The notes under the pieces were generated by a model. The model ran no database searches. It was not told where the DNA came from and saw only the letters and a program-made list of their open reading frames with translations. 64,000 nucleotides of DNA from the NCBI RefSeq assembly GCF_014698755.1, contig NZ_JACJTO010000020.1, positions 1 to 64,000 on the forward strand, given 5' to 3'. The stretch comes from Aphanizomenon flos-aquae FACHB-1287. Its GTDB lineage: Bacteria > Cyanobacteriota > Cyanobacteriia > Cyanobacteriales > Nostocaceae. Numbering within the stretch: position 1 is the first letter of the stretch; the number at the start of each line of letters is the position of its first letter. Shown one piece after another: positions 1 to 64,000 of the stretch. Made by a program: the position numbers and the translations under genes.

Positions 1-132
1 AATCAGTTATGTTCATTGGATGGAAGATATTATGAAATGTTGACATTTTTACCCTTGATAATACTAGTATACTTAAATATGTAAAGTTTTGTAACGACAT
101 TCAACATTTCTGGAACATGAGAGTTAATTATT

Positions 133-1338
133 ATGCGAATTAAGCAAATTTCGGTTAGCGGCTTATTTGGAATTTTTGATCATATAATTCCGTTAAATAT
201 GGATGATAGAATCACTGTTATTCATGGACATAATGGTTTTGGAAAAACAGCAATGTTGAGAATTTTAAATGCTTTTTTTAACTCCCGATACCCGGAATTG
301 CGAACTATTCCCTTTAGTAAATTTTGCGTTGAATTTGATAACGGTAGCAATGTTGAGATCATAAAAAATTATGATGATTCTGACAAGGTAAATAGTAATA
401 TTGTTTTCAATTTTTATTACCTAAATTTAGACGACATAGATGACGACTTAAAGTCGTTTAGTTATTCATTGCCCTTAAAGGGGATATCACAAGAAGAACC
501 TAATTGGTTAGAAAAATTAAAGAAAAATATCCATATTCGCTTAATACAATCCCAACGTTTGTTAAAATTACCTCTTGTTTATTCCAAATCAGATAAAAAA
601 AGATTTCCAACGTTGTCAACTGTATCTGAATATTCTTATGAACTTGCCACCCTAATGCAAGATAAGTTTAAGGAATATGGAACAATTTCCCAATCTCTTG
701 ATAGAAGTTTCCCCATAAGGGTAGTAAAACAACAGTTATCATCAGATATAACAGATGAACAACTGCGTAATCAACTTAATGAACTTGAAGAAACTCGTTC
801 TCGTCTGATAGAAGTAGGTCTTTTAGAGCAAGATGAAGATTCGGAGTTTCAAATTCAACTACAAGATATAGATGAAAGTACAAAAAATACTTTATCCGTA
901 TATGTTGAAGATGTAGAAAAAAAGCTCAATGTTTTTACTGAAATAGCCACAAAAATTAACTTATTAAAAAGAATTATTAATAATAAATTTTCTTATAAAG
1001 AAATAAATTTTAGCAAAGAAAAAGGGTTCATTTTTACAACGCTTTACAATTCCTCCTTATCTGATTCAAAAACTCTATCGGCCACAGATTTATCATCAGG
1101 TGAACAACATGAATTAGTGCTGTTATATGAACTACTATTCAAAGTTGAACCTAATTCCTTAGTTTTGATTGATGAACCTGAATTATCTCTTCATGTAGGT
1201 TGGCAAGTGCAGTTTTTAAAGGATTTGCAAGAGATTACAAAGCTTGCTGATTTAGATATTCTCATAGCTACTCATTCACCAGATATTATACAAGACCGCT
1301 GGGATTTAACAGTTGAATTGAAAGGTCCGGTAAAATGA
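133..1338 (+). CDS. AAA/ABC-type ATPase, AriA-like (PARIS-type defence pair)
   Basis: This is a 401-residue ATPase of the SMC/OLD-like AAA class. The Walker A motif GHNGFGKT lies at residues 32-39. A signature-like LSSGEQHE and a Walker B LVLIDEPELSLH sit near the C-terminus, followed by the ATHSPD switch typical of AAA_21 proteins. The middle is a charged, helical insertion of coiled-coil character. The next gene overlaps it by 4 bp and encodes a DUF4435 TOPRIM-like protein. The ATPase plus DUF4435 arrangement is that of PARIS, where AriA senses a phage anti-restriction protein and releases the nuclease AriB. Family membership is clear; the PARIS role is inferred from the pairing. The N-terminus (MRIKQISVSG) begins right at the first strand expected for this fold, which supports the ATG chosen. 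Confidence 0.8.
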   Translation: MRIKQISVSGLFGIFDHIIPLNMDDRITVIHGHNGFGKTAMLRILNAFFNSRYPELRTIPFSKFCVEFDNGSNVEIIKNYDDSDKVNSNIVFNFYYLNLDDIDDDLKSFSYSLPLKGISQEEPNWLEKLKKNIHIRLIQSQRLLKLPLVYSKSDKKRFPTLSTVSEYSYELATLMQDKFKEYGTISQSLDRSFPIRVVKQQLSSDITDEQLRNQLNELEETRSRLIEVGLLEQDEDSEFQIQLQDIDESTKNTLSVYVEDVEKKLNVFTEIATKINLLKRIINNKFSYKEINFSKEKGFIFTTLYNSSLSDSKTLSATDLSSGEQHELVLLYELLFKVEPNSLVLIDEPELSLHVGWQVQFLKDLQEITKLADLDILIATHSPDIIQDRWDLTVELKGPVK

Positions 1339-2200
1339 GAGAATTTTTAACCGTTGACCGTGTTGCTAACCAAATAAGATTACGACGTAGCACTTATTCA
1401 GGAACTTTCTTATTAGTTGAAGGAAGTTCTGATAAAACTTTCTATGAGCAATTTGTTGATAAATTAGGTTGTGAATTAGTCATTACTGCGGGGAAACCTT
1501 CTAGTAAACAGCGTGCTATTGCCATTTTAGAAATTTTAGAAAAATCAAATTTTCGGGGAGTTTTAGCAATTGTTGATGCAGATTTTGATCGTCTGCAAAA
1601 TACATCAGTCACAAGTCCCAATCTACTCCGCACCGATACTCATGATCTGGAAACTATGTTAATACAATCACCTGCTTTAGAAAAAGTAATTAGTGAATTT
1701 GGTTCTGAAGAAAAAATTGCCCAGTTGAATCGAGATATTAGAGAAGTATTAATTTCAGTTTGTATTGCAATTGGTTATTTACGTTATATTTCTCAATCTG
1801 ATGGATTGAACTTGACATTTGAAGGTATAACTTTTAGTAAATTTATTGATGAAAAAATTGGCAATTTAATGAAGTAAAACTCATTCAAGAAATCAAGAAT
1901 AAATCTCAAGCTTTTTATTTAAAAGATGAAGATTTAGAAAAAAGATTAATTACCGAAAGAAGTAATAATCAAGATCCTTGGCAAGTCTGCTGTGGTCATG
2001 ATTTGGTGGAAATCCTATCACTTGGTTTACGAAAAGCTATTGGAACTAATAAAACGGTTGATGTTGAAGCAAATAGCCTTGAGCGTAATTTACGACTTGC
2101 TTATGAAGTAGCTTATTTTTACAAAACTCAGCTTTATTTAGCAATTCGTCAATGGGAAACCAACAATCAACCATTTCATGTTTTACAGATTCTTGAATAA
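1335..2200 (+). pseudogene. DUF4435 (AriB-like) TOPRIM protein, frameshifted
   Basis: The first 180 codons read LLVEGSSDKTFYEQF (TOPRIM-type Glu) and IVDADFDRL (DxD acidic pair), then HDLETMLI, all diagnostic of DUF4435. The frame ends at 1877 shortly after an A6 run at 1852-1857. Reading continues without a break in another frame from about 1862 to 2200 and includes the CCGHDLVEIL motif expected in the C-terminal half. One extra A in the homopolymer would join the halves into a 288-residue protein, a normal AriB-like length. The product as written lacks its C-terminal third. Either a real one-base deletion has inactivated the effector or a base was miscalled. The ATG overlaps the stop of the ATPase gene (ATGA), so the two are translationally coupled. 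Confidence 0.8.
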
Positions 2201-2337
2201 GAGGATGTTTTAAAAGTCATTATTGATGTATAAAAAACTTTTATATCCCCTAATCAACATAAATACCCCTTTTTGATACAATTGATGCTAACACCCCATC
2301 ACTTTTATTGCCGTTATACCCTTCCCTGGATAGTATT

Positions 2338-2742
2338 ATGACTAAGAATGTAAGTATTTATAATCAGTCAACTTCCGAGGTAGAAGAAAAGTATCTAGAA
2401 GCATCCCAACAGTTGCAGTTAGATAAACAAAATTATGGTTCTGATTATATTCATCTTTATGTTGATGATATAGAAGGTGATTGGCTGGAAAATTGGGATT
2501 GGGAAGATGATTTAAACGACTATATTGATGCTTTTTATCATCATTGTGAACAGGGAAATTATCAATTTGCTTTAGATACTTTAAAGGCTGGTGATGATTT
2601 ATTGAATCAGCCAGAGAATTATGAAAAATCTTTAGAACTTTATAGTTATTTAGTTGAAAGGTTAGAATTACAATATCCAAAACAATCAGAAATAAATCAT
2701 CAAGAGATTTTGAATTTAGCTAAATATCGTCTTCATTTGTGA
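2338..2742 (+). CDS. hypothetical acidic protein
   Basis: A 134-residue acidic protein that I do not recognise. It is rich in Tyr, Asp and Glu, with a DWLENWDWEDDLNDY stretch near residues 50-60 and a helical C-terminal half (LDTLKAGDDLLNQ, LELYSYLVERLEL) that could form a TPR-like pair of helices. A longer reading from a TTG at 2308 is possible, but the ATG at 2338 is preferred because the ten extra residues look like read-through of spacer. It stands alone after the AriAB-like pair, about 140 bp downstream and in the same direction. No signal peptide or membrane segment is visible. It could be an accessory of the defence pair or unrelated. Confidence 0.55.
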   Translation: MTKNVSIYNQSTSEVEEKYLEASQQLQLDKQNYGSDYIHLYVDDIEGDWLENWDWEDDLNDYIDAFYHHCEQGNYQFALDTLKAGDDLLNQPENYEKSLELYSYLVERLELQYPKQSEINHQEILNLAKYRLHL

Positions 2743-2818
2743 TAAACCGTAATGTGGTGTTGGGTTTCCTTGCGTCAACCCAACCTACTACTAAAATTTT
2801 GGTAAAACAAAAGGAATC

Positions 2819-3928
2819 TTAGTCAGTTTTATTTTCATTTATGCAATCAATATATTCACGCCACGCTGTAGAGGTTGTTTCTTTAAGATCAATTTCTAAA
2901 TAATTTTCCCGAATGTAATTTAGAAATTCATTAAATACTAATTGAAGCTCTCTTAAAGCTTCTTCAATATCATTCCAATCTTTTTGTTGTTTGTCGGTTA
3001 ATGGCATATAGTCATGAACTTCAAAAAAGAGACAACGCCCCCCTGAAAAACCATAATGTTCACCGTAATCGTCAGGAAGAGTTTTACCCCATGTAACATA
3101 AACTTTCTCCACTAAATCTTTAAGCTTATCGTCATAAAGGTAGTAATTTCCGCTGGTTAGTTTTCCCTTAAAACTGTTATAAAAGTGGAATATTTCAGTA
3201 TAAACATTTTTTGGAGCTTCATTTATATGGTTTGTCATACTCGTTATATGAATTGTTTCCAGAATAGTTTTGATGGTTAAAATATCACTGTTACGCTTCG
3301 TTTCTTCCGGTGTAATTTCAGTTTTGTATCTTGGTTTCTTTGGTGATTTTTCAATGATTAGTTTTAAGGCTTCATGAATTTTTTGGCTGAGTTGTTTTTG
3401 ATTTCCTTGCAACTGCTTTTCGGTAACATCTTCTGGTTTAGGACTTAACTTATAGTCAGTAATGCGATTTACTACTATATCAAAAGGTGCATCTTTTAAA
3501 TCACCATATGATGTATTAAATAACATAATTATTCTCTCCCAACCCAGATGTGCAATTGCATATCCTAGTTCAATCATTACATTTGGGTTAGGAACAGTTC
3601 TTACTTCTTGTGGCTTTTTTCTACCTTCTGTAGCTTGCAGATTTTTGATAGCTTCTATAACTTCTTTTTCTCTAACTTCTTTATTAATTGTCCTTATGTC
3701 ACAAATAAAGGCATCAGCAGATGCAATTTTATCAAAAATAGCAGATGGTATATGAGGGCTTCCAGGTAGATTACTTGTTGCTTCATCTAGAGTAATACGT
3801 AACTCAGTTTCTTGAAACTCATTTTGCAGTTTAATCTTTGCTAGTTCGATAGCCCCTAGAATTAGTCCTTGGTTAGTTTCTTTTGGTAAATCAGACTGCC
3901 AAGAGTAGAATACTGTAAATTGCATCAT
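2819..3928 (-). CDS. TIR-like / nucleotide-hydrolase-fold protein, putative defence effector
   Basis: A 369-residue protein. The N-terminal 180 residues start with a strand ending FYSWQSD (7-13), then DEATSNLPGSPHIPSAIF, an Asp-containing FICDIR strand and NPNVMIELGYA around residues 114-124. The Asn-Pro-Asn-Val...Glu-Leu-Gly-Tyr-Ala pattern is shared by TIR-like and nucleoside-deoxyribosyltransferase-like folds, where the Glu (E120 here) attacks the nucleotide. The C-terminal half (residues about 200-369) is helical, has no motif I know, and may be a sensor. It is convergent with the small acidic gene and close to the PARIS-like pair and HicBA. A role as a NAD- or nucleotide-consuming effector is inference. 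The second Met (3925) is an equally good start. Confidence 0.6.
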   Translation of the reverse strand: MMQFTVFYSWQSDLPKETNQGLILGAIELAKIKLQNEFQETELRITLDEATSNLPGSPHIPSAIFDKIASADAFICDIRTINKEVREKEVIEAIKNLQATEGRKKPQEVRTVPNPNVMIELGYAIAHLGWERIIMLFNTSYGDLKDAPFDIVVNRITDYKLSPKPEDVTEKQLQGNQKQLSQKIHEALKLIIEKSPKKPRYKTEITPEETKRNSDILTIKTILETIHITSMTNHINEAPKNVYTEIFHFYNSFKGKLTSGNYYLYDDKLKDLVEKVYVTWGKTLPDDYGEHYGFSGGRCLFFEVHDYMPLTDKQQKDWNDIEEALRELQLVFNEFLNYIRENYLEIDLKETTSTAWREYIDCINENKTD

Positions 3929-4134
3929 AATGTATATTTTTGGAAGTTTCTTTATATCGTAAACATTTTACATCACGGTTTGTAATTTGCATAATCAACA
4001 TAGGGTTTTAAACATCCAACTCAATGTAAAGTACATCAAGCAAACTAGCAAATAAAGTTATATGATATAAATGATTTACCAGAATAAAATATTTGTAACT
4101 AGGTTTGTTATTTCATGGAGAAACTGCTCGAACT

Positions 4135-4353
4135 ATGGTAACAAGAAAATCTCAACGTAAAGTGCTATTATCTCATGGTGAAGATGGGTATTTTGTTGTC
4201 GAAGTACCCAGTTTACCCGGTTGTATCAGTCAGGGTAAAACCCGTGAGGAAGCTTTAGCTAATATAGAAGAGGCAATATCTCTCTACATTGAAGTTTTGC
4301 AAGACAGAAATGAACCTGTTCCAGAAGATACGGTTGAGGTTGTGCTGGTGTGA
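4135..4353 (+). CDS. hicB: HicB-family antitoxin
   Basis: A 72-residue HicB-type protein with the family pattern of a degenerate RNase H-like fold: DGYFVVEVPSLPGCISQGKTREEALANIEEAI. It ends just as the HicA gene begins (4-bp overlap), so this is a HicBA module with the antitoxin first. In this family HicB masks the HicA ribonuclease and can repress the operon. The short form seen here lacks an added DNA-binding domain. A longer reading from a TTG at 4105 exists; the ATG at 4135 is chosen because the MVTRKSQRKVLL beginning leads straight into the first strand. Confidence 0.85.
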   Translation: MVTRKSQRKVLLSHGEDGYFVVEVPSLPGCISQGKTREEALANIEEAISLYIEVLQDRNEPVPEDTVEVVLV

Positions 4354-4571
4354 GTAAATTACCTATAATCTCAGGTTTAGATTGTGTAAAAGCACTAGAA
4401 AAAATCGGATTTGTTGTGGATAGGCAAAGAGGAAGTCACATTATAATGGTTCGTGAAGAACCTAGAACCACAATATCTGTACCAGATCATAAAGAACTAG
4501 ATAGAGGTACTTTGCGTGGGATTATTCGACAAGCGGGTTTGAGTGTGGATGAATTTATTGAACTATTGTGA
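4350..4571 (+). CDS. hicA: HicA-family mRNA interferase toxin
   Basis: A 73-residue HicA (YcfA/double-stranded-RNA-binding-like) toxin. The family core is visible: LDCVKALEKIGFVVDRQRGSH, with the active-site His in GSH, then the ISVPDHKELDRGTLRGIIRQAGLS tail. It starts at a GTG that overlaps the end of hicB (GTGA), which couples toxin synthesis to antitoxin synthesis. Unregulated HicA cleaves mRNA and stops growth. Length and key residues are intact, so the module looks functional. A second, divergent HicBA module lies at 57.8-58.2 kb. Confidence 0.87.
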   Translation: MSKLPIISGLDCVKALEKIGFVVDRQRGSHIIMVREEPRTTISVPDHKELDRGTLRGIIRQAGLSVDEFIELL

Positions 4572-4656
4572 CACCGCAACAAAGCCATAACCTGAATATT
4601 TCCCCACTCATTTTATAATTTCTATTTCTCGTAACTATTCTCTATCTAATATATTT

Positions 4657-5709
4657 ATGCAAATCAACTTTCAAACCTTTACCGTCAACAAACGATTTCC
4701 CCTCACAATTAGTCGCGGCACAACAGCACAAACAACAAATATCTGGTTACAAATTACCGCAGAAGGAATTACAGGTTGGGGAGAAGCATCTCCTTTTGGT
4801 GTCGGCAACCATAGGCAATCTACTGAGAAAATTCAAGAAACTTTGCAGCAAATCATACCTGCTTTACAAAAATATAGCCCTTGGCAACGGCAGGAAATTG
4901 AGGCACTATTAAAACAAATGCAAATTCCCTCCGCAGTTAAAGCGGCTGTCGATATAGCATTACATGATTGGTTAGGTAAGCGCGTAAATTTGCCATTGTG
5001 GCAACTGTGGGGACTAAATAAAAATGCTATAGTACCAATATCAGTAACAATTGGTATTAATTCCCCAGCAGGTGCAAAGGCAAGGACGCGAGATTGGTTA
5101 GAATTTATGGACGTGCAGTTATTAAAAGTAAAATTAGGCTCTACTGAAGGAATAGAAGCAGATCAAAAAATGCTCTTAGCAGTCCGGGAAGAAGCCATTG
5201 GAAAAGATGTATTTGTTGATGCTAATGGAGGTTGGAATTTAACCAATGCCATAAATATGTGTAATTGGTTAGCTGATTTGGGAATAAAGTATGTCGAACA
5301 GCCTTTAGCAAGAGGTGAAGAAGCAAATTTAGCCCAATTAAAAAAACATTCTCCGTTACCAATTTTTGTAGATGAAAGTTGCTTTACCAGTGCGGATATT
5401 CCCCAATTAGCTAATTATGTTGATGGCATTAATATCAAATTAATGAAATCTGGAGGAATCACCGAAGCCATACGAATGGTGCATACAGCCAAAGCCCACA
5501 ATTTACAAATCATGTTTGGCTGTTATTCTGATAGTTGTCTTGCTAATACCGCCGCATTACAACTTGCACCACTGGCTGATTATTTGGATTTAGATAGTCA
5601 CTTAAATTTAATTGATGATCCTTTTAGCGGTGCAGTGGTCGAAAATGGGCGAATTTTACCGAATAATTTACCTGGTTTGGGAGTGAAATATAGTGCGTCT
5701 GTCGCTTAA
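4657..5709 (+). CDS. enolase-superfamily dipeptide epimerase / N-acyl-glutamate racemase (DgcA-like)
   Basis: A 350-residue enolase-superfamily enzyme of the muconate-lactonizing subgroup. The visible active site comprises the KVK base at K157/K159, metal ligands D188 (FVDANGGW), E214 (VEQPL) and D239 (VDES), and the second lysine K261 in NIKLMKSGG. This layout is typical of L-Ala-D/L-Glu epimerases. The next gene overlaps it by 17 bp and encodes a DUF1611 protein. The same pair in marine bacteria has been described as DgcN-DgcA, in which D-glutamate is N-acetylated and then racemised. The substrate could therefore be N-acetyl-D-glutamate rather than a murein dipeptide; sequence alone does not decide. 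Confidence 0.82.
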   Translation: MQINFQTFTVNKRFPLTISRGTTAQTTNIWLQITAEGITGWGEASPFGVGNHRQSTEKIQETLQQIIPALQKYSPWQRQEIEALLKQMQIPSAVKAAVDIALHDWLGKRVNLPLWQLWGLNKNAIVPISVTIGINSPAGAKARTRDWLEFMDVQLLKVKLGSTEGIEADQKMLLAVREEAIGKDVFVDANGGWNLTNAINMCNWLADLGIKYVEQPLARGEEANLAQLKKHSPLPIFVDESCFTSADIPQLANYVDGINIKLMKSGGITEAIRMVHTAKAHNLQIMFGCYSDSCLANTAALQLAPLADYLDLDSHLNLIDDPFSGAVVENGRILPNNLPGLGVKYSASVA

Positions 5710-6739
5710 TCAAAGAATAGCAATTCTTCTCCATGAAGGAATTAGTGGAGTTCAGGGAAAAACAGGGTTATCAATTTTACGCTACAGTGAGTCGCCCATT
5801 GTCGCTATAATTGACAGAGAAACTGTAGGTAAATCTTTAGTCGAATTAACAGGTATTCAGCGAGATGTGCCAATTGTGGCATCTGTAACAGCAGCTTTAG
5901 AGTATAAACCCGAAGTTCTAGTTATTGGAATTGCGCCTAAAGGTGGGGCTGTTCCTGATGATTATTGGCTTGATATCAAAGATGCCCTCAAAGCCGGAAT
6001 GTCTTTGGTAAATGGATTACATACACCAATGGCAAATATACCGGAATTAAATGCTCTCCTGAACCCAGGACAATTAATTTGGGATGTTCGCAAAGAGCCG
6101 GCTAATTTAGAGGTAGCATCAGGAATGGCGCAAACTTTACCCTGTCGACGGGTATTGACCGTGGGAACAGATATGGCCATTGGTAAAATGTCCACCAGTC
6201 TGGAATTACACCGAGTGGCTAAGTTACGGGGTATCCGTTCTAAGTTTTTGGCCACTGGTCAAACTGGGTTAATGTTGGAAGGAGAAGGAGTGGCTTTAGA
6301 CGCTGTGCGGGTAGATTTTGCTGCTGGTGCGGTGGAACAGTTGGTAATGCGTTTTGGTCAACATTACGACATTCTGCAAATTGAGGGACAGGGTTCTCTT
6401 TTACACCCTGGTTCAACAGCAACTTTACCGCTAATTCGGGGTTCTCAACCTACACATTTAATTTTAGTGCATCAAGCAGGACAAACTCACAACCGTAATA
6501 ATCTGCATATACCGATTCCACCATTACCGGAAGTAATTCGGATGTATGAAATTGTTGCTAGTGGTGCAGGTGCTTTTCATGACGTTCCTGTGGTGGGAAT
6601 AGCTTTGAATACTAGGAGTTTAGGGGACTTAGAGGCAAAAAATGCGATCGCTCAAATTATAGCAGAAACTGGGCTACCTTGTACAGATCCTATTCGGTTT
6701 GGGGCTGGGTTGCTATTGGATACTGTTATGCAGGGTTAA
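5693..6739 (+). CDS. DUF1611 P-loop protein (DgcN-like)
   Basis: A 348-residue DUF1611 protein. The N-terminal half is a Rossmann-like region (PKGGAVPDDYWLDI). The second half carries a P-loop-like GTDMAIGKMSTS near residue 160 and the QIEGQGSLLHPG motif of the family. It starts at a GTG inside the end of the epimerase gene (17-bp overlap), so the two are one operon and probably one pathway. Relatives named DgcN have been reported as D-glutamate N-acetyltransferases; in many genomes the family is simply annotated as a predicted NAD-dependent epimerase/dehydratase or ATPase. Assignment to DUF1611 is firm; the reaction is inference from the partner gene. Confidence 0.78.
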   Translation: MRLSLNQRIAILLHEGISGVQGKTGLSILRYSESPIVAIIDRETVGKSLVELTGIQRDVPIVASVTAALEYKPEVLVIGIAPKGGAVPDDYWLDIKDALKAGMSLVNGLHTPMANIPELNALLNPGQLIWDVRKEPANLEVASGMAQTLPCRRVLTVGTDMAIGKMSTSLELHRVAKLRGIRSKFLATGQTGLMLEGEGVALDAVRVDFAAGAVEQLVMRFGQHYDILQIEGQGSLLHPGSTATLPLIRGSQPTHLILVHQAGQTHNRNNLHIPIPPLPEVIRMYEIVASGAGAFHDVPVVGIALNTRSLGDLEAKNAIAQIIAETGLPCTDPIRFGAGLLLDTVMQG

Positions 6740-6899
6740 TTTTTTTTTGCACGCAGAGGCGCGGAGGCACGGAGAGTAGGAGTTTTATGGTGGAGCTAAT
6801 TTAAAATTCGTCAATAAAGACGTGAAAAGTCTACCGGGGACTCTCGGAAAGTTACTATTAGTGATAGTAGAGTCACGAGGAACGAGATAAACTTTGCCT

Positions 6900-7739
6900 C
6901 TACATCCTCAATTCTGTTGTATCTGAACCAAGGCTATGTGATGAACGGAATAAATGATTATGTTCAGGATGATACAAGCATGAGCGACCACTGACTGGCA
7001 ATAATGCAGGACTAATCACATAAAGTGTCGTTCGTCGTAATTTCTCTTCATGAGTACAATTTGCCATTTGTGCTAAAGTCACAACCCGGATTTTTTCATC
7101 TGGCCAACCTAAGCGATAACAAATTGCTACTGGAGTATCTGGATCATAATGTTCTAACAATTTCCCTTGGGCTTCAGTAATATGACTTACACTTAGGTAT
7201 AAACATAAACTAGCTTGATGTGCTGCTAAAGAAGCTAATTCTTCAGTATCAGGGACATGAGTACGACCGCTAATCCGAGTGAGAATGATAGTCTGTACCA
7301 AACCAGGAACAGTTAACTCTATTTTCAGTTTAGCTGCGGCGGATTGAAAAGCACTAATACCAGGTGTAACTTCAAAAGGAATATTAGCATCCGCTAATAA
7401 CTGCATTTGTTCATGAATAGCACTGTAGAGACTAGGATCACCAGAGTGTAATCTTACCACAGATTTATGCGATCGCACAGCATCAATCATTAGTGGTAAA
7501 ATTTCTTCCAAAGTCCGATTTGCGGTTTTGATAATTTCCGCATCTGGACGACAAACAGCTAAAATCTGTTCTGGAATTAAAGAATCTGCAAATAAAATCA
7601 CATCAGCAGCAGCTAACAACTTTTGCGCCCTAACCGTTAACAAATCAGGATCTCCAGGACCTGCACCCACAATATAAACCGCTGGCTCTAGTAAATTTGG
7701 ATACTTAGAAAAACTTAATACATTAATAGATTCACTCAT
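6900..7739 (-). CDS. cobM: precorrin-4 C11-methyltransferase
   Basis: A 279-residue SAM-dependent tetrapyrrole methylase of the CobM/CbiF type. It opens with VYIVGAGPGDPDLLTVRAQK (the GxGPGDPxxLT SAM loop), then VILFADSLIP, VRLHSGDPSLYSAIHEQ and the FEVTPGISAF motif of the family, and ends with the RTTLYVISPAL segment. It would methylate C-11 of the corrin precursor in cobalamin (or pseudocobalamin) synthesis in the cytoplasm. It lies 123 bp downstream of lgt on the same strand and no other cobalamin gene is adjacent, as is usual in cyanobacteria, where the pathway genes are scattered. A HIP1 octamer lies inside the gene. Confidence 0.93.
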   Translation of the reverse strand: MSESINVLSFSKYPNLLEPAVYIVGAGPGDPDLLTVRAQKLLAAADVILFADSLIPEQILAVCRPDAEIIKTANRTLEEILPLMIDAVRSHKSVVRLHSGDPSLYSAIHEQMQLLADANIPFEVTPGISAFQSAAAKLKIELTVPGLVQTIILTRISGRTHVPDTEELASLAAHQASLCLYLSVSHITEAQGKLLEHYDPDTPVAICYRLGWPDEKIRVVTLAQMANCTHEEKLRRTTLYVISPALLPVSGRSCLYHPEHNHLFRSSHSLGSDTTELRM

Positions 7740-7862
7740 AAATTTTCTCTTTTAAACCCGTGAAAAAAACTTTTAGCATTTTCTTACTACCCTTCCGGAT
7801 TCAGCCAATTTGCCTAGTAGAAATAAATGGTAGATGCACCCTGGTTAAGCCCTGGAGATTAA

Positions 7863-8738
7863 TTACTCCGGGGCATTTTTTTCTCCCTTTAAGGGGGTAA
7901 CAACATCAGGCAAAGAACGGTTAAAGACATACAACCAGACCAAACCAAATAATCCTAAAGTCATTCCTCCTAAACTTACCATCTGTGCTATCCGTAAAGG
8001 TCCGAGCATTAAACTATCTGTGCGTAAACCTTCAATCCAAACCCGTCCTAAGCTATAGGATACCCAATAAACTAAAAATAATGTCCCTACTTTCAAACGT
8101 GGTTTTTTAGACAAAGCCCGAAAAAACAAAGTTAGTAATAGAGCAAACACCATTAAATTCCACAAGGACTCATAGAGAAAAGTGGGATGAAAATATTCAA
8201 AATTAACTAAATCTAAAGGACGACGGTCTGGGGGAATATATAATTTCCAGGGTAAATTAGTTGGTCTGCCAAAAGCTTCAGAATTGAAAAAATTTCCCCA
8301 CCTGCCAATTGCTTGCCCTAATATTAATGAAGGAGCAACCAAATCAGTTAATTGCCAAAAAGATGTTTTATTGATTCTAGCAAAAATCAATGCAGCTATC
8401 AAACCGCCAATAATTGCCCCATGAATAGCAATACCTCCTTGCCAAATCGCAATTATCCGTTCTGGGTGTTGAGAATATTCTGGCCACTGAAATAAGACAT
8501 AATATATTCTAGCAGCAGGAATAGCCCCAATCACTAACCAAATTGATAAATCACTAATTAAATCTGGGTTCACATAACGACGTTTGGCTAAGTATTGGGA
8601 AAGACTCACACCAATTAATACAGCGGAAGCAATTAACAAACCATACCAGCGAATAACAATTGGTCCTAGTTGAACGACAATTGGACCGGGAGAAGTAAAT
8701 AAAAACCCCAAGGGTAAAGCAGAAAAATCCACAACCAT
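7863..8738 (-). CDS. lgt: prolipoprotein diacylglyceryl transferase
   Basis: A 291-residue integral membrane enzyme with about seven hydrophobic segments. Family motifs are present: the RWYGLLIA start, [21 protein letters not shown] with the essential His, and [17 protein letters not shown], the Lgt signature. It moves diacylglycerol from phosphatidylglycerol onto the lipobox Cys of prolipoproteins in the plasma membrane; UrtA in this window is a likely substrate. The length is normal for cyanobacteria. The ATG at 8738 begins a natural N-terminus ([19 protein letters not shown]). Confidence 0.96.
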
Positions 8739-8840
8739 ACAAAATTACCTATAGGAGTGTGAAATTTAGGATCATAAAAAATCATAATATATTATTCCTA
8801 AATTACTAATCTGGACAGAATACCAATTTTAGGACATTAA

Positions 8841-9434
8841 ATGTTAGATTTAATGAAGTTATGTACAAAATCAGCCAATATAATCACTGAAAATAACATT
8901 GTGATTGCTATTTATCCTGGTAGTTTTGATCCTATCACCTTGGGACATCTAGACCTCATTCGGCGTAGTAGTCGTCTGTTTGAACGGGTGATAGTTGCCG
9001 TCCTACGAAATCCCAATAAAAGGCCATTGTTTACAGTAGAGCAAAGATTAGAACAAATTCGTCTATCTACAAAGCATTTACCAAATGTGGGAGTAGACAG
9101 TTTTGACGGGTTGGCCGTGGAATATGCCCAAATGCAACAAGCGCAAGTTTTGCTACGGGGATTAAGAGCGGTTTCTGATTTTGAAATTGAACTACAAATG
9201 GCTCATACTAATAAAACATTGTCTACTCAGATTGAGACAGTTTTTCTGGCAACATCAAATGAGTATAGTTTTTTAAGTAGTAGTGTGGTAAAAGAGATTG
9301 CCAGGTTTGGTGGTTCTGTTGATCATCTTGTTCCCCCACATATTGCCCTAGATATATACCAATGCTACAACCAAAAATCTCTAGCATCGAATCCAAACGC
9401 AACGAACATAACTCTACCCTGCGAGAGTCCGTGA
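8841..9434 (+). CDS. coaD: phosphopantetheine adenylyltransferase
   Basis: CoaD catalyses the fourth step of coenzyme A synthesis (4'-phosphopantetheine plus ATP to dephospho-CoA). The nucleotidyltransferase motif [15 protein letters not shown] carries the T/HxGH signature. [18 protein letters not shown] and the [15 protein letters not shown] region follow in the right order. Homologues usually start at (M)IAIYPGSF, which here would be a GTG at 8901 giving 177 residues. The ATG at 8841 adds 20 residues but has an AGGA ribosome-binding site 5 nt upstream. I report the long form and regard the short one as nearly as likely. The end overlaps the next gene. Confidence 0.94.
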
Positions 9435-10084
9435 ATGATATCCCCCACATTGGAAATTCAGTCCCAGCAGCAGCTTTAGAAGTGGATATTCAAGAAGAGC
9501 TCAACCGCTTGGAGGATATGGTTCTTTCTAGTATGAGAATTCCACTCACGGGACGGACTTTAATTGATGAGGATAAATTACTCGAACAACTTGATTTTAT
9601 TCGTCTGTCTTTACCAGCAGTGTTTCAAGAGGCAATAATTATTTTGGCACAAAAAAATGAAATTCTCCTGGAAGCAGAGGAATATGGTCAACAGGTTGTC
9701 GATGTAGCTCAAACTAAAAGAGCGCAGATTTTGGCGGAAAGTGATATTCTCAGGCAAGCACAGCGAGAAGCTGACCAACTGCGGCGACAAGTTGAACAAG
9801 ATTGTGAAACAATGATGCAAGATACTCTGGCAGAAATTGATCGTCAACGTCGTACTTGTCAGCAAGAATTAGAGGAAATGCGTCAAACTGCAATTTCTCA
9901 AGCTGAAGACATTGAGGACGGCGCTGATAAATATGCCGATAATGTTCTGGCAAATATTGAACAGGATATTCAGGAAATGCTAAAAATTATTACTAATGGT
10001 CGCAAACAATTACATTCTGGTGGGGTCTCCAATAGTGGAAATCATTCTCCACAACACTTTCCCCATAATTCTAAAAAAAGATAG
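9362..10084 (+). CDS. coiled-coil protein, DivIVA/ATP-synthase-b-like
   Basis: A cyanobacterial conserved hypothetical of up to 240 residues. From about residue 40 it is almost wholly helical, with long heptad-like stretches ([40 protein letters not shown]) resembling the stalk of ATP synthase subunit b or a DivIVA-type coiled coil. It ends in a disordered Ser/His-rich tail. The ATG at 9362 lies 73 bp inside coaD. An in-frame GTG at 9431 overlaps the coaD stop as GTGA and is an attractive alternative, because it would give ordinary translational coupling and remove the long overlap. No membrane segment is present. The exact role is unknown. Confidence 0.75.
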
Positions 10085-10381
10085 CTGATTTTGCATTTTT
10101 ACCTCTACCTCGTTCCCGGTCTCTGACTGGGAATGCTATTACAGAGGCTCTGCCTCTTAATTATTATTCTCATCTAGAATATACAAATATTATATAGCAG
10201 TTCTTGTGATCTTAGGTACAAAGGTTTTTAGTTTTAGGGAACAGGGAATAGGAGATAAGGAATAAATTAATGGTATATAACAGTTCTTATTTAATGTTTT
10301 AAAAGAAAGTATTAAACGCTGATAAACGCTGATAAACGCAGATTGTTTTGTTCTCTTCATAGATAATTTTTTCAGCAAATT
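10085..10381 (+). repeat. intergenic region made of dispersed repeats
   Basis: About 300 bp without a convincing gene. It contains a common cyanobacterial palindromic repeat (CTCGTTCCCGGTCTCTGACT followed by GAGGCTCTGCCTC, 10107-10160) and a stretch beginning AGCAGTTCTTGTGATCTTAGG at about 10196 that resembles the ends of the MITE-like element at 52.2 kb and the sequence at 40.75 kb. A 10-bp tandem repeat (TAAACGCTGA, three copies) runs at 10313-10343; the same unit occurs at 28.04 and 30.94 kb. A 62-codon reading on the minus strand across these repeats is not credible. Confidence 0.6.
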
Positions 10382-10418
10382 CGGCGTTGTTGAATTGGGG
10401 TATGATATTTATTTATTA

Positions 10419-10447
10419 GCGATAGCTTCCCTCGCCGTAGGTATCGC
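10419..10447 (+). repeat. HIP1 octamer split by a 21-nt small dispersed repeat
   Basis: 29 bp reading GCGAT, then 21 nt beginning AGCTTCCC and ending CCGTAGGTAT, then CGC. Removing the 21 nt restores the HIP1 octamer GCGATCGC. The 3' part of the insert matches that at 55706-55734. It lies inside the left part of the IS1-family element. Confidence 0.7.
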
Positions 10448-10478
10448 TAAAAACTAACAACGCTCAGAATCAAATATT

Positions 10479-11141
10479 ATGCAGTGTCCTGAATGTAAGT
10501 CAAGTCATATCAACAAAAATGGTCATAAAAAAAGGAAACAGAACTATATTTGTGTAAACTGTGATCGCCAATTTATAGACTGTTATGAAACCCAGAGAAA
10601 TTACTGCGAAGTAGTTAAAAGAGAATATTTAAAAATGTATGTTAATGGCATGAGATTTAGAGGAATTAAAAGAATCAAAAATGTACCTACTAGGACGATT
10701 ATCAATTGGGTTAAACAAGTAGGAAAACTGTTGCCAGATTATTATGACCCGCAAACAATTACTGATGTGGGAGAATTAGATGAGTTAGAAACTTTTGTGG
10801 GGTCAAAAGAACAAAATTTAGCTACGGCTGTAGACAACTTTAAACAGGGTATTTTAGGATGGGTTTTAGGAGATCATAGTGGTGAAACTTTTGCTCCATT
10901 ATGGCAACTCGTTAGTCAATGGCAATGCTATTTTGATGTGACAGATAGATGGAAAGTTTATCCAAATTTTATTCCTGATGGTGATCGAGTTATCAGCAAA
11001 GTCTACATGACTAGAGTAGAAGGTGAAAATACAAGACTAACACATTATTTTGACAGACTACATCGCCAGACTCTTTGTTATTCTAAATCTGAGGAAATGC
11101 TCCGATATTCTATTCAATTATTAATTCACTATCTCAAATAG
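10479..11141 (+). CDS. IS1-family transposase
   Basis: A 220-residue transposase read in one frame, without the programmed frameshift of classical IS1. An N-terminal zinc-finger (CPECKSSHINKNGHKK...YICVNCDRQF, two CxxC pairs) binds the ends. The DDE catalytic core follows: VGELDELETFVGSK with the first Asp, the DVTDRWKVYPNF region with the second, and EGENTRLTHYFDRL with the Glu, then RLHRQTLCYSKS. All key residues are present, so the enzyme may be active. It starts at the ATG 72 bp from the left inverted repeat end and lies wholly within the 891-bp element. Confidence 0.9.
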   Translation: MQCPECKSSHINKNGHKKRKQNYICVNCDRQFIDCYETQRNYCEVVKREYLKMYVNGMRFRGIKRIKNVPTRTIINWVKQVGKLLPDYYDPQTITDVGELDELETFVGSKEQNLATAVDNFKQGILGWVLGDHSGETFAPLWQLVSQWQCYFDVTDRWKVYPNFIPDGDRVISKVYMTRVEGENTRLTHYFDRLHRQTLCYSKSEEMLRYSIQLLIHYLK

Positions 11142-11192
11142 AGCAGATGTGCCAACTCCTTATCCAAATAATAGGAATTATTCTCCTGGTTA

Positions 11193-11224
11193 GCGATCTG
11201 CTTGCAGCAGAGCTTTGCTATCAC
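11193..11224 (-). repeat. degenerate HIP1 split by a 24-nt SDR5-like repeat
   Basis: On the minus strand this reads GTGAT, a 24-nt palindrome-rich insert beginning AGCAAAGCTCTG and ending CAAGCAGAT, then CGC. Apart from one base in the octamer and a few in the insert it is the unit that fills the array at 53.5-53.9 kb. Confidence 0.7.
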
Positions 11225-11325
11225 TATAGGAATGGCACTTTTCCCCTATCATACCCGAAATAAGCAACGCCGTTTTTCTGTTTTTATCTTCCCCACAGAC
11301 CAACCGCATATAGGAGCATGATTGA

Positions 11326-11754
11326 GTGAACGCAGCCGAACAAGCCACAAACCTGGAATTTGCCAGTAAAATTGCTACGGTAGTAAATTTGTTTAAATAC
11401 GAATTTCCTGATGTCAAATCTGATCTTAAACCCTGGCATAATGACTTAGAAACCAGAGAGTTAGTAGATCCAGATTCCATTGATATCGGGTTTCACTTCC
11501 CCGGTGTCAGCAAATCTTGGCGCTGTCGCAGTATTTTAATTCAAATTCGATTTTATCAAGATCCGATCACTAATCACCGTCGCGCTATTGGTGTGGAAGC
11601 CGCTGGATTTGATCATCGTGGTGAGGTTTGGCGACTTTCTACGGTGGAAACTTGGAGTTTTATCGGTGACTCTGTACCCTTGGCTGTTGTTGGGGAAAAG
11701 CTTAAACAGGTTTGTCGGCAAATTTTAGAGGTGTTTAATCAACCAAGTCAGTAA
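11326..11754 (+). CDS. conserved cyanobacterial hypothetical protein
   Basis: A 142-residue protein, probably starting at a GTG at 11326. It is of a type I recall as conserved in cyanobacteria but of unknown function. Features seen are a central mixed alpha/beta region (SILIQIRFYQDP, RRAIGVEAAGFDHRGEVWRLSTVETW) and a C-terminal helix. No signal peptide, membrane segment or catalytic motif is apparent. It lies just right of the IS1-family element, whose insertion may have separated it from its promoter. It converges on the HigA-like gene with only 15 bp between. Confidence 0.7.
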   Translation: MNAAEQATNLEFASKIATVVNLFKYEFPDVKSDLKPWHNDLETRELVDPDSIDIGFHFPGVSKSWRCRSILIQIRFYQDPITNHRRAIGVEAAGFDHRGEVWRLSTVETWSFIGDSVPLAVVGEKLKQVCRQILEVFNQPSQ

Positions 11755-11769
11755 AAAAAATTAGTTTTC

Positions 11770-12876
11770 CTACTTATCTAACGCCCATTCCCACCTTTGC
11801 TTTAAGTCATTACAGTGGCTAGAGGGTAAAACTTGATCATGTTGAAGTCTACCAACAACAATTCCCGGTGCAATATCAATCTCATTAGCAAACTGGATAA
11901 TATTGGTTTTACTAATTTGTGAAACTGAGTCCAGAAATCGTTGCAAATCTCCAGGAGGAATGAGTATATCCGCAGAGAATTTGTTAGCTTCCTTCTCTTT
12001 TTCTTGATCCTCAATGGAGATAATACCTGTTCCCTCAAGAAAGAAATCCCGCTTACCATGTAATAAAATATGACCAGCTTCGTGGAAGAATGTAAACCAC
12101 AAATGATCATCAGTTTTATACCGCAAACTCAGTTGAATTAGTGCTTTGTCAGCATTCAACCAATGAGTTGCACCACTAGTTCGCGTTCTTGGCAGTTCTG
12201 GCACAAAAACCACAGCCACACCAGCTTCCGCGCACAACTGTACCAGTTTTGGTTGGAATATTTCTGGTAGTTCCACAGTTAAAGCACGGATTTTTCGCAA
12301 TGCTTCCCTAAAATTGTTTGCATTGTAGGGAGCGCAAGTAATTTTAGATGCTTCAATTTCTCCTCGACGTAACCAAGCAGATATAGCTCCAGGGTCGCTT
12401 TGAAATGCTTGAGATTTACGAAAATCTATCTGATTATTCAACCATATACCCTCCCATTGTTCAGGGGAGGCGACGGCGAAAAAATTTAGCACTTCCCGCA
12501 GTTGCTCTAATTTATCGCTATACTGGCTAATCCAGTCAAATTTAATCATAGCTTTGACAGGAATTCCTTTCAGCCAGGGTATATGTTTGGCTAAATGCTT
12601 TTTTTCTTCCTGTTGTGCTAAAAATTCCCGGTAGTGTCGCTCGTGATTATTCCAAAAACTAGCTGGGATATTGAATACCCGTTCTAGTTGTAAAGCTGTT
12701 TCTGGAGTAATTGCGGCTTTACCCTTAATAATTTCATTAATTGTTTTTTTTGGTCTTCCTGTGCGTTCCGCTAGTTCTGCTTGGGTCATACCCCTATCTT
12801 CCAGCACTTCTAACAGAGTATCCCCAGGAGGATAAACATAATCTGGATTGTACCGATTTTGGATCTTACTTTCCAT
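11770..12876 (-). CDS. XRE-family regulator with ImmA/IrrE metallopeptidase domain (HigA-like antitoxin)
   Basis: A 368-residue two-domain protein. The N-terminal HigA-type helix-turn-helix (about 17-75) contains MTQAELAERTGRPKKTINEIIKGKAAITPETALQLERVF. The C-terminal domain carries the zinc metallopeptidase motif HEAGH at 265-269, in the COG2856 ImmA/IrrE family. It lies directly downstream of a HigB/RelE-like toxin gene and overlaps it by 11 bp, the usual toxin-first order of higBA. It would bind the toxin and repress the operon; the peptidase domain may cleave a partner, as ImmA does with its repressor. An adaptor role in stress response is the alternative. Confidence 0.85.
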   Translation of the reverse strand: MESKIQNRYNPDYVYPPGDTLLEVLEDRGMTQAELAERTGRPKKTINEIIKGKAAITPETALQLERVFNIPASFWNNHERHYREFLAQQEEKKHLAKHIPWLKGIPVKAMIKFDWISQYSDKLEQLREVLNFFAVASPEQWEGIWLNNQIDFRKSQAFQSDPGAISAWLRRGEIEASKITCAPYNANNFREALRKIRALTVELPEIFQPKLVQLCAEAGVAVVFVPELPRTRTSGATHWLNADKALIQLSLRYKTDDHLWFTFFHEAGHILLHGKRDFFLEGTGIISIEDQEKEKEANKFSADILIPPGDLQRFLDSVSQISKTNIIQFANEIDIAPGIVVGRLQHDQVLPSSHCNDLKQRWEWALDK

Positions 12877-13204
12877 GATAATCCTCCACGCCGATTATTC
12901 TCACGGCAGTTACTTGATTCCAATCGAGACCACCATCTGATTTTGTAGGAATTGGTTCATCTGCTGGCTCAAATATAAGCCGATATGGATGATCCAAATC
13001 GAGTGCTAATTTACCCGCGTGATCATGAAGTAATTCGTGGCAACGTCCAGGAACATTTCGCATATCCTCTAGTACGTTGGCGTAAATTAAAGAATTTAGA
13101 CGTTTTTGAATGCGTTTTGCTCTGTCTGCGCCATGTTTTTTTACTAGAAGCCGTTGGTTATTGCACTCTTCTTCAAACTTGCTACTCTCGAATACAATAT
13201 CCAT
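12866..13204 (-). CDS. HigB/RelE-type toxin
   Basis: A 112-residue protein of the RelE/HigB plasmid-maintenance killer type. A long two-helix region (FEEECNNQRLLVKKHGADRAKRIQKRLNSL) comes first, then the beta-sheet core with GRCHELLHDHAGKLALDLDHPYRLIFEPA and a terminal VTAVRIIGVEDYHGK. The ending strand plus Asp-Tyr-His matches this family. It is first in the operon, with the XRE-ImmA antitoxin overlapping its end. It should act as a ribosome-dependent mRNA endonuclease when the antitoxin is degraded. Confidence 0.8.
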   Translation of the reverse strand: MDIVFESSKFEEECNNQRLLVKKHGADRAKRIQKRLNSLIYANVLEDMRNVPGRCHELLHDHAGKLALDLDHPYRLIFEPADEPIPTKSDGGLDWNQVTAVRIIGVEDYHGK

Positions 13205-13353
13205 TGTATCACGGTTTTATAAATATTGTTAACCCTAAAGGTTAAATATATTTTAGGATCTAAATGCAAAAATGGCAGCAATAGCCCAGAAATGAGGTTT
13301 AAATTCTTACATAATAGAACTTCTGTACTAAATCAGGGTCAGGCTCAATATTG

Positions 13354-13779
13354 CTAGTTATCAGTTTTGCAACTACCATCTACACAGTATGCTGATTGAT
13401 AGGTTTGGGAACGCTTACCAAACAAGGTGTAACGGTTATCCCGGATTTGTTCATAAAATCTATCTCCTGCCCATTTCATCCCCGGTAACACCCGATACGC
13501 ATCTACAAATATACTACCCAAAGGCAATAGTCGCCCAATTTCCTCAGCCGCATTACTACCTTGCCAACGTTTCTCTGTGGCATTACTATCAATTAAAATC
13601 ATCCCCTGTTCACAATCTATTGAAGTAATTCCCCATTGGCATAATGCCTCTTCATCTTGCATAGAAACGTAGCGAAACAGCTTCCCTTGGTCTAAAGTTT
13701 CCAACAATTGCACTAAAGTTACACAAAGATTACAGTTGCCATCATAGATCACGTAGTAATTCATAAAATCATTAGCCAT
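13354..13779 (-). CDS. DCC-family thiol-disulfide oxidoreductase (DUF393)
   Basis: A 141-residue protein with the family's DGNCNLC motif (residues 13-19), a variant of the DxxCxxC redox site, followed by LVQLLETLD and RYVSMQDEEA. The thioredoxin-like DCC family is widespread in cyanobacteria but its partners are poorly known. Here the C-terminus ends in VDGSCKTDN with a further Cys. No signal peptide is seen, so a cytoplasmic location is likely. It is divergent from the pirin gene, with about 145 bp of shared promoter region between them. Confidence 0.85.
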   Translation of the reverse strand: MANDFMNYYVIYDGNCNLCVTLVQLLETLDQGKLFRYVSMQDEEALCQWGITSIDCEQGMILIDSNATEKRWQGSNAAEEIGRLLPLGSIFVDAYRVLPGMKWAGDRFYEQIRDNRYTLFGKRSQTYQSAYCVDGSCKTDN

Positions 13780-13924
13780 AGTATATTTTTGGTAAGTATC
13801 TTACTTTTTAGTGTGTACTTGCAAATTTAGCTGTGTTTACTTTACTATATAAACAGTGGAAAAATACTTCTGTTTTGTTAATTATCTAGTACAAACAACT
13901 AACTATTAATAACAAGGTGAAATC

Positions 13925-14641
13925 ATGACTCAAAATACCATTAACTATGTAATTCATGATGGTAAGGCCCGTGGACATTATCATATGGGCTGGCTGAATA
14001 GTTATCATACATTTTCCTTCAGCAGTTTTTATGATCCCCAGCGGATGGGATTCCGTTCTTTGCGAGTAATTAATGATGATCGAATTGCTGCTGGTGCAGG
14101 ATTTCCAACTCATGGACATAAAGATATGGAAATTCTTACCTATGTTCTATCAGGTGCTGTTGAACACAAGGATAGCTTGGGTACAGGTTCGGTAATTCTT
14201 CCTGGTGAAGCACAGGTTATGAGTGCAGGAACTGGAATTATGCACAGTGAATTTAATCCTTCTCAAATTGAAGAATTACACCTACTGCAAATCTGGATTT
14301 TACCAAATCAGCAAGGACTAAAACCTAGATATGAACAAAAAGCTTTTCCTATAGAAGAGAAGCAGGGAAAACTGCGGTTAATTGCGGCTGAAGATGGACG
14401 AAATGGGGCTGTAATTATTCACCAAGATGTCTCTTTATATGCGGGAATTTTAGCACAAGGTGATGTCGTAAATTATCATGTTCAGAATCATCGTTATGCT
14501 TGGTTACAAATAGCTAAAGGGGAAGTTATGTTTAATAATCATGAATTAAAAGCAGGAGATGGTGTAGAAATTACAGGAGAAGAAAAATTAACAATTAGCA
14601 GTAATTCAAGTGCGGAAATATTACTCTTTGATTTAGCTTAG
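13925..14641 (+). CDS. pirin-family bicupin protein
   Basis: A 238-residue pirin of the YhhW type. The N-terminal cupin carries the metal-binding pattern FPTHGHKDMEILTYVLSG with His-x-His and Glu, then EAQVMSAGTGIMHSEFN. The C-terminal half (about 150-238) is the second cupin, usually without metal. E. coli YhhW oxidises quercetin; the physiological role in cyanobacteria is not settled. A clear rho-independent terminator lies 45 bp after the stop. It is preceded by the sequence AACAAGGTGAA, which gives an AAGG ribosome-binding site a few bases before the ATG. Confidence 0.93.
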   Translation: MTQNTINYVIHDGKARGHYHMGWLNSYHTFSFSSFYDPQRMGFRSLRVINDDRIAAGAGFPTHGHKDMEILTYVLSGAVEHKDSLGTGSVILPGEAQVMSAGTGIMHSEFNPSQIEELHLLQIWILPNQQGLKPRYEQKAFPIEEKQGKLRLIAAEDGRNGAVIIHQDVSLYAGILAQGDVVNYHVQNHRYAWLQIAKGEVMFNNHELKAGDGVEITGEEKLTISSNSSAEILLFDLA

Positions 14642-14685
14642 ACTATAAAAATAATCGTATTTGATTTGTGAAAATTGCTAAACTC

Positions 14686-14726
14686 AGATCCCCAAATTGT
14701 CTAAAAAGTCGGGGATCTTGTTTTTG
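14686..14726 (+). terminator. rho-independent terminator of the pirin gene
   Basis: A perfect 8-bp stem, AGATCCCC (14686-14693) with GGGGATCT (14711-14718), separated by 17 nt and followed by TGTTTTTG. Confidence 0.8.
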
Positions 14727-14831
14727 ATAACTAATTTAGGTTTAGAGTCCCTATAGCACTAGGAGATATTCAAACTTTGTGAAATAAAAAATTCAGACTT
14801 GAGAATTTTTTATTTTGAATCATTAGGCATT

Positions 14832-16538
14832 CTAAAATAGAAAGTATCTTTGTGCCATTGGTAAAATCGTTGCCGGTTCACAAGTTAATAATTCACCATT
14901 TGCACGAACTTCGTAGGTTTCAGAATTTACTTCAATGTCAGGTAAAGCATCATTTAATTTCATGTCTCGTTTAGTAATTTGACGAGTTCCTGAAACAGCA
15001 ATTGCTAACTTTTTCAACCCTAATTGTTGAGGAATTTCTCTTTCTAAAGCTGCTTGAGAAACAAAAGTTAATGATGTCGCATTTCTTGCACCGGCAAAAG
15101 TGCCAAACATAGGACGCATATATACAGGTTGAGGTGTAGGAATACTGGCATTTGCATCGCCCATTTGTGACCATGCAATCATGCCTCCTTTAATGACAAT
15201 TTCCGGTTTTACACCAAAAAATGCCGGTTTCCACAAACATAAATCCGCTAATTTTCCCGCTTCTACAGACCCCACATATTCAGAAATTCCATGAGTAATT
15301 GCTGGATTAATAGTGTATTTAGCTACATATCTTTTTGCTCGAAAATTGTCTGCATTCCTATCATTACCAAGACTTCCACGTTGAATTTTCATTTTATGGG
15401 CGGTTTGCCAAGTTCTAATTATTACTTCACCGACGCGCCCCATTGCTTGGGAATCGGAAGCAATCATACTAAACGCGCCTAAATCGTGGAGGATATCCTC
15501 AGCAGCAATAGTTTCTCTACGGATACGAGACTCAGCAAAAGATACATCTTCAGGAATAGCGGGGTCAAGATGATGACACACCATTAACATATCTAAGTGT
15601 TCATCTAGGGTGTTGACTGTGTAAGGACGGGTAGGGTTGGTGGAAGAGGGTAAAACGTTACTTTGTCCGCAAACTTTAATAATATCTGGTGCGTGTCCCC
15701 CTCCCGCGCCCTCCGTGTGGTAAGTGTGAATAGCACGATGTTTAAAAGCCGTAATAGTATCTTCGACAAATCCGGCTTCGTTGAGAGTATCAGTGTGAAT
15801 TGCTACCTGGATATCATATTCATCAGCCACAGTTAAACAAGTATCAATTGTGGCGGGAGTAGTTCCCCAGTCTTCATGAAGTTTTAACCCCATCACCCCA
15901 GCTTCAATTTGTTCTATCAGTCCTTGGGGTTGACTAGTATTACCTTTTCCTAAAAATCCTAAATTGACAGGGAAAGCGTCAGCAGCTTGCAACATTCTGT
16001 AAATATTCCATGGTCCTGGAGTACAAGTTGTGGCATTTGTTCCCGTAGCTGGTCCTGTACCACCACCGATCATTGTTGTAATACCTGATGCAATAGCTAC
16101 TTCAATTTGTTGGGGACAGATAAAATGGATATGGGTATCAATTCCTCCCGCAGTGAGAATCATTCCTTCTCCGGCTAAAGCTTCCGTTCCCGGTCCAATA
16201 ATGATATCTATATTATCTTGAATATAGGGATTTCCGGCTTTACCAATTTTGTAAATTTTACCATTTTTAATCCCAATATCTGCTTTGATAATACCCCACC
16301 AATCGAGAATTAAAGCATTAGTAATAACTAAATCTACCGCACCATCACTATTAGAAATTGGAGATTGTCCCATACCATCCCTAATCACTTTTCCTCCCCC
16401 AAATTTCACTTCATCTCCATAATTTGTGAAGTCTTTTTCTACTTCAATAAATAATTCTGTGTCTGCTAATCTAATTCTGTCTCCTACTGTTGGTCCGTAG
16501 GTTTCAGCGTAGGCTTGGCGGTTCATTTTGTATGACAT
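14832..16538 (-). CDS. ureC: urease alpha subunit
   Basis: The 568-residue catalytic subunit of urease, which hydrolyses urea to ammonia and carbamate in the cytoplasm. All nickel-site and catalytic segments are visible: [10 protein letters not shown], the carbamylated Lys in GLKLHEDWG near residue 220, the [11 protein letters not shown] His, [12 protein letters not shown], and the flap [12 protein letters not shown] with its active-site His. Length matches the family. It is the last gene of the minus-strand set ureD-ureA-(two inserted genes)-ureB-ureC, 51 bp after ureB. The nickel chaperone genes ureE, ureF and ureG are not in this window and must lie elsewhere for maturation. Confidence 0.98.
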
Positions 16539-16589
16539 ATTTTTATCCTTTTTTTATTACGCTTAAGGCGCAGAGGTGCGGAGATAATT

Positions 16590-16895
16590 TTATAGGCTTC
16601 CGTTAATTTTGTTGTTGAAGCCGTAGATTTGGCGGCTACCAACTAGGGGAATTAATGTGATTTCTTTTTCGTCTCCTGGTTCAAATCTGACTGCTGTTCC
16701 TGCGGGGATATCTAATCTCATTCCTCGCGCTTTTTCTCTGTCGAATTTTAAAGCGGTATTAACTTCATAAAAGTGAAAATGTGAACCGATTTGAATTGGT
16801 CTATCTCCTGTATTTGCTACTATTAATTTTGTTGTTGGACGATTTGCATTTAATTCTATTTCTCCTGTTGGGGTAATAATTTCTCCGGGAATCAT
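16590..16895 (-). CDS. ureB: urease beta subunit
   Basis: A 101-residue beta chain of bacterial three-chain urease. It begins [18 protein letters not shown] and contains the conserved [17 protein letters not shown] and [15 protein letters not shown] segments. It would assemble with UreA and UreC into (ABC)3. In most cyanobacteria ureB follows ureA directly; here the two inserted genes lie between them and ureB starts 18 bp after the end of the DUF4276 gene, so its expression now depends on read-through or on a promoter within the insertion. Confidence 0.97.
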
Positions 16896-16913
16896 AATCT
16901 CATTTCTCCTAAG

Positions 16914-17570
16914 TTACAAATTTTCTAAGAATTGCACAAATGGTTTCAAAGCTTGAGGACATAGTTCGGCTATATCTTGATATCTTGCATTTGCTAATAT
17001 TTTTGGTGCATCTAAACGACCATCATACTTTTTACCACATTCTCGAAATATTTTTTCTACAATATCTCTAGGTGGAACATTATGATTTTGTTCCTCAACT
17101 GGTATTGTCCATATTCGACGAAGAGAATCAACACCAAGGACGGTTCTTAATTCTGATTCAGCGGCTAAAATTAAGGCTTCTAAATCATGTTTAAAACAAA
17201 AAACTTTAAAATGGTCTCTTAAGCGATGATCATTAATTCCTTTAGACTGTAATACCTGATTAAAATTATCGAAAATACCATTTTCTAGTTCCTGAATTGT
17301 TTCATGCTTAAAACCCTTGTTTTTTGGATAGAGGTCTGGTATAACTACAACAATTGAATCTGGTTTATCCCGTAGAATATCTACTGCTTTAATTGGAATC
17401 TTTGTTAGTAAATCTTTCTTAGCATCTCCTCCTTTATCATTATCCTTTCCCTTAACTGGAAAAAATCTGATATTAATACCATGCTGTAATTTATGATCAA
17501 TTAATGTTTTTAGCAATACTTCCATTGCTAACTTGTCAGATAGACCTTCTACATAAATTTCAACTCTCAT
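16914..17570 (-). CDS. DUF4276 TOPRIM-like protein of an inserted ATPase cassette
   Basis: A 218-residue DUF4276-type protein. The VEGLSDKLAMEVLL start supplies the TOPRIM Glu (about residue 8). VVVIPDLYP supplies an acidic residue after a hydrophobic strand. FKHDLEALILAAES is the His-Asp-Leu-Glu family motif. It overlaps the ATPase gene upstream by 4 bp, so the two form one unit. ABC-type ATPase plus TOPRIM-like pairs are typical of anti-phage systems related in logic to OLD, RloAB and PARIS. The nuclease role is inference. The pair sits between ureA and ureB and has no link to urease chemistry. Confidence 0.75.
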   Translation of the reverse strand: MRVEIYVEGLSDKLAMEVLLKTLIDHKLQHGINIRFFPVKGKDNDKGGDAKKDLLTKIPIKAVDILRDKPDSIVVVIPDLYPKNKGFKHETIQELENGIFDNFNQVLQSKGINDHRLRDHFKVFCFKHDLEALILAAESELRTVLGVDSLRRIWTIPVEEQNHNVPPRDIVEKIFRECGKKYDGRLDAPKILANARYQDIAELCPQALKPFVQFLENL

Positions 17571-18736
17571 GGAAGTCTCTCTAATTCATCACTACGGTGT
17601 AATTGTTCTATTTCATCTGCACCAAAATCATTAAGCATATCAATTAAAATTTGCGAATGTCCAGGCTTAATAAATTTTGCTTCTCCATTTTCTTTTCTGA
17701 GTACAGCAATTTGCGAAATATCAAACTGTGTCAGAAAATAAGATGAGTGAGTTGCTAATAAAATTTGCGTGCGTTCAGAGGCTTTTTCAAATAAAGCAGC
17801 AAGTACGGGAAGGGTGCGAGGGTGTACACCTTGATCTGGTTCATCAATACAAATTAAAGATGGTGGATTTGGGTGTATACATAAACAAATCCAACAAATT
17901 AAACGCAAAATTCCATCGGATAAATCAGCTAAACTTAATTCTTGATCAATTCCTGATTCTTGCCAAAAAGCGATCACTTCTCCTGGTCCACCACGTGCTT
18001 TTACTGTCAATCCTTTAAAACCAGGAATTACAGAACGTAAATGTTGTTGTAATTCATCAAATGCTGGACGATGTTCAGTCATTAAACAAAAAAGAACTGA
18101 ACTCAAATTACCTGCATCTTCATGTAAAATTGGTTCTTGTTCAATGGGAACTGATTGACGAATTTTCTGATTTGCTATGTTGAAGGAACTATAAAATCTC
18201 CATTCACGAATATACTCACGTAAGTCATATAAAGCTTCTAATGATGGATTTGTCATTGTGCTTAAAGCAAGCTGATTAGACCTTTTTAATGCTATTTCTT
18301 GCTGGGTAAATTTTTTTGTATCCTGGTTTTGAACTACTCCTTTATTACCTCGAATATCCATATATATGTATGGATTTTTGTATTTATCATTAAATGGTTT
18401 AGATGATTCTACTCTTTCATAGGAAACTTGAGTTCGACCAACCGGACCCATAAGTTCCCCTAAATATCTAATACCAATTGGACGACCAGTATCAATTTCT
18501 ATATCCCATTCAAAGGAAGCTAGTCCTGGAATATGAAAAATCTGCTGACCAATAGAACCAGAAATAATTTCTGGAGGGATATCATAATAAAGACTATCTC
18601 GTAAAAATTTGAGAAATTCAAATAAACTTGATTTCCCAGCACCATTAGCACCAACAATAATTTCTAGCGGTTGTAACTGTGCTTGAAAATTTTTGAAAGG
18701 CCGATAACCTTGGATATTAACTGATTTTAATCTCAT
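17567..18736 (-). CDS. AAA_21-type ATPase of an inserted two-gene cassette
   Basis: A 389-residue SMC/ABC-like ATPase. The start MRLKSVNIQGYRPF leads to a Walker A in IVGANGAGKSS near residue 35. A signature-like SLADLSDGILR, then Walker B LICIDEPDQGVHPR and the LLATHSS switch come late, as in AAA_21 (COG4637-like) proteins. It is followed by a DUF4276 gene with a 4-bp overlap. It starts 45 bp after the end of ureA and runs in the urease direction. The gene has no known link to urea metabolism, which points to insertion of a defence-type cassette into the urease operon. Confidence 0.85.
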   Translation of the reverse strand: MRLKSVNIQGYRPFKNFQAQLQPLEIIVGANGAGKSSLFEFLKFLRDSLYYDIPPEIISGSIGQQIFHIPGLASFEWDIEIDTGRPIGIRYLGELMGPVGRTQVSYERVESSKPFNDKYKNPYIYMDIRGNKGVVQNQDTKKFTQQEIALKRSNQLALSTMTNPSLEALYDLREYIREWRFYSSFNIANQKIRQSVPIEQEPILHEDAGNLSSVLFCLMTEHRPAFDELQQHLRSVIPGFKGLTVKARGGPGEVIAFWQESGIDQELSLADLSDGILRLICWICLCIHPNPPSLICIDEPDQGVHPRTLPVLAALFEKASERTQILLATHSSYFLTQFDISQIAVLRKENGEAKFIKPGHSQILIDMLNDFGADEIEQLHRSDELERLP

Positions 18737-18780
18737 ATTATTGTTCCCTTGATTTGTACTTTCTCCTATTTTAATCGTTT

Positions 18781-19083
18781 CTAACGAATGGGATTATGTA
18801 CAGTTACTAACTTAGTTCCGTCAGGGAAAGTGGCTTCTACCTGAACATCATGAATCATTTCTGGTACACCTTCCATAACATCATTATAAGTTAATAATGT
18901 TGTCCCATAACTCATTAAATCTGCCACAGTTTGACCATCTCTTGTACCTTCTAAAATAGCAGCAGAAATAAAAGCCACTGCTTCAGGATAATTCAATTTT
19001 AAACCTCTATTTTTCCGTCTTTCTGCGACTAAAGCAGCAGTAAAAATTAATAATTTATCTTTTTCCTGGGGTGTAAGTTGCAT
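18781..19083 (-). CDS. ureA: urease gamma subunit
   Basis: The 100-residue gamma subunit, [14 protein letters not shown] to VTVHNPIR. It contains the conserved [17 protein letters not shown] and [24 protein letters not shown] segments. The reading frame is open upstream to 19152, but the start is the ATG at 19083: it matches family N-termini and has a strong GGAGG site 8 nt upstream. That removes an apparent overlap with ureD, leaving 34 bp between the two genes. It is followed not by ureB but by the ATPase/DUF4276 pair. Confidence 0.97.
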
Positions 19084-19117
19084 TTTTCTTTCCTCCGTGT
19101 TCTCTGTGCTGGTTAGT

Positions 19118-19957
19118 TTAAATTTGCCATACTCTAGGAATACAATTACCACGATTTTGATAATTTATTCGTAAATTTTGCCAAATATTTGTAAACCAAT
19201 TTCTCACTTCTGATATAGAATTACCTCGATAGCGACATAAAAATCCTTGTTGTAAGCGAGTTAGTCCAGCAAAATTATTTTCAATTATTAAAGAACGGGC
19301 TTTGTCAATCATTTCTTCAGAAACGGAATTTCCTAACCAAATTAAAGTTCCCAGAACGGGGTTTCCTCCTAACCCGTGGGGACTGTGAAATACTTCTTCA
19401 TTACCAGGGATGATTTGTCTATCAATCCATAATGGTATACCATTTTGCCATATTTCTGTGTGCGATCGCATCTCTCCCTCTAAAAATTTTTCACCTCTAG
19501 CACTGCGCCCAAATCGCATAATTTCCCAGCCTAAATAATTCGCATTTTTAGCTAATTCTATCCGCAAATCTTGACGATAAATTGCCCCATTAAATAAAAT
19601 AGTTTCTTGGGGTAAATATTCTAAATGAGCATGATCATCAACTTGGATATTGACAATTTGTCTTGCTGGTAAGCCCTGACTACGATATATTTTACTTGCG
19701 GCTGCGGTGGTAATTAGGACGTTTGTCTGGGGTTGGAGGTGAATATCAGATGTCAAGCGATCGCCCCCGACAATGCCCCCAGCCGTGTGTAAAATGACAG
19801 TATGACAAATTTCTTGTCCTTCAGGGTAAAAGGGGCGTTGTACCTTCAAAGGTGCTTGATAGTGAGTATAAATTAACCGCGTAGAATCTTGGGAATTAGT
19901 ATAGACTAAGTTAAGTTTGCCATGCCAAGCCTTGACCATATATGAGTTATCAATCAT
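19118..19957 (-). CDS. ureD: urease accessory protein UreD
   Basis: A 279-residue UreD (UreH), a scaffold protein that with UreF and UreG loads nickel into apo-urease. Family motifs are visible: [38 protein letters not shown] and [10 protein letters not shown]. It is the first gene of the minus-strand urease set. Its start codon lies only one base from a 59-bp repeat (19959-20017) that is also found upstream of xisH at 54.7 kb, so the leader of the operon is, or has been replaced by, repeated sequence. Confidence 0.95.
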
Positions 19958-19958
19958 T

Positions 19959-20017
19959 AGTGTTAAATGTTAAGATTTTAATAATCTTTTCTAAGTTGTA
20001 CATTGGTATTAATGATA
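19959..20017. repeat. 59-bp dispersed repeat upstream of ureD
   Basis: It begins AGTGTTAAATGTTAAGA and ends CATTGGTATTAATGATA. The copy at 54672-54730 aligns without gaps at 48 of 59 positions. Both copies are upstream of minus-strand genes (ureD and xisH) in the same relative direction. Confidence 0.65.
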
Positions 20018-20356
20018 TGCAGATACTATTGAGAATTTTAAGGCGTATATTCAGCAGACTGATGATAAAAAAGTAAAAAGCGCGACCCCAATCGACTTGT
20101 AAAAGAGAGGGGACTTGATTTTCCGGTTTTTTATTTTCTCGTTCTCTGGTTTCCTCATGCTCTTCCTCCTTGGCAAGGGGTAATCTTGGGATATCAAAAT
20201 AAATCCCATTCTATTGATCTTCATATCATAACATAACTTTATCATAAAACATCAGAACAAGAAAACGATCGCTTTATCAAAGTACAGGGGATTAAAAAGA
20301 TGGCTGATTTAGTGTATATTAATAATTGACAAAATCATTAAAGGATAATTTATCCC
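20018..20356. other. intergenic region upstream of ureD, no supported gene
   Basis: About 340 bp of A+T-rich sequence between the divergent ureD and the 154-residue hypothetical gene. A 64-codon minus-strand reading (20051-20245) is Lys/Arg-rich, has no ribosome-binding site I can see and resembles no family; I leave it out. I see no clear NtcA box (GTA-N8-TAC) here. Confidence 0.5.
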
Positions 20357-20821
20357 ATGAACAAATTATTAGATGAAACCCTATCTAGGGAAATTGCGAA
20401 AACCATCAAAAGTAAAGCTAAAAAACCTTTTGATAATGCCTATAAAGCTGTTCTCATTACCGAAGGTGCAAAGTATGTTCAAGGCTTTTTAGTATTTGCG
20501 GGTCAACCATATAAACCAGTGGAACATGGTTGGATTGAAGTTAATAATGTTATTATTGATCCAACACTGCCTTATTTGCCCAAAAATCACCAGGAATTTT
20601 ATTATTTTCCCGCTGAAAGTCTCAGTAGTAAAAAGCTTAAAGCCATTGTTGAAGAATCTAAGGAAGATTATCCAGAAGATGATCCTTTACCTATTTATGG
20701 AAAAGCCCCTTATGATTATTATGGTGATGTAATGTTAGGAGGTGTAGAATATTTGGCAGCTTATCAAGCAGCACAAGCTAAATGTCAAGAAATCAATGAC
20801 TTAAATTTTGAGAAAAATTAG
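20357..20821 (+). CDS. hypothetical protein, transglutaminase/papain-like pattern without Cys
   Basis: A 154-residue protein that I do not recognise by name. The centre reads AYKAVLITEGAKYVQGFLVF...PVEHGWIEVNNVIIDPTLP. The His-Gly-Trp-(Ile)-Glu and Ile-Asp-Pro-Thr pattern resembles the His and Asp strands of transglutaminase-like or papain-fold proteins, but the expected catalytic Cys is not evident (Ala-Tyr-Lys occupies the place). The C-terminus is acidic, then helical. It may be a non-enzymatic relative or a phage-type protein. An AAGGATAA sequence before the ATG provides a ribosome-binding site. Confidence 0.65.
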   Translation: MNKLLDETLSREIAKTIKSKAKKPFDNAYKAVLITEGAKYVQGFLVFAGQPYKPVEHGWIEVNNVIIDPTLPYLPKNHQEFYYFPAESLSSKKLKAIVEESKEDYPEDDPLPIYGKAPYDYYGDVMLGGVEYLAAYQAAQAKCQEINDLNFEKN

Positions 20822-20868
20822 TACCCAGGGCAGAATTTCAAATTATTTTCCTTCTGTATCTTGAATTT

Positions 20869-22749
20869 ATGAGCATCTTACCATCTCCAACCAAAACCAA
20901 TTCCGAATACCGTCCTCGAGAAAATGACTGGCGGTTATTTTCGCGCTTAATACCTTATGGTCGTCGTCATGGAAAACTATTAGCATTATCCATGTTCCTG
21001 CTTGTTCCTATTGCTGTTGCTAGTGCTATTAAACCCCTATTAGTAGGACAAGCAATTTCTTTAATTAGGCAAGAACCTAATACATATCAATTCCTGCAAA
21101 ATATGCCCTTATGGCAAGGTTTAAATATTCTCATTGGGATGTTACTAATTGCAACTAGTGTCCGCTTAATATTAACAGGTGTTCAAGGTTATTTAGTTCA
21201 AAAATTAGGACAAAAAATCACAGCGGCTATTCGTGAGGATTTATTTCATCATGTAACATCTTTATCTGTACGCTTTTTTGACAGCACACCTGTAGGTAAA
21301 TTAATTACTAGACTAACCAGTGATGTAGAAAGCTTAGGAGATGTTTTTTCCACCGGGGCTGTAGGCATTATTTCTGATTTATTGTCCATGATAGTCATAG
21401 TTGGTTTGATGTTTTCAATTCAATCACAACTTGCTTTTTTATTAGTATTGATTCTGATTCCAGTAACTTGGTTGATAATTTATTTTCAACAGCAGTATAG
21501 AGACGCTAATTATAAAACCAGAGAAGAACTTTCTGGACTCAATTCTCAACTGCAAGAAAATATTATCGGTATTAATGTAGTCCAATTATTTCGCCGCGAA
21601 AAATTTAATGCCGAATTATTTCGAGTTACCAATCAAAATTATGTCAAACAAGTAGATAATAGTATTTGGTATGATTCAGCAGTTTCGGCAACTTTAGAAT
21701 GGGTTGGTTTAGTAGCAATTGCTGGAGTATTATGGTTAGGTAGTGGGTTACTTTTAGAGAGACAAATATCTTTTGGGATTTTATCAGCATTTATTTTATA
21801 TGCCCAACAATTTTTTGAACCATTACGGAATTTTGCCGAAAAATTTACGGTAATTCAATCTGGTTTCACCGCTATTGAACGGGTAGTAAATATTTTGGAA
21901 GAACCTATCGAAATTAAAGATTACCCTCAACCAGAGAGTACCAAGGTAGATTTTGAATTTGGCTATATTAATGAGATAGTTGCTAGGTTAGAATCTCAAG
22001 AGTTTACTCCCATACCAACTTTAGGGGAAATTAAGTTTGAAAATGTTTACTTTGCTTATAAAAATGATGATTACGTCATTAAAAATTTAAACTTTACCAT
22101 TCACCCAGGGGAAAAGATAGCTTTAGTTGGTCCAACGGGTGCGGGTAAAAGTTCAATTATTCGTCTGTTGTGTCGTCTTTATGAACCAACTCAAGGACGT
22201 ATTCTCATTGACGGTGTGGATATCCGCAAGATTCCCCAAATAGAACTACGACGTTATATGAGTGTGATTTTGCAAGAGGCGTTTTTGTTTGCTGGTGATG
22301 TTAAAAGTAATATTACTTTAGGTGATAATTACAGTTTTGCAGAAATTCAACAAGCCGCAGAAAAAACGAATGTGTCCACATTTATTAACCAATTACCTCA
22401 CGGTTATGATACTCAATTACGAGAACGGGCGACTAATCTTTCTAGTGGACAAAAACAACTTTTAGCCTTTGCGCGGGCGGCTATTCGTAACCCGCAAATT
22501 TTAGTTTTAGATGAAGCTACAGCTAGTTTAGACGTAGGAACAGAAGCCTTAGTTCAAGAGGCTTTAAATAAGTTGTTAATCAAACGAACTTCAATTATTA
22601 TTGCTCACCGTCTATCTACAATTCGTAATGTAGACCAAATTTTTGTGTTGAAACGGGGAGAATTAATTGAACAGGGAAGTCATGAAGAATTATTACAACA
22701 ACAAGGATTTTATGCGACCTTGCACAATTTACAAATGTTAAAAGCTTAA
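20869..22749 (+). CDS. ABC transporter, fused permease and ATPase (exporter type)
   Basis: A 626-residue half-transporter. Residues about 35-340 form the six-helix ABC transmembrane domain, ending FAEKFTVIQSGFTAIERVVNILEEP. The nucleotide-binding domain has Walker A GPTGAGKSS, Q-loop VILQEAFLFAGDV, signature LSSGQKQLLAFARA, Walker B ILVLDEATASLD and H-loop IAHRLST. An unusual insertion (DFEFGYINEIVARLESQ) links the two domains. It is a type IV exporter of the MsbA/MdlB type and works as a dimer in the plasma membrane; the substrate (lipid, peptide or drug) cannot be told from sequence. Confidence 0.95.
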   Translation: MSILPSPTKTNSEYRPRENDWRLFSRLIPYGRRHGKLLALSMFLLVPIAVASAIKPLLVGQAISLIRQEPNTYQFLQNMPLWQGLNILIGMLLIATSVRLILTGVQGYLVQKLGQKITAAIREDLFHHVTSLSVRFFDSTPVGKLITRLTSDVESLGDVFSTGAVGIISDLLSMIVIVGLMFSIQSQLAFLLVLILIPVTWLIIYFQQQYRDANYKTREELSGLNSQLQENIIGINVVQLFRREKFNAELFRVTNQNYVKQVDNSIWYDSAVSATLEWVGLVAIAGVLWLGSGLLLERQISFGILSAFILYAQQFFEPLRNFAEKFTVIQSGFTAIERVVNILEEPIEIKDYPQPESTKVDFEFGYINEIVARLESQEFTPIPTLGEIKFENVYFAYKNDDYVIKNLNFTIHPGEKIALVGPTGAGKSSIIRLLCRLYEPTQGRILIDGVDIRKIPQIELRRYMSVILQEAFLFAGDVKSNITLGDNYSFAEIQQAAEKTNVSTFINQLPHGYDTQLRERATNLSSGQKQLLAFARAAIRNPQILVLDEATASLDVGTEALVQEALNKLLIKRTSIIIAHRLSTIRNVDQIFVLKRGELIEQGSHEELLQQQGFYATLHNLQMLKA

Positions 22750-22835
22750 CAACGGGTGTGAAAACTCTTGTTTAAGCACCTGGTTTTGGCGACAAAAGTT
22801 CTAGAATGAAAGACAAATCCAAATAAACAGACTTC

Positions 22836-25271
22836 ATGCGTATTTCTCTAAACTGGTTACAAGAACTCGTAGAAATCAAACTCACCCCAGAAGAACTAGC
22901 AGAAACCTTGACAATGGCCGGGTTTGAAGTAGAAGATATAGAAGACCGTCGCACTTGGGCCGCGGGGGTAGTTGTGGGGAAAGTCCTGGAACGTCAACCC
23001 CACCCCAACGCAGATAAATTAAGCGTTTGTACCGTAGATATTGGCGCTGCTGAGACTGTGAATATCGTTTGTGGCGCGGCGAACGTCCGCTCAGATATCT
23101 ATGTTCCCGTAGCGACCACAGGAACTTATTTACCCAACATTGATTTAAAAATCAAACCCGCCAAACTGCGCGGTGTTCCCTCTAATGGAATGATATGTTC
23201 CTTAAAAGAACTCGGTTTACCCACTGATATTGACGGTATTCATATCTTCCCAGCAGAAAATATAGTTATCGGTAGTGACGTGCGCCCCCTGTTAGGTTTA
23301 GAGGACGTGATTTTAGATGTCACAGCGACCGCTAACCGTGCTGATGCTTTGTCTATGGTGGGTATTGCGCGGGAAGTAGCCGCTTTAACCGGGGGAAAAT
23401 TATCAATTCCCGAAATTGCGAAAGTAGAAAATACTGAAACCGCAAAAAATGTCACTTTGAAAATTTCCGAAACCCAAGCTTGTCCAGCTTATATTGGTAC
23501 GGTTATTGAAAATATCAAAATCGCGCCCTCTCCTGAATGGTTACAACAACGGTTACGGGCTGCGGGAGTGAGACCAATTAATAATGTAGTTGATATCACT
23601 AACTACGTTTTATTAGAAAGAGGACAACCCCTTCACGCTTTCGACAAAGACCGTTTGAAATCTCTTTCTGGAGAAGAACAATTAACAATTGGTGTGCGGT
23701 TTGCACAAATGGGAGAAACCTTAAAAACCTTAGATGGAAATAATCGCAATTTATCACCCCAAAATTTATTAATTACTGCTAATAATCAACCGGTGGCTTT
23801 AGCAGGAGTTATGGGTGGTGAAGCCACAGAAGTTCATGAAGGTACACAAAGTTTAGTTTTAGAAGCAGCGTTATTTGATTCTGTAGCTATTCGTCGTTCT
23901 TCTCGCAGTGTGGGGTTAAGAAGTGAAGCCTCTGGAAGATATGAAAGGGGCGTAAATCGCGCCGAATTAGAAACAGCTTGTAACCGGACTTTATCGCTAA
24001 TTCAAGAAGTAGCATCCGGGGTAATTGTTCAACAAGAAATTTCCGATTATCGTCCAGATATTTCTACCTGGTCTCATTCTATTTACCTGCGGTTAGATAA
24101 AATTAATGAAGTATTAGGTCCAATTGAATTAGGACAAGAAACAGGAGAATTACAAGGATCAGATGTAGAAAAAATTCTCACGGCTTTAGGATGTAAATTA
24201 GTAAAAACTGATGAACGGAATTGGACAGTTACAGTACCTCCCTATCGTTACCGAGATTTAGAACGGGAAATTGATTTAATTGAAGAAATCGCTCGGTTAT
24301 ATGGTTATGATAAATTCTGTGATACCTTACCAGAAAAATCCGAAGCTGGTTATCTATCTTTAGATCAAGAATTAATTCGCAGGTTACGGGGTTACTTACG
24401 GGCCGAGGGTTTGACAGAATTAATTCATTATTCCTTAGTCAAACCAGGAGAAGATAAACAGATTGTTTTAAGTAACCCTTTATTTGCGGAATATTCAGCC
24501 TTACGCACTGATTTAATTTCTGGTTTAATTACCGCCTTTCAATACAATTTAGAACAGGGAAATGGGGCGTTAAATGGTTTTGAAATCGGGCGAGTTTTCT
24601 GGAGTGAAGAAGACGGTTTACAAGAAGCAGAAATGTTAGCTGGAATTATCGGAGGTGATATAACTTCTGGTAAATGGTCACGGGGTGGTAAAGAAAAAGC
24701 CATGACTTGGTTTGAAGCTAAAGGTATTTTAGAAAGTGTCTTTAAACAACTCAAATTAGTAGTAGAATTTCAACCAGAAAATCGAGATTCTCGTTTACAC
24801 CCTGGACGGACAGCTTCATTGTGGATAAAAGGTAATAGATTGGGAACATTTGGACAAATTCACCCCCAATTACGCCGCGAAAAAGATTTACCAGAAGCCG
24901 TTTATGTGTTTCAATTAGATTTAGATACTTTGTTAGATGCTTGGGATCATGATGATTTATTAATTCCCAAATTCAGTTCCTATTCTACCTATCCAGCAAG
25001 TGATAGAGATTTGGCATTTTTCGCACCTGTAAAAGTGACAGTTTCCGAACTAGAAAAAGTCATTAATAAAGCTGGAAAAGGCTTATTAAATTCTGTAGAA
25101 TTGTTTGATGAATATCGCGGTGACAATGTACCCACAGGACAACGCAGTTTAGCCTTTCGTTTAGTATATCGTGCCAGCGATCGCACACTTACAGAAAATG
25201 AAATTGAACCAGTTCATAATCAAGTGCGTTCTGCTTTAGTAGAGAAATTTGGTGTCAACTTAAGAAGTTAA
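22836..25271 (+). CDS. pheT: phenylalanyl-tRNA synthetase beta chain
   Basis: An 811-residue beta subunit of the (alpha-beta)2 Phe-tRNA synthetase. Domains in order: an EMAP/OB tRNA-binding domain (about 40-150, [20 protein letters not shown]), the B3/B4 editing domain ([25 protein letters not shown]), the B5 domain, a catalytic-like core ([14 protein letters not shown]), and the C-terminal ferredoxin-fold anticodon-binding domain ([17 protein letters not shown]). Length is normal. The alpha chain gene pheS is not adjacent, as is common in cyanobacteria. The natural start [20 protein letters not shown] supports the ATG at 22836. Confidence 0.98.
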
Positions 25272-25353
25272 TAACAGCGGTTTTTGTTTCGCGCAAAGAC
25301 TCTCCGCACCTCTGCGTCTCTGCGTGAGACAAAACTCACTCTAACCTCATAAA

Positions 25354-26052
25354 TCAAACCGCCAAAAATCTTTGAATCACATCCTGACTAAGCTCCTGAG
25401 TTAGACCAGAAGCAACAATCCCACCTTTTTGCATAGCATAATAGTAATCTGCCTGACGGACAAAATGCAAGTGTTGTTCCACCAATAAAACAGAAATCCC
25501 TGTAGCTTCAATAATCTGACGGACTGCGGCTTCAATTTCCAAAATGATTGAGGGTTGGATACCTTCCGTCGGTTCGTCTAATACGAGTAATTGTGGTTTT
25601 CCCATTAAAGCACGCGCAATTGCTAATTGTTGTTGTTGTCCACCACTTAAATCTCCACCCATACGAGAAAGCATAGTTTTTAAAACTGGAAATAGGCTAA
25701 AAATTTCTGGAGGAATTTCCGGTTTTTTGACTAATTTTTGTCTAGCTTCCAATCCTAAAAGCAGATTTTCTTTAACTGTTAATCGCGGTATAATTTCCCT
25801 TCCTTGACTTACATAACCAATACCCATTTTCGCCCTTTCATAAGTCGGTTTAGGGTTAATTATCTCCCCTGCAAAATTAATAATTCCGCTGCTGGGTTTA
25901 AGAAGTCCCATAATTGTTTTTAGCATGGTTGTTTTTCCCACCCCATTACGCCCAATTAAACATACCATTTGTCCTGGTAATACAGTCAAATCTACATTTC
26001 TGATAATATGACTTTCACCATAATGAACATTAAGATTAGAAATTTTTAGCAT
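25354..26052 (-). CDS. urtE: urea ABC transporter ATPase UrtE
   Basis: A 232-residue ATPase of the LivF type. It begins MLKISNLNVHYGESHIIRNV and has Walker A GRNGVGKTT, signature LSGGQQQQLAIARAL and Walker B LLVLDEPTEGIQPS. TEGIQPSII is characteristic of UrtE rather than LivF. The frame is open to 26091, but the ATG at 26052 matches family N-termini. It is the last gene of the minus-strand urtABCDE set, separated from urtD by a repeat-derived hairpin. With UrtD it powers high-affinity urea uptake through UrtB and UrtC. Confidence 0.95.
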   Translation of the reverse strand: MLKISNLNVHYGESHIIRNVDLTVLPGQMVCLIGRNGVGKTTMLKTIMGLLKPSSGIINFAGEIINPKPTYERAKMGIGYVSQGREIIPRLTVKENLLLGLEARQKLVKKPEIPPEIFSLFPVLKTMLSRMGGDLSGGQQQQLAIARALMGKPQLLVLDEPTEGIQPSIILEIEAAVRQIIEATGISVLLVEQHLHFVRQADYYYAMQKGGIVASGLTQELSQDVIQRFLAV

Positions 26053-26100
26053 CATCAAATTAACCTGATTAACTATTTTAATTTTCCCCAATTCTTGTTT

Positions 26101-26119
26101 CCCCCCTTTATAAGGGGGG
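26101..26119. repeat. G/C-run hairpin repeat at the 3' end of urtD
   Basis: CCCCCCTT-TAT-AAGGGGGG, an 8-bp perfect stem, followed by more of the common CTAAGGGGGG repeat. It overlaps the urtD stop codon and encodes the last residues of UrtD. Confidence 0.7.
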
Positions 26120-26881
26120 ACTAAGGGGGGTGTGATTCTCTTCCTGTTTTCCTAAATATACTTCAATAACGCGGGGGTCATTTCTCACGTCCTCAAAAGC
26201 ACCTTCACACAATACCGAACCCTCATGTAATACTGTCACCTTCTTAGCGATTTGTCGCACAAATTCCATATCATGTTCAATGACTAAAATTGAATGACTT
26301 TCCGCTAATGTTAATAATAAATTACCAATATTATAGGTTTCTTCATCTGTTAAACCAGCTACAGGTTCATCAACAAGTAATAAATCGGGAGATTGCGCTA
26401 CTAACATTCCAATCTCCAAACGTTGCTTTTCTCCGTGGGATAATAAAGCCGCTGGAATATTTGCTTTTGCAGTTAAACCAATCGTTTCTAATAAGCCTTT
26501 CAGACTATTTTTTTCCGCAGAATTGATAGAATGAAACAAAGTTGAAAAGACATTTTTCTGACGATTACTAGTGATTTCTAAATTCTCAAAAGGTGTTAAA
26601 TTCAGATAAATTCGCGGTGTTTGAAATTTGCGGCCAATTCCCAACCGTGCAATTTGATGTTCAGCTAAAGAACGTAAATTTTTACCCTTAAATAATACCC
26701 TTCCTATGGTTGGTTGCACCTTACCCGTAATTACATCTAAAAAGGTAGTTTTTCCAGCCCCATTTGGACCAATTACTACCCGCAATTCCCCAACATTCAT
26801 ACTAAAATTTAGGCGATTTATGGCCTTAAAACCGTCAAAACTAACGGTGACATTTTCAGTTTCCAAGATTTTGGCGTTCAT
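26108..26881 (-). CDS. urtD: urea ABC transporter ATPase UrtD
   Basis: A 257-residue ATPase of the LivG type, with Walker A GPNGAGKTT, signature LLSHGEKQRLEIGMLVA and Walker B LLLVDEPVAGLTDEET. LSHGEKQ in place of LSGGQ is typical of UrtD. It overlaps urtC by 26 bp. The normal family end is near VIEVYLGKQ; here nine or so further residues (ENHTPLSPPL) are encoded by a dispersed C/G-rich repeat that has replaced the original 3' end. The core protein is complete and should work. Confidence 0.95.
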   Translation of the reverse strand: MNAKILETENVTVSFDGFKAINRLNFSMNVGELRVVIGPNGAGKTTFLDVITGKVQPTIGRVLFKGKNLRSLAEHQIARLGIGRKFQTPRIYLNLTPFENLEITSNRQKNVFSTLFHSINSAEKNSLKGLLETIGLTAKANIPAALLSHGEKQRLEIGMLVAQSPDLLLVDEPVAGLTDEETYNIGNLLLTLAESHSILVIEHDMEFVRQIAKKVTVLHEGSVLCEGAFEDVRNDPRVIEVYLGKQEENHTPLSPPL

Positions 26882-28031
26882 GTTTCACTTCCATATCTTC
26901 TTCTAAACTAGGATAGGTATTAGAGAATTTTAATTGCTGACGTTTCCAAAAAGGAATATTTTGTTTATTTAACCATCCCATGATGCCGTCAGGAAGCAAA
27001 ATAACGATAGTTAATAATAGTATACCCTGAAAAAATAGCCATATTTCCGCAAATTGTTCACTTAAAAAAGTCCGGGCATAATTAACTAATAAAGTGCCAA
27101 TAACTGCCCCAGTTAACGTCCCTCGTCCCCCCACAGCCACCCAAATCACCATTTCAATAGAAAAGCCAATATCCATGGATCTAGGGGATACAGAACCACT
27201 TTGAACGGTGTAAAATGCCCCAGCTATACCAGCAATTGCTCCCGAAACTGCAAATACTAATACTTTAAAATCCGTGGGGTCATAACCAGAAAATCTGACC
27301 CGACTTTCATCATCACGAATAGCTATTAATAATCGGCCAAAACGTCCACTAGTTAACCAGCGACAAAGCCCATAAATAGCCGCCAAAAATATCACCGTCA
27401 AGACATAAAAAACAAATTGAGTTTTGCTATCACTAACTATAGCACCACTGCCATTAATTCCCCAAGATAAAGGCGGAAAAGTGGTAAAATCTATGAGTCC
27501 ATTTGTGCCATTAAAAAATTGTTGTTGTCCATTAAAAAAATTGAAAAATACAATAATTGCAGCTTGAGTCAAAATCGAAAAATAAACCCCCTTAATGCGA
27601 TTACGAAATACTAAATATCCGAGTAATCCTGCTAACAAACCCGGAATCATCACCACAGCAGCCATAGACAGGGGAAAAGAAGAAAAAGGCCGCCAAAATC
27701 CAGGAAGTTCCACCACCCCATAAAGCGCCATAAAATCCGGTAATTCACCCATAGGAACTTGCAATTTTAGGTACATAGCGATCGCATATCCACCCAAACC
27801 GAAGAAAATCCCATGTCCCAAACTCAATAAACCAGCATAACCCCAAATTAAATCAATTCCTAAAGCCACAATAGCCAGAGACAAAAACCGTCCCAATAAA
27901 TTCAGACGAAAATCTGAAAGTAACACCGGCATAATCAAAATCAAAATTAAAGCGATTGCACAAACCACCCCAACTTCAACTAATATTAAATTTCGCCCCT
28001 TTTTAATTTTCATCATTCCTAACTTATCCAT
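26856..28031 (-). CDS. urtC: urea ABC transporter permease UrtC
   Basis: A 391-residue LivM-type permease with about ten hydrophobic segments. It contains the family loop ALGIDLIWGYAGLLSLGHGIFFGLGGYAIAMYL and the IRDDESRVRFSGYD coupling region. The C-terminal cytoplasmic tail (NKQNIPFWKRQQL) is as in other UrtC proteins. It pairs with UrtB to form the urea channel. It is separated from urtB by 51 bp that hold a short 10-bp tandem repeat, and it overlaps urtD at its 3' end. Confidence 0.95.
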   Translation of the reverse strand: MDKLGMMKIKKGRNLILVEVGVVCAIALILILIMPVLLSDFRLNLLGRFLSLAIVALGIDLIWGYAGLLSLGHGIFFGLGGYAIAMYLKLQVPMGELPDFMALYGVVELPGFWRPFSSFPLSMAAVVMIPGLLAGLLGYLVFRNRIKGVYFSILTQAAIIVFFNFFNGQQQFFNGTNGLIDFTTFPPLSWGINGSGAIVSDSKTQFVFYVLTVIFLAAIYGLCRWLTSGRFGRLLIAIRDDESRVRFSGYDPTDFKVLVFAVSGAIAGIAGAFYTVQSGSVSPRSMDIGFSIEMVIWVAVGGRGTLTGAVIGTLLVNYARTFLSEQFAEIWLFFQGILLLTIVILLPDGIMGWLNKQNIPFWKRQQLKFSNTYPSLEEDMEVKHERQNLGN

Positions 28032-28043
28032 TTTCTAAAATCC

Positions 28044-28068
28044 GCGTTTATCTGCGTTTATCTGCGTT
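28044..28068. repeat. 10-bp tandem repeat (GCGTTTATCT)
   Basis: Two and a half copies of GCGTTTATCT between urtB and urtC. The complement of the same unit occurs at 10313-10343 and 30935-30955, so it is a dispersed short tandem repeat. Confidence 0.7.
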
Positions 28069-28082
28069 AAATTTCCCATAAT

Positions 28083-29243
28083 TTAAACATCAACATGACG
28101 ACCCTTTTGAGGAAAAATCCCTCCTGGCTTCCATTGTAAAAACACAATAATTAAAGCAAAAACCATTACCTTAGCCATACTTGTTGTCGCAAAAAAACTA
28201 AATAAATCAGCCAAAGGCTTAACCGGACCCAACAACAAAGCTAAAGTTCCCGAACCAATCAAATAATTAGTTGTTCCAATTCCTAAAGCCGCCAAAATTG
28301 TACCAGCTAAATTACCCACACCACCAACAACCACCACCATAAAGGTGTCAATAATGTAATTTTGTCCGGTATTTGGTCCAACAGAACCGAGTAAACTAAT
28401 TGCACATCCAGCCACACCAGCTAACCCTGAACCCAGCGCGAAAGTAATCGCATCAACTTTTTGAGTAGGGATACCCAAACAGGCGCTCATGCTGCGATTT
28501 TGCGTTACAGCCCTAATTCTTAATCCCCAAAGAGAACGCTGCAAAAATAGATAAATTCCCCCCACACAAATAATCGTCAAAGCAATAATAAATAACCGCG
28601 CATAGGGTAATTGTACACCAGCTAAAGATACACCAGCTTGTAACCAACTAGGCGCTGTAACATCCACATTTTGAGCGCCAAACCAAGGTAAAGTTACTCC
28701 TTGCTGATAGATTTTACTTAACAAATTACAGATTGTAATTGTTAATCCTAATGACAAAAATAGTAAAATTCCCATAACCCAATTACGAATTTTCTGCAAA
28801 TTATTCCGAGAATTTAAAATCCATAAACCTCCAAAAAACAGAACAGAAAACAAAGCTATTGCTATGATCAGTAATAAATTCACACTGCGGACAAACTGCT
28901 GAAAAATTAAACTCACTCCCCAGGTTGCTAACAGAGTTTCTAAAGGTCTTCCATAGAGATAACGAATTACACTTTTTTCCAGAATTAATCCCACACCAGC
29001 AGTGAAAATAAAAGCGATAATCAAAGCCAAAAATATATAAACTTCAAACCAAACCCCACCCAATTGTTTACAAACATTTTGCACCACAAAAGTCGTATAA
29101 GCACCAAACATCATTAGCTCACCATGAGCCATATTAATGACACCCATTAAGCCAAATATGATAGCTAATCCTAGCGCAGCAATTAATAAAACAGCGCCAA
29201 TACTAATACCATTAAAGACAGCTTCTAAAAAACCTGTTAACAT
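28083..29243 (-). CDS. urtB: urea ABC transporter permease UrtB
   Basis: A 386-residue LivH-type permease. It starts MLTGFLEAVFNGISIGAVLLIAALG and carries the GVINMAHGELMMFGAY loop, the coupling segment LRIRAVTQNRSMSACLGIPTQKVD and GVGNLAGTILAALGIG. The insertion between helices (residues about 120-200) is the extra segment that marks UrtB versus LivH. It is the second gene of the operon, 210 bp downstream of urtA; that spacer contains a MITE-like element. Confidence 0.95.
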   Translation of the reverse strand: MLTGFLEAVFNGISIGAVLLIAALGLAIIFGLMGVINMAHGELMMFGAYTTFVVQNVCKQLGGVWFEVYIFLALIIAFIFTAGVGLILEKSVIRYLYGRPLETLLATWGVSLIFQQFVRSVNLLLIIAIALFSVLFFGGLWILNSRNNLQKIRNWVMGILLFLSLGLTITICNLLSKIYQQGVTLPWFGAQNVDVTAPSWLQAGVSLAGVQLPYARLFIIALTIICVGGIYLFLQRSLWGLRIRAVTQNRSMSACLGIPTQKVDAITFALGSGLAGVAGCAISLLGSVGPNTGQNYIIDTFMVVVVGGVGNLAGTILAALGIGTTNYLIGSGTLALLLGPVKPLADLFSFFATTSMAKVMVFALIIVFLQWKPGGIFPQKGRHVDV

Positions 29244-29275
29244 TTTCTCCCCACAATTATCAATTTATTCCTAAT

Positions 29276-29447
29276 AGTCAGTTGTCAGTTATTAGTTATT
29301 TTTTAGTTATTTTCACATCACAGCAAATTGCCACTAAACGAAGTACAAATATGAATAGTAAAACCCTTGTGGGGTGGGCATCTTGCCCGCCCATACATAC
29401 CTCATCGAGATGCAATTTGTTGTATAACTAACTCCTGACAACTGATC
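29276..29447. mobile_element. MITE-like element between urtA and urtB
   Basis: About 172 bp with imperfect inverted ends: AGTCAGTTGTCAGTTATTAG at 29276 and, reversed, the segment 29424-29446 (11 bp identical, then 8 of 11). An internal hairpin lies at 29372-29392. It encodes nothing. Confidence 0.55.
29372..29392. repeat. REP-like hairpin GGGTGGGC-N5-GCCCGCCC
   Basis: A strong stem in the urtA-urtB spacer. The same palindrome family (GCGGGCATCTTGCCCGC) is found at about 52.25 kb. In this place it could stabilise the urtA message or attenuate the downstream genes. Confidence 0.65.
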
Positions 29448-29453
29448 ATAAAA

Positions 29454-30770
29454 TTAACCTTTCTTGTATTTACCACCTTTTGCGGGATCTGACCAATCAC
29501 AAGCGAATCCTTTAGTCTCTTTCACAAATTGATTCCAGGGAACTGGTTCAACTGGTGCGGGGGTAGCATAAACAATGTCAAATAGGCCATCCTGTCTGAC
29601 TTGACCAATCCGCACAATTTTTGATATGTGATGATTGACATTAACTGTCACTTTTCCTTCAGGTGCATCTATAGTTTGACCATAGGCCGCAGCCCGGACT
29701 TTCGCCAAGTCAGTTGTAGTAGCTTTTTCTACCGATTGCTTCCACAAATATACGGCAATATAGGCTGCCTCCATTGGGTCGTTTGTTACTCTATCTTCAC
29801 CGTATTCTTTCTTAAAAGCCGCCACAAATTTCTTATTGGCGGGTGTGTCTACTGTTTGAAAATAATTCCAAGCAGCATAATGTCCTTTTAGATACTCTAC
29901 ACCAATGGCTTTAACTTCCTCTTCCGCAATACTCACGGACATGGAAGGATATTTTTCTGGTGTCAATCCCGCTCCCTTCAATTGTTTGAAAAAAGCAACA
30001 TTACTATCACCATTTAGAGTATTATAAATCACTCCACCATTAGGCAAAACTTGCTTAATTTTCGTGATAATAGCTGTTACTTCCGTATTACCCAAAGGTA
30101 AGTAATCTTCCCCAACAGTTTTCCCACCTAAAGCCTCTAATTGAGCTTTAATAATGTTATTAGCAGTGCGGGGGAAAACATAGTCAGAACCTACTAAAAA
30201 GAACTCTTTACCCTTATTTTTTAACAACCAATCAACAGAAGGTTCAATTTGTTGATTTGGTGCAGCACCAGTGTAAAAAATGTTTTTAGAACATTCTTGA
30301 CCTTCATACTGCACAGGATACCACAGCATATGGTCTTTACTCTCAAAAACCGGCTTGACATTTTTGCGACTAGCGGAAGTCCAACAACCGAAAACTACCG
30401 CTACTTGATCCTGGTCAATCAATTTGGTAGCTTTTTCTCTAAAGGTATCCCAATTAGAAGCGCCGTCTTCCACAACTGCTTCAATTTGTTTACCTAAAAG
30501 ACCCCCAGCAGCGTTAATTTCCTTAATTGCTAGTTTTTCCGCGTCTACAACGCTTTTCTCGCTAATGGCCATTGTCCCACTGAGAGAATGTAGAATACCT
30601 ACCTTGATGGTTTTACCACCCGTACCAACTACGGGAGATGTACTGTTTGATACCGCTGGACTATTCGCAGTATTGGGGGTATTATTAGCACAAGCTTTTA
30701 AGAAAATGCTACTACCAACACCTACCGCACTATACAGCAGAAATTTACGTCGGTTAAATTGTCTACCCAT
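29454..30770 (-). CDS. urtA: urea ABC transporter substrate-binding lipoprotein UrtA
   Basis: A 438-residue periplasmic urea-binding protein. The N-terminus has a twin-arginine motif ([12 protein letters not shown]) and a lipobox FLKAC with Cys at residue 27, so it is probably exported by Tat and lipidated by Lgt. The mature part carries the Peripla_BP_5 pattern ([37 protein letters not shown]) and the C-terminal [15 protein letters not shown] typical of UrtA. It is the first gene of urtABCDE. A candidate NtcA-dependent promoter precedes it. Confidence 0.97.
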
Positions 30771-30800
30771 ATTTTTAATTTGGTGATATTTTAAACTGAA

Positions 30801-30843
30801 ATATTAGTTCTATATTTAACCATTAAACTGTGATCTGTTATAC
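30801..30843 (-). promoter_or_regulatory. candidate NtcA-activated promoter of urtABCDE
   Basis: On the minus strand GTA-N8-CAC (30843-30830) is one base from the NtcA box GTA-N8-TAC. It is followed after 23 nt by a TAATAT -10 element (TAN3T, 30806-30801), the spacing of class II NtcA promoters. The urtA start codon is about 30 nt further. NtcA control of urtA is known in Anabaena. Confidence 0.6.
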
Positions 30844-31007
30844 AAAATATTAATTTATTTTCACAATACTTAACTAAACTTGCGTAAGTCTTCATTGTCT
30901 GGTAGTATCTTCTGTTAGATACAAGAGTAGAGAATTAAACGCAGATAAACGCAGACAAATTTGTATTTTAGTGGTATCTTTTTAATAAATATCAATAATC
31001 AGAAATT

Positions 31008-31277
31008 ATGACAAAATACATAATGTGGGGAAGCTATTGTGAAGACGTTCTTGCTAAACGCGAACCCTATCGTCAAGGACATTTAGCAGGATTAGCAAAA
31101 CAGAAGGAAGAGGGGATTTTAATTACCATTGGACCCACAAAAGATGTAACTCAAGTTTTTGCTATTTACGAAGCTGAAAACGAAAATACCGTTCGTCAAT
31201 TAGTGGAATCAGATCCCTATTGGCAAAACGGCATTTGGACAGAGTATTCTATTAAAGAATGGATTCAGGCTTTTTAG
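31008..31277 (+). CDS. YciI-family protein
   Basis: An 89-residue protein of the YCII-related fold (ferredoxin-like alpha/beta). It has the conserved His in REPYRQGHLAGLAKQKEEG, the GP after a strand (TIGPTKD), and the terminal VESDPYWQNGIWTEYSIKEW with the family Asp. The family's chemistry is mostly unknown; some members are dehydrochlorinase-like, and the His-Asp pair is thought to be catalytic. It is divergent from urtA and shares about 240 bp of upstream region with it. The 10-bp TAAACGCAGA repeat lies just upstream. Confidence 0.85.
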   Translation: MTKYIMWGSYCEDVLAKREPYRQGHLAGLAKQKEEGILITIGPTKDVTQVFAIYEAENENTVRQLVESDPYWQNGIWTEYSIKEWIQAF

Positions 31278-31332
31278 TCAAGGACAATTTTAAGCACAGA
31301 TAATTAATTCCTGATTGTTCACTACGAATTAA

Positions 31333-31530
31333 TTATCCCTTTAATGCTCTTTGAAAGTTACGACGATAGGATGGGTTAACCAAAAATAAAGCAGGCCATA
31401 ACAAAGCTAACCCGATCCGGTTGGGTAAAGTTTGGTTAAAATTGGTCTTGTTAAATCCAGTCCAAAATTTCCACACACCAGCAATATAAACTACGATTAG
31501 TCCAAAAATAAGTAACTTCATCATTACCAT
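31333..31530 (-). CDS. small conserved membrane protein
   Basis: A 65-residue protein with one clear N-terminal transmembrane helix (LLIFGLIVVYIAGVWKFW), a second hydrophobic stretch (IGLALLWPALFLV) and a basic tail (NPSYRRNFQRALKG). The pattern is that of a short protein found in many cyanobacteria, of unknown role. The ATG at 31530 has an AAGGAG site 6 nt upstream; Met residues two and three codons later are alternatives. It could be a subunit-like or assembly peptide of a membrane complex. Confidence 0.7.
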   Translation of the reverse strand: MVMMKLLIFGLIVVYIAGVWKFWTGFNKTNFNQTLPNRIGLALLWPALFLVNPSYRRNFQRALKG

Positions 31531-31717
31531 CAACTCCTTTAATGACTGACATAATTTTAGTAAAATTACCTAAAAACCGCCGTAAATTTGATCTCACACA
31601 AAAACCTCAAAAATAAGCTGTTACAAAACTTTGTGGTGCGGGACGAAAAGCCCGCTATAATTATACAAACTCAATGCACAACAGCTTAACTTTGCGTCTT
31701 TATGTGAGAAAATCTAT

Positions 31718-33634
31718 CTAGAGAGTTTGGAAATACTTCTCCAAAGCCTCATGTACCAAATCAGTCATTGGCCGTTCTTGTTTTTCAGCCGTTTCCTTGA
31801 GTTGCGCGTAGAAATCATCGCGGAGACTGACACGGTGACGGGATTTACCGCTACTAGTAGGATCTCCTGGGGTGTAGTTAGCTACAAATTCCCTAATCGC
31901 ATCAAAACCCAATCTGTCACAAAAATCGCCAAAACTTTCTTTCGGTGACCGCGACTTTTTAAAGAAGACAAAAATCGGTTCCAGGAAACTTTCAATGTCA
32001 TTATGATGCAGTTTTTCGACAAAAGGTTGAGCTAATCGGGTTTGATTTGGTGAACCCCCCAACCACACTTGATAAGATTCCGCAGCACTACCCACAAAAC
32101 CCAATTCTGCCATATAAGGACGAGCACAACCATTAGGACAACCGGTCATTCTCACTACAAAATGCTGATTTTGTAAACCCAGTTTATCTAATAAAGCCTG
32201 AATTCTGGCTAAAATTCCGGGAATGGCTCGTTCAGACTCAGTTATTGCTAAACCGCAGGTAGGCAAGGCTGGACAAGCCATAGCATATCTTGTTAGTGCT
32301 GCTATTTGATCAGGGTCAGCAATAACTCCACATTTATCCAAAATCTCTTGAATGGCTGCTTTATCCGTCGGTGCAATATCGCAAAATAGCAGGTTTTGAT
32401 TACCTGTGAGGCGAATAGGGAGATTAAATTGCTCAACAATGGTCCGCAAAGCAGTTTTTAATTGAAAATCACCATCATCTTTGACACGCCCGTTATCAAT
32501 GGAAATACCTAAAAACAGTTGACCATCGCCTTGTTCATTCCAGCCCAGAAAGTCCTTATATTTAAACTGAATCAGCGGTTTAAATGGTTCGAGAGGTTTA
32601 CCAAGGTATTCTTCAACTTGGGTGCGGAATTTATCTACACCCCAATCATTGATTAAATATTTTAATCTTGCGTGTCGTCTGTCCGTACGATCTCCATAAT
32701 CCCGTTGTGTAGCGACTATAGCCTTGACAAGATTATATACATCAGCTTTGGACACATAGCCAATAGGGTCAGCGCTTCTAGCAAAGGTTTCCTCTTTATT
32801 GTGGGTTCTACCCAAACCACCACCAGCGAAAATATTAAATCCTGCTAAAACGCCCTTTTTATTGGTAATCACTACCAAAGTCAAATCTTGGGAATATAAA
32901 TCAACAGAATTATCACCGGGAACAGTGACGCAAATTTTAAATTTGCGGGGCATATAATAAGTTCCATAGATAGGTTCTACGGAATCATGAAGAATAGTAC
33001 CATTACTATTACTTTGTCGGGCTGCTTTGACCTCTGGATGTTCTTCCCCACTAATGGCTTTTTCCCCATCTAACCAAATCTCATAATAAGCGCCAGTTTG
33101 GGGAGAAAGCAAATCAGCGATATTTTGGGCATATTCCCAAGCATATTGGTATTCTGAGCGATTTTTAAAGGGGGCTGGAGGAGCCATCACATTGCGGTTA
33201 ACATCACCACAAGCGCCCAAAGTTGAACCAAGATTTTCGACAATTGTAGCGATAGTGGCCTTGAGATTCTTTTTCAGGATACCATGTAATTGGAAACCCT
33301 GGCGAGTAGTAGCTCTGAGGGTTTGATTACCGTATTCATCAGCCAATTTATCCAAAGCCAAATATAGCTGAGGGGGTACTAACCCGCCGGGATTTTTTGT
33401 CCGCAGCATCATTTGGTAATCTTTTTCCTGTCCTTTGACGCGGTTATCACGGTTATCTTGTTGATAAGAACCATGAAACTTGAGAATCTGAATTGCGTCT
33501 TCGCTAAAGTGGGTGGTGTCCTGGAGGATTTCCGTGGCTACAGGTTCACGCAAAAAATTACTATTTTCTTTGATACCTTCAACTTTAGAAGGTTTACGGT
33601 TAGTAACAGAAGAAGCAGCAGAGTTAACCATCAC
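31718..33634 (-). CDS. sir: ferredoxin-sulfite reductase
   Basis: A 638-residue assimilatory sulfite reductase, ferredoxin-dependent, that reduces sulfite to sulfide with siroheme and a 4Fe-4S cluster. The cluster/siroheme ligands are visible as C-x5-C in [11 protein letters not shown] and C-x3-C in [16 protein letters not shown]. The N-terminal half has the repeated NiR/SiR domain with [12 protein letters not shown] and [13 protein letters not shown]-terminal extension of about 65 residues ([21 protein letters not shown]) resembles a ribbon-helix-helix segment and is seen in other cyanobacterial SiR proteins. Confidence 0.95.
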
Positions 33635-33828
33635 AGTAGATACGTTTCTGAATAAAGCGGTAGATGAAACCTAAATTAGGCAATTAATAGCACTGATTGG
33701 CCAATTAAACTACTTGAATTTGGTCGGAATTATGAATATTATTTTCATCCTAACATGATGAGAGGCCAGCTTGATCAAGGAGCGGTTAGAGCATTTAACT
33801 ACTCTAACCAGCAAATGTCCACATACCT

Positions 33829-34848
33829 TTACACCAAAGACAAAGAGTAGACTTGACCATCAATCAATAGTCGCGTAATCCCTTTAGCTTGTAAATGACT
33901 ACTGGCCTTATGAAGCATTTGACTATCGGGGACTTTGATGACGCGATCGCGCTTAGTAGAAAAGCGTTTAGCTACGCGGTGGTTATCAAAAATCGGCAGT
34001 GTTTTCTGTTGATTTTCCAGACTAGGAATCAGACCCAAATCCCCAAAATCCTTGAGTGGACGGGTAATTAACTCCGCAGAACGATCAATTACCAAATAAC
34101 AAGTTTTCGGTAAATGGGCAACCGACAATGGTAAAACTTGAACAGACACTTCTCCATTTCCCCGTCTAGTAACTAGGGGTTTTGGTGCTTCATAGTCCTC
34201 GTCCTCAAAGTCCTCCTCGTCGTCATACAAATCATCATCCAAATCATCATCTTCTAAATCATCAGATTCATCCAGCAAATCCTCATCCAATATTTCCGCA
34301 AATAAACTTGACTGTGAATGTAGGGTTTCTACATCTAACTTGGTTTTAGAAATAATTGGTGTTTCCGTAGGCTTGTGTCTAATAATTTCCAATTCTTTAA
34401 CAACTGGAACTTCTTTGACCATAGGAAGCTTGGGTTTTTCCACTGCGGAGGAGCGTGTTTTTAAGCGTCTATTAGCCGGAATAGGTTGAGCAAAATCAGG
34501 ATCATGATCTGGTTCTGCTGGTATCTCTAGCTTTTCTGGTTCTGGTTGTGATAACTCCTCACGACTGCTGACACCACTGGAAACCTCTACTTCCAATAGT
34601 GGTTGAGTCAACAGAGGTAACTGCTCATAGTTTACCTGCGCTCTGCCTTCAGGGGTTCTAGCAGCACGTTTTAAAGAAACGAGAAATTCATACTCTTTTT
34701 CTGGTAAGGTACCTTTGAGCAGTCGGCTAATTGTGGAGTTGCTAACACCATAGCGTTCCGCTAAAGTCGAGGTTGTTTCCGCAGTTTCTCGATATAGCTT
34801 GAGAATTTCTTGTTTGTCAGAATCTGTTAATTTTCTCACGGTAGACAC
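33829..34848 (-). CDS. helix-turn-helix protein with acidic linker
   Basis: A 339-residue protein. Residues 1-60 form a homeodomain/resolvase-type HTH (VRKLTDSDKQEILKLYRETAETTSTLAERYGVSNSTISRLLKG). Then comes a Pro/Glu-rich region, a strongly acidic stretch around residues 185-220 (EDLLDESDDLEDDDLDDD) and a C-terminal domain ending HLQAKGITRLLIDGQVYSLSLV. It looks like a cyanobacterial transcription factor of unknown target. A GTG at 34848 is preferred to the TTG one codon before. It starts only 9 bp after the end of the membrane-protein gene fragment, so it may have lost its operon promoter through the insertion there. Confidence 0.75.
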   Translation of the reverse strand: MSTVRKLTDSDKQEILKLYRETAETTSTLAERYGVSNSTISRLLKGTLPEKEYEFLVSLKRAARTPEGRAQVNYEQLPLLTQPLLEVEVSSGVSSREELSQPEPEKLEIPAEPDHDPDFAQPIPANRRLKTRSSAVEKPKLPMVKEVPVVKELEIIRHKPTETPIISKTKLDVETLHSQSSLFAEILDEDLLDESDDLEDDDLDDDLYDDEEDFEDEDYEAPKPLVTRRGNGEVSVQVLPLSVAHLPKTCYLVIDRSAELITRPLKDFGDLGLIPSLENQQKTLPIFDNHRVAKRFSTKRDRVIKVPDSQMLHKASSHLQAKGITRLLIDGQVYSLSLV

Positions 34849-34857
34849 CAAAATTTG

Positions 34858-35517
34858 TTAAGTTCCCTTGCGTCCACGGTCTCGGCCTTTAAGACTCAAT
34901 GATGCGTCATATTCTAGAACAGTGCCCAGACCGAATAAAACTCCACTAAACACCCAGAATACTTCTAGTATGTCCCCACTTTGATAATTGGGACTTTGTT
35001 GAGCGAATTTAAACCACATATATGCAATGTAGAGTGAAAATGCGGCTGCGGCAATTATTCGCCAAGATAGGGAGACTTTACCGCCCCAAAAAGCCAGTAG
35101 CATCATTATGGCAATAATTAATGGCAGCACATCGCTAACCATGTAAAATAAGTTGAGAAAAAAGGCTACCTGTTCGGTTGATGCTTGTTTTTGAGACATC
35201 AACCAAGTTGGAAAACTGCCTAATCCGCCAACTGCTGCTACAATTAGCCACTGCCATGGTTTTAGGTGGATTCGGTGAGAAAGCAGGCCTAAAGCCATGC
35301 CAGTAGTCAGACATAAAAATGCCATGATAAAAAACACATTAGCTATAGACACATCTGGCTGTTGTTTTAAGCCAATTTCTATGTAGGCGAAAACTAGTCT
35401 ACCTATAAAATAGGCAAACATTCCTAACCCGATTGAGAGCCAGACTTTTCGACTACTAACCATTTGGGTACTCTGCCAGTTCCTCCAGCATAAGAGACTT
35501 GCAACTAAATAAGCCAC
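34858..35517 (-). pseudogene. membrane protein, 3' portion of a gene split by an insertion
   Basis: About 219 codons with six or so hydrophobic segments, from AYLVASLLCWRNWQS to VLFGLGTVLEYDASL. The reading can be extended upstream a few codons (NIFET) to a stop at about 35550, with no good start codon; only a GTG inside the sequence could serve. The first transmembrane helix of such proteins lies in the fragment at 35765-35881 on the same strand. I therefore read this as one gene for a polytopic membrane protein cut by about 220 bp. A truncated protein starting at the GTG cannot be excluded. Confidence 0.65.
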
Positions 35518-35540
35518 AGTTTCAAAAATATTTGTTTGAC

Positions 35541-35764
35541 ATACTTACCGACCTGAAGGTGCGGTGATTCTTGACACTTCACTGAAACACGCCACAAGTG
35601 GTCTTATCGTCCCTCCATGTCCGTTTAAAGTCTCCCAATGCCATAAGGCGACTATGACCAAATTTTAACATAAAGCCGCCCTGGAAGGACGGGGCTTGTG
35701 TCCCGTCTTTTCGGTCAATTACATGCCACCCGGCGCGGACTTCTATTCCTCCCTGCCCTAGATC
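35541..35764 (-). mobile_element. short insertion, IS200/IS605-like end remnant
   Basis: About 220 bp, more G+C-rich than its surroundings, splitting the membrane-protein gene. On the minus strand it contains the hairpin GACGGGACACAAGCCCCGTC, a type often found at ends of IS200/IS605 elements. A frame (GHGGTIRPLVACFSEVSRIT then stop near 35550) looks like the variable C-terminal tail of TnpB proteins. There is no transposase. The exact ends are uncertain; CCCTAGATCAGGG at about 35757-35769 may mark one end. Confidence 0.45.
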
Positions 35765-35881
35765 AGGGATCTTAGCACTAAAGAACAAAAAGTATAATAC
35801 TCCTAAAATAGCCCAGCTAAAACAGAAAAATATTGTTAGCACTGACTTAGAAGGATATGAACTGCTGTAAGATCTACTCAT
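35765..35881 (-). pseudogene. membrane protein, 5' portion of the split gene
   Basis: MSRSYSSSYPSK followed by a transmembrane helix (SVLTIFFCFSWAILGVLYFL) and FFSAKIPD, after which the frame runs into the inserted sequence and ends at 35579. The cytoplasmic start plus first helix is what the 3' portion lacks. The reading into the insert adds about 60 residues with no homology to the rest. Confidence 0.6.
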
Positions 35882-36008
35882 AAGGATTAACTAAGTAAAT
35901 GCTCTCACAATATATCTGAATATCGTATCTATTTTGTTTCTAATTTGACCTTGACCTCCTAATTATTTGCAGTTGGTGACTGAAAATTAGAAAATTTTTA
36001 ATTTCCTC

Positions 36009-36037
36009 TTGTCTTTTCTGAAAATTTCAGTTATAAT
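36009..36037 (+). promoter_or_regulatory. promoter of tRNA-Arg
   Basis: TTGTCT (36009-36014), 17-bp spacer, TATAAT (36032-36037). The tRNA begins 14 nt after the -10 box. Confidence 0.7.
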
Positions 36038-36051
36038 GATAAAGGCTTCAT

Positions 36052-36125
36052 GGGTACGTAGCTCAGTTGGATAGAGCATCCGCCTTCTAAGCGGACGGTC
36101 ACAGGTTCGAGCCCTGTCGTACCCA
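36052..36125 (+). tRNA. tRNA-Arg (anticodon TCT)
   Basis: A 74-nt cloverleaf. The acceptor stem GGGTACG pairs with CGTACCC, with discriminator A. D arm GCTCAGTTGGATAGAGC; anticodon arm TCCGC-CTTCTAA-GCGGA with TCT at 36086-36088; T arm ACAGGTTCGAGCCCTGT. CCA is not encoded and must be added. It reads AGA codons, which are common in this A+T-rich genome. Confidence 0.97.
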
Positions 36126-36132
36126 TTAAAAT

Positions 36133-36408
36133 TCACTTCCTCCCAGATAAATTCGTGGGTGGTCTATCCTTACTCCAAGCCCACCAGGCATAATCGCAAT
36201 GACAATGATAAAATTCTTGCCAATAACGACCACGATTTGCGGAGGTGACGGGCGATCGCCTATTTATCCACACACCAACAGCTTCTCGACTAGTAGCGTG
36301 GCATTGGGGACAATGAAATTGGTGGGCGTGTACCGCTTGATTAGTCCATTCTGGCGGATTGGGATCAAAAGCGTCCATCTGAATATAAAGTGTAATCTTA
36401 GTAGTCAT
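36133..36408 (-). CDS. conserved hypothetical protein with zinc-ribbon-like Cys/His pairs
   Basis: A 91-residue protein. The centre has HQFHCPQCHATS and, after a Trp/Arg-rich stretch, YWQEFYHCHCDYAWWAWSKDRPP. The two CxxC/HCHC pairs could bind zinc as a ribbon. I do not recognise a named family. It lies convergently just downstream of the tRNA and divergent from the DUF3318 gene, 25 bp away, so the two probably share a control region. Trp content is unusually high (six in 91). Confidence 0.65.
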   Translation of the reverse strand: MTTKITLYIQMDAFDPNPPEWTNQAVHAHQFHCPQCHATSREAVGVWINRRSPVTSANRGRYWQEFYHCHCDYAWWAWSKDRPPTNLSGRK

Positions 36409-36433
36409 TGAATATACACGATTATGGCTAATA

Positions 36434-37045
36434 ATGGATGTTATGGAACCAAATATTGAAATTCGTCGTTTGTTAGACTTAATGCCCGCTTCTGGGCGAA
36501 TGATGACTAAAATCGTCAGTAAACCAGAACAAAAACAGGTAATAGATGCGGCTTTTCCCCTGCCCCTGAGCCAAGCCAGACCAATATATATTAATTTTGA
36601 TTTATGGAGACGATTACCAAAACCCCAACGGGATTTACTCCTATTGCAGAGGGTTTGCTGGTTAACGGGGGTGAAATGGTTACAACCTCATATTTATCAA
36701 GGTGTGGTGTTAGCGGGGCTTGTAGGCGGAATAATAGAGGCAGTCCAGTCTGATGTGGTAGGTGTGGTGATAGCTGGGGGATTAAGTGCTGTAGCAGCCA
36801 TACGGATTTGGCGAATCAATAAATCCCAGGAGTCGGAATTAACTGCTGATACGGCGGCTATTCGTGTCGCCCAAAGACGAGGTTATTCAGAAACTGAAGC
36901 CGCCCAACATTTATTAACGGCTATTGAAGCGGTAGGAACAATAGAAGGGCGTTCTGGTTTAAATTTTAGTGAATTAATTCGTTGTCAAAATTTAAAAGTA
37001 ATTGCTGGTTTATCACAAGTTGGTATTCCTAGAAATTATCAATAG
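36434..37045 (+). CDS. DUF3318 protein
   Basis: A 203-residue cyanobacterial protein of the DUF3318 family. The start MEPNIEIRRLLDLMPASGRMMTKI is characteristic; it is followed by PIYINFDLWRRLPKPQRDLLLLQRVCWL, two short hydrophobic stretches (GVVLAGLVGGIIEAV, VGVVIAGGLSAVAAI) and a C-terminal helical part (RRGYSETEAAQHLLTAIE). The pattern resembles a membrane-associated M48-peptidase-like scaffold without its active site. The function is unknown. An internal Met three codons later is an equally possible start. Confidence 0.85.
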   Translation: MDVMEPNIEIRRLLDLMPASGRMMTKIVSKPEQKQVIDAAFPLPLSQARPIYINFDLWRRLPKPQRDLLLLQRVCWLTGVKWLQPHIYQGVVLAGLVGGIIEAVQSDVVGVVIAGGLSAVAAIRIWRINKSQESELTADTAAIRVAQRRGYSETEAAQHLLTAIEAVGTIEGRSGLNFSELIRCQNLKVIAGLSQVGIPRNYQ

Positions 37046-37120
37046 ATTTACAGCGAAATGCGGAAAATTGAGGTTTCTATTATTTTACCCAAGTTCTTTT
37101 TGATTTAGGAATTACAAGTT

Positions 37121-38287
37121 ATGAATGACAACTTTTCTCGGATGAATGGGATACAATCGCCGATTATTCCCGTTGTGGGAGAATTAATTAAAAACTCTCC
37201 TGGGACAATTTCTCTGGGACAAGGTGTGGTTCATTATCAACCACCATTAACAGCGATAGAACTATTAACAAAATTCCTTTCTGACCCCAAAAATCATCTT
37301 TATCAATCTGTCGTGGGAATTCCTGAATTATTAACAGCTTTAACGGTAAAGTTATCAATATTTAATGGTATTGATATTAATGAAGAAAACGCTATTGTGG
37401 TGACAGCGGGTAGCAATATGGGGTTTATAAATGCTATTTTAGCAATTACGTCTCCCGGTGATGAGATTATTTTGAATATTCCCTACTATTTTAATCATGA
37501 AATGGCGATTAAAATGGCAGGTTGTCATCCAGTCTTAGTGGCGACAGATGCAAATTATCAATTAATTCCTCAAGCTATAGCCGCAGCAATTACTAATAAA
37601 ACCCGGGCTGTGGTGACGATTTCTCCCAATAATCCCACGGGTGTTGTTTATTCTGAAACTGCTTTACGTCAAGTTAATGAAATTTGTCGAGATAGGGGAA
37701 TTTATCATATTAGTGATGAGGCTTATGAATATTTTACATACAACGATGTAAAACATATTTCTCCGGGGTCATTTGCGGGCAGTAATCAATATACAATTTC
37801 TCTTTATAGTTTATCAAAAGCTTATGGTTTTGCAAGTTGGAGAATTGGTTATATGGTAATTCCTGAGCATTTATTAACTGCTGTAAAAAAAGTTCAAGAT
37901 ACTATTTTAATTTGTCCTCCGGTGGTTTCTCAATATGCAGCTTTGGGAGCATTACAAGCAAAAGATGATTATTTAAAAGATCATATTGCGACAATTGCTC
38001 AAGTTAGAGAAATAGTAATTAATGCACTACAATCTCTAAAAGATTTATGTACTATTACCACTGCTAATGGAGCATTTTACTTTTTTTTAAAAGTACATAA
38101 AAACATGAATGATTTAGAATTGGTAAAACAACTGATTCAAGAATATAAAATAGCGGTAATTCCTGGAATAACCTTTGGTATGGAAAATGGCTGTTATTTG
38201 CGGGTTGCTTATGGTGCATTACAAGCAGATACAGCCACAGCAGGTATAGAAAGATTGGTCAAAGGGTTGCAAAGTATCCTATTATAA
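37121..38287 (+). CDS. class I/II PLP-dependent aminotransferase
   Basis: A 388-residue fold-type I aminotransferase. The PLP lysine lies in LYSLSKAYGFASWRIGYMV, with the conserved SPNNPTGVVYSE, the ISDEAYEYF Asp and a final Arg in YLRVAYG. The substrate-loop SLGQGVVHYQPP and overall layout are those of aspartate aminotransferase-like or kynurenine-type enzymes. No flanking pathway gene narrows the substrate. It follows the DUF3318 gene by about 75 bp and precedes a histidine phosphatase in the same direction. Confidence 0.92.
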   Translation: MNDNFSRMNGIQSPIIPVVGELIKNSPGTISLGQGVVHYQPPLTAIELLTKFLSDPKNHLYQSVVGIPELLTALTVKLSIFNGIDINEENAIVVTAGSNMGFINAILAITSPGDEIILNIPYYFNHEMAIKMAGCHPVLVATDANYQLIPQAIAAAITNKTRAVVTISPNNPTGVVYSETALRQVNEICRDRGIYHISDEAYEYFTYNDVKHISPGSFAGSNQYTISLYSLSKAYGFASWRIGYMVIPEHLLTAVKKVQDTILICPPVVSQYAALGALQAKDDYLKDHIATIAQVREIVINALQSLKDLCTITTANGAFYFFLKVHKNMNDLELVKQLIQEYKIAVIPGITFGMENGCYLRVAYGALQADTATAGIERLVKGLQSILL

Positions 38288-38321
38288 CTACATCACAAAA
38301 ATTAACACCTGTATTTCCTCC

Positions 38322-38969
38322 ATGAATCAAATAGTTTGGATAGCAAGACACGCTAACCGCCTTGACTTTGTAAATCCTGATTGGTTTCTGACCGCCCAAA
38401 GACGATATGATCCACCTTTATCGGATGATGGGATGGTACAGGCGCAGCAATTAGCAAAACGACTAAAGGGGAAAAAAATTGCCCATATTTTTGCTTCTCC
38501 CTTTTTGCGAACCATACAAACTGCGAATGCTGTTGCTGAAGTTATGGATTTACAGATTAAACTAGAAATAGGTTTGAGTGAATGGCTAAATCCAGCATGG
38601 ATGACCGAAGAACCTGAAAAACTCCCAACTTCAGCTTTAGTAAAATTATTCCCTAGAATTGATACTAGCTATACATCACGCATAGCTGCACAATACCCAG
38701 AAACCCATGAAAAGGTGCGAGAACGTTCAGCACAAACTGCCAGGTGTCTATCTACTGAATTTTTCCCCCATGATATCCTATTGGTGGCACATGGTGCGTC
38801 TGTCTTGGGTGCGGCCATGGGATTAGTGGGAGATATTGCCAAAAGTGAGGTAAAAGCTTCTTTATGTTCCTTGGTCAAGGTCGTGCGTCAAGATTCACAA
38901 TGGTTGCTAGAACTAAAAGGAGATACTTCCCATTTGACAAAAATTGAAGAATTGGTGCGATTTGTGTAA
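38322..38969 (+). CDS. histidine phosphatase superfamily protein
   Basis: A 215-residue phosphoglycerate-mutase-like protein. The catalytic motif reads WIARHANRLDF with the Arg-His pair, but Ala replaces the usual Gly. The second half has the acid-base partner region (VRERSAQTARCL) and the C-terminal His in LLVAHGASVLGAAMG. RHA proteins of this branch are often phosphatases of unknown substrate. It starts 35 bp after the aminotransferase and may be its operon partner. Confidence 0.85.
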   Translation: MNQIVWIARHANRLDFVNPDWFLTAQRRYDPPLSDDGMVQAQQLAKRLKGKKIAHIFASPFLRTIQTANAVAEVMDLQIKLEIGLSEWLNPAWMTEEPEKLPTSALVKLFPRIDTSYTSRIAAQYPETHEKVRERSAQTARCLSTEFFPHDILLVAHGASVLGAAMGLVGDIAKSEVKASLCSLVKVVRQDSQWLLELKGDTSHLTKIEELVRFV

Positions 38970-39044
38970 ATATTTAATAGGAATTTTCTCTAAATCGCAA
39001 CTGACACTAACTCAGCAAAAGTAACCTACTAACTGATAAATTTT

Positions 39045-40070
39045 ATGACATTGCTACTGGCCGGAGACATAGGCGGAACAAAAACAATTTTGCGTTTAGT
39101 GGAATCCTCAGAAACAGTAGGTTTAAAAACTCTGTATGAGGAGAGTTTTCGGAGTGGAGATTTTCCCGATTTAGTCCCCATGGTCCAAAAGTTTTTGACT
39201 ACAGCTAACTCTAGGACTCCAGAAAAAGCTTGTTTTGCGATCGCTGGACCTGTAGTTAAAAATACCGCTAAATTGACCAATTTAACCTGGTTTCTGGATA
39301 AAGATCGTTTAATTCAAGAATTGGGTATTCCTTCAGTTTCTTTAATTAATGATTTTGCGGCTGTTGGTTATGGCATTTTTGGGTTAACAAAACAGGATTT
39401 ACTGACTTTACAAGTTGGTAAATATCAACCAGCAGCACCAATGGCTGTAATTGGCGCTGGAACTGGGTTAGGTCAGGGATTTTTGATTAGACAGGACAAA
39501 CAATATCAAGTATTTCCTTCTGAGGGTGGACACGCGGATTTTGCCCCCCGCAATGAGTTAGAATTTCAACTGTTAAAATATCTTGTGGATAAGCATGATA
39601 TTCAACGAGTTTCCGTGGAAAGGGTGGTTTCTGGTTTGGGAATTACTTCTATTTACCAATTTTTACGAGATAGGCAAATAGCCCCCGAATCTCCAGAAAT
39701 TGCCCAAGCAGTCAGAACTTGGGAACAAGAAGCACAGAAAGCCGAAAAAACCGTTGATCCTGGAGCATTTATTGGCAGTGCGGCACTACAAAAAAGCGAT
39801 CGCCTTTCTGAACAAACTATGCAATTATTTATAGAGGTTTACGGTGCAGAAGCCGGGAATCTAGCCCTCAAACTCCTACCCTATGGCGGATTATACATTG
39901 CCGGTGGTATCGCTCCCAAAATCCTACCTTTAATGGAAAATGGTAGTTTTCTCTTGAATTTTACCCAAAAAGGCAGAATGGGTTCTCTTCTTGAAGAAAT
40001 ACCCGTGCATATAATTCTTAATCAACAGGTTGGATTAATTGGTGCGGCTTTTTCTGCCTCTAGGTTATAA
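39045..40070 (+). CDS. glk: glucokinase
   Basis: A 341-residue ROK-like/Glk hexokinase that phosphorylates glucose with ATP. MTLLLAGDIGGTKTILRLVE is the phosphate-binding start; CFAIAGPVV, SLINDFAAVGYG with the catalytic Asp, VIGAGTGLGQGFL and the adenosine-binding LPYGGLYIAGGIAPKI follow. The length is that of the cyanobacterial Glk. With the GH100 invertase nearby it could serve sucrose breakdown: invertase releases glucose and fructose and Glk traps glucose. A HIP1 octamer lies in the gene. Confidence 0.95.
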   Translation: MTLLLAGDIGGTKTILRLVESSETVGLKTLYEESFRSGDFPDLVPMVQKFLTTANSRTPEKACFAIAGPVVKNTAKLTNLTWFLDKDRLIQELGIPSVSLINDFAAVGYGIFGLTKQDLLTLQVGKYQPAAPMAVIGAGTGLGQGFLIRQDKQYQVFPSEGGHADFAPRNELEFQLLKYLVDKHDIQRVSVERVVSGLGITSIYQFLRDRQIAPESPEIAQAVRTWEQEAQKAEKTVDPGAFIGSAALQKSDRLSEQTMQLFIEVYGAEAGNLALKLLPYGGLYIAGGIAPKILPLMENGSFLLNFTQKGRMGSLLEEIPVHIILNQQVGLIGAAFSASRL

Positions 40071-40112
40071 CTAGCAACAACGGTAAAATCTGCATCTACA
40101 AATTTTTAAGTT

Positions 40113-40715
40113 ATGAATGGCAAAATTTTACTATCTTTGATTGCTACCACTTTTTTATCTGGCACTTATGCTGTTGCTAAAGTGCATTTACCTGAACCGA
40201 TAACTTCCCAAAAAAAGCCGACAATTCCCCAAGTAGTAAAATCTCAATGGCGGACATTTACAGCACCAGACGGACGTTTTACAGTATTAATGCCCGGAAT
40301 ACCAAGGCGGAAAACTCAAATTCAAAAAACCTATATGGGGAAAATCAAATTAGAAATATTTTTAGCCCAACCATTGAAACAAGAAGCTGCATATCTAGTC
40401 ACATATAATGAATTTCCTTATAGTTATGTGCAGATGAATAGCCCTGAGAAAATTATGGATGAAGCTCAATATGTGGAATTAACAGCTACTAAAAGTAGAT
40501 TATTAAATCGGCGAAATATTCGCAGTTCTAACTTTCAACCCGGTAGAGAAATTGAATATGTCAATGTTATTGGCAAAATTACTAAAACTAGAATGTTTGT
40601 TGCTCATGGTAGATTGTATAAAGTGATGGCAATAGTTTCTAAAAAACAGCATGATACTTTAAATAAAACTATTACAGGCTATTTAAATTCTTTTCAATTG
40701 GTTCTTAGTCCTTAA
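40113..40715 (+). CDS. exported conserved hypothetical protein
   Basis: A 200-residue protein with a signal peptide (MNGKILLSLIATTFLSGTYAVAK). The mature part contains QWRTFTAPDGRFTVLMPGIPRRKTQ, a pattern found repeatedly in cyanobacterial exported proteins that are otherwise uncharacterised, then beta-rich sequence (REIEYVNVIGKITKTRMFVAHGRLYKVMAIVS). It probably lies in the periplasm or at the outer membrane. No catalytic residues are evident. It follows glk by about 40 bp. Confidence 0.75.
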   Translation: MNGKILLSLIATTFLSGTYAVAKVHLPEPITSQKKPTIPQVVKSQWRTFTAPDGRFTVLMPGIPRRKTQIQKTYMGKIKLEIFLAQPLKQEAAYLVTYNEFPYSYVQMNSPEKIMDEAQYVELTATKSRLLNRRNIRSSNFQPGREIEYVNVIGKITKTRMFVAHGRLYKVMAIVSKKQHDTLNKTITGYLNSFQLVLSP

Positions 40716-40822
40716 TTGGGAATATAGCGATCAATTTTTTGATATAATGTTCGTGAGGTACAAAGTTTTTTAGTTTTAGGGAACAGGGAACAGGGAATAA
40801 ATAGAAGTTTCAAATACCCCCT

Positions 40823-40848
40823 AAGTCCCCCTGAAAAAGGAGGACTTT
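40823..40848. terminator. candidate bidirectional terminator
   Basis: AAGTCC(C)CCT with AGG-AGGACTT around a GAAAA loop, between the convergent exported-protein and invertase genes. It overlaps a dispersed CCCCCTAAGTCCCCC repeat. Confidence 0.5.
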
Positions 40849-40864
40849 GATTAATTCATGTCTG

Positions 40865-42313
40865 TTAGTGATCCATGTAAGGATCTATACTACCAATCTC
40901 AAATTCACAAGCTCTAGAAATGGTTTCTGGGGGTAACTTATCAAAACTAACCAATGATAAATAATCAGGATGATTGATTAATTCCCACGCTAATAAATAA
41001 CCAGTAATTGTCCAAGTTTGGTATTTTCTCGCTTGTTTACCAATTAGTCTCCCCTTCTTACCATCATAATATTCTGGCCATTGATCCTCACTTAGTTTAT
41101 TAGCAGCAATGTCGATTGCTCTTGCTGCTAATTCTGGTTTTTTGGTTTTTACCGCTGCTGCTGCTAACATCCAGATTAAAACAGGCCAACTACCAGCATT
41201 ATGATATGACCAAGGAATATTTTTTGGATCACACCCTGTCACAACTCGATATTCTTCACCTTGTAAAGCAGGATAACAGATTTTAATAGGCATATCTCCT
41301 ACTAAATCCTCCCATCTTTCTTCGATCAAATTCATAATTGCTTCAGACTGTTCTTCTGTAGATAAATCAGAAATTACAGCCATCAAATTTCCGACAGTGA
41401 AGAAACGAGTATCCATTTGTGATGGTCCAACATTTCCTGCAAAATAACCCCCTTTTCTGGGTAGCCATTTATCTAAATCATAATAAGGTAAAGAATCTGC
41501 ATAAATATTGAAAAGATTAACCGCAGCTTTACCATATTCTTCCCCTTTAAAGCGGTAAATTGCATTCAAACGATGAATATCTATCCAATAATGCTGACGA
41601 AGATGACCACATAATAAAGGTAAACGGTTATCAATTGCTTGGACAATATCTTGATTACCTTTGCAAATTAGTAGTTCTCGCGCTGCACGTAAGGCCGCAA
41701 AAAATAGAACTTGAATTTCTAGAGGATGCCCATAAATACCCATGCGTCTATCTATCATACACGCGCCGTCAGGAACTAATAGCGTCGGGTACATATCAAA
41801 ACGATTAGCCAAACAGATATCCATAATTAACCTAATTCCTGTTTGGAATTGAGGTTGATAAGCTAGGGAATAATCATTAGTAGCAACTACATAAGCACGT
41901 AATAGAATTAACCACCATAAACAAGAATCCACAGGTGTAACTCTAGCAATGGCGTGTTCACCAAAATCAGCTTCTAAAAATTCTTCCCCATTGGCAGAAA
42001 CTACTTTAAAACTGGCTGGAATTAGACCTCTACCGGGCTTATAAGCCTCTAATGCCTTTTCTTTAGGCTGTAACTTTAATGTTTCTTCTAGGAAGTTTTT
42101 GACAATCTCTGTTCTACCTTTAATGAGAAAAATCAACGCCGAAGAAACAAAATCTCTGACAAAACATTGGTCATAATTTAGTGCTTCTACAGATGAATCA
42201 TAAGCTGCTACAGTACCTACAGGCTGACCTTTATAGTAGAGAATTGAATTCTCTAATGCTTGCCATGCCTCATTTTCTATATTCTTACCTATCTCTAATT
42301 TGTTTAGTTGCAT
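40865..42313 (-). CDS. alkaline/neutral invertase, GH100
   Basis: A 482-residue glycoside hydrolase family 100 enzyme, the plant-like alkaline/neutral invertase also found in cyanobacteria. Conserved segments are [23 protein letters not shown] near the N-terminus, the [14 protein letters not shown] acid region, [30 protein letters not shown] and [15 protein letters not shown]. No signal peptide is present, so it is cytoplasmic, as expected for sucrose hydrolysis in filamentous strains, where sucrose moves along the filament. The frame is complete. Confidence 0.92.
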
Positions 42314-42742
42314 GATCAGATTAACTCCAGGTAGTAGATTTGTTGGCAGTAGATATACCTTTAATTGTTGTTGATGCCATTTTCATCGTCACTTTGAAAT
42401 AGCTAATATTAATCTAGCCAAAATATTCAAACTCAGTCAATATAAAAAACAAACTGCATCATATTTAGCAGTTTTTCCCTGTTCCTGAAAATACACTCAA
42501 TTATTTGTGTAGAATAACTAAAAGGTTAGTATACCTACTTGATCAGAAATTGGCTATTGATATCAAAAAATAAATTATTCCCCTACAACTTCATAATTTA
42601 TAACGTTTTTTGAAAATATGCAACACAAACAATCAAAATATTTGGCTCTTCGGTACTTGTTATGCTAAATTGGGAAGTTGAGGGAATCCCTGTTCCCTAG
42701 TCCGGGAGGATTTTGTTTTGTACATAACCATTATAAGTTAAC
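42314..42742. other. intergenic region, no gene seen
   Basis: About 430 bp of A+T-rich sequence between the invertase and the hybrid kinase genes, both on the minus strand. It must hold the invertase promoter. A small AGGGAA-N6-TTCCCT hairpin lies at 42681-42698, beside a GGGAAGTTGAGGG phrase identical to the spacer of the HIP1 arrays at 52-54 kb. I see no convincing NtcA box or coding region. Confidence 0.5.
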
Positions 42743-43834
42743 CTACCGAGGAAGGACAATTCTAATAATAGTTTGTTTCTCATATATACTCTCAATTAAA
42801 AACTCTCCTCCGTGCAGTTCCACTAAGGTTTTAGCAATTAATAATCCTAAACCAGAACCTTGTTGTTCATACATTTTGCGTTCAAACTGGATATAGGCCC
42901 CAACATTATTAATTTGCTCCTCAGTCATACCCCGTCCATGGTCTATTATAAATAGACGGAAGGTGTTATTATAGCTAGAACCGATGATTTTTATAGGTGT
43001 ATTAGGCTCGGAGAATTTGAAAGCATTATCAATTATTTCTTCAACAATTTTACTCAATTTAGCTGAAGATAATTTCACTATTGCATCGGATATATCAATA
43101 CTTAAATCCGCTTCTCTGTTGGAATTTTTGGCAACATTTAAAGCTACATTTTCAATTATTGATTTTACAAAAGTTTTGACTCCATTGTTTCTAAGCTCTT
43201 CTACTTTTTCAGGATTAGATGCTAATAATTCTATATCTGCATACATGAGAAAATTAATTGTTAATTTATGTAATCGTTTACCAGCTTTATAAATTGATTC
43301 TAGCATTTCTGAAATTTCCTCATGGGAAAATTCTCGATGTTGTTGAATTAATAATTCTGATATTCCCAGAATATGATTAAGAGGAGTATTAATTTCATGG
43401 GGTATTGAGTGACTAATACACTGACTTAAAGTATTCAATTTTTCCTGAGTTTGTTGTTTAGATATTGCTTGTTTATTCAGTCTAACTGTGATAGCTTGTA
43501 GTAATTGATCCGGATGAAAAGGCTTAGTTAAATAATCATCAGCGCCGAGTTCCATTCCTCGACGTAAATCAGACCATTCTGATTTAGCAGTTAAGAAAAT
43601 TATGGGAATTGTGGCAGTATAACTATTCTGTCGCAGTCGAATTAATACACCATAACCATCTAAATCAGGCATCATTAAATCACAAATAATTAAATCAGGA
43701 TGTTTATCCTGAGCTAACTCCAAACCCTGTAAACCATTTTCTGCGACTAATGTATCAAAGTCTGATAAATATAGTAATTCTTGAATATTGTTTCTAATTT
43801 GAGGTTCATCTTCAATAATCAAAATGGTTTTCAT
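42743..43834 (-). CDS. hybrid response regulator-histidine kinase
   Basis: A 363-residue two-component protein with receiver first. Residues 1-120 form the receiver domain (phosphoacceptor D52 in LIICDLMMPDLDG, K104 in YLTKPF). HisKA follows with H146 in SIPHEINTPLNHI. The HATPase domain has the N box (EIIDNAFKFS), G1 (DHGRGMTE) and G2 (GSGLGLLIAK). There are no membrane segments and no sensor domain, so it is a cytoplasmic relay that receives phosphate from another kinase. No output domain is attached. Its partners cannot be told from this window. Confidence 0.92.
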   Translation of the reverse strand: MKTILIIEDEPQIRNNIQELLYLSDFDTLVAENGLQGLELAQDKHPDLIICDLMMPDLDGYGVLIRLRQNSYTATIPIIFLTAKSEWSDLRRGMELGADDYLTKPFHPDQLLQAITVRLNKQAISKQQTQEKLNTLSQCISHSIPHEINTPLNHILGISELLIQQHREFSHEEISEMLESIYKAGKRLHKLTINFLMYADIELLASNPEKVEELRNNGVKTFVKSIIENVALNVAKNSNREADLSIDISDAIVKLSSAKLSKIVEEIIDNAFKFSEPNTPIKIIGSSYNNTFRLFIIDHGRGMTEEQINNVGAYIQFERKMYEQQGSGLGLLIAKTLVELHGGEFLIESIYEKQTIIRIVLPR

Positions 43835-43886
43835 GTTATTTTCCTCATTTCATCATAATTAAGTGATAAGAATTAATCTAAAAAAA

Positions 43887-45065
43887 TCATCTTCTGCGGC
43901 GATTTTTAGACTGGGTTTTTCGTAAAGTCACTACTTCGGCTTCACTACTTTCTCTAGCTACCCGAATTAGTAAAGCAGAAGATACTAAACTAGAAATCAT
44001 GGAATTACCACCATAACTAAACATTGGTAAAGGTAAACCAGTAGTTGGTAATGCACCTGTGGTTACACCAATATGTAATAATGATTGTCCGACCATAATA
44101 ACTACTACACCAATTGCTACTAGTTTGGATGTGAGATTTTTGGATTTAATGGCAATAATTAAGCCTAAAGTGGCAAATATTGCTAACATTAGTAATAGCA
44201 AAACACCGCCAATAAAACCAAATTCTTCCGAAAAAATTGCAAAAATAAAATCAGTATCTTGAATTGGTAAATAGAATAACTTTTGTTGAGAAAGTCCAAA
44301 TCCAACTCCCCAAGTTTGTCCTGAACCTACAGCTAATAAACTTTGTACTAATTGATAACCATCTCCCGTAGCATCAGCCCAAGGATTCATAAAGGACATA
44401 ATGCGTTTACGTTGATATGATTTGATGCTAATACTGATTATTGCTAACAGTATACCACCGACGGCTGTTCCTCCCAAGTATTTATAAGGTATTCCTGCTG
44501 CTAAAGCAATAAACCAAATTGTCATCCCACAAAGTGCTGTCGTACTTAAGTTAGGTTGAGCGATAATTCCTAAGAGAACAAGACAAAAAACACCTAACCA
44601 AAATAAACGAATTCCCCAAGGTCGTTTTTCCCACTGTCCAAAAAGTGTAGCACTTTGTAAAACTAAAAAAGGTTTAATTAATTCTGATGGTTGGATAGGA
44701 ATTGGTCCAATAGCTATCCACCTAGCTGCGTCAAAGGCTTTTTTTCCTAATCCTGGTATTAAGGTGATAAAAATCAACATCAAGAAAAATATCAAAAACC
44801 AATGAGATACCCCTAAGATTTTCCGCAATGGTAGATTAACAATGATGTTGAAAATAATTAAGGAAACTATAGCCCAAATAATTTGACGTTTAAAATAATA
44901 TAAACCATCACCATGACGTTCATCAGCGACAGGATAGGATGCAGAAAAGAGGACGACTAAGCCAATAAACATCCATATTAATGTTAGCCAGCGCAATAAT
45001 CGAGCTTCTAAACCCCAGCTAGAAACAGAATTATCAAAAATTGGGATTAAACGCAGTAAATTCAC
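43887..45065 (-). CDS. ftsW: cell division SEDS protein FtsW
   Basis: A 392-residue polytopic SEDS-family protein with about ten membrane segments. Diagnostic motifs are LIWMFIGLVVLFSASYPVA, RWIAIGPIPIQPSEL and GGVLLLLMLAIFATLG, and the C-terminal SLLHIGVTTGALPTTGLPLPMFSYGG that marks SEDS proteins. It is a septal peptidoglycan glycosyltransferase. RodA is the alternative family member; the Lys/Arg-rich tail and length fit FtsW. It stands on the minus strand downstream of proB. Confidence 0.93.
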   Translation of the reverse strand: MNLLRLIPIFDNSVSSWGLEARLLRWLTLIWMFIGLVVLFSASYPVADERHGDGLYYFKRQIIWAIVSLIIFNIIVNLPLRKILGVSHWFLIFFLMLIFITLIPGLGKKAFDAARWIAIGPIPIQPSELIKPFLVLQSATLFGQWEKRPWGIRLFWLGVFCLVLLGIIAQPNLSTTALCGMTIWFIALAAGIPYKYLGGTAVGGILLAIISISIKSYQRKRIMSFMNPWADATGDGYQLVQSLLAVGSGQTWGVGFGLSQQKLFYLPIQDTDFIFAIFSEEFGFIGGVLLLLMLAIFATLGLIIAIKSKNLTSKLVAIGVVVIMVGQSLLHIGVTTGALPTTGLPLPMFSYGGNSMISSLVSSALLIRVARESSEAEVVTLRKTQSKNRRRR

Positions 45066-45149
45066 AATTTGGTGATTTGTAATTGGTGATTGGTGATTTT
45101 CTTGTCTCTTTTCCCGACTCGACGATTTCTGCTATGAGAAATGCTATAT

Positions 45150-46259
45150 TTAAATTAATACTAAATTATCACGGTGAATCACAGTATCCGCACCCTCATA
45201 ACCTAAAATTGCCGAAATTTCCCGGGAATGTCTTCCGCAAATTTTCTGCAATTCCTGACTATTATAATTCACCAATCCTCTAGCAATTTCATGACCGCTA
45301 ATATCACATAACTGCACCGCGTCTTGATTGCTAAATTCCCCCTCTACGGCTTTAATTCCTGCTGCTAATAGGGATTTTCCGGCTTTGACAATAGCGGTAA
45401 TCGCTCCTTCATCTAAATATAATTTTCCCCCTGGAATCAAACCATAAGCTATCCAGCGTTTCCGGGCTGAAGTTGGTTCTGGTTGGGGTGCAAAATGTGT
45501 ACCAATGGGTTCCCCTTCGATAATTTTTGCAATGTTCCGGGGAAATTGTCCTTGGGTAATGACTGTACGGATACCAGCAGCGATCGCAATTCTGGCTGCA
45601 GAAATTTTTGTTATCATACCTCCAGTTCCCCATCTAGATCCCTGTCCACCAGTTTGAATCTGTAATTCTGTTAGTTCTTGCATACTACTAACTAAACTAA
45701 TCGGTTTCGCGTCAGGTACAGAACGAGGATCGGCTGAGTATAATCTATCAATATCTGTTAGTAAAAATAACCAATCTGCTTCTACTAAACTGGCTACTAG
45801 TGCAGACAGGGTATCATTATCTCCAAATTTTAGTTCTTCTACAGCCACTGTATCATTTTCATTAACTATAGGAATCACTCCCAAATTTAGTAATTCTTGA
45901 AAAGTGTTATTGGCATTAAGATAGCGGCTACGTTCTACCAGATCTGCTCTAGTTAATAATACTTGGGCAATAGGTTGTTGCAGAATAGTAAATAAATCAT
46001 CATATATACGCATTAATCTACCCTGTCCTACTGCTGCTACAGCTTGTTTTAAAGCGATAGTTTTGGGACGTTCCGTTAAACCTAACCGCACACAACCAAC
46101 TCCCACAGCACCCGATGAAACTAAAATTACTCGATGTCCCTGTCGTCTCAAATCACAAAGGGTTTCCGTCAAAGAAGCAATACTAGAAAGGGCTAATTGT
46201 CCCGTTTCTGCTTGAGTGAGACTAGAAGTGCCAATTTTAACAACAATTGTTTTGGTCAT
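45150..46259 (-). CDS. proB: glutamate 5-kinase
   Basis: A 369-residue gamma-glutamyl kinase, first step of proline synthesis. The amino-acid-kinase fold ([62 protein letters not shown]) is followed by the C-terminal PUA domain from about residue 275 ([21 protein letters not shown]). Length is normal. Proline feedback acts through the kinase domain. proA is not adjacent. Confidence 0.96.
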
Positions 46260-46331
46260 TGATCAGTTTTATAGAGACATCTGGTAAAAGCTCAGAGATT
46301 TTAGCCTCTGAGAGTATTAACTAACAACTTC

Positions 46332-46838
46332 CTAACTAATACTGATAATCCATGTACCAATGTAACGTGATAGCACATCTCCAGAGTAAAGAACTTTACA
46401 GTCAAAATAGAACATTCCACCATTGGGATTTTGAACATTGGATAATACTAACTCTACTTTGGCACGGGCCGGAACTGGTTCTTGAGGAAATATTTCAATC
46501 ACTCTACCTTCCTTGTCCCATTTTACTTCAGATAGAGGAACGCTTTTGCCCTTAACTCTGACTTCAATATCTTTAGTATCAAAAGTGCCACGGTAATACT
46601 CAGGATAAGTAATCTCAAACTTAGTCACTGCAGACCGCGTTTTTTTAGCAGGTAATTTGAGTGTATAACGATCTGTGCTGTTAGCGTGTCCACCAAAATC
46701 CAAGCGGTAGGGTAGTTGAGCGTTTCTATCAACGCCGCTAAAAAGTGTTATACCGGGTAAGCTTTGCGCCCAAGTCGTAGCCGAAAAACCTGTTAATAAG
46801 CAGCTAGTAATAGCCAATGTAGAAAGTAAGCGTTTCAT
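46332..46838 (-). CDS. exported DUF2808 protein
   Basis: A 168-residue protein with a signal peptide (MKRLLSTLAITSCLLTGFSATTWA, cleaved before QS). The mature part, LPGITLFSGVDRNAQLPYRLDFGGHANSTDRYTLKLPAKK...ITYPEYYRGTFDTKDIEVRVK, is a DUF2808 beta-sandwich known almost only from cyanobacteria. It probably lies in the periplasm or outer-membrane space. Function is unknown. It stands alone upstream of proB. Confidence 0.88.
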   Translation of the reverse strand: MKRLLSTLAITSCLLTGFSATTWAQSLPGITLFSGVDRNAQLPYRLDFGGHANSTDRYTLKLPAKKTRSAVTKFEITYPEYYRGTFDTKDIEVRVKGKSVPLSEVKWDKEGRVIEIFPQEPVPARAKVELVLSNVQNPNGGMFYFDCKVLYSGDVLSRYIGTWIISIS

Positions 46839-47451
46839 AAATTAGGTTCTCTCTAGTTGATAGTTTTTAACTAAGTGTTAGTATTTCTAACTAAACATAA
46901 GCTTGACAATAGACGTTAGTTAAAAATAAAAGTGCCATTGTTATTAAACATTCCATATATAATAATCATACTTGAGTTCTGCATTTATTGGCGTGGGGAG
47001 AGAAGAGGAGTATGGGCTTGTACTTAGTTTTTATAACTACAGCACTTGGACTATGTTATAAAGTATTACTATCATTTAGAATTTAGTGTAACATTCTTAA
47101 CTCCATGATCTAAAAGAATAATTTTCGTGGGTAATTCCCAACACTCACATATATCACAAATGATTGAATTTTTAATCATGAATCAGAAAAAAGGGGTAGA
47201 AATTTTCCCAAATATAAAATAATCTAAAGAACAATATACAAAATGTGAAGATTGTCCTAGGATATGCGATAACTTATTTTACTAATAGCTATTTTACAAA
47301 GATGATATCTGTATACTGTCAAGTTGAGGTTGTGACTAGAGAAAGAAGAACGTACAAGTTGAAAATTCTATCTACAAGGGTAATTCATGGTTAACAGCCT
47401 AATTAATAGTTAACCGGTGATGTCAACAAGTATTTATATCCAGGAGATTGT
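46839..47451. other. long intergenic region between DUF2808 and pntAA
   Basis: About 610 bp of A+T-rich sequence between divergent genes, so it holds both promoters. A TTGACA hexamer occurs near 46906 on the plus strand, but 540 bp from pntAA. The only clear structure is an inverted repeat at 47389-47415. No coding region of good quality, tRNA or known RNA is visible. Confidence 0.5.
47389..47415. promoter_or_regulatory. inverted repeat upstream of pntAA
   Basis: GGTTAAC (47389-47395) and GTTAACC (47409-47415), a perfect 7-bp dyad with 13-nt spacing, 37-63 nt before the pntAA start codon. This is an operator-like position; the binding protein is unknown. Confidence 0.45.
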
Positions 47452-48606
47452 ATGAAAATAGCAGTTGCGAAAGAAATAGAAATTTGTGAACGGCGTGTAG
47501 CATTAATTCCCGACACCGTAGCCAAATTAGTCAAACAAGATTTAGAGGTTTGGGTAGAAGCGGGAGCGGGAGAACAAGCATTTTTTAGTGATGCTGACTA
47601 TGAAGCAGCAGGGGCTAAAATTATCAGTGATTCTGCCCAATTATGGAGTGAAGCAGATATATTACTCAAAGTTAGTCCACCGCAGACGAGAGAAGATGGC
47701 CGGACAGAACTTGAATTACTTAAATCAGGTTCTGTATTAATTAGCTTCCTAAATCCTCTGGGAAATCCCGTAATAGTCCAACAATTAGCAAATCGGCAAA
47801 TTACCGCTTTGAGCATGGAATTAATCCCCCGTACCACCAGAGCGCAAAGCATGGATGCCCTATCCTCCCAAGCCTCCCTGGCAGGGTATAAAGCCGTACT
47901 GATTGCCGCAGCAGCATTACCGAAATATTTCCCCATGTTAACCACCGCTGCGGGGACAATTGCTCCCGCCAAAGTATTTATTATGGGTGCAGGTGTGGCA
48001 GGATTGCAAGCCATAGCGACGGCCAGAAGACTAGGAGCGGTAGTAGAAGCCTTTGATATTCGTCCAGCAGTCAAAGAGGAAGTGCAAAGCTTAGGAGCGA
48101 AATTCGTCGAAGTCAAACTCGAAGAAGAAACCGTAGCAGCCGGTGGTTACGCCAAAGAAATTTCAGAAGATAGTAAAAAGCGTACCCAAGAACTAGTAGC
48201 CAGCCACGTCAAAAACTCCGATATCGTTATTACTACCGCCCAAGTACCAGGAAGACAAGCCCCCAGACTGGTGACAGAGGAAATGGTAGCGCAAATGAAA
48301 CCCGGTTCAGTAATTGTGGATTTAGCCGCAGAACAGGGTGGAAACTGCGCTTGTACAGAAGCGGGTAAAGATATAATTTGGAACGGTGTCACAATTATCG
48401 GACCAATTAATTTACCCTCATCCATGCCAGTACACGCCAGCCAACTGTACGCAAAAAACATTACCTCATTAATGCAACTTTTAATAAAAGACAAAGCCTT
48501 GCAAATCAATTTTGATGACGACATAGTTGCTGCTGCTTGTGTTACTCATGGTGGAGAAATTAGAAACCAACGAGTAAAGGACGCTTTGCAAGCAGTAGCG
48601 GTTTAG
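47452..48606 (+). CDS. pntA: NAD(P) transhydrogenase subunit alpha part 1
   Basis: The 384-residue NAD(H)-binding domain I of proton-translocating transhydrogenase, in the split bacterial form. Motifs are MKIAVAKEIEICERRVALIPDTV, the catalytic-loop SMDALSSQASLAGYKAV, the Rossmann fingerprint VFIMGAGVAGLQAIATARRLGA and DIVITTAQVPGRQAPRLVT. It is cytoplasmic and binds the membrane parts encoded downstream. A CAGGAG ribosome-binding site precedes the ATG. A hairpin element now separates it from the next subunit gene. Confidence 0.96.
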   Translation: MKIAVAKEIEICERRVALIPDTVAKLVKQDLEVWVEAGAGEQAFFSDADYEAAGAKIISDSAQLWSEADILLKVSPPQTREDGRTELELLKSGSVLISFLNPLGNPVIVQQLANRQITALSMELIPRTTRAQSMDALSSQASLAGYKAVLIAAAALPKYFPMLTTAAGTIAPAKVFIMGAGVAGLQAIATARRLGAVVEAFDIRPAVKEEVQSLGAKFVEVKLEEETVAAGGYAKEISEDSKKRTQELVASHVKNSDIVITTAQVPGRQAPRLVTEEMVAQMKPGSVIVDLAAEQGGNCACTEAGKDIIWNGVTIIGPINLPSSMPVHASQLYAKNITSLMQLLIKDKALQINFDDDIVAAACVTHGGEIRNQRVKDALQAVAV

Positions 48607-48638
48607 TTGACATGAATAAATTTCACAGAATAACGAAC

Positions 48639-48723
48639 CGCAGAGGCACAGAGTTCACAGAGAAATGAGTGCTTGAGGGATATTTTCCATGATTGTTGTA
48701 AATCTTCTCTCTGCGCCTCTGCG
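48639..48723. repeat. 85-bp element with 15-bp inverted ends inside the pnt operon
   Basis: CGCAGAGGCACAGAG (48639-48653) and, reversed, CTCTGCGCCTCTGCG (48709-48723), paired at 14 of 15 positions. Related CGCAGAGGCG-type sequences occur at about 6.75, 16.57, 25.3 and 50.5 kb. Confidence 0.7.
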
Positions 48724-48753
48724 TGAGCTAAAAATCCAAAATCCAAAATTAAC

Positions 48754-49047
48754 ATGACACAAGCATTACTTCCGGCTTTATTTGTACTCGTCTTAGCCTC
48801 TTTTATTGGCTTTGAAGTGATTAACAAAATTCCCCCTACGTTACACACTCCGTTAATGTCTGGTTCAAATGCCATTTCCGGGATTTCGGTAATTGGTGCA
48901 ATTCTGGCTGCGGGGGAGAAAAACACGAATTTATCGGTAATTCTCGGTTTAATTGCCGTAATTTTGGCAATGGTGAATGTTGTCGGTGGTTTTTTAGTCA
49001 CTGACAGAATGCTACAAATGTTTAAAAAAAAGGAAGTTAAAGCATGA
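48754..49047 (+). CDS. pntAB: NAD(P) transhydrogenase subunit alpha part 2
   Basis: A 97-residue membrane subunit with three helices (ALLPALFVLVLASFIGFEV, ISVIGAILAAGEK, VILGLIAVILAMVNVVGGFLV) and the FKKKE end. It is the C-terminal half of the E. coli alpha chain as a separate protein, as in other cyanobacteria. It overlaps pntB by 4 bp (ATGA). With PntB it forms the proton channel. Confidence 0.96.
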   Translation: MTQALLPALFVLVLASFIGFEVINKIPPTLHTPLMSGSNAISGISVIGAILAAGEKNTNLSVILGLIAVILAMVNVVGGFLVTDRMLQMFKKKEVKA

Positions 49048-50447
49048 GCGACTTTTTACCAACTGGGATTCAGCTAACTTATTTAGTCGCTGCGTCATTA
49101 TTTATCTTAGGTTTGAAAAAGCTGGGTTCTCCCGCTAGTGCTAGAAATGGTAATCTTGTCGCTGCGGTGGGAATGCTATTAGCTATTGTCGCTACGTTGC
49201 TAGATCAACAAGTATTAAATTATGAGATGATTTTGGTAGGCTTGGCCATTGGTTCGGTAATTGGTACTGTGATTGCTTACAAAGTGCAAATGACAGAAAT
49301 GCCGCAAATGGTGGGTTTACTAAATGGTTTAGGCGGCGCTTCTTCCGCATTAATTGCTGTTGCTGAATTTTGGCGGTTATTAGATAGTTCACAGCCTATC
49401 CCCCTCGATGTCAACATTTCCATGCTATTGGATGTGTTAATTGGTGGTGTGACTTTAACAGGTAGTTTTCTCGCTTTTGCCAAATTGCAAGGTTTAATCA
49501 GCGGTACACCGATTACTTTCCCGTTACAGCAACCTTTTAACCTGTTGCTGTTGGGTTCTTATCTGGCTGGAAGTGCCTATTTAATTATAACACCCGATAG
49601 CCTCCCCGTATTTTTAGGGGTGGTGGCTGTTTCTTTGGTCTTGGGTGTAATGTTCGTCCTCCCCATTGGTGGGGGTGATATGCCGGTGGTAATCTCTCTG
49701 TTAAACTCCCTCTCCGGTGTGGCTGCTGCTGCGGCTGGGTTTGTGGTGATGAACAATATGTTAATCATCGCCGGTGCTTTGGTGGGGGCTTCTGGTCTTA
49801 TCCTGACGGAAATTATGTGTAAGGCTATGAACCGTTCTTTGTTCAGTGTCTTATTTAGTGCTTTTGGTTCTGTCTCTACTTCTAGTGGTGGTGCGGCTGC
49901 TGGTGCTAGTGATCAACCTGTTCGCAGTATTGATGCGGAAGAAGGGGCGATGATGTTGGGTTATGCCCGTTCTGTGGTGATTGTGCCAGGATACGGTATG
50001 GCGGTTGCTCAAGCACAGCATAGCGTCCGGGAGTTGGCTGATCAATTAGAGCGCATGGGTGTGGATGTGAAATATGCGATACATCCGGTTGCGGGGAGAA
50101 TGCCGGGACACATGAATGTATTATTGGCGGAAGCTAATGTGGCTTATACGCAGTTATATGATATGGAGGATATTAATCCCCAGTTTGAACAGGCTGATGT
50201 GGCGTTGGTGATTGGTGCTAATGATGTGGTCAATCCGGCGGCGCGTAGTGATAAGAATAGTCCTATTTATGGGATGCCGATTTTGGAGGTTGATCGCGCA
50301 AAGCAAACTATTGTGATTAAGCGCGGTATGAGTGCTGGTTTTGCTGGTGTTGATAATGAGTTGTTTTATAAGGCTAAAACGACGATGTTGTTTGGTAGCG
50401 CTAAGGATATGGTGGCTAAGTTGGTTAGTGAGGTGAAGCAACTTTAA
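49044..50447 (+). CDS. pntB: NAD(P) transhydrogenase subunit beta
   Basis: A 467-residue beta chain. An N-terminal membrane part of about nine helices ends near residue 265. The NADP-binding domain III follows: VVIVPGYGMAVAQAQHSVRELAD (fingerprint), YAIHPVAGRMPGHMNVLLAEA, ALVIGANDVVNPAAR and VIKRGMSAGFAGVDN. Domain III faces the cytoplasm and hydride passes from NADH on PntA. A terminator follows the stop. A diverged copy of the last 24 bp or so and the terminator lies at 55.75 kb. Confidence 0.97.
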   Translation: MSDFLPTGIQLTYLVAASLFILGLKKLGSPASARNGNLVAAVGMLLAIVATLLDQQVLNYEMILVGLAIGSVIGTVIAYKVQMTEMPQMVGLLNGLGGASSALIAVAEFWRLLDSSQPIPLDVNISMLLDVLIGGVTLTGSFLAFAKLQGLISGTPITFPLQQPFNLLLLGSYLAGSAYLIITPDSLPVFLGVVAVSLVLGVMFVLPIGGGDMPVVISLLNSLSGVAAAAAGFVVMNNMLIIAGALVGASGLILTEIMCKAMNRSLFSVLFSAFGSVSTSSGGAAAGASDQPVRSIDAEEGAMMLGYARSVVIVPGYGMAVAQAQHSVRELADQLERMGVDVKYAIHPVAGRMPGHMNVLLAEANVAYTQLYDMEDINPQFEQADVALVIGANDVVNPAARSDKNSPIYGMPILEVDRAKQTIVIKRGMSAGFAGVDNELFYKAKTTMLFGSAKDMVAKLVSEVKQL

Positions 50448-50456
50448 GATAAGTTT

Positions 50457-50490
50457 AGGGGGTGTAGTTTGTTGCTATACCCCTTTTTTT
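50457..50490 (+). terminator. rho-independent terminator of the pnt operon
   Basis: GGGGTGTAG and CTATACCCC (one G-U pair) around TTTGTTG, then seven T. It lies 10 bp after the pntB stop. Confidence 0.85.
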
Positions 50491-50682
50491 CTCTCGCAGA
50501 GACGCAGAGGCGCGGAGAGGTTTGTTTCGCGCAAAGACGCTAAGGAGCAAAGACGCAAAGATAAAAAATATTAAATTTTATTCAGTAACTCTTTTACTTA
50601 ATGTAGTCTGAATGTTAAATTTATAATTGGTATTATTAAGGATACTTTAAAAACACAAAATTATGGGGGTAATTAGCCTGAG

Positions 50683-52203
50683 ATGGAAGACAAACATAAT
50701 AGTAATAACAATTCAAATAAGCCACAAACCAATACAAATAAACAGTCATTGGAATGGAGAGAGATAAAGAAATTACAGGATAATTTTGAAAAACTGAACA
50801 ATTCTTATTCTCAATTATTAGCAGAAAAACAAAGTTTAGACGAGAGATTTGGTAAAATAGAAGAATACTTGTCTAGATTGAATGAGTCGCTAACTGGAAT
50901 TGCTAAAATAGATGATTTAAAGCAACTGTCATCACAAATATCGGCAGGAAATATAAATCATGAAAATAGTAAATCAAGTTATGAATATAAATTGCTGTTT
51001 AATCGGGTAGCTAGTCGAGCAGTTTTAGAACAAGCTTTAAACACAGCGGAAAAGCGATTAATAATGGCTTGTCCTTGGTTAACAACATGGGCAACAGACA
51101 TTGCTAAATTTGAATTTATTTTAAGTAAAGGTGTACGTATTGATATTGGATGGGGAAGTTTAGAAGATTTAGCACAAGAACAAACTGATAACATTATTTG
51201 GTATGGAGCTTTACCTCAACTACAACAACTCCAAGAACAATATCCTGATTTACTACACATGAAAGAATTAGGTACTCATGAGAAGTTTTTAGTATGTGAT
51301 GAATCTTTTGCAATGTTAGGAAGTCATAACTTTCTCACATCTGGTTCATCCAGTCCAGAGTTTGAAGTAGGAATTTTTACTAAAGATCCGAATATTATTG
51401 ATCAATTAATTGAACATTTTGATACATCTATCTTTGATAAACAGGCAGCTATTGAGTATTTAAATCGTGAGTATTCAACTTATGGTTCTGCTGAAAGACC
51501 TATAGAAATTAGTGTCTTAAATAGAAGTATAAGCAGACTTAAAAATGAAACTGTTCTGCAAGCTGGAGAGGATATAATTATTGAACCTATTAGCAATGAA
51601 GAGCATATCTATAATACAATTAATGATGATTGTGTATCAGAAGATATTGTAGTTCATTTGAATTGGAAGCACAACCCTTCGTTAGTTTCACGTTATCCAA
51701 AATACAGAGAGCCGATAGACCTTGACCTATGCTGCTTATATGAATTAGAAACAGGAGAAAAAAATGCGATTCAGGCTTTAGGCAGCCATTTCGGAAATTA
51801 TGATGAATCTCCATATATTCTATTAAATGGAGATGACCGTACAGGAAATGACTTACCTGAAGGAGAAAGTTTAAAAATTAATAGTAGTAAAATTGATAAA
51901 TTCAAACGAATTTTGATTTATACTTTTATTTATAATGGAGTAGCTAATTGGTCAGAAATAGACGCTATTTTAACTATTAAACAAGTATACAGTCCACCTA
52001 TTATAGTAAAATTGGATAATCCTAATGATAATCAAACTATATGTGCTATTGCCTTATTAACAAGAATAAATAACACTTTTAAAATTAGTAACAAAATCCA
52101 ATATTTTTCAGATTCAGTAGAGATGGATAGATATTTTAATTGGGGGATAAACTGGGGTCCTCCTGAGTATAAACGCCGACAGTTTCCACGCCCACAAAGA
52201 TAA
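50683..52203 (+). CDS. phospholipase-D-like nuclease domain fused to a TerD domain
   Basis: A 506-residue three-part protein. Residues about 1-90 are polar, then coiled coil (KLQDNFEKLNNSYSQLLAEK). Residues about 100-250 are a PLD-like domain with one HKD motif, THEKFLVCDESFAMLGSHNF (H199, K201, D206), and the usual Asn and Glu after it (GSHNF, EFEVG). Residues about 325-500 match TerD: the IDLDLCCLYELE strand, NGDDRTG with the calcium-binding Asp pair, the FKRILIYTFIYNG strand and a terminal YFNWGINW. TerD proteins belong to tellurite/stress and anti-phage Ter systems. A Ca-gated nuclease is a reasonable inference. Single-HKD proteins usually act as dimers. Confidence 0.8.
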   Translation: MEDKHNSNNNSNKPQTNTNKQSLEWREIKKLQDNFEKLNNSYSQLLAEKQSLDERFGKIEEYLSRLNESLTGIAKIDDLKQLSSQISAGNINHENSKSSYEYKLLFNRVASRAVLEQALNTAEKRLIMACPWLTTWATDIAKFEFILSKGVRIDIGWGSLEDLAQEQTDNIIWYGALPQLQQLQEQYPDLLHMKELGTHEKFLVCDESFAMLGSHNFLTSGSSSPEFEVGIFTKDPNIIDQLIEHFDTSIFDKQAAIEYLNREYSTYGSAERPIEISVLNRSISRLKNETVLQAGEDIIIEPISNEEHIYNTINDDCVSEDIVVHLNWKHNPSLVSRYPKYREPIDLDLCCLYELETGEKNAIQALGSHFGNYDESPYILLNGDDRTGNDLPEGESLKINSSKIDKFKRILIYTFIYNGVANWSEIDAILTIKQVYSPPIIVKLDNPNDNQTICAIALLTRINNTFKISNKIQYFSDSVEMDRYFNWGINWGPPEYKRRQFPRPQR

Positions 52204-52211
52204 TGTAGGTG

Positions 52212-52320
52212 ATACAGCACTTCCCGGTGTTATGAGGTACACCATTAGCGGGCAAGATGCCCGCACTACAAGAGTTTCATGATTCAACTTTGTACCTCAT
52301 AAGAGCGGAAACCGCTGTAT
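52212..52320. mobile_element. 109-bp MITE-like element
   Basis: The ends read ATACAGCACTTCCCGG and, on the other strand, ATACAGCGGTTTCCGC; TTATGAGGTACA follows in both. A GCGGGCAAGATGCCCGC palindrome lies in the middle. The same end phrase (TGAGGTACAAAG) is found at about 40.75 kb. Noncoding. Confidence 0.65.
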
Positions 52321-52401
52321 TTACAGTCCGCTATGCTAAACCTCTCATCTTTCTTTGCAGCTTTGCGTGAGATAAAAAGCGATGTTAGGTATTTTCGGAG
52401 T

Positions 52402-52833
52402 GCGATCGCTGTTTGGGAGTTGAGGGGGTGCGATCTCTGTTTGGGGAAGTTGAGGGAGTGCGATCGCTGTTTGGGAAGTGGAGGGAGTGCGATCGCTGTT
52501 TGGGGGGTTGGAGGGGTGCGATCGCTTTTGGGAGGTTGAGGGAGTGCGATCGCTGTTTGGGGAGTTGAGGGGATGCGATGGCTATTTGGGAAGTTGGAGG
52601 GATGCGATCGCTATTTGGAAAGTTGAGGGGATGCGATCGCTGTTTGGGAAGTTGGAGGGATGCGATCGCTATTTGGGAAGTTGAAGGGATGCGATCGCTG
52701 TTTGGGAAGTTGAGGGGATGCGATCGCTATTTGGGAGGTTGAGGGGGTGCGATCGCTCTTTGGGGAGTTGAGGGGGTGCGATCGCTGTTTGGGGAGTTGA
52801 AGGGTGCGATAGCGAAGCGCGACCTAGGAATCG
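52402..52833. repeat. HIP1-centred 29-bp tandem array
   Basis: Fourteen units, each GCGATCGC plus a spacer of the type TGTTTGGGAAGTTGAGGGGAT. The octamers start at 52402, 52430, 52460, 52489, 52518, 52546, 52575, 52604, 52633, 52662, 52691, 52720, 52749 and 52778; the period is 29 bp with a few 28 or 30. The octamers at 52430 and 52575 carry one substitution. A fifteenth octamer at 52805 is split by a 21-nt insert. Readings across the array are not genes. Confidence 0.95.
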
Positions 52834-52851
52834 CATAGCTGATGACTATAG

Positions 52852-53172
52852 CTATTCTTCTTCTGCTAAAATCTGTGAAATATCCCGTGCAGAATGAATT
52901 AACCGAACAATTTCAATATACTCATCCCCTTCTAAATAAAAAATTAGATGCTTTTCAAATCCTCTAACTCCCCACTTCCGCAAACCAACTAAACGCGGAT
53001 TTTTAACATTATAAACACTACCAATACCAGGTAGTCGTGCTAATTGTGAAAAAGTCTGCCTCGTAGCATCAAAAAAACTCAATGCTGCATCAAAATTACT
53101 GTCAGCAATATAAGCAAACTGTTCATCAAGGTCAACACTAGCCTTTGGTCTAATTACAATTCGTCTAGTCAT
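52852..53172 (-). CDS. parE: ParE/RelE-superfamily toxin
   Basis: A 106-residue ParE-type toxin. It begins MTRRIVIRPKASVDLDEQFAYIADSN and has the helical hairpin LSFFDATRQTFSQLARLPGIGS, then the core sheet LRKWGVRGFEKHLIFYLEGD and IEIVRLIHSARDI. The HSARDI ending is the ParE signature. It lies 5 bp downstream of the antitoxin gene. The frame is open to 53226, but the ATG at 53172 gives the family N-terminus. ParE-type toxins act on DNA gyrase. The stop codon lies about 20 bp from the end of the 29-bp array. Confidence 0.9.
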   Translation of the reverse strand: MTRRIVIRPKASVDLDEQFAYIADSNFDAALSFFDATRQTFSQLARLPGIGSVYNVKNPRLVGLRKWGVRGFEKHLIFYLEGDEYIEIVRLIHSARDISQILAEEE

Positions 53173-53177
53173 TGCTA

Positions 53178-53426
53178 TTACTTGCGGAGTCTCTCTAGAA
53201 GCTGAGTGCGTTTTTGTTGCCACCACTCATCCGTAATTTCAATCGCTTCACCACTATCTAAGCCTTCTAATAGCAATGTTTCTATTCGGGATTGTGCCAC
53301 TTTTTCTAAATCTTGACGAATCAAATGTCGAATATATTCGCTTGTGGTACTGTAGCCACATTTTGCAACCTGTTCATTGATAAAGTCCCGCATGGAATCG
53401 GGAAGAGAAATATTTACTGTAGTCAT
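53178..53426 (-). CDS. parD: ParD-type ribbon-helix-helix antitoxin
   Basis: An 82-residue antitoxin. MTTVNISLPDSMRDFINEQVAKCGYSTTSEYIRHLIRQD is the DNA-binding ribbon-helix-helix; a disordered tail (GEAIEITDEWWQQKRTQLLERLRK) would wrap around ParE. It is first in the parDE operon and should repress it. Both genes are complete and of normal length. Confidence 0.9.
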   Translation of the reverse strand: MTTVNISLPDSMRDFINEQVAKCGYSTTSEYIRHLIRQDLEKVAQSRIETLLLEGLDSGEAIEITDEWWQQKRTQLLERLRK

Positions 53427-53509
53427 AGCTAATAAGTCTTTATATTTCTGATTCTTTAATTATGGCAAATATTGTCAATTTTTGTCAAATGTTTTGTAGG
53501 GATGTGGGT

Positions 53510-53857
53510 GCGTAAGCGTTGCGCTGCTGCAAGCAGTTCTCTGTTTGGGAAGTTGAGGGGATGCGATAGCGAAGCGCTGCTGCAAGCAGTTCGCTATTTG
53601 GGAGGTTGGGGGAGTGCGATAGCGTTGCGCTGCTGCAAGCAGTTCGCTGTTTGGGGGGTTGGGGGAGTGCGATAGCGAAGCGCTGCTGCAAGCAGTTCGC
53701 TGTTTGGGAAGTTAGAGGGAGTGCGATAGCGTTGCGCTGCTGCAAGCAGTTCGCTGTTTGGGAAGTTGGAGGAAGTGCGATAGCGAAGCGCTGCTGCAAG
53801 CAGTTCGCTTTTGGGAAGTTGAGGGAGTGCGATAGCGAAGCGCGACCTAGGAATCGC
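53510..53857. repeat. 53-bp tandem array: HIP1 spacer units filled with a 24-nt SDR5-like element
   Basis: Starts at 53510, 53563, 53616, 53669, 53723, 53777 and 53829; the period is 53-54 bp. Each unit has the same spacer as the 29-bp array, but the octamer is opened as GCGAT + 24 nt + CGC. The 24 nt begin AGCG(AA or TT)GCGCTG and end CTGCAAGCAGTT. The last unit (53829-53857) has a 21-nt insert of the AGCGAAGCGCGACCTAGG type instead. Only the first unit has a damaged octamer. Confidence 0.95.
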
Positions 53858-53865
53858 TATAACAT

Positions 53866-54207
53866 TTAAGCAGTAGCGAATGCAGTATATTTCCTTTCTT
53901 CAGGAGGATGAAAAGCTAAGACAATATCAAGATTAGAAATACCTAACTTCATTAATTCATTAGCTATTCCTTCCTCAGTCCAATCTTCTTCAATCCAAAT
54001 TTTATCATTTTTAATTCTGATATTAACTTGGATATTATTTGTTCTTTTTTTGCCATACCAACCCAAAAACCCCCAAATATAGTGATGATGATTATCATCA
54101 AAAATCAAACAACTTTCATCAGTTAAATTTGCCGCACCAGAAACCCAATTATGATATTCTGTGAGAACTTGTTTAATTGCTATTTGATATTGCTCTAGTT
54201 TATCCAT
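53866..54207 (-). CDS. xisI: XisI-family protein
   Basis: A 113-residue XisI (fdxN-element excision controlling factor) protein. It starts MDKLEQYQIAIKQVLTEYHNW and has the family pattern DDNHHHYIWGFLGWYGKKR, VNIRIKNDKIWIEEDWTEEGIANELMKLGI, DIVLAFHPPEERKYTAFA. It overlaps xisH by 13 bp. XisH and XisI are needed for excision of the fdxN element in Anabaena but occur in many copies away from any such element, so a TA-like or other paired role is likely. This gene is intact while its partner is broken. The stop is 9 bp from the repeat array. Confidence 0.9.
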   Translation of the reverse strand: MDKLEQYQIAIKQVLTEYHNWVSGAANLTDESCLIFDDNHHHYIWGFLGWYGKKRTNNIQVNIRIKNDKIWIEEDWTEEGIANELMKLGISNLDIVLAFHPPEERKYTAFATA

Positions 54208-54611
54208 TGTAATATCTCCTCCTTTTCGACATTAACTACAATCATCAAAATTTGATTTAATTCGACAATCTCTTTGATTGAATCTCTAGTAAAAAAGTTT
54301 TCGTATGTACTTTCTTTAATAGCCAAATAAATTATATATTCTGGTTCTGTGAGGTTAATTAAATTACGATATAAAATATATTGCCCTAAAGCTAGTTCAA
54401 AATCTCTCATGGGAGAAGGACTAAGAAAACTCTTGATTTCAACAACTATTTTTCGTCCATTTTGTTCTGCTGCAATCGGTTTTTCTGCGGATAAATCGGC
54501 AAATTATTCAGCATCTTTATATTTAATTTTATACGGATCAGCCGTAATTGTCCAACCATCGTTAATTAAAGCGTTTTTAACAGCATCGTGGTAAATATCT
54601 TTTGCTGGCAT
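54195..54611 (-). pseudogene. xisH: XisH-family gene with an in-frame stop at codon 36
   Basis: MPAKDIYHDAVKNALINDGW...KYKDAE, then TAA at 54506-54504, then FADLSAEKPIAAEQ, KIVVEIKSFLSPSPM and FELALGQYILYRNLI to the stop at 54195. Both parts are in one frame, so a single nonsense codon interrupts a gene of exactly the usual 138 codons. The TAA falls right before FADL, where the family normally has a hydrophobic or aromatic residue and the acidic residue of a PD-(D/E)xK-like site follows. Restart at the ATG at 54410 would give only the last 71 residues. Confidence 0.85.
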
Positions 54612-54671
54612 TGTTTTCTTGATAATATTTAGTAAACACGAATTAATCTTAACAGTACAATTATATCCACA

Positions 54672-54730
54672 AGTGTTGAATGTTAAGATTTTGAGGATTG
54701 TGTCCAAGTTGTGCATTGGTATTGGTGATA
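54672..54730. repeat. 59-bp dispersed repeat upstream of xisH
   Basis: The second copy of the sequence found next to ureD (48 of 59 positions identical, no gaps). It lies 61 bp upstream of the xisH start. Confidence 0.65.
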
Positions 54731-54851
54731 CCAAATTTGGTCAATTAATGACTCTATTCTCAATAGACAATGGATTTTACCTGGGTAAAACGCAAAGATT
54801 GTAAAGTTTTATTGCAGGATTCAACACTTGTGAATTATATCATATACTCAG

Positions 54852-54931
54852 GCGTTAGCGTAGCTCACTAAAGGAATCGCTGTTTGGGAGTTGAAGGGTG
54901 CGATAGCGAAGCGCTGCTGCAAGCAGTTCGC
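54852..54931. repeat. two HIP1 octamers, one with a 21-nt and one with a 24-nt insert
   Basis: 54852-54880 is an octamer (GCGTT...CGC) split by 21 nt; 54900-54931 is GCGAT, the 24-nt SDR5-like insert, CGC. The spacer between is again the TGTTTGGGAGTTGAAGGG phrase. Confidence 0.85.
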
Positions 54932-54936
54932 TCAAG

Positions 54937-55296
54937 TTAAACCCCAAAACCCAAAACCACATCCAAAGCAGTACGAATTTCTTCCCAATATTCAACTTCT
55001 AAAATCCCCACCAACCCTAAAACCCGACGATAATCAACAGAACGAATTTGAGCAACATCAATAAAACGATCTTCATCTAATCCATTAGTTGCTGTTGCTT
55101 TGATATTGACAATATAGGGAGCTTGCTTACTTCCTGGTCGAAATGGCATCACAATTGTTAATAATCCATATTGATTCATAATATCATTTTGAACTATCAA
55201 ACAAGCACGGATTTTTTGTGCTTCTGCTCCCACCGTTGGATCAAGATTTACCCAGCGAATTTCACCCCGTTTATAAGTTAAATTACCCTCTGGCAT
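54937..55296 (-). CDS. MazF/PemK-type mRNA interferase toxin
   Basis: A 119-residue PemK/MazF-family toxin. TYKRGEIRWVNLDPTVGAEAQKIRACLIVQND carries the RGEIxWVxxDPxxGxE signature, then LLTIVMPFRPGSKQAP, and FIDVAQIRSVDYRRVL with the conserved Gln-Ile-Arg. It cleaves mRNA at short sites. It overlaps the antitoxin gene by about 14 bp. The frame is open three codons further to 55305. The stop is 6 bp from the HIP1/SDR repeat. Confidence 0.92.
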   Translation of the reverse strand: MPEGNLTYKRGEIRWVNLDPTVGAEAQKIRACLIVQNDIMNQYGLLTIVMPFRPGSKQAPYIVNIKATATNGLDEDRFIDVAQIRSVDYRRVLGLVGILEVEYWEEIRTALDVVLGFGV

Positions 55297-55513
55297 TAAT
55301 ACCATCTCCAGCTACATTATCCCAATCAGAAATCTCATTTTGATATTCTAAATCTTTGGCATCTTCTTGGAGAGCAGCTATTATTTCTGCTTCTAAAATT
55401 TTGCGTCTTTGTTCTGCTAATAGTGCATTGATATAGCCACTACGATTACCTTTTGCTTGTTGATCAATAAATCTGAGAATGTCTTCTTCTAAAGTAATTG
55501 TGACTTTCATCAT
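55283..55513 (-). CDS. antitoxin of the MazF-like pair
   Basis: A 76-residue protein starting MMKVTITLEEDILRFIDQQAKGNRSGYINALLAEQRRK, a short ribbon-helix-helix-type segment, then an acidic tail (ALQEDAKDLEYQNEISDWDNV). It precedes the MazF-like toxin and overlaps it. The ribbon-helix-helix form of MazE-like antitoxin is common in cyanobacteria. Met residues six and seven codons into a longer frame (to 55531) are the likely starts. Confidence 0.82.
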   Translation of the reverse strand: MMKVTITLEEDILRFIDQQAKGNRSGYINALLAEQRRKILEAEIIAALQEDAKDLEYQNEISDWDNVAGDGINARG

Positions 55514-55594
55514 TATGTATGACTCATTCATCTTACCAATTAATCATACCACTTTTTTGACATTGCGTGAGGTAAAAAGAGATTTTGAGGGGTT

Positions 55595-55734
55595 GAGATC
55601 GCTGTTTGGGAGTTGAAGGGGTGCGATAGCGAAGCGCTGCTGTAAGCAGTTCGCTTTTGGGGAAGTTGAGGGGGTGCAATCGCTTTTGGGGGAAGTTGAA
55701 GGGGTGCGATCGCGTAGCTTACCGTAGGTATCGC
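55595..55734. repeat. short HIP1 array with mixed inserts
   Basis: Four units: a degenerate octamer at 55595-55602, a 24-nt-filled octamer at 55623-55654, a degenerate octamer GCAATCGC at 55676-55683 and a 21-nt-filled one at 55706-55734. The spacers are the usual TTTGGGGAAGTTGAGGGGGT type. Confidence 0.85.
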
Positions 55735-55743
55735 AGTTTGGGA

Positions 55744-55860
55744 GGTTAGTTAGTGATGTGAAGGAACTTTAGGTTATAGTTAGGAGTTAAGGGTATATCA
55801 TTGCTATGCCCTTAACCACCGAGAGGAGCAGAGAGTTTTGTTTCTTACGATATCTCTTAG
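55744..55860 (+). pseudogene. diverged copy of the pntB 3' end and terminator
   Basis: TTAGTTAGTGATGTGAAGGA then ACTTTAG reads LVSDVKEL-stop, against LVSEVKQL-stop at the end of pntB; 21 of 24 bases match. A stem GTTAAGGG / CCCTTAAC follows with ATTGCTATGCCC in place of GTTGCTATACCC, then a GAGAGG...TTTTGTTTC phrase as after the real terminator. No pntB sequence is present upstream of it. Confidence 0.7.
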
Positions 55861-55893
55861 AGGACTCCACAAAAAAGATGATCTTATAACTAT

Positions 55894-56553
55894 ATGAAAC
55901 TGCTTACCATTGGTCATTCAAATCATAGTATAGAAACTTTTATTGAGCTTTTGCTGGAGCATAATGTTACAGCATTGGCAGACGTGCGATCACATCCCTA
56001 CAGCCGTTACTTACCCCATTTTAACCGCGTTCAACTGAAAAATTCACTTAAAAGCGCAAAAATCAACTATGTATTTTTAGGACAAGAACTAGGTGCTAGA
56101 CCAAAAAACCAAGAATGTTATATTGATGGTAAAGCTATATATGAAAAAATTGCTGCTACTGAATTATTTGCAGAAGGAATTAAACGTGTAATTAAGGGTT
56201 TAAAAAATTATAGAGTTGCTCTTATGTGTGCGGAAAAAGATCCCATTGTTTGCCATCGTGCGATTTTAGTTTGTCAACATTTACGAAATGAGCGTGATTT
56301 AGAAATCAATCATATTAAAAGTAATGGTGACTTAGAATCGCATTATAAACTTGAAGACAGATTATTGGCTAGACATGGTTTAAACCAATTAGCTCTTGTA
56401 GCAGCATCAGTGCAATTATCTCTCTTTGCTGATAATTCACAAAATCATCAACCTTCTAAACCACTTTCAAGGGAAGAGTCTATAAAAGAGGCTTACAGAT
56501 TGCAAAGTGATGAAGTTGCTTATGTAGAAAAAATAGGAAATGAATATGAGTAG
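55894..56553 (+). CDS. DUF488 protein, first of a conserved-looking triad
   Basis: A 219-residue DUF488 protein. MKLLTIGHSNHSIETFIELL, then DVRSHPYSRYLPHFNR, the GQELGARP motif, and the terminal VALMCAEKDPIVCHRAILV with the Cys-Ala-Glu...Cys-His-Arg signature. The Cys/His/Arg set could form an active site or bind metal. The C-terminal 50 residues are polar. It overlaps the next DUF488 gene by 14 bp. The family has no established function. Confidence 0.88.
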   Translation: MKLLTIGHSNHSIETFIELLLEHNVTALADVRSHPYSRYLPHFNRVQLKNSLKSAKINYVFLGQELGARPKNQECYIDGKAIYEKIAATELFAEGIKRVIKGLKNYRVALMCAEKDPIVCHRAILVCQHLRNERDLEINHIKSNGDLESHYKLEDRLLARHGLNQLALVAASVQLSLFADNSQNHQPSKPLSREESIKEAYRLQSDEVAYVEKIGNEYE

Positions 56554-56992
56554 TTATGTTGACTTATTTACAATTGGCTTTACCCAAAAAACTGCCCAAA
56601 AATTTTTTGATACTCTTGTTAAATCTGGCGTTAAGCGGGTTATTGATACCCGACTAAATAATGTCTCTCAATTAGCAGGATTTACAAAAAAAACCGACTT
56701 AGAATATTTTCTTAAAAAGATAGGTAATATTGAATATATTCATATTCTTGAACTAGCACCAACTAAAGATATTTTAGATGAATATAAAAAAAATAAAGGC
56801 GACTGGTCAGTTTATGAGCAGAAATTTCTTCATCTCATGACAGAAAGGGAAATTGAAAAAAAAGTTAGACCAGAACTATTAGATGGTGGATGTCTTTTGT
56901 GTAGCGAGGCTAAACCCCATTACTGTCATCGCCGATTAGTGGCAGAATATTTAAGTACCAAGTGGGGGAATGTCAAAATATGTCATCTGTAA
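56540..56992 (+). CDS. second DUF488 protein of the triad
   Basis: A 150-residue DUF488 protein. It starts YVDLFTIGFTQKTAQKFFDTLVKSGVKRVIDTRLNN and ends LLDGGCLLCSEAKPHYCHRRLVAEYLSTKWG, so it has the same Cys...Cys-His-Arg signature as its neighbour but shorter loops. The pair overlaps, so they are probably co-translated and may form a heterodimer. The third gene of the triad overlaps its end by 13 bp. Confidence 0.88.
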   Translation: MNMSSYVDLFTIGFTQKTAQKFFDTLVKSGVKRVIDTRLNNVSQLAGFTKKTDLEYFLKKIGNIEYIHILELAPTKDILDEYKKNKGDWSVYEQKFLHLMTEREIEKKVRPELLDGGCLLCSEAKPHYCHRRLVAEYLSTKWGNVKICHL

Positions 56993-57645
56993 AGAACAAG
57001 AAAATTATCTGTCTTGCAAATTCAAAGAAAAACGGAGAACGTTGCATTGCTGGAATTGATTTGGATACTGGTGATTGGATTCGTCCTGTCTGTGGCCAAC
57101 GTCCTTATGATAATGATGGCCGAGTACCAAGAAATATTCGACTCGTGGAGGGAAGAGAACCAGCATTATTAGACATTTTAGAGATTCCACTAGCAGACAC
57201 AGGTGAAAACTTTGGGTTTGAAAGCGAAAATCTTACTATCTTACCGGGAAAATGGCAACTCGTAGGTAAAGCAAAACCAGAAGATTTGTTTCAATATTGT
57301 AGTAACAATTCTTATATTCTTCATAATCCAATTAAATATGTAAACCCATCTTATCTAAACTCTCTACCTTTTGAACAAAGAAGTACATTACAACTGATTC
57401 ATGTTATTAATTTTTCTGTAGAACCTAACGGAGAAAAACAATGGAGAGGTACATTAGAAACTGCTTATGGTCAAAGGTTAACAGACGCTAAAATCACTGA
57501 TCCTATATTTATTGAAAGACTGGAAGCGGAATATGAAATCACAGATGATTATTATTTTGTGACAGTTAGTTTGGGTATGCCTTGGAAGCACAATGATTGG
57601 GAAGGAGAAGCTCCTTGCTGGAAACTAATAGCAGGTGTAATATAA
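56980..57645 (+). CDS. dual OB-fold-like protein of the DUF488 triad
   Basis: A 221-residue protein. MSSVKNKKIICLANSKKNGERCIAGIDLDTGDWIRPV is a pattern I know from proteins annotated as dual-OB-domain; it reappears in a second beta-rich half (TLQLIHVINFSVEPNGEKQWRGTL, YYFVTVSLGMPW). The Cys and RPV residues of the first half are family-typical. OB folds suggest nucleic-acid binding. With the two DUF488 genes it forms a tight three-gene unit. The ATG at 56980 is chosen over a GTG at 56962 inside the previous gene. Confidence 0.75.
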   Translation: MSSVKNKKIICLANSKKNGERCIAGIDLDTGDWIRPVCGQRPYDNDGRVPRNIRLVEGREPALLDILEIPLADTGENFGFESENLTILPGKWQLVGKAKPEDLFQYCSNNSYILHNPIKYVNPSYLNSLPFEQRSTLQLIHVINFSVEPNGEKQWRGTLETAYGQRLTDAKITDPIFIERLEAEYEITDDYYFVTVSLGMPWKHNDWEGEAPCWKLIAGVI

Positions 57646-57686
57646 TACTTTTCTTTCTTGTCTTTTCTTTCTTATAAAGTAGAATA

Positions 57687-57777
57687 GCGATCGCTGTTTG
57701 GGGGGTTAAAGGGAGTGCGATAGCGAAGCGCGACCTAGGAATAGCTGTTTAGGGATTTGAAAGGATGCGATAGCGAA
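57687..57777. repeat. HIP1 array with one intact and two altered octamers
   Basis: Intact GCGATCGC at 57687-57694; an octamer at 57717-57745 split by the 21-nt GACCTAGG-type insert, with its last triplet changed; and a partial one at 57767, directly before the hicA stop. Confidence 0.75.
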
Positions 57778-57778
57778 A

Positions 57779-57988
57779 TTAATCTAAATCTTCCTCAGTC
57801 AAACCAGCATCTTTCAAAATACTTCTGAGTGTACCAGTAGGTAAATCACGATTACCATGAACAGGTATAGAAAGAATCACACTCATACCTTCCTTAACAT
57901 AGATATGATGACTACCTGTAATCCTTTTTAGATTCCATCCATAGCGTTCAACAATCTTACAAAGAAATTTACCAGAAACCGATTTCAT
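57779..57988 (-). CDS. hicA: HicA-family toxin (second HicBA module)
   Basis: A 69-residue HicA. MKSVSGKFLCKIVERYGWNLKRITGSHHIYVKEG with the active-site His in GSHH, then ILSIPVHGNRDLPTGTLRSILKDAGLTEEDL. It overlaps the antitoxin gene by 4 bp. It shares little identity with the HicA at 4.35 kb, so the modules are not a recent duplication. The stop codon abuts the repeat array. Confidence 0.9.
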   Translation of the reverse strand: MKSVSGKFLCKIVERYGWNLKRITGSHHIYVKEGMSVILSIPVHGNRDLPTGTLRSILKDAGLTEEDLD

Positions 57989-58191
57989 AAAGATAACTCA
58001 ATTAACTGTTTTTCTGGCTCAATTTCTTCTTGCTGACTAGCAACTTCTAACCAACCTTGAACAGCATCTTTCAACATTTCTAATAAATGTTCATAACTTT
58101 CACCCCAGGTATGACATCCTGGTAAAGCTGGTACAGAACCACACCAGACACCGTCTTCTTCCCAAATAATTGCTTTTATTTTCATAGCCAA
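57985..58191 (-). CDS. hicB: HicB-family antitoxin (second HicBA module)
   Basis: A 68-residue HicB of the short type: MKIKAIIWEEDGVWCGSVPALPGCHTWGESYEHLLEMLKDAVQGWLEV. The PALPGCHTWG segment is the family hallmark. It is first in the operon and should neutralise HicA. No DNA-binding domain is attached. Confidence 0.9.
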   Translation of the reverse strand: MAMKIKAIIWEEDGVWCGSVPALPGCHTWGESYEHLLEMLKDAVQGWLEVASQQEEIEPEKQLIELSL

Positions 58192-58290
58192 TTCCTTGAA
58201 CTAAGGATATTTTACCGCAGAGGCAGTCAGATGTACCAGTTTAATAAAGATGAATAATCGCTTTTGGGGAGGTTGGGGAGGTTGAGGAGT

Positions 58291-58350
58291 GCGATAGCGA
58301 AGCGCTGCTGCAAGCAGTTCGCTATTTGGGAGGTTGAAGGGTGCGATCGC
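58291..58350. repeat. HIP1 unit with SDR5-like insert followed by an intact unit
   Basis: 58291-58322 is GCGAT, 24 nt, CGC; the usual spacer follows; 58343-58350 is an intact GCGATCGC. Confidence 0.9.
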
Positions 58351-58385
58351 TCCACTATTGCTCAAAAACTTAAATTTTGTACAAT

Positions 58386-58414
58386 TTGCAAAAAACAGAC
58401 AAATAATCTATAAT
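58386..58414 (+). promoter_or_regulatory. sigma-70-type promoter of the phd-relE pair
   Basis: TTGCAA (58386-58391), 17-bp spacer, TATAAT (58409-58414), 32 bp before the antitoxin ATG. Confidence 0.7.
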
Positions 58415-58446
58415 GTTATGTAACCCTATAAATTTTGTGAGACGCT

Positions 58447-58698
58447 ATGTCTGTCATCAGTGCAAGTGAAGCGCGTGCTAATTTTCCCGATATTATGAAC
58501 CGTGCAGAATATCGTGGAGAAAGAATTTTAATTCAGCGTCATGGTAAAGCTGCGGTAGCGATAATTAGCATTGAAGATTTAAAACTATTAGAAGCAATGG
58601 AAGATGCAATTGATTCTGCTAAATTGAGACGTGCAATTGAAGAAAATGAAGGATTTACCACCATAGAAGAAATCATCGCCAAATATCCCAATGAGTGA
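58447..58698 (+). CDS. Phd/YefM-family antitoxin
   Basis: An 83-residue antitoxin. MSVISASEARANFPDIMNRAEYRGERILIQRHGKAAVAIISIEDLKLLEAME is the Phd/YefM fold, followed by the toxin-binding helix (KLRRAIEENEGFTTIEEIIAKY). It overlaps the RelE-like gene by 8 bp. It should bind its own promoter, which lies just upstream. Confidence 0.92.
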   Translation: MSVISASEARANFPDIMNRAEYRGERILIQRHGKAAVAIISIEDLKLLEAMEDAIDSAKLRRAIEENEGFTTIEEIIAKYPNE

Positions 58699-58951
58699 AC
58701 GTTATACATTGAGGATTGCTAGAACTGCGGAAAAAGACTTATTAGACTTACAACCAAAACAATATAAACAAGTTGTATCAAAAATACTCTCACTTCAAGG
58801 TAATCCTCGTCCTCAAGACTATGCAGCTTTAAAAGGTTATCAAGGTGGTTATCGTATTGATCAGGGTGAATACAGAATTTTGTACACCATTGATGATGAT
58901 AATAAATTAGTTGCTGTTTTTCGGGTTGGTAAACGTAATAGCGCGGCCTAG
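58691..58951 (+). CDS. RelE/ParE-type toxin with repeat-derived C-terminus
   Basis: An 86-residue RelE-type toxin. YTLRIARTAEKDLLDLQPKQYKQVVSKILSLQGNPRP, then YRIDQGEYRILYTIDDDNKLVAVFRVGKRN are family-typical. The usual ending after VGKR(N/R) is a short Asp/Tyr-containing tail with a catalytic Tyr or Arg. Here the frame runs into a HIP1-embedded repeat (GCGCGGCCTAGGAATCGC) and stops after NSAA. The toxin may therefore lack a residue needed for activity, which would let it persist without harm. Confidence 0.87.
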   Translation: MSERYTLRIARTAEKDLLDLQPKQYKQVVSKILSLQGNPRPQDYAALKGYQGGYRIDQGEYRILYTIDDDNKLVAVFRVGKRNSAA

Positions 58952-58958
58952 GAATCGC
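58936..58958 (+). repeat. partial HIP1/21-nt repeat at the relE 3' end
   Basis: TAATAGCGCGGCCTAGGAATCGC, the 3' part of the insert seen at 52805 and 53829, with the first part shortened. It supplies the stop codon (TAG in CCTAGG). Confidence 0.7.
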
Positions 58959-59409
58959 TCACCTTTATCTTAAAATGGAATCCATTCCCACTTATCTATC
59001 CATTCTTCCGCTTTTGTAGCTTCCCAAGCAAACACAAGCTCCTGTACTGTTTTTACTATTGGTATTTAGGGACACAACAAAATAAACCCCAAATATGACC
59101 ACCTTCTCCCCAATCTGCTTCTAATTGCTGTATTCGGAAAATGACAAAAGAGGGATATTACAATTCATGATACTCATTGGGGTATTGAAACCTTTGATTG
59201 TGTTATAAAATGAGTATGTAAAATTCGTCAGCTTGTTAAAGATACCTATGATCAAATTGTTTACCTCAAGCTTTTGTGAAATTGGAGTTTACACACGCTG
59301 AAAAAATAATTAGTAATTTGTATAAAGTACACAGAAATCATGGATAATGTTTTTTGTTAATGCGTAAGCCCTAGAAACTTAATGTATACAATTATAGCAG
59401 TTAACTAAC
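58959..59409. other. intergenic region with decayed gene fragments
   Basis: About 450 bp. On the minus strand two short readings look like ends of real proteins: ELVFAWEATKAEEWIDKWEW...stop near 58970 and EADWGEGGHIWGLFCC...stop near 59070. On the plus strand DTHWGIETFDCVIK-stop-VCKIRQLVKDTYDQIVYL lies at about 59175-59280. None has a start or a continuous frame. The rest holds the promoter of the DUF4255 gene. Confidence 0.45.
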
Positions 59410-60705
59410 GTGAGTAACTATCTAGCTATTGCGACTGTAACCGCAGTTCTCCAAAGAATTGTTCAAAACTCTCTCCAATTTGATGTACAAGGTGCGAGAG
59501 TGACAACTTTAAAACCCATTAATTTAAGTAGTGGTCCATCGGAACTAGGTGTAAATATTTTTCTTTATCAGGTACTGAGCAATCCGGCTCTAAATAATAT
59601 TGATGCCACTCCTATGCGTTCTAGAGCTAACCCCAATAAACGCCAGACTGCACTAGACTTATATTATATGTTGAGTTTTTATGGTAATGATGTTGAGTTA
59701 GAACCCCAGCGTATATTAGGTAGCGTTTTGAGGACTCTCAATGATCAGAGCATTATTACCTCAGAGATGATTCAGCAAACATTAGCTAATTCAAATTTCC
59801 CATTTTTGAGCGATTCTAATCTAGGAGATCAAGTTCAACAAATCAATATTTCATTAAATGACCTCAGTTTAGATGATCTCTCAAAAGTCTGGTCAACATT
59901 TTTCCAAACTCCCTATGTACTTTCGGTTGTTTATAAAGTTCTGATAGTTTTAATTGATGGTCAGGAATCATCACAACGAGCATTACCTGTCCGTCGTGCA
60001 GGTTTTGGTGGTGTAGCTTCATTTCCTTATCAACCAGTAGTTGAACAGGTAGTTTCTCAGTTAGGCCATTTAGATCCCATATTAACAAATAGTACACTAC
60101 AAATTAGGGGTAGAAATTTTAAATGTGATGCCATAAAAGTGCGGATTGGAGAAGTAGAAATCACTCCTACAGAAGTTAATGACAAGCAAATACTCCTACC
60201 TTTGCAAATAATTTCTCCTGAATCTTTGCGCTGTGGTGTCCAAAGTTTACAGGTAATTCATCATATTTCTATCAACATAAATTCAACAGCAGAGAATTTG
60301 GCTGTACAACCACCTAACTATCATAATATTGAGTCAAATGTTTTTCCATTTGTTTTGCACCCAACTATCTCATCAGATATAATAGTTGCAGATATCGAAG
60401 AAAATAGTGATGGTTCTTACTCTGCTAAAGTAATAGTGCAGGTAAATTTAACTGTTGGTATCAGACAACGTGTGATTTTAGCACTAAATGAGATGACATC
60501 AGAAAACCCTGCATCTTATTTATTTGAGGCTGCTAAACGTCAATCAGATGGGAATGTAATAACTATTCCAATTGATCGGATCAAAGCTGGGGAATATCTG
60601 CTAAGGTTAATAGTGGATGGAGCAGAAAGTCAATTAAATATTGATACTCGTGAAGATAGTCCAACTTTTAACTATTATATTAGTCCAAAATTGATAATTT
60701 ATTAA
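59410..60705 (+). CDS. DUF4255 (Pvc16-like) contractile injection system protein
   Basis: A 431-residue protein starting at GTG. Residues 1-190 are DUF4255 (SNYLAIATVTAVLQRIVQNSL, GVNIFLYQVLSNPAL, LDLYYMLSFYGND), the domain found in Pvc16 tail-cap/completion proteins of extracellular contractile injection systems. Residues about 215-320 resemble an IPT/TIG beta-sandwich (LDPILTNSTLQIRGRNFKCDAIKVRIGEVE). The C-terminal part is beta-rich. It is followed by a small protein and an AAA+ ATPase, the usual neighbours in cyanobacterial injection-system loci, but no sheath, tube or baseplate gene is near. Confidence 0.88.
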   Translation: MSNYLAIATVTAVLQRIVQNSLQFDVQGARVTTLKPINLSSGPSELGVNIFLYQVLSNPALNNIDATPMRSRANPNKRQTALDLYYMLSFYGNDVELEPQRILGSVLRTLNDQSIITSEMIQQTLANSNFPFLSDSNLGDQVQQINISLNDLSLDDLSKVWSTFFQTPYVLSVVYKVLIVLIDGQESSQRALPVRRAGFGGVASFPYQPVVEQVVSQLGHLDPILTNSTLQIRGRNFKCDAIKVRIGEVEITPTEVNDKQILLPLQIISPESLRCGVQSLQVIHHISININSTAENLAVQPPNYHNIESNVFPFVLHPTISSDIIVADIEENSDGSYSAKVIVQVNLTVGIRQRVILALNEMTSENPASYLFEAAKRQSDGNVITIPIDRIKAGEYLLRLIVDGAESQLNIDTREDSPTFNYYISPKLIIY

Positions 60706-60730
60706 TCAGTATGAGGAGTTGTAAAAACTT

Positions 60731-60958
60731 ATGGTGCATGAACAATTTGCTGAAGAACCTCTAAATTTAGAAGTAGAAATAAATAGCTGCAATCAACTTA
60801 CTAACTTAGCTAATCAAGCAGTCTGTTTGGGGTTGATTTTGGGACATGGATATCATGGTGGAAAATACGAAATTTTGCACTGGAAAAAGGCTTTACTGAT
60901 GTCAACAGTAGAAGCAGAAAGTTATTTACAAGAATTAATTGAAAACAACGGTGGTTAA
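60731..60958 (+). CDS. small protein between CIS genes
   Basis: A 75-residue protein (MVHEQFAEEPLNLEVEINSCN...GLILGHGYHGGKYEILHWKKALLMSTVEAESYLQELIENNGG). I do not recognise it. It has no signal peptide or membrane segment. It ends immediately before the ATG of the AAA+ gene, so the two are coupled. Its place between DUF4255 and the ATPase suggests a part in assembly. Confidence 0.65.
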   Translation: MVHEQFAEEPLNLEVEINSCNQLTNLANQAVCLGLILGHGYHGGKYEILHWKKALLMSTVEAESYLQELIENNGG

Positions 60959-62971
60959 ATGGCTATATCAACTAATGTAAATACTGATTGGTCTCTAGAT
61001 AATCAAAACTATTTATTGGAGGCAGTTAACCGGATTAAACTAATATTAGAAGACAGAATTTTCCAAATCCATTCTGATAATAATCAGAATAATCAAGGTG
61101 AAAAATTCCACCCTCCTCTAGATTTAAAACCATCAATGATGTCACAGCCATCTACCTTAGAGCAATTATGTAATACTTTTAGATTGTCTAATTTTGAACG
61201 TGATTTACTCCTATTGTGTGCGGGCATAGAAATGGATAGAAGCTGGACCACTCTATTTCCGAAAATTACCAGAGATTTACAGATCAACTATCTTTGTTTA
61301 AATGTAGCTTTAATTGCGTTACCAGAAGCATTCTGGACAGCAATTACTCCCAATGCAACCTTAAGACATTGGCAGATGATTGAACTAGGAACAGGAACAT
61401 CATTGACTAATTCTCCATTACGAATTAATGAGCGAATATTACATTATCTATGGGGAATACAGCAAGTAGACCAGCGGTTGTTAGGTATGTTAGAACCTTT
61501 ACCAACAATTAATAAATTAGCTCCTTCACATCAAAAAATAGCTGATGAAATTGCTGCTGTTTGGCTATCTTCGATTAATCATAATTTCCCTATAATACAA
61601 TTATCCGGTCAAGAAATAGTTGTTAAAACAGCAATCACTCATGTTGCTTGTACACAGATAGGAATAAATTTACAAGTTATTTCTGTAGAAGCACTTTTGG
61701 AAGATATTACTCAACTAAATTTGTTTCAACGTCTGTGGGAAAGAGAAGCTATGTTAAATAATAGTGTATTACTATTAAACTGTAATTCACTAGAAAATGT
61801 TGATGCTAACATAGAGAGTAAAATTTCTAGATTTATTGAAACAATTGACTGTCGTTTAATAGTTAGCAGTCGAGAGCGCCGTCGTTCCCGACAACGAAGC
61901 CAAATTATTTTTGATATAGAGCCAGCTACAACTAATGAACAGCGATTAATTTGGCAACATACATTGAGCAAACATCAATTGAATCTTAATAGTCATATAG
62001 ATGTTCTAGTTTCCCACTTTAATCTCAATTATTCTGTGATTGAATCAGTATGTTTACAAGCTAAAAGTTTAGTAAATAAAACTGAAGAAAATTTGAATTT
62101 GTCCACATCTACCATTAATAACCCATTATGGAATATATGTCGCCAACAAGCTCGTCTCAATTTAGATGATCTAGCACAAAGAGTGAATTCAGTAGCAGAT
62201 TGGGATAACTTAATTCTGCCTGAAAAAGAACTAAATACTCTGCGAGAAATTGCTATTCATGTCCGTCAAAGAAGTAAAGTGTATGAGTCTTGGGGATTTA
62301 TCTCTAAAAGTAAAAGTGGACTGGGTATTAGTGCTTTATTTTCTGGACAAAGTGGTACAGGAAAAACTATGTCAGCAGAGGTACTGGGAAACACTTTAAA
62401 TTTAGATGTTTATCGAATTGATTTGAGTTCCATTGTGAGTAAATACATTGGTGAAACGGAGAAGAATTTGCACCGTGTTTTTGATGTAGCAGAAGTTGGA
62501 GGAGCAATATTACTTTTTGATGAAGCGGATGCTTTATTTGGTAAGCGTTCTGATGTTAAAGATAGTCATGATCGTTATGCCAATATGCAAGTTAGTTATT
62601 TATTACAAAAAATAGAATCTTACCGGGGGTTAGCAATTTTAACTACTAATTTAAAAACCTCTATAGACCCGGCTTTTTTACGTAGATTACGGTTTGTTGT
62701 CCAGTTTCCCTTTCCAGATATAGCTCAAAGGGAAGAAATTTGGAAACGGATGTTTCCACAAAAAACACCTACAGAAAAATTAGATTTTAAAAAATTATCT
62801 AATTTAAATGTTGCTGGAGGTAATATTCGTAATATTGCTATAAATGCTGCTTTTTTGGCGGCTGAAGCCAATGAACCAGTGATGATGAAACATATTCTTC
62901 AAGCCGCTAAGAGCGAATATGTGAAGCTAGAAAGACCAATGACCGATAACGAAGTTAGGGGATGGATATAA
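60959..62971 (+). CDS. AAA+ ATPase of contractile injection system type (Pvc15-like)
   Basis: A 670-residue protein. The N-terminal half (about 1-400) is helical and carries no motif except a degenerate ATPase-like fold. The C-terminal AAA+ module has Walker A FSGQSGTGKTM, the SKYIGETEKNLHRVF pore-loop segment, Walker B AILLFDEADALFGKR, sensor-1 LAILTTNLK and the Arg finger region DPAFLRRLRFVVQFP. This is the Pvc15/Afp15 type used to load or assemble injection systems. The context with DUF4255 supports that role. Confidence 0.88.
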   Translation: MAISTNVNTDWSLDNQNYLLEAVNRIKLILEDRIFQIHSDNNQNNQGEKFHPPLDLKPSMMSQPSTLEQLCNTFRLSNFERDLLLLCAGIEMDRSWTTLFPKITRDLQINYLCLNVALIALPEAFWTAITPNATLRHWQMIELGTGTSLTNSPLRINERILHYLWGIQQVDQRLLGMLEPLPTINKLAPSHQKIADEIAAVWLSSINHNFPIIQLSGQEIVVKTAITHVACTQIGINLQVISVEALLEDITQLNLFQRLWEREAMLNNSVLLLNCNSLENVDANIESKISRFIETIDCRLIVSSRERRRSRQRSQIIFDIEPATTNEQRLIWQHTLSKHQLNLNSHIDVLVSHFNLNYSVIESVCLQAKSLVNKTEENLNLSTSTINNPLWNICRQQARLNLDDLAQRVNSVADWDNLILPEKELNTLREIAIHVRQRSKVYESWGFISKSKSGLGISALFSGQSGTGKTMSAEVLGNTLNLDVYRIDLSSIVSKYIGETEKNLHRVFDVAEVGGAILLFDEADALFGKRSDVKDSHDRYANMQVSYLLQKIESYRGLAILTTNLKTSIDPAFLRRLRFVVQFPFPDIAQREEIWKRMFPQKTPTEKLDFKKLSNLNVAGGNIRNIAINAAFLAAEANEPVMMKHILQAAKSEYVKLERPMTDNEVRGWI

Positions 62972-63055
62972 AATTTGTACGTCAGATTATAGCGTTTCCT
63001 AGTCTAATGAAGTAGACTAATTATGATAAAGCTGTGCATCTACTTAATGGTAAAA

Positions 63056-63560
63056 ATGAAAGCATATTCTCTCGACTTTCGCCAAAAAATATTAGATACA
63101 TATTTGCAAGGTGGAATATCACAACGTCAATTAGCAAAAAGATTTTGTGTAAGTTTAAGTTTTGTGGAAAAATTACTAAAGCAATATAAAGAAACACAAA
63201 GTATTGCTCCTAAACTCAGGACAAAACAAACTTCTACCAAGCTAAATTTAGAACAACTTAATATTCTTCAAGAAATAGTTGAAGCTAAGAATGATGCTAC
63301 TTTATCAGAAATCCGCTTAATTATCGAAGAAAAAACGGGAATAACAATTGGTATATCGACAGTAGATCGGATGTTACGGAAAATGAAAATCCCCCGAAAA
63401 AACATGACCCTCTTCGGAGAAAGCAACTAAAACAGTTCAATCGTTAAAAGTAGAATTCTGGCTTCAACTTTAGGAGATATCTCTGGAGCTAAATTAATTT
63501 ATTTGTCCCCAGATGCGTTGAATATTAGGAAAAGATTAAAAAAGTTCCATAATTTGATAT
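63056..63560 (+). pseudogene. IS630-family transposase remnant
   Basis: MKAYSLDFRQKILDTYLQGGISQRQLAKRFCVSLSFVEKLLKQ is the N-terminal HTH of IS630-type transposases, followed by EIVEAKNDATLSEIRLIIEEKTGITIGISTVDRMLRKM. The frame is then lost: a shift near 63400 leads to SEKATKTVQSLKVEFWLQL and a stop, and later ISGAKLIYL. The whole DDE catalytic half is missing. No inverted repeats were found with confidence. Confidence 0.8.
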
Positions 63561-63621
63561 AATCTAAAAAATATAGATAAAAATTATCAAATTACGCGCT
63601 TAAATAATTTCCCAGAAGTGT

Positions 63622-64000
63622 TTACTGATAGCTATTACAAGTAGCTATATCTAATTTTCTCAAAGGAATTAAACCTGTTTCCGATAGTAAACATTGAACT
63701 TGAGTAGTTTTCAAAATCTCCGCAAATTTTTCTCCAATTGGCTCTTGACGATTATCTCTTAGATAAATCACAGATAGAGGGTAAGCTAGAGGATAGCGTT
63801 GGCTGGTAAACGCCGTTATATTAGGAGCGTAATTTCCCTTATCATTACATAAATCTATTTGTTGAGGGGTTACAGGTTTACCATCTTTTTGAATTAGAGG
63901 AGAAACTGGATCATTATTATTGTCAAATAAGGCTAAGGGATAGACTGAACATTCACCATAAACCTTGCTCAAAGAGTCAAACCCAATACTCCCAATGGGG
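63622..64000 (-). CDS. PstS-like phosphate-binding protein, C-terminal part (runs off the window)
   Basis: The reading is open to the right edge of the window, so this is the end of a longer gene that starts beyond 64000. GSIGFDSLSKVYG, YPLAYPLSVIYLRD and FAEILKTTQVQCLLSETGLIPL are the C-terminal pattern of PstS-type periplasmic binding proteins (YPL/I...VY; TGLIPL). The Cys pair (VQCLLSET, IATCNS) is unusual. Promoter, signal peptide and N-terminal half cannot be seen. Confidence 0.7.
   Translation of the reverse strand, partial: PIGSIGFDSLSKVYGECSVYPLALFDNNNDPVSPLIQKDGKPVTPQQIDLCNDKGNYAPNITAFTSQRYPLAYPLSVIYLRDNRQEPIGEKFAEILKTTQVQCLLSETGLIPLRKLDIATCNSYQ

Follow-up and report, generated by a model that had tools for sequence, protein, structure and literature searches.

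A HIP1 minisatellite of Aphanizomenon flos-aquae whose octamers probably carry an SDR5-type 24-nt element

The small dispersed repeat (SDR) SDR5 of Nostoc punctiforme is said to have been described by Elhai et al. in 2008 as having a conserved secondary structure, and the same work reportedly places SDR families inside tandem repeats, namely heptameric ones. The locus considered here likewise has a tiny element embedded in tandem repeats; in contrast to the heptameric case, the unit is a 29-bp HIP1 repeat and the element lies within HIP1 itself. A passage of PMC4390886 describes SDR5 as inserted between nucleotides 3 and 4 of HIP1, and the present element matches that description in length (24 nt), HIP1 site and insertion point; a first-pass annotation of this DNA had already noted the fit in length and HIP1 site. 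The length is obtained by subtracting the octamer (8 nt) from a 32-nt loaded octamer in the array described below, as well as from empty and loaded alleles of a SpoU methyltransferase gene. The identification is a match by description to that passage, and the likeness extends to the many dispersed copies and, among the matches listed, to a limitation to cyanobacteria, the single non-cyanobacterial label being one bin labelled Rhizobium. The present case differs from SDR5 in that a tandem array has almost every octamer loaded and in that 21-nt relatives occupy the same octamers. REPIN/RAYT elements, as presented in parts of PMC3116915 and PMC6006769, are short repeats that also spread without a gene of their own, and Y1 transposase genes occur in all 16 genomes compared here; however, the target here is HIP1, the loaded octamers do not contain the GTAG/GTGG tag given in those parts, and there is no neighbouring Y1 (RAYT) protein among the ten scanned island proteins of the window. 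In the open-licence papers searched, only PMC4390886 treats SDR5 together with HIP1, a search for HIP1 with Anabaena and minisatellite gave no match, and none of the titles listed concerns loaded HIP1 arrays or array-bounded toxin-antitoxin blocks.

The window (the whole 64,000-nt stretch analysed) contains 26 copies of GCGATCGC, compared with 0.17 expected. No spacer accompanies the 11 exact HIP1 sites that lie up to 45.6 kb, and across the whole window the spacer units and inserts are confined to 52.4-58.4 kb on the + strand, with the exception of a loose insert-like match at 63791. Array 1 (52402..52834, +) is a 29-bp HIP1 minisatellite with 14 empty or near-empty octamers (12 exact and two with one mismatch), and its last octamer (52806-52834, +) is loaded with a 21-nt insert. 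Array 2 (53510..53857, +) is the same minisatellite with loaded octamers, which start at 53510, 53563, 53616, 53669, 53723, 53777 and 53829 (spacings 53, 53, 53, 54, 54 and 52); TRF gives periods of 29 and 53 for the two arrays. All inserts of array 2 are on the + strand. Octamer 1 (53510..53541) contains a 24-nt insert of TT type (GCGTA...TTCTC), octamers 2 (53563..53594), 4 (53669..53700) and 6 (53777..53808) a 24-nt insert of AA type, and octamers 3 (53616..53647) and 5 (53723..53754) a 24-nt hybrid (GCGAT...TT), while octamer 7 (53829..53857) contains a 21-nt insert of GAC type that has its 5' half in common with the 24-nt insert and is otherwise different. The first-pass annotation had placed a 24-nt element in every octamer of the 53-bp array, which is correct for six of the seven, and had assigned both arrays the same spacer sequence; the spacers do form one family, but with a mean pairwise difference of ~16% in each array. 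Further repeats on the + strand are a short stretch at 54852..54931 with one 24-nt loaded octamer (54900-54931), array 3 (55595..55713), in which one 24-nt loaded octamer (variant TGTAAG) lies amid degenerate and exact octamers, an empty HIP1 followed by a spacer and a 21-nt loaded octamer (57687..57745), and spacer units at 58259..58350 with an octamer carrying 24 nt (58291-58322) and a HIP1 without insert (58343-58350). Elsewhere in the same genome, another loaded tandem array (L062, G000:C36:12688-13004) has ~97-bp spacing and an unrelated spacer.

Between the repeats lie small gene blocks. Block A (52836..53505, -) contains genes for a ParE-type toxin and a ParD-like antitoxin (the ParD match is just under the Pfam cut-off), block B (53860..54845, -) a XisI gene and an interrupted XisH region, block C (54931..55584, -) a PemK/MazF-type toxin gene and its neighbour, block E (57763..58255, -) HicA/HicB genes, and block F (58355..58951, +) a small gene pair of which the second encodes a ParE-type toxin. 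DUF488 and dual-OB proteins are also encoded between the arrays.

With a rough probability of 0.6, the best explanation as a whole is that array 2, a HIP1 minisatellite of the same kind as array 1, has had its octamers loaded with an SDR5-type 24-nt element. The 24-nt and 21-nt elements, which have a common 5' half (ATAGCGAAGCGC), would be copied into HIP1 at the point between nucleotides 3 and 4; inside tandem arrays, they would spread and turn over through short-tract recombination between units and amplification of multi-unit blocks; and the arrays, which keep to one orientation, may help to reorder the toxin-antitoxin and XisHI blocks by homologous recombination with one another.

The window's own genome (G000) was compared with sister genomes (G001-G015), one per species and several of them drafts, so that array assembly may be imperfect; the same features are seen in part in G002, G004, G005 and G012, which consist of one or two contigs each. 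The 24-nt pattern AGCGNNGCGCTGCTGCAAGCAG has 21 copies in the own genome and 508 across the genus (16 of 16 genomes), with the highest number in G003 (97), and the reversed pattern, used as a control, has none. One pattern for the 21-nt relatives, which share the 5' half, gives 481 copies in the 16 genomes; among the matches listed, these are mostly of GAC and TCC types. None of 15 sampled genomes from other genera contains AGCGNNGCGCTGCTGCAAGCAG, a sample too narrow given the later scan of named genomes, in which the AA form is found in at least 116 stretches from at least 16 named cyanobacterial genera and some unassigned cyanobacteria. Phage records contain no match to the 45-nt loaded unit, and 14 of 72,556 plasmid records match, all of them cyanobacterial. 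In eight of these 14 (L256 and others) the best match lies under an annotated gene, and coding insertions may be common. Of 20 copies of the 24-nt element taken from G002, 11 (L066, L067, L069, L073-L078, L082 and L083) are flanked by one common sequence; it looks as though the element had been acquired by a larger dispersed repeat.

Of the 508 pattern copies, 371 keep both halves of the octamer intact, as do 16 of the 21 in the own genome, where the other five have a changed half. Among the imperfect copies (137 of 508), those of other genomes were inspected in small part only; among those inspected, L065 of G002 lacks a HIP1 half 5' of the insert. Copies outside HIP1, named beforehand as a refuting finding, are borne out only in part: residence in HIP1 is not exclusive, given L065, and the fact that only 371 of 508 copies have intact halves is a point against the explanation given above. 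In the matches listed from named genomes, the sequence 3' of the insert in the 156 copies with enough flank reads TTCGC in 105, ATCGC in 28 and otherwise in 23; ATCGC predominates in Plectonema, Rivularia, Anabaenopsis, Brasilonema and others, and TTCGC in Dolichospermum, Anabaena, Sphaerospermopsis and Cuspidothrix. The ATCGC copies and the SpoU allele of G002 fit insertion between HIP1 nucleotides 3 and 4 exactly. The TTCGC copies, including those in array 2, are ambiguous; the opening initially assigned to array 2 (GCGAT^CGC) fits, but GCG^ATCGC plus an A-to-T change fits equally. In the bloom-forming Dolichospermum clade the 3' base is T, whereas most copies from other genera have A; this base therefore travels with the element. 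Such a lineage-specific base shows that the copied tract extends into HIP1 and provides a handle on the mechanism.

The alternation of GAA and TTG variants between neighbouring units of array 2, which had been attributed to two-unit amplification or inversion of the insert, is real (TT at 53510, 53616 and 53723; AA at 53563, 53669 and 53777), but the TT units are not all alike: the sequence is GCGTAAGCGTT in unit 1 and GCGATAGCGTT in units 3 and 5. Across the 16 genomes, 27 of 29 TT-type copies read GCGTA...TT, and the other two are the hybrids in units 3 and 5 of array 2. Inversion as the source of the alternation is not supported and was rejected, since the rest of the element keeps the same orientation and TT is a separate sequence variant. 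The hybrid units are best read as one TT x AA recombinant that would have been copied locally. A hairpin had also been proposed for the insert. The CTGCT/AGCAG hairpin can form, but it is no stabler than dinucleotide shuffles (z-scores of -0.76 to 1.21 in 14 predictions, eight for RNA and six for DNA), and on these energies the idea of a stable hairpin was set aside.

Sister genomes show that the same octamer, set by its single-copy flanks, is empty, loaded with 24 nt or loaded with 21 nt. A search for empty octamers at orthologous loci, set as a test beforehand, found them beside single-copy DNA and inside the SpoU gene. To the left of block B, the octamer contains a 21-nt GAC insert in G000 and G005, a 21-nt TCC insert in G015 and no insert in G003, while to the right of block A it contains a 24-nt insert in G000 and G005, a 21-nt insert in G013, G008 and G010, and is empty in one G009 copy (other copies differ or are without the repeat). 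The site left of block C is loaded with 24 nt in G000, 21 nt in G008 and another insert in G012, and that left of block F is empty in G000, G005 and G008, with another insert in G012 and a 21-nt remnant in G013. Four isolated G002 copies were also searched for in relatives. Clean loaded and empty states were found for two of them, namely the SpoU site and a further copy whose octamer is loaded in G002 and G014 and has no insert in G011. The third site appears in relatives with a nested insert, as a variant, without an octamer or as an empty HIP1 in diverged sequence, and for the fourth, G005 was the one relative found loaded, with no clean empty ortholog among the relatives searched. In G004, the ortholog of the L080 copy (L104) has ~25-31 nt seemingly nested within the 24-nt element, a resemblance to the nested SDRs that Elhai et al. 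are said to have described in 2008.

The octamer of the SpoU gene was read in all 16 genomes: a 24-nt insert is present in three (G000, G002 and G015), a 21-nt insert in two (G012 and G013) and none in 11, of which six have exact HIP1 and five a degenerate octamer. The inserts have accumulated base changes (two or three in G000, one or two in G015, and others in G012 and G013), and 18 nt are missing just downstream of the site in G000. In the two proteins scanned, the substrate-binding domain lies on one side of the site and the SpoU domain on the other; the insert adds 8 or 7 residues there (L085-L100, L106), and the reading frame is open, at 260-268 aa, in the alleles inspected (two with 24 nt, one with 21 nt and one empty). 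On the best tree, four changes are required (three for 24 nt and one for 21 nt), and the strongly supported branches alone force two for the 24-nt group, with the caveats that G000 and G011 have long branches and that gene exchange is a possible alternative. One octamer in one gene with three allele types, together with arrays that preserve the state of every unit separately, amounts to a natural experiment. These alleles also bear on the proposal that the HIP1 halves are part of the element and that empty octamers are products of precise excision. Although in one clade the T beside the 3' half moves together with the element, and TA replaces AT on the 5' side in some copies, most SpoU alleles (11 of 16) are empty and these occupy several branches, and the empty alleles are either exact HIP1 or degenerate without an insert trace; precise excision is accordingly very improbable.

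Within the arrays, spacers and inserts bear on the mode of spread. An octamer might have been loaded once and the 53-bp unit, or a two-unit block, then multiplied, which would accommodate the 16-nt insert core that is identical in all six 24-nt units of array 2 (where the spacers differ by ~16%), the AA/TT alternation, in which the hybrid is limited to units 3 and 5, and the block amplification present in other arrays. However, the array-2 spacers differ as much from one another as from those of array 1 (mean distances of 3.33 edits within array 2, 3.46 between arrays and 3.42 within array 1; permutation p 0.37), and other inserts occupy octamer 1 in sister genomes. A two-unit block predicts that spacers 2/4 and 3/5 are alike, yet the closest pairs are 2/3 and 4/5. 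As the spacers do not separate the arrays while the core is identical, the evidence is against pure amplification, which is considered quite unlikely; to judge from its spacers, array 2 did not arise simply by multiplying a single loaded unit. Individual units give the same impression: octamer 12 of array 1 is empty and octamer 2 of array 2 is loaded, yet their spacers agree at 40 of 42 bases, and in two arrays of G003 identical spacers flank one empty and one loaded octamer. When 145 units were compared, 13 of 16 pairs with spacers within two edits on both sides had the same empty or loaded state and three differed, indicating that the empty or loaded state is for the most part passed on along with the unit. 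In nine mosaic arrays, two of 18 spacer tests gave p ~0.02 (a further point against the best explanation) and the others 0.22 or more. Local copying also took place, as indicated by the restriction of the hybrid to units 3 and 5, and arrays of G003 and G002 repeat whole multi-unit blocks, inserts included; five of the 16 genomes contain loaded units in tandem pairs. On the question of repeated insertion or amplification, signs of both are therefore present, the spacers speaking against multiplication of one unit and the hybrid and repeated blocks speaking for local copying.

Within arrays, insertion and short-tract conversion cannot be told apart. Conversion could even be the only process, the insert spreading just by short-tract homologous recombination among units with no separate insertion today. 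The hybrid insert, the homology supplied by shared spacers and the agreement in state among units with near-identical spacers (13 of 16) are in keeping with this. It does not account for isolated sites with unrelated flanks that are loaded or empty (the SpoU gene and one other), or for the 27-mer copies in at least 16 named cyanobacterial genera, whose flanks are unrelated, and conversion alone is unlikely. Loading by copying into HIP1, followed by recombination within arrays, remains the preferred reading.

These genomes bear on the way in which a gene-less 24-nt sequence moves. Elhai et al. reportedly put forward in 2008 the idea of an RNA intermediate for the repeats. The absence of an RVT_1 match in five of the 16 genomes (G003, which has the most copies, G000, G001, G002 and G011) bears on this idea, and RVT_1 counts do not follow copy numbers (Spearman 0.18, p 0.49 for 24 nt; 0.28, p 0.29 for 21 nt); a reverse transcriptase was rejected as present-day driver. 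Y1 counts correlate weakly with copies across the 16 genomes (0.53, p 0.035 for 24 nt; 0.61, p 0.011 for 21 nt; uncorrected and with relatedness ignored). Genome size correlates too (0.42, p 0.10 for 24 nt; 0.51, p 0.044 for 21 nt), and the Y1 correlation was not counted as evidence.

The order of the blocks along the repeat strand is A-B-C-D-E-F in the window. Five block queries gave 31 matches at 10 loci in eight sister genomes, the loci having been chosen for matching this region, and the orders there, in which other sequence may intervene, are A-E-B-C-E-F (G005), A-E-B-A (G015), A-F-C (G008), F-A (G013), E-B-A (G003) and C-B-E-F-C (G012). Seventeen of the 31 matches have all nearby repeats on their own strand, three have repeats on both strands, 11 have no repeat within 200 bp, and none is opposed to its nearby repeats. 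The block edge is where 22 of the 31 matches end on the left and 17 on the right; several of the junctions between blocks in sister genomes fall within genes rather than repeats, a point against the explanation favoured above. The reordering is read as probable homologous recombination between arrays plus other rearrangements.

Small toxin-antitoxin blocks, one-orientation repeats between them and an order that varies by species recall integron cassette arrays, and loaded octamers might be thought to serve the blocks as integron-like attachment sites. The separators here, however, are HIP1 minisatellites, and the blocks are bounded by empty arrays as well as loaded ones. No genome of the 16 exceeds the TIGR02249 integron-integrase cut-off (weak matches occur in eight, and the own genome has none), 14 control genomes also yielded none and so included no positive control, and no recombinase was found among the ten island proteins scanned. 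An integron is extremely improbable and was rejected. A broader view, which is put forward tentatively, is that HIP1 sites act as sockets into which interchangeable 21- and 24-nt elements may be copied at GCG^ATCGC, in-frame in at least one gene, and that runs of such sockets could be integrase-free recombination seams along which toxin-antitoxin and XisHI blocks are shuffled between genomes. Block E or F is present in 14 of the 16 genomes, and the two are neighbours as in the window in G005 and also, less than 1 kb apart, in G010 and G012. The XisH region of block B is interrupted (54195-54734), and homology to three sister copies of the block stops near 54436-54467.
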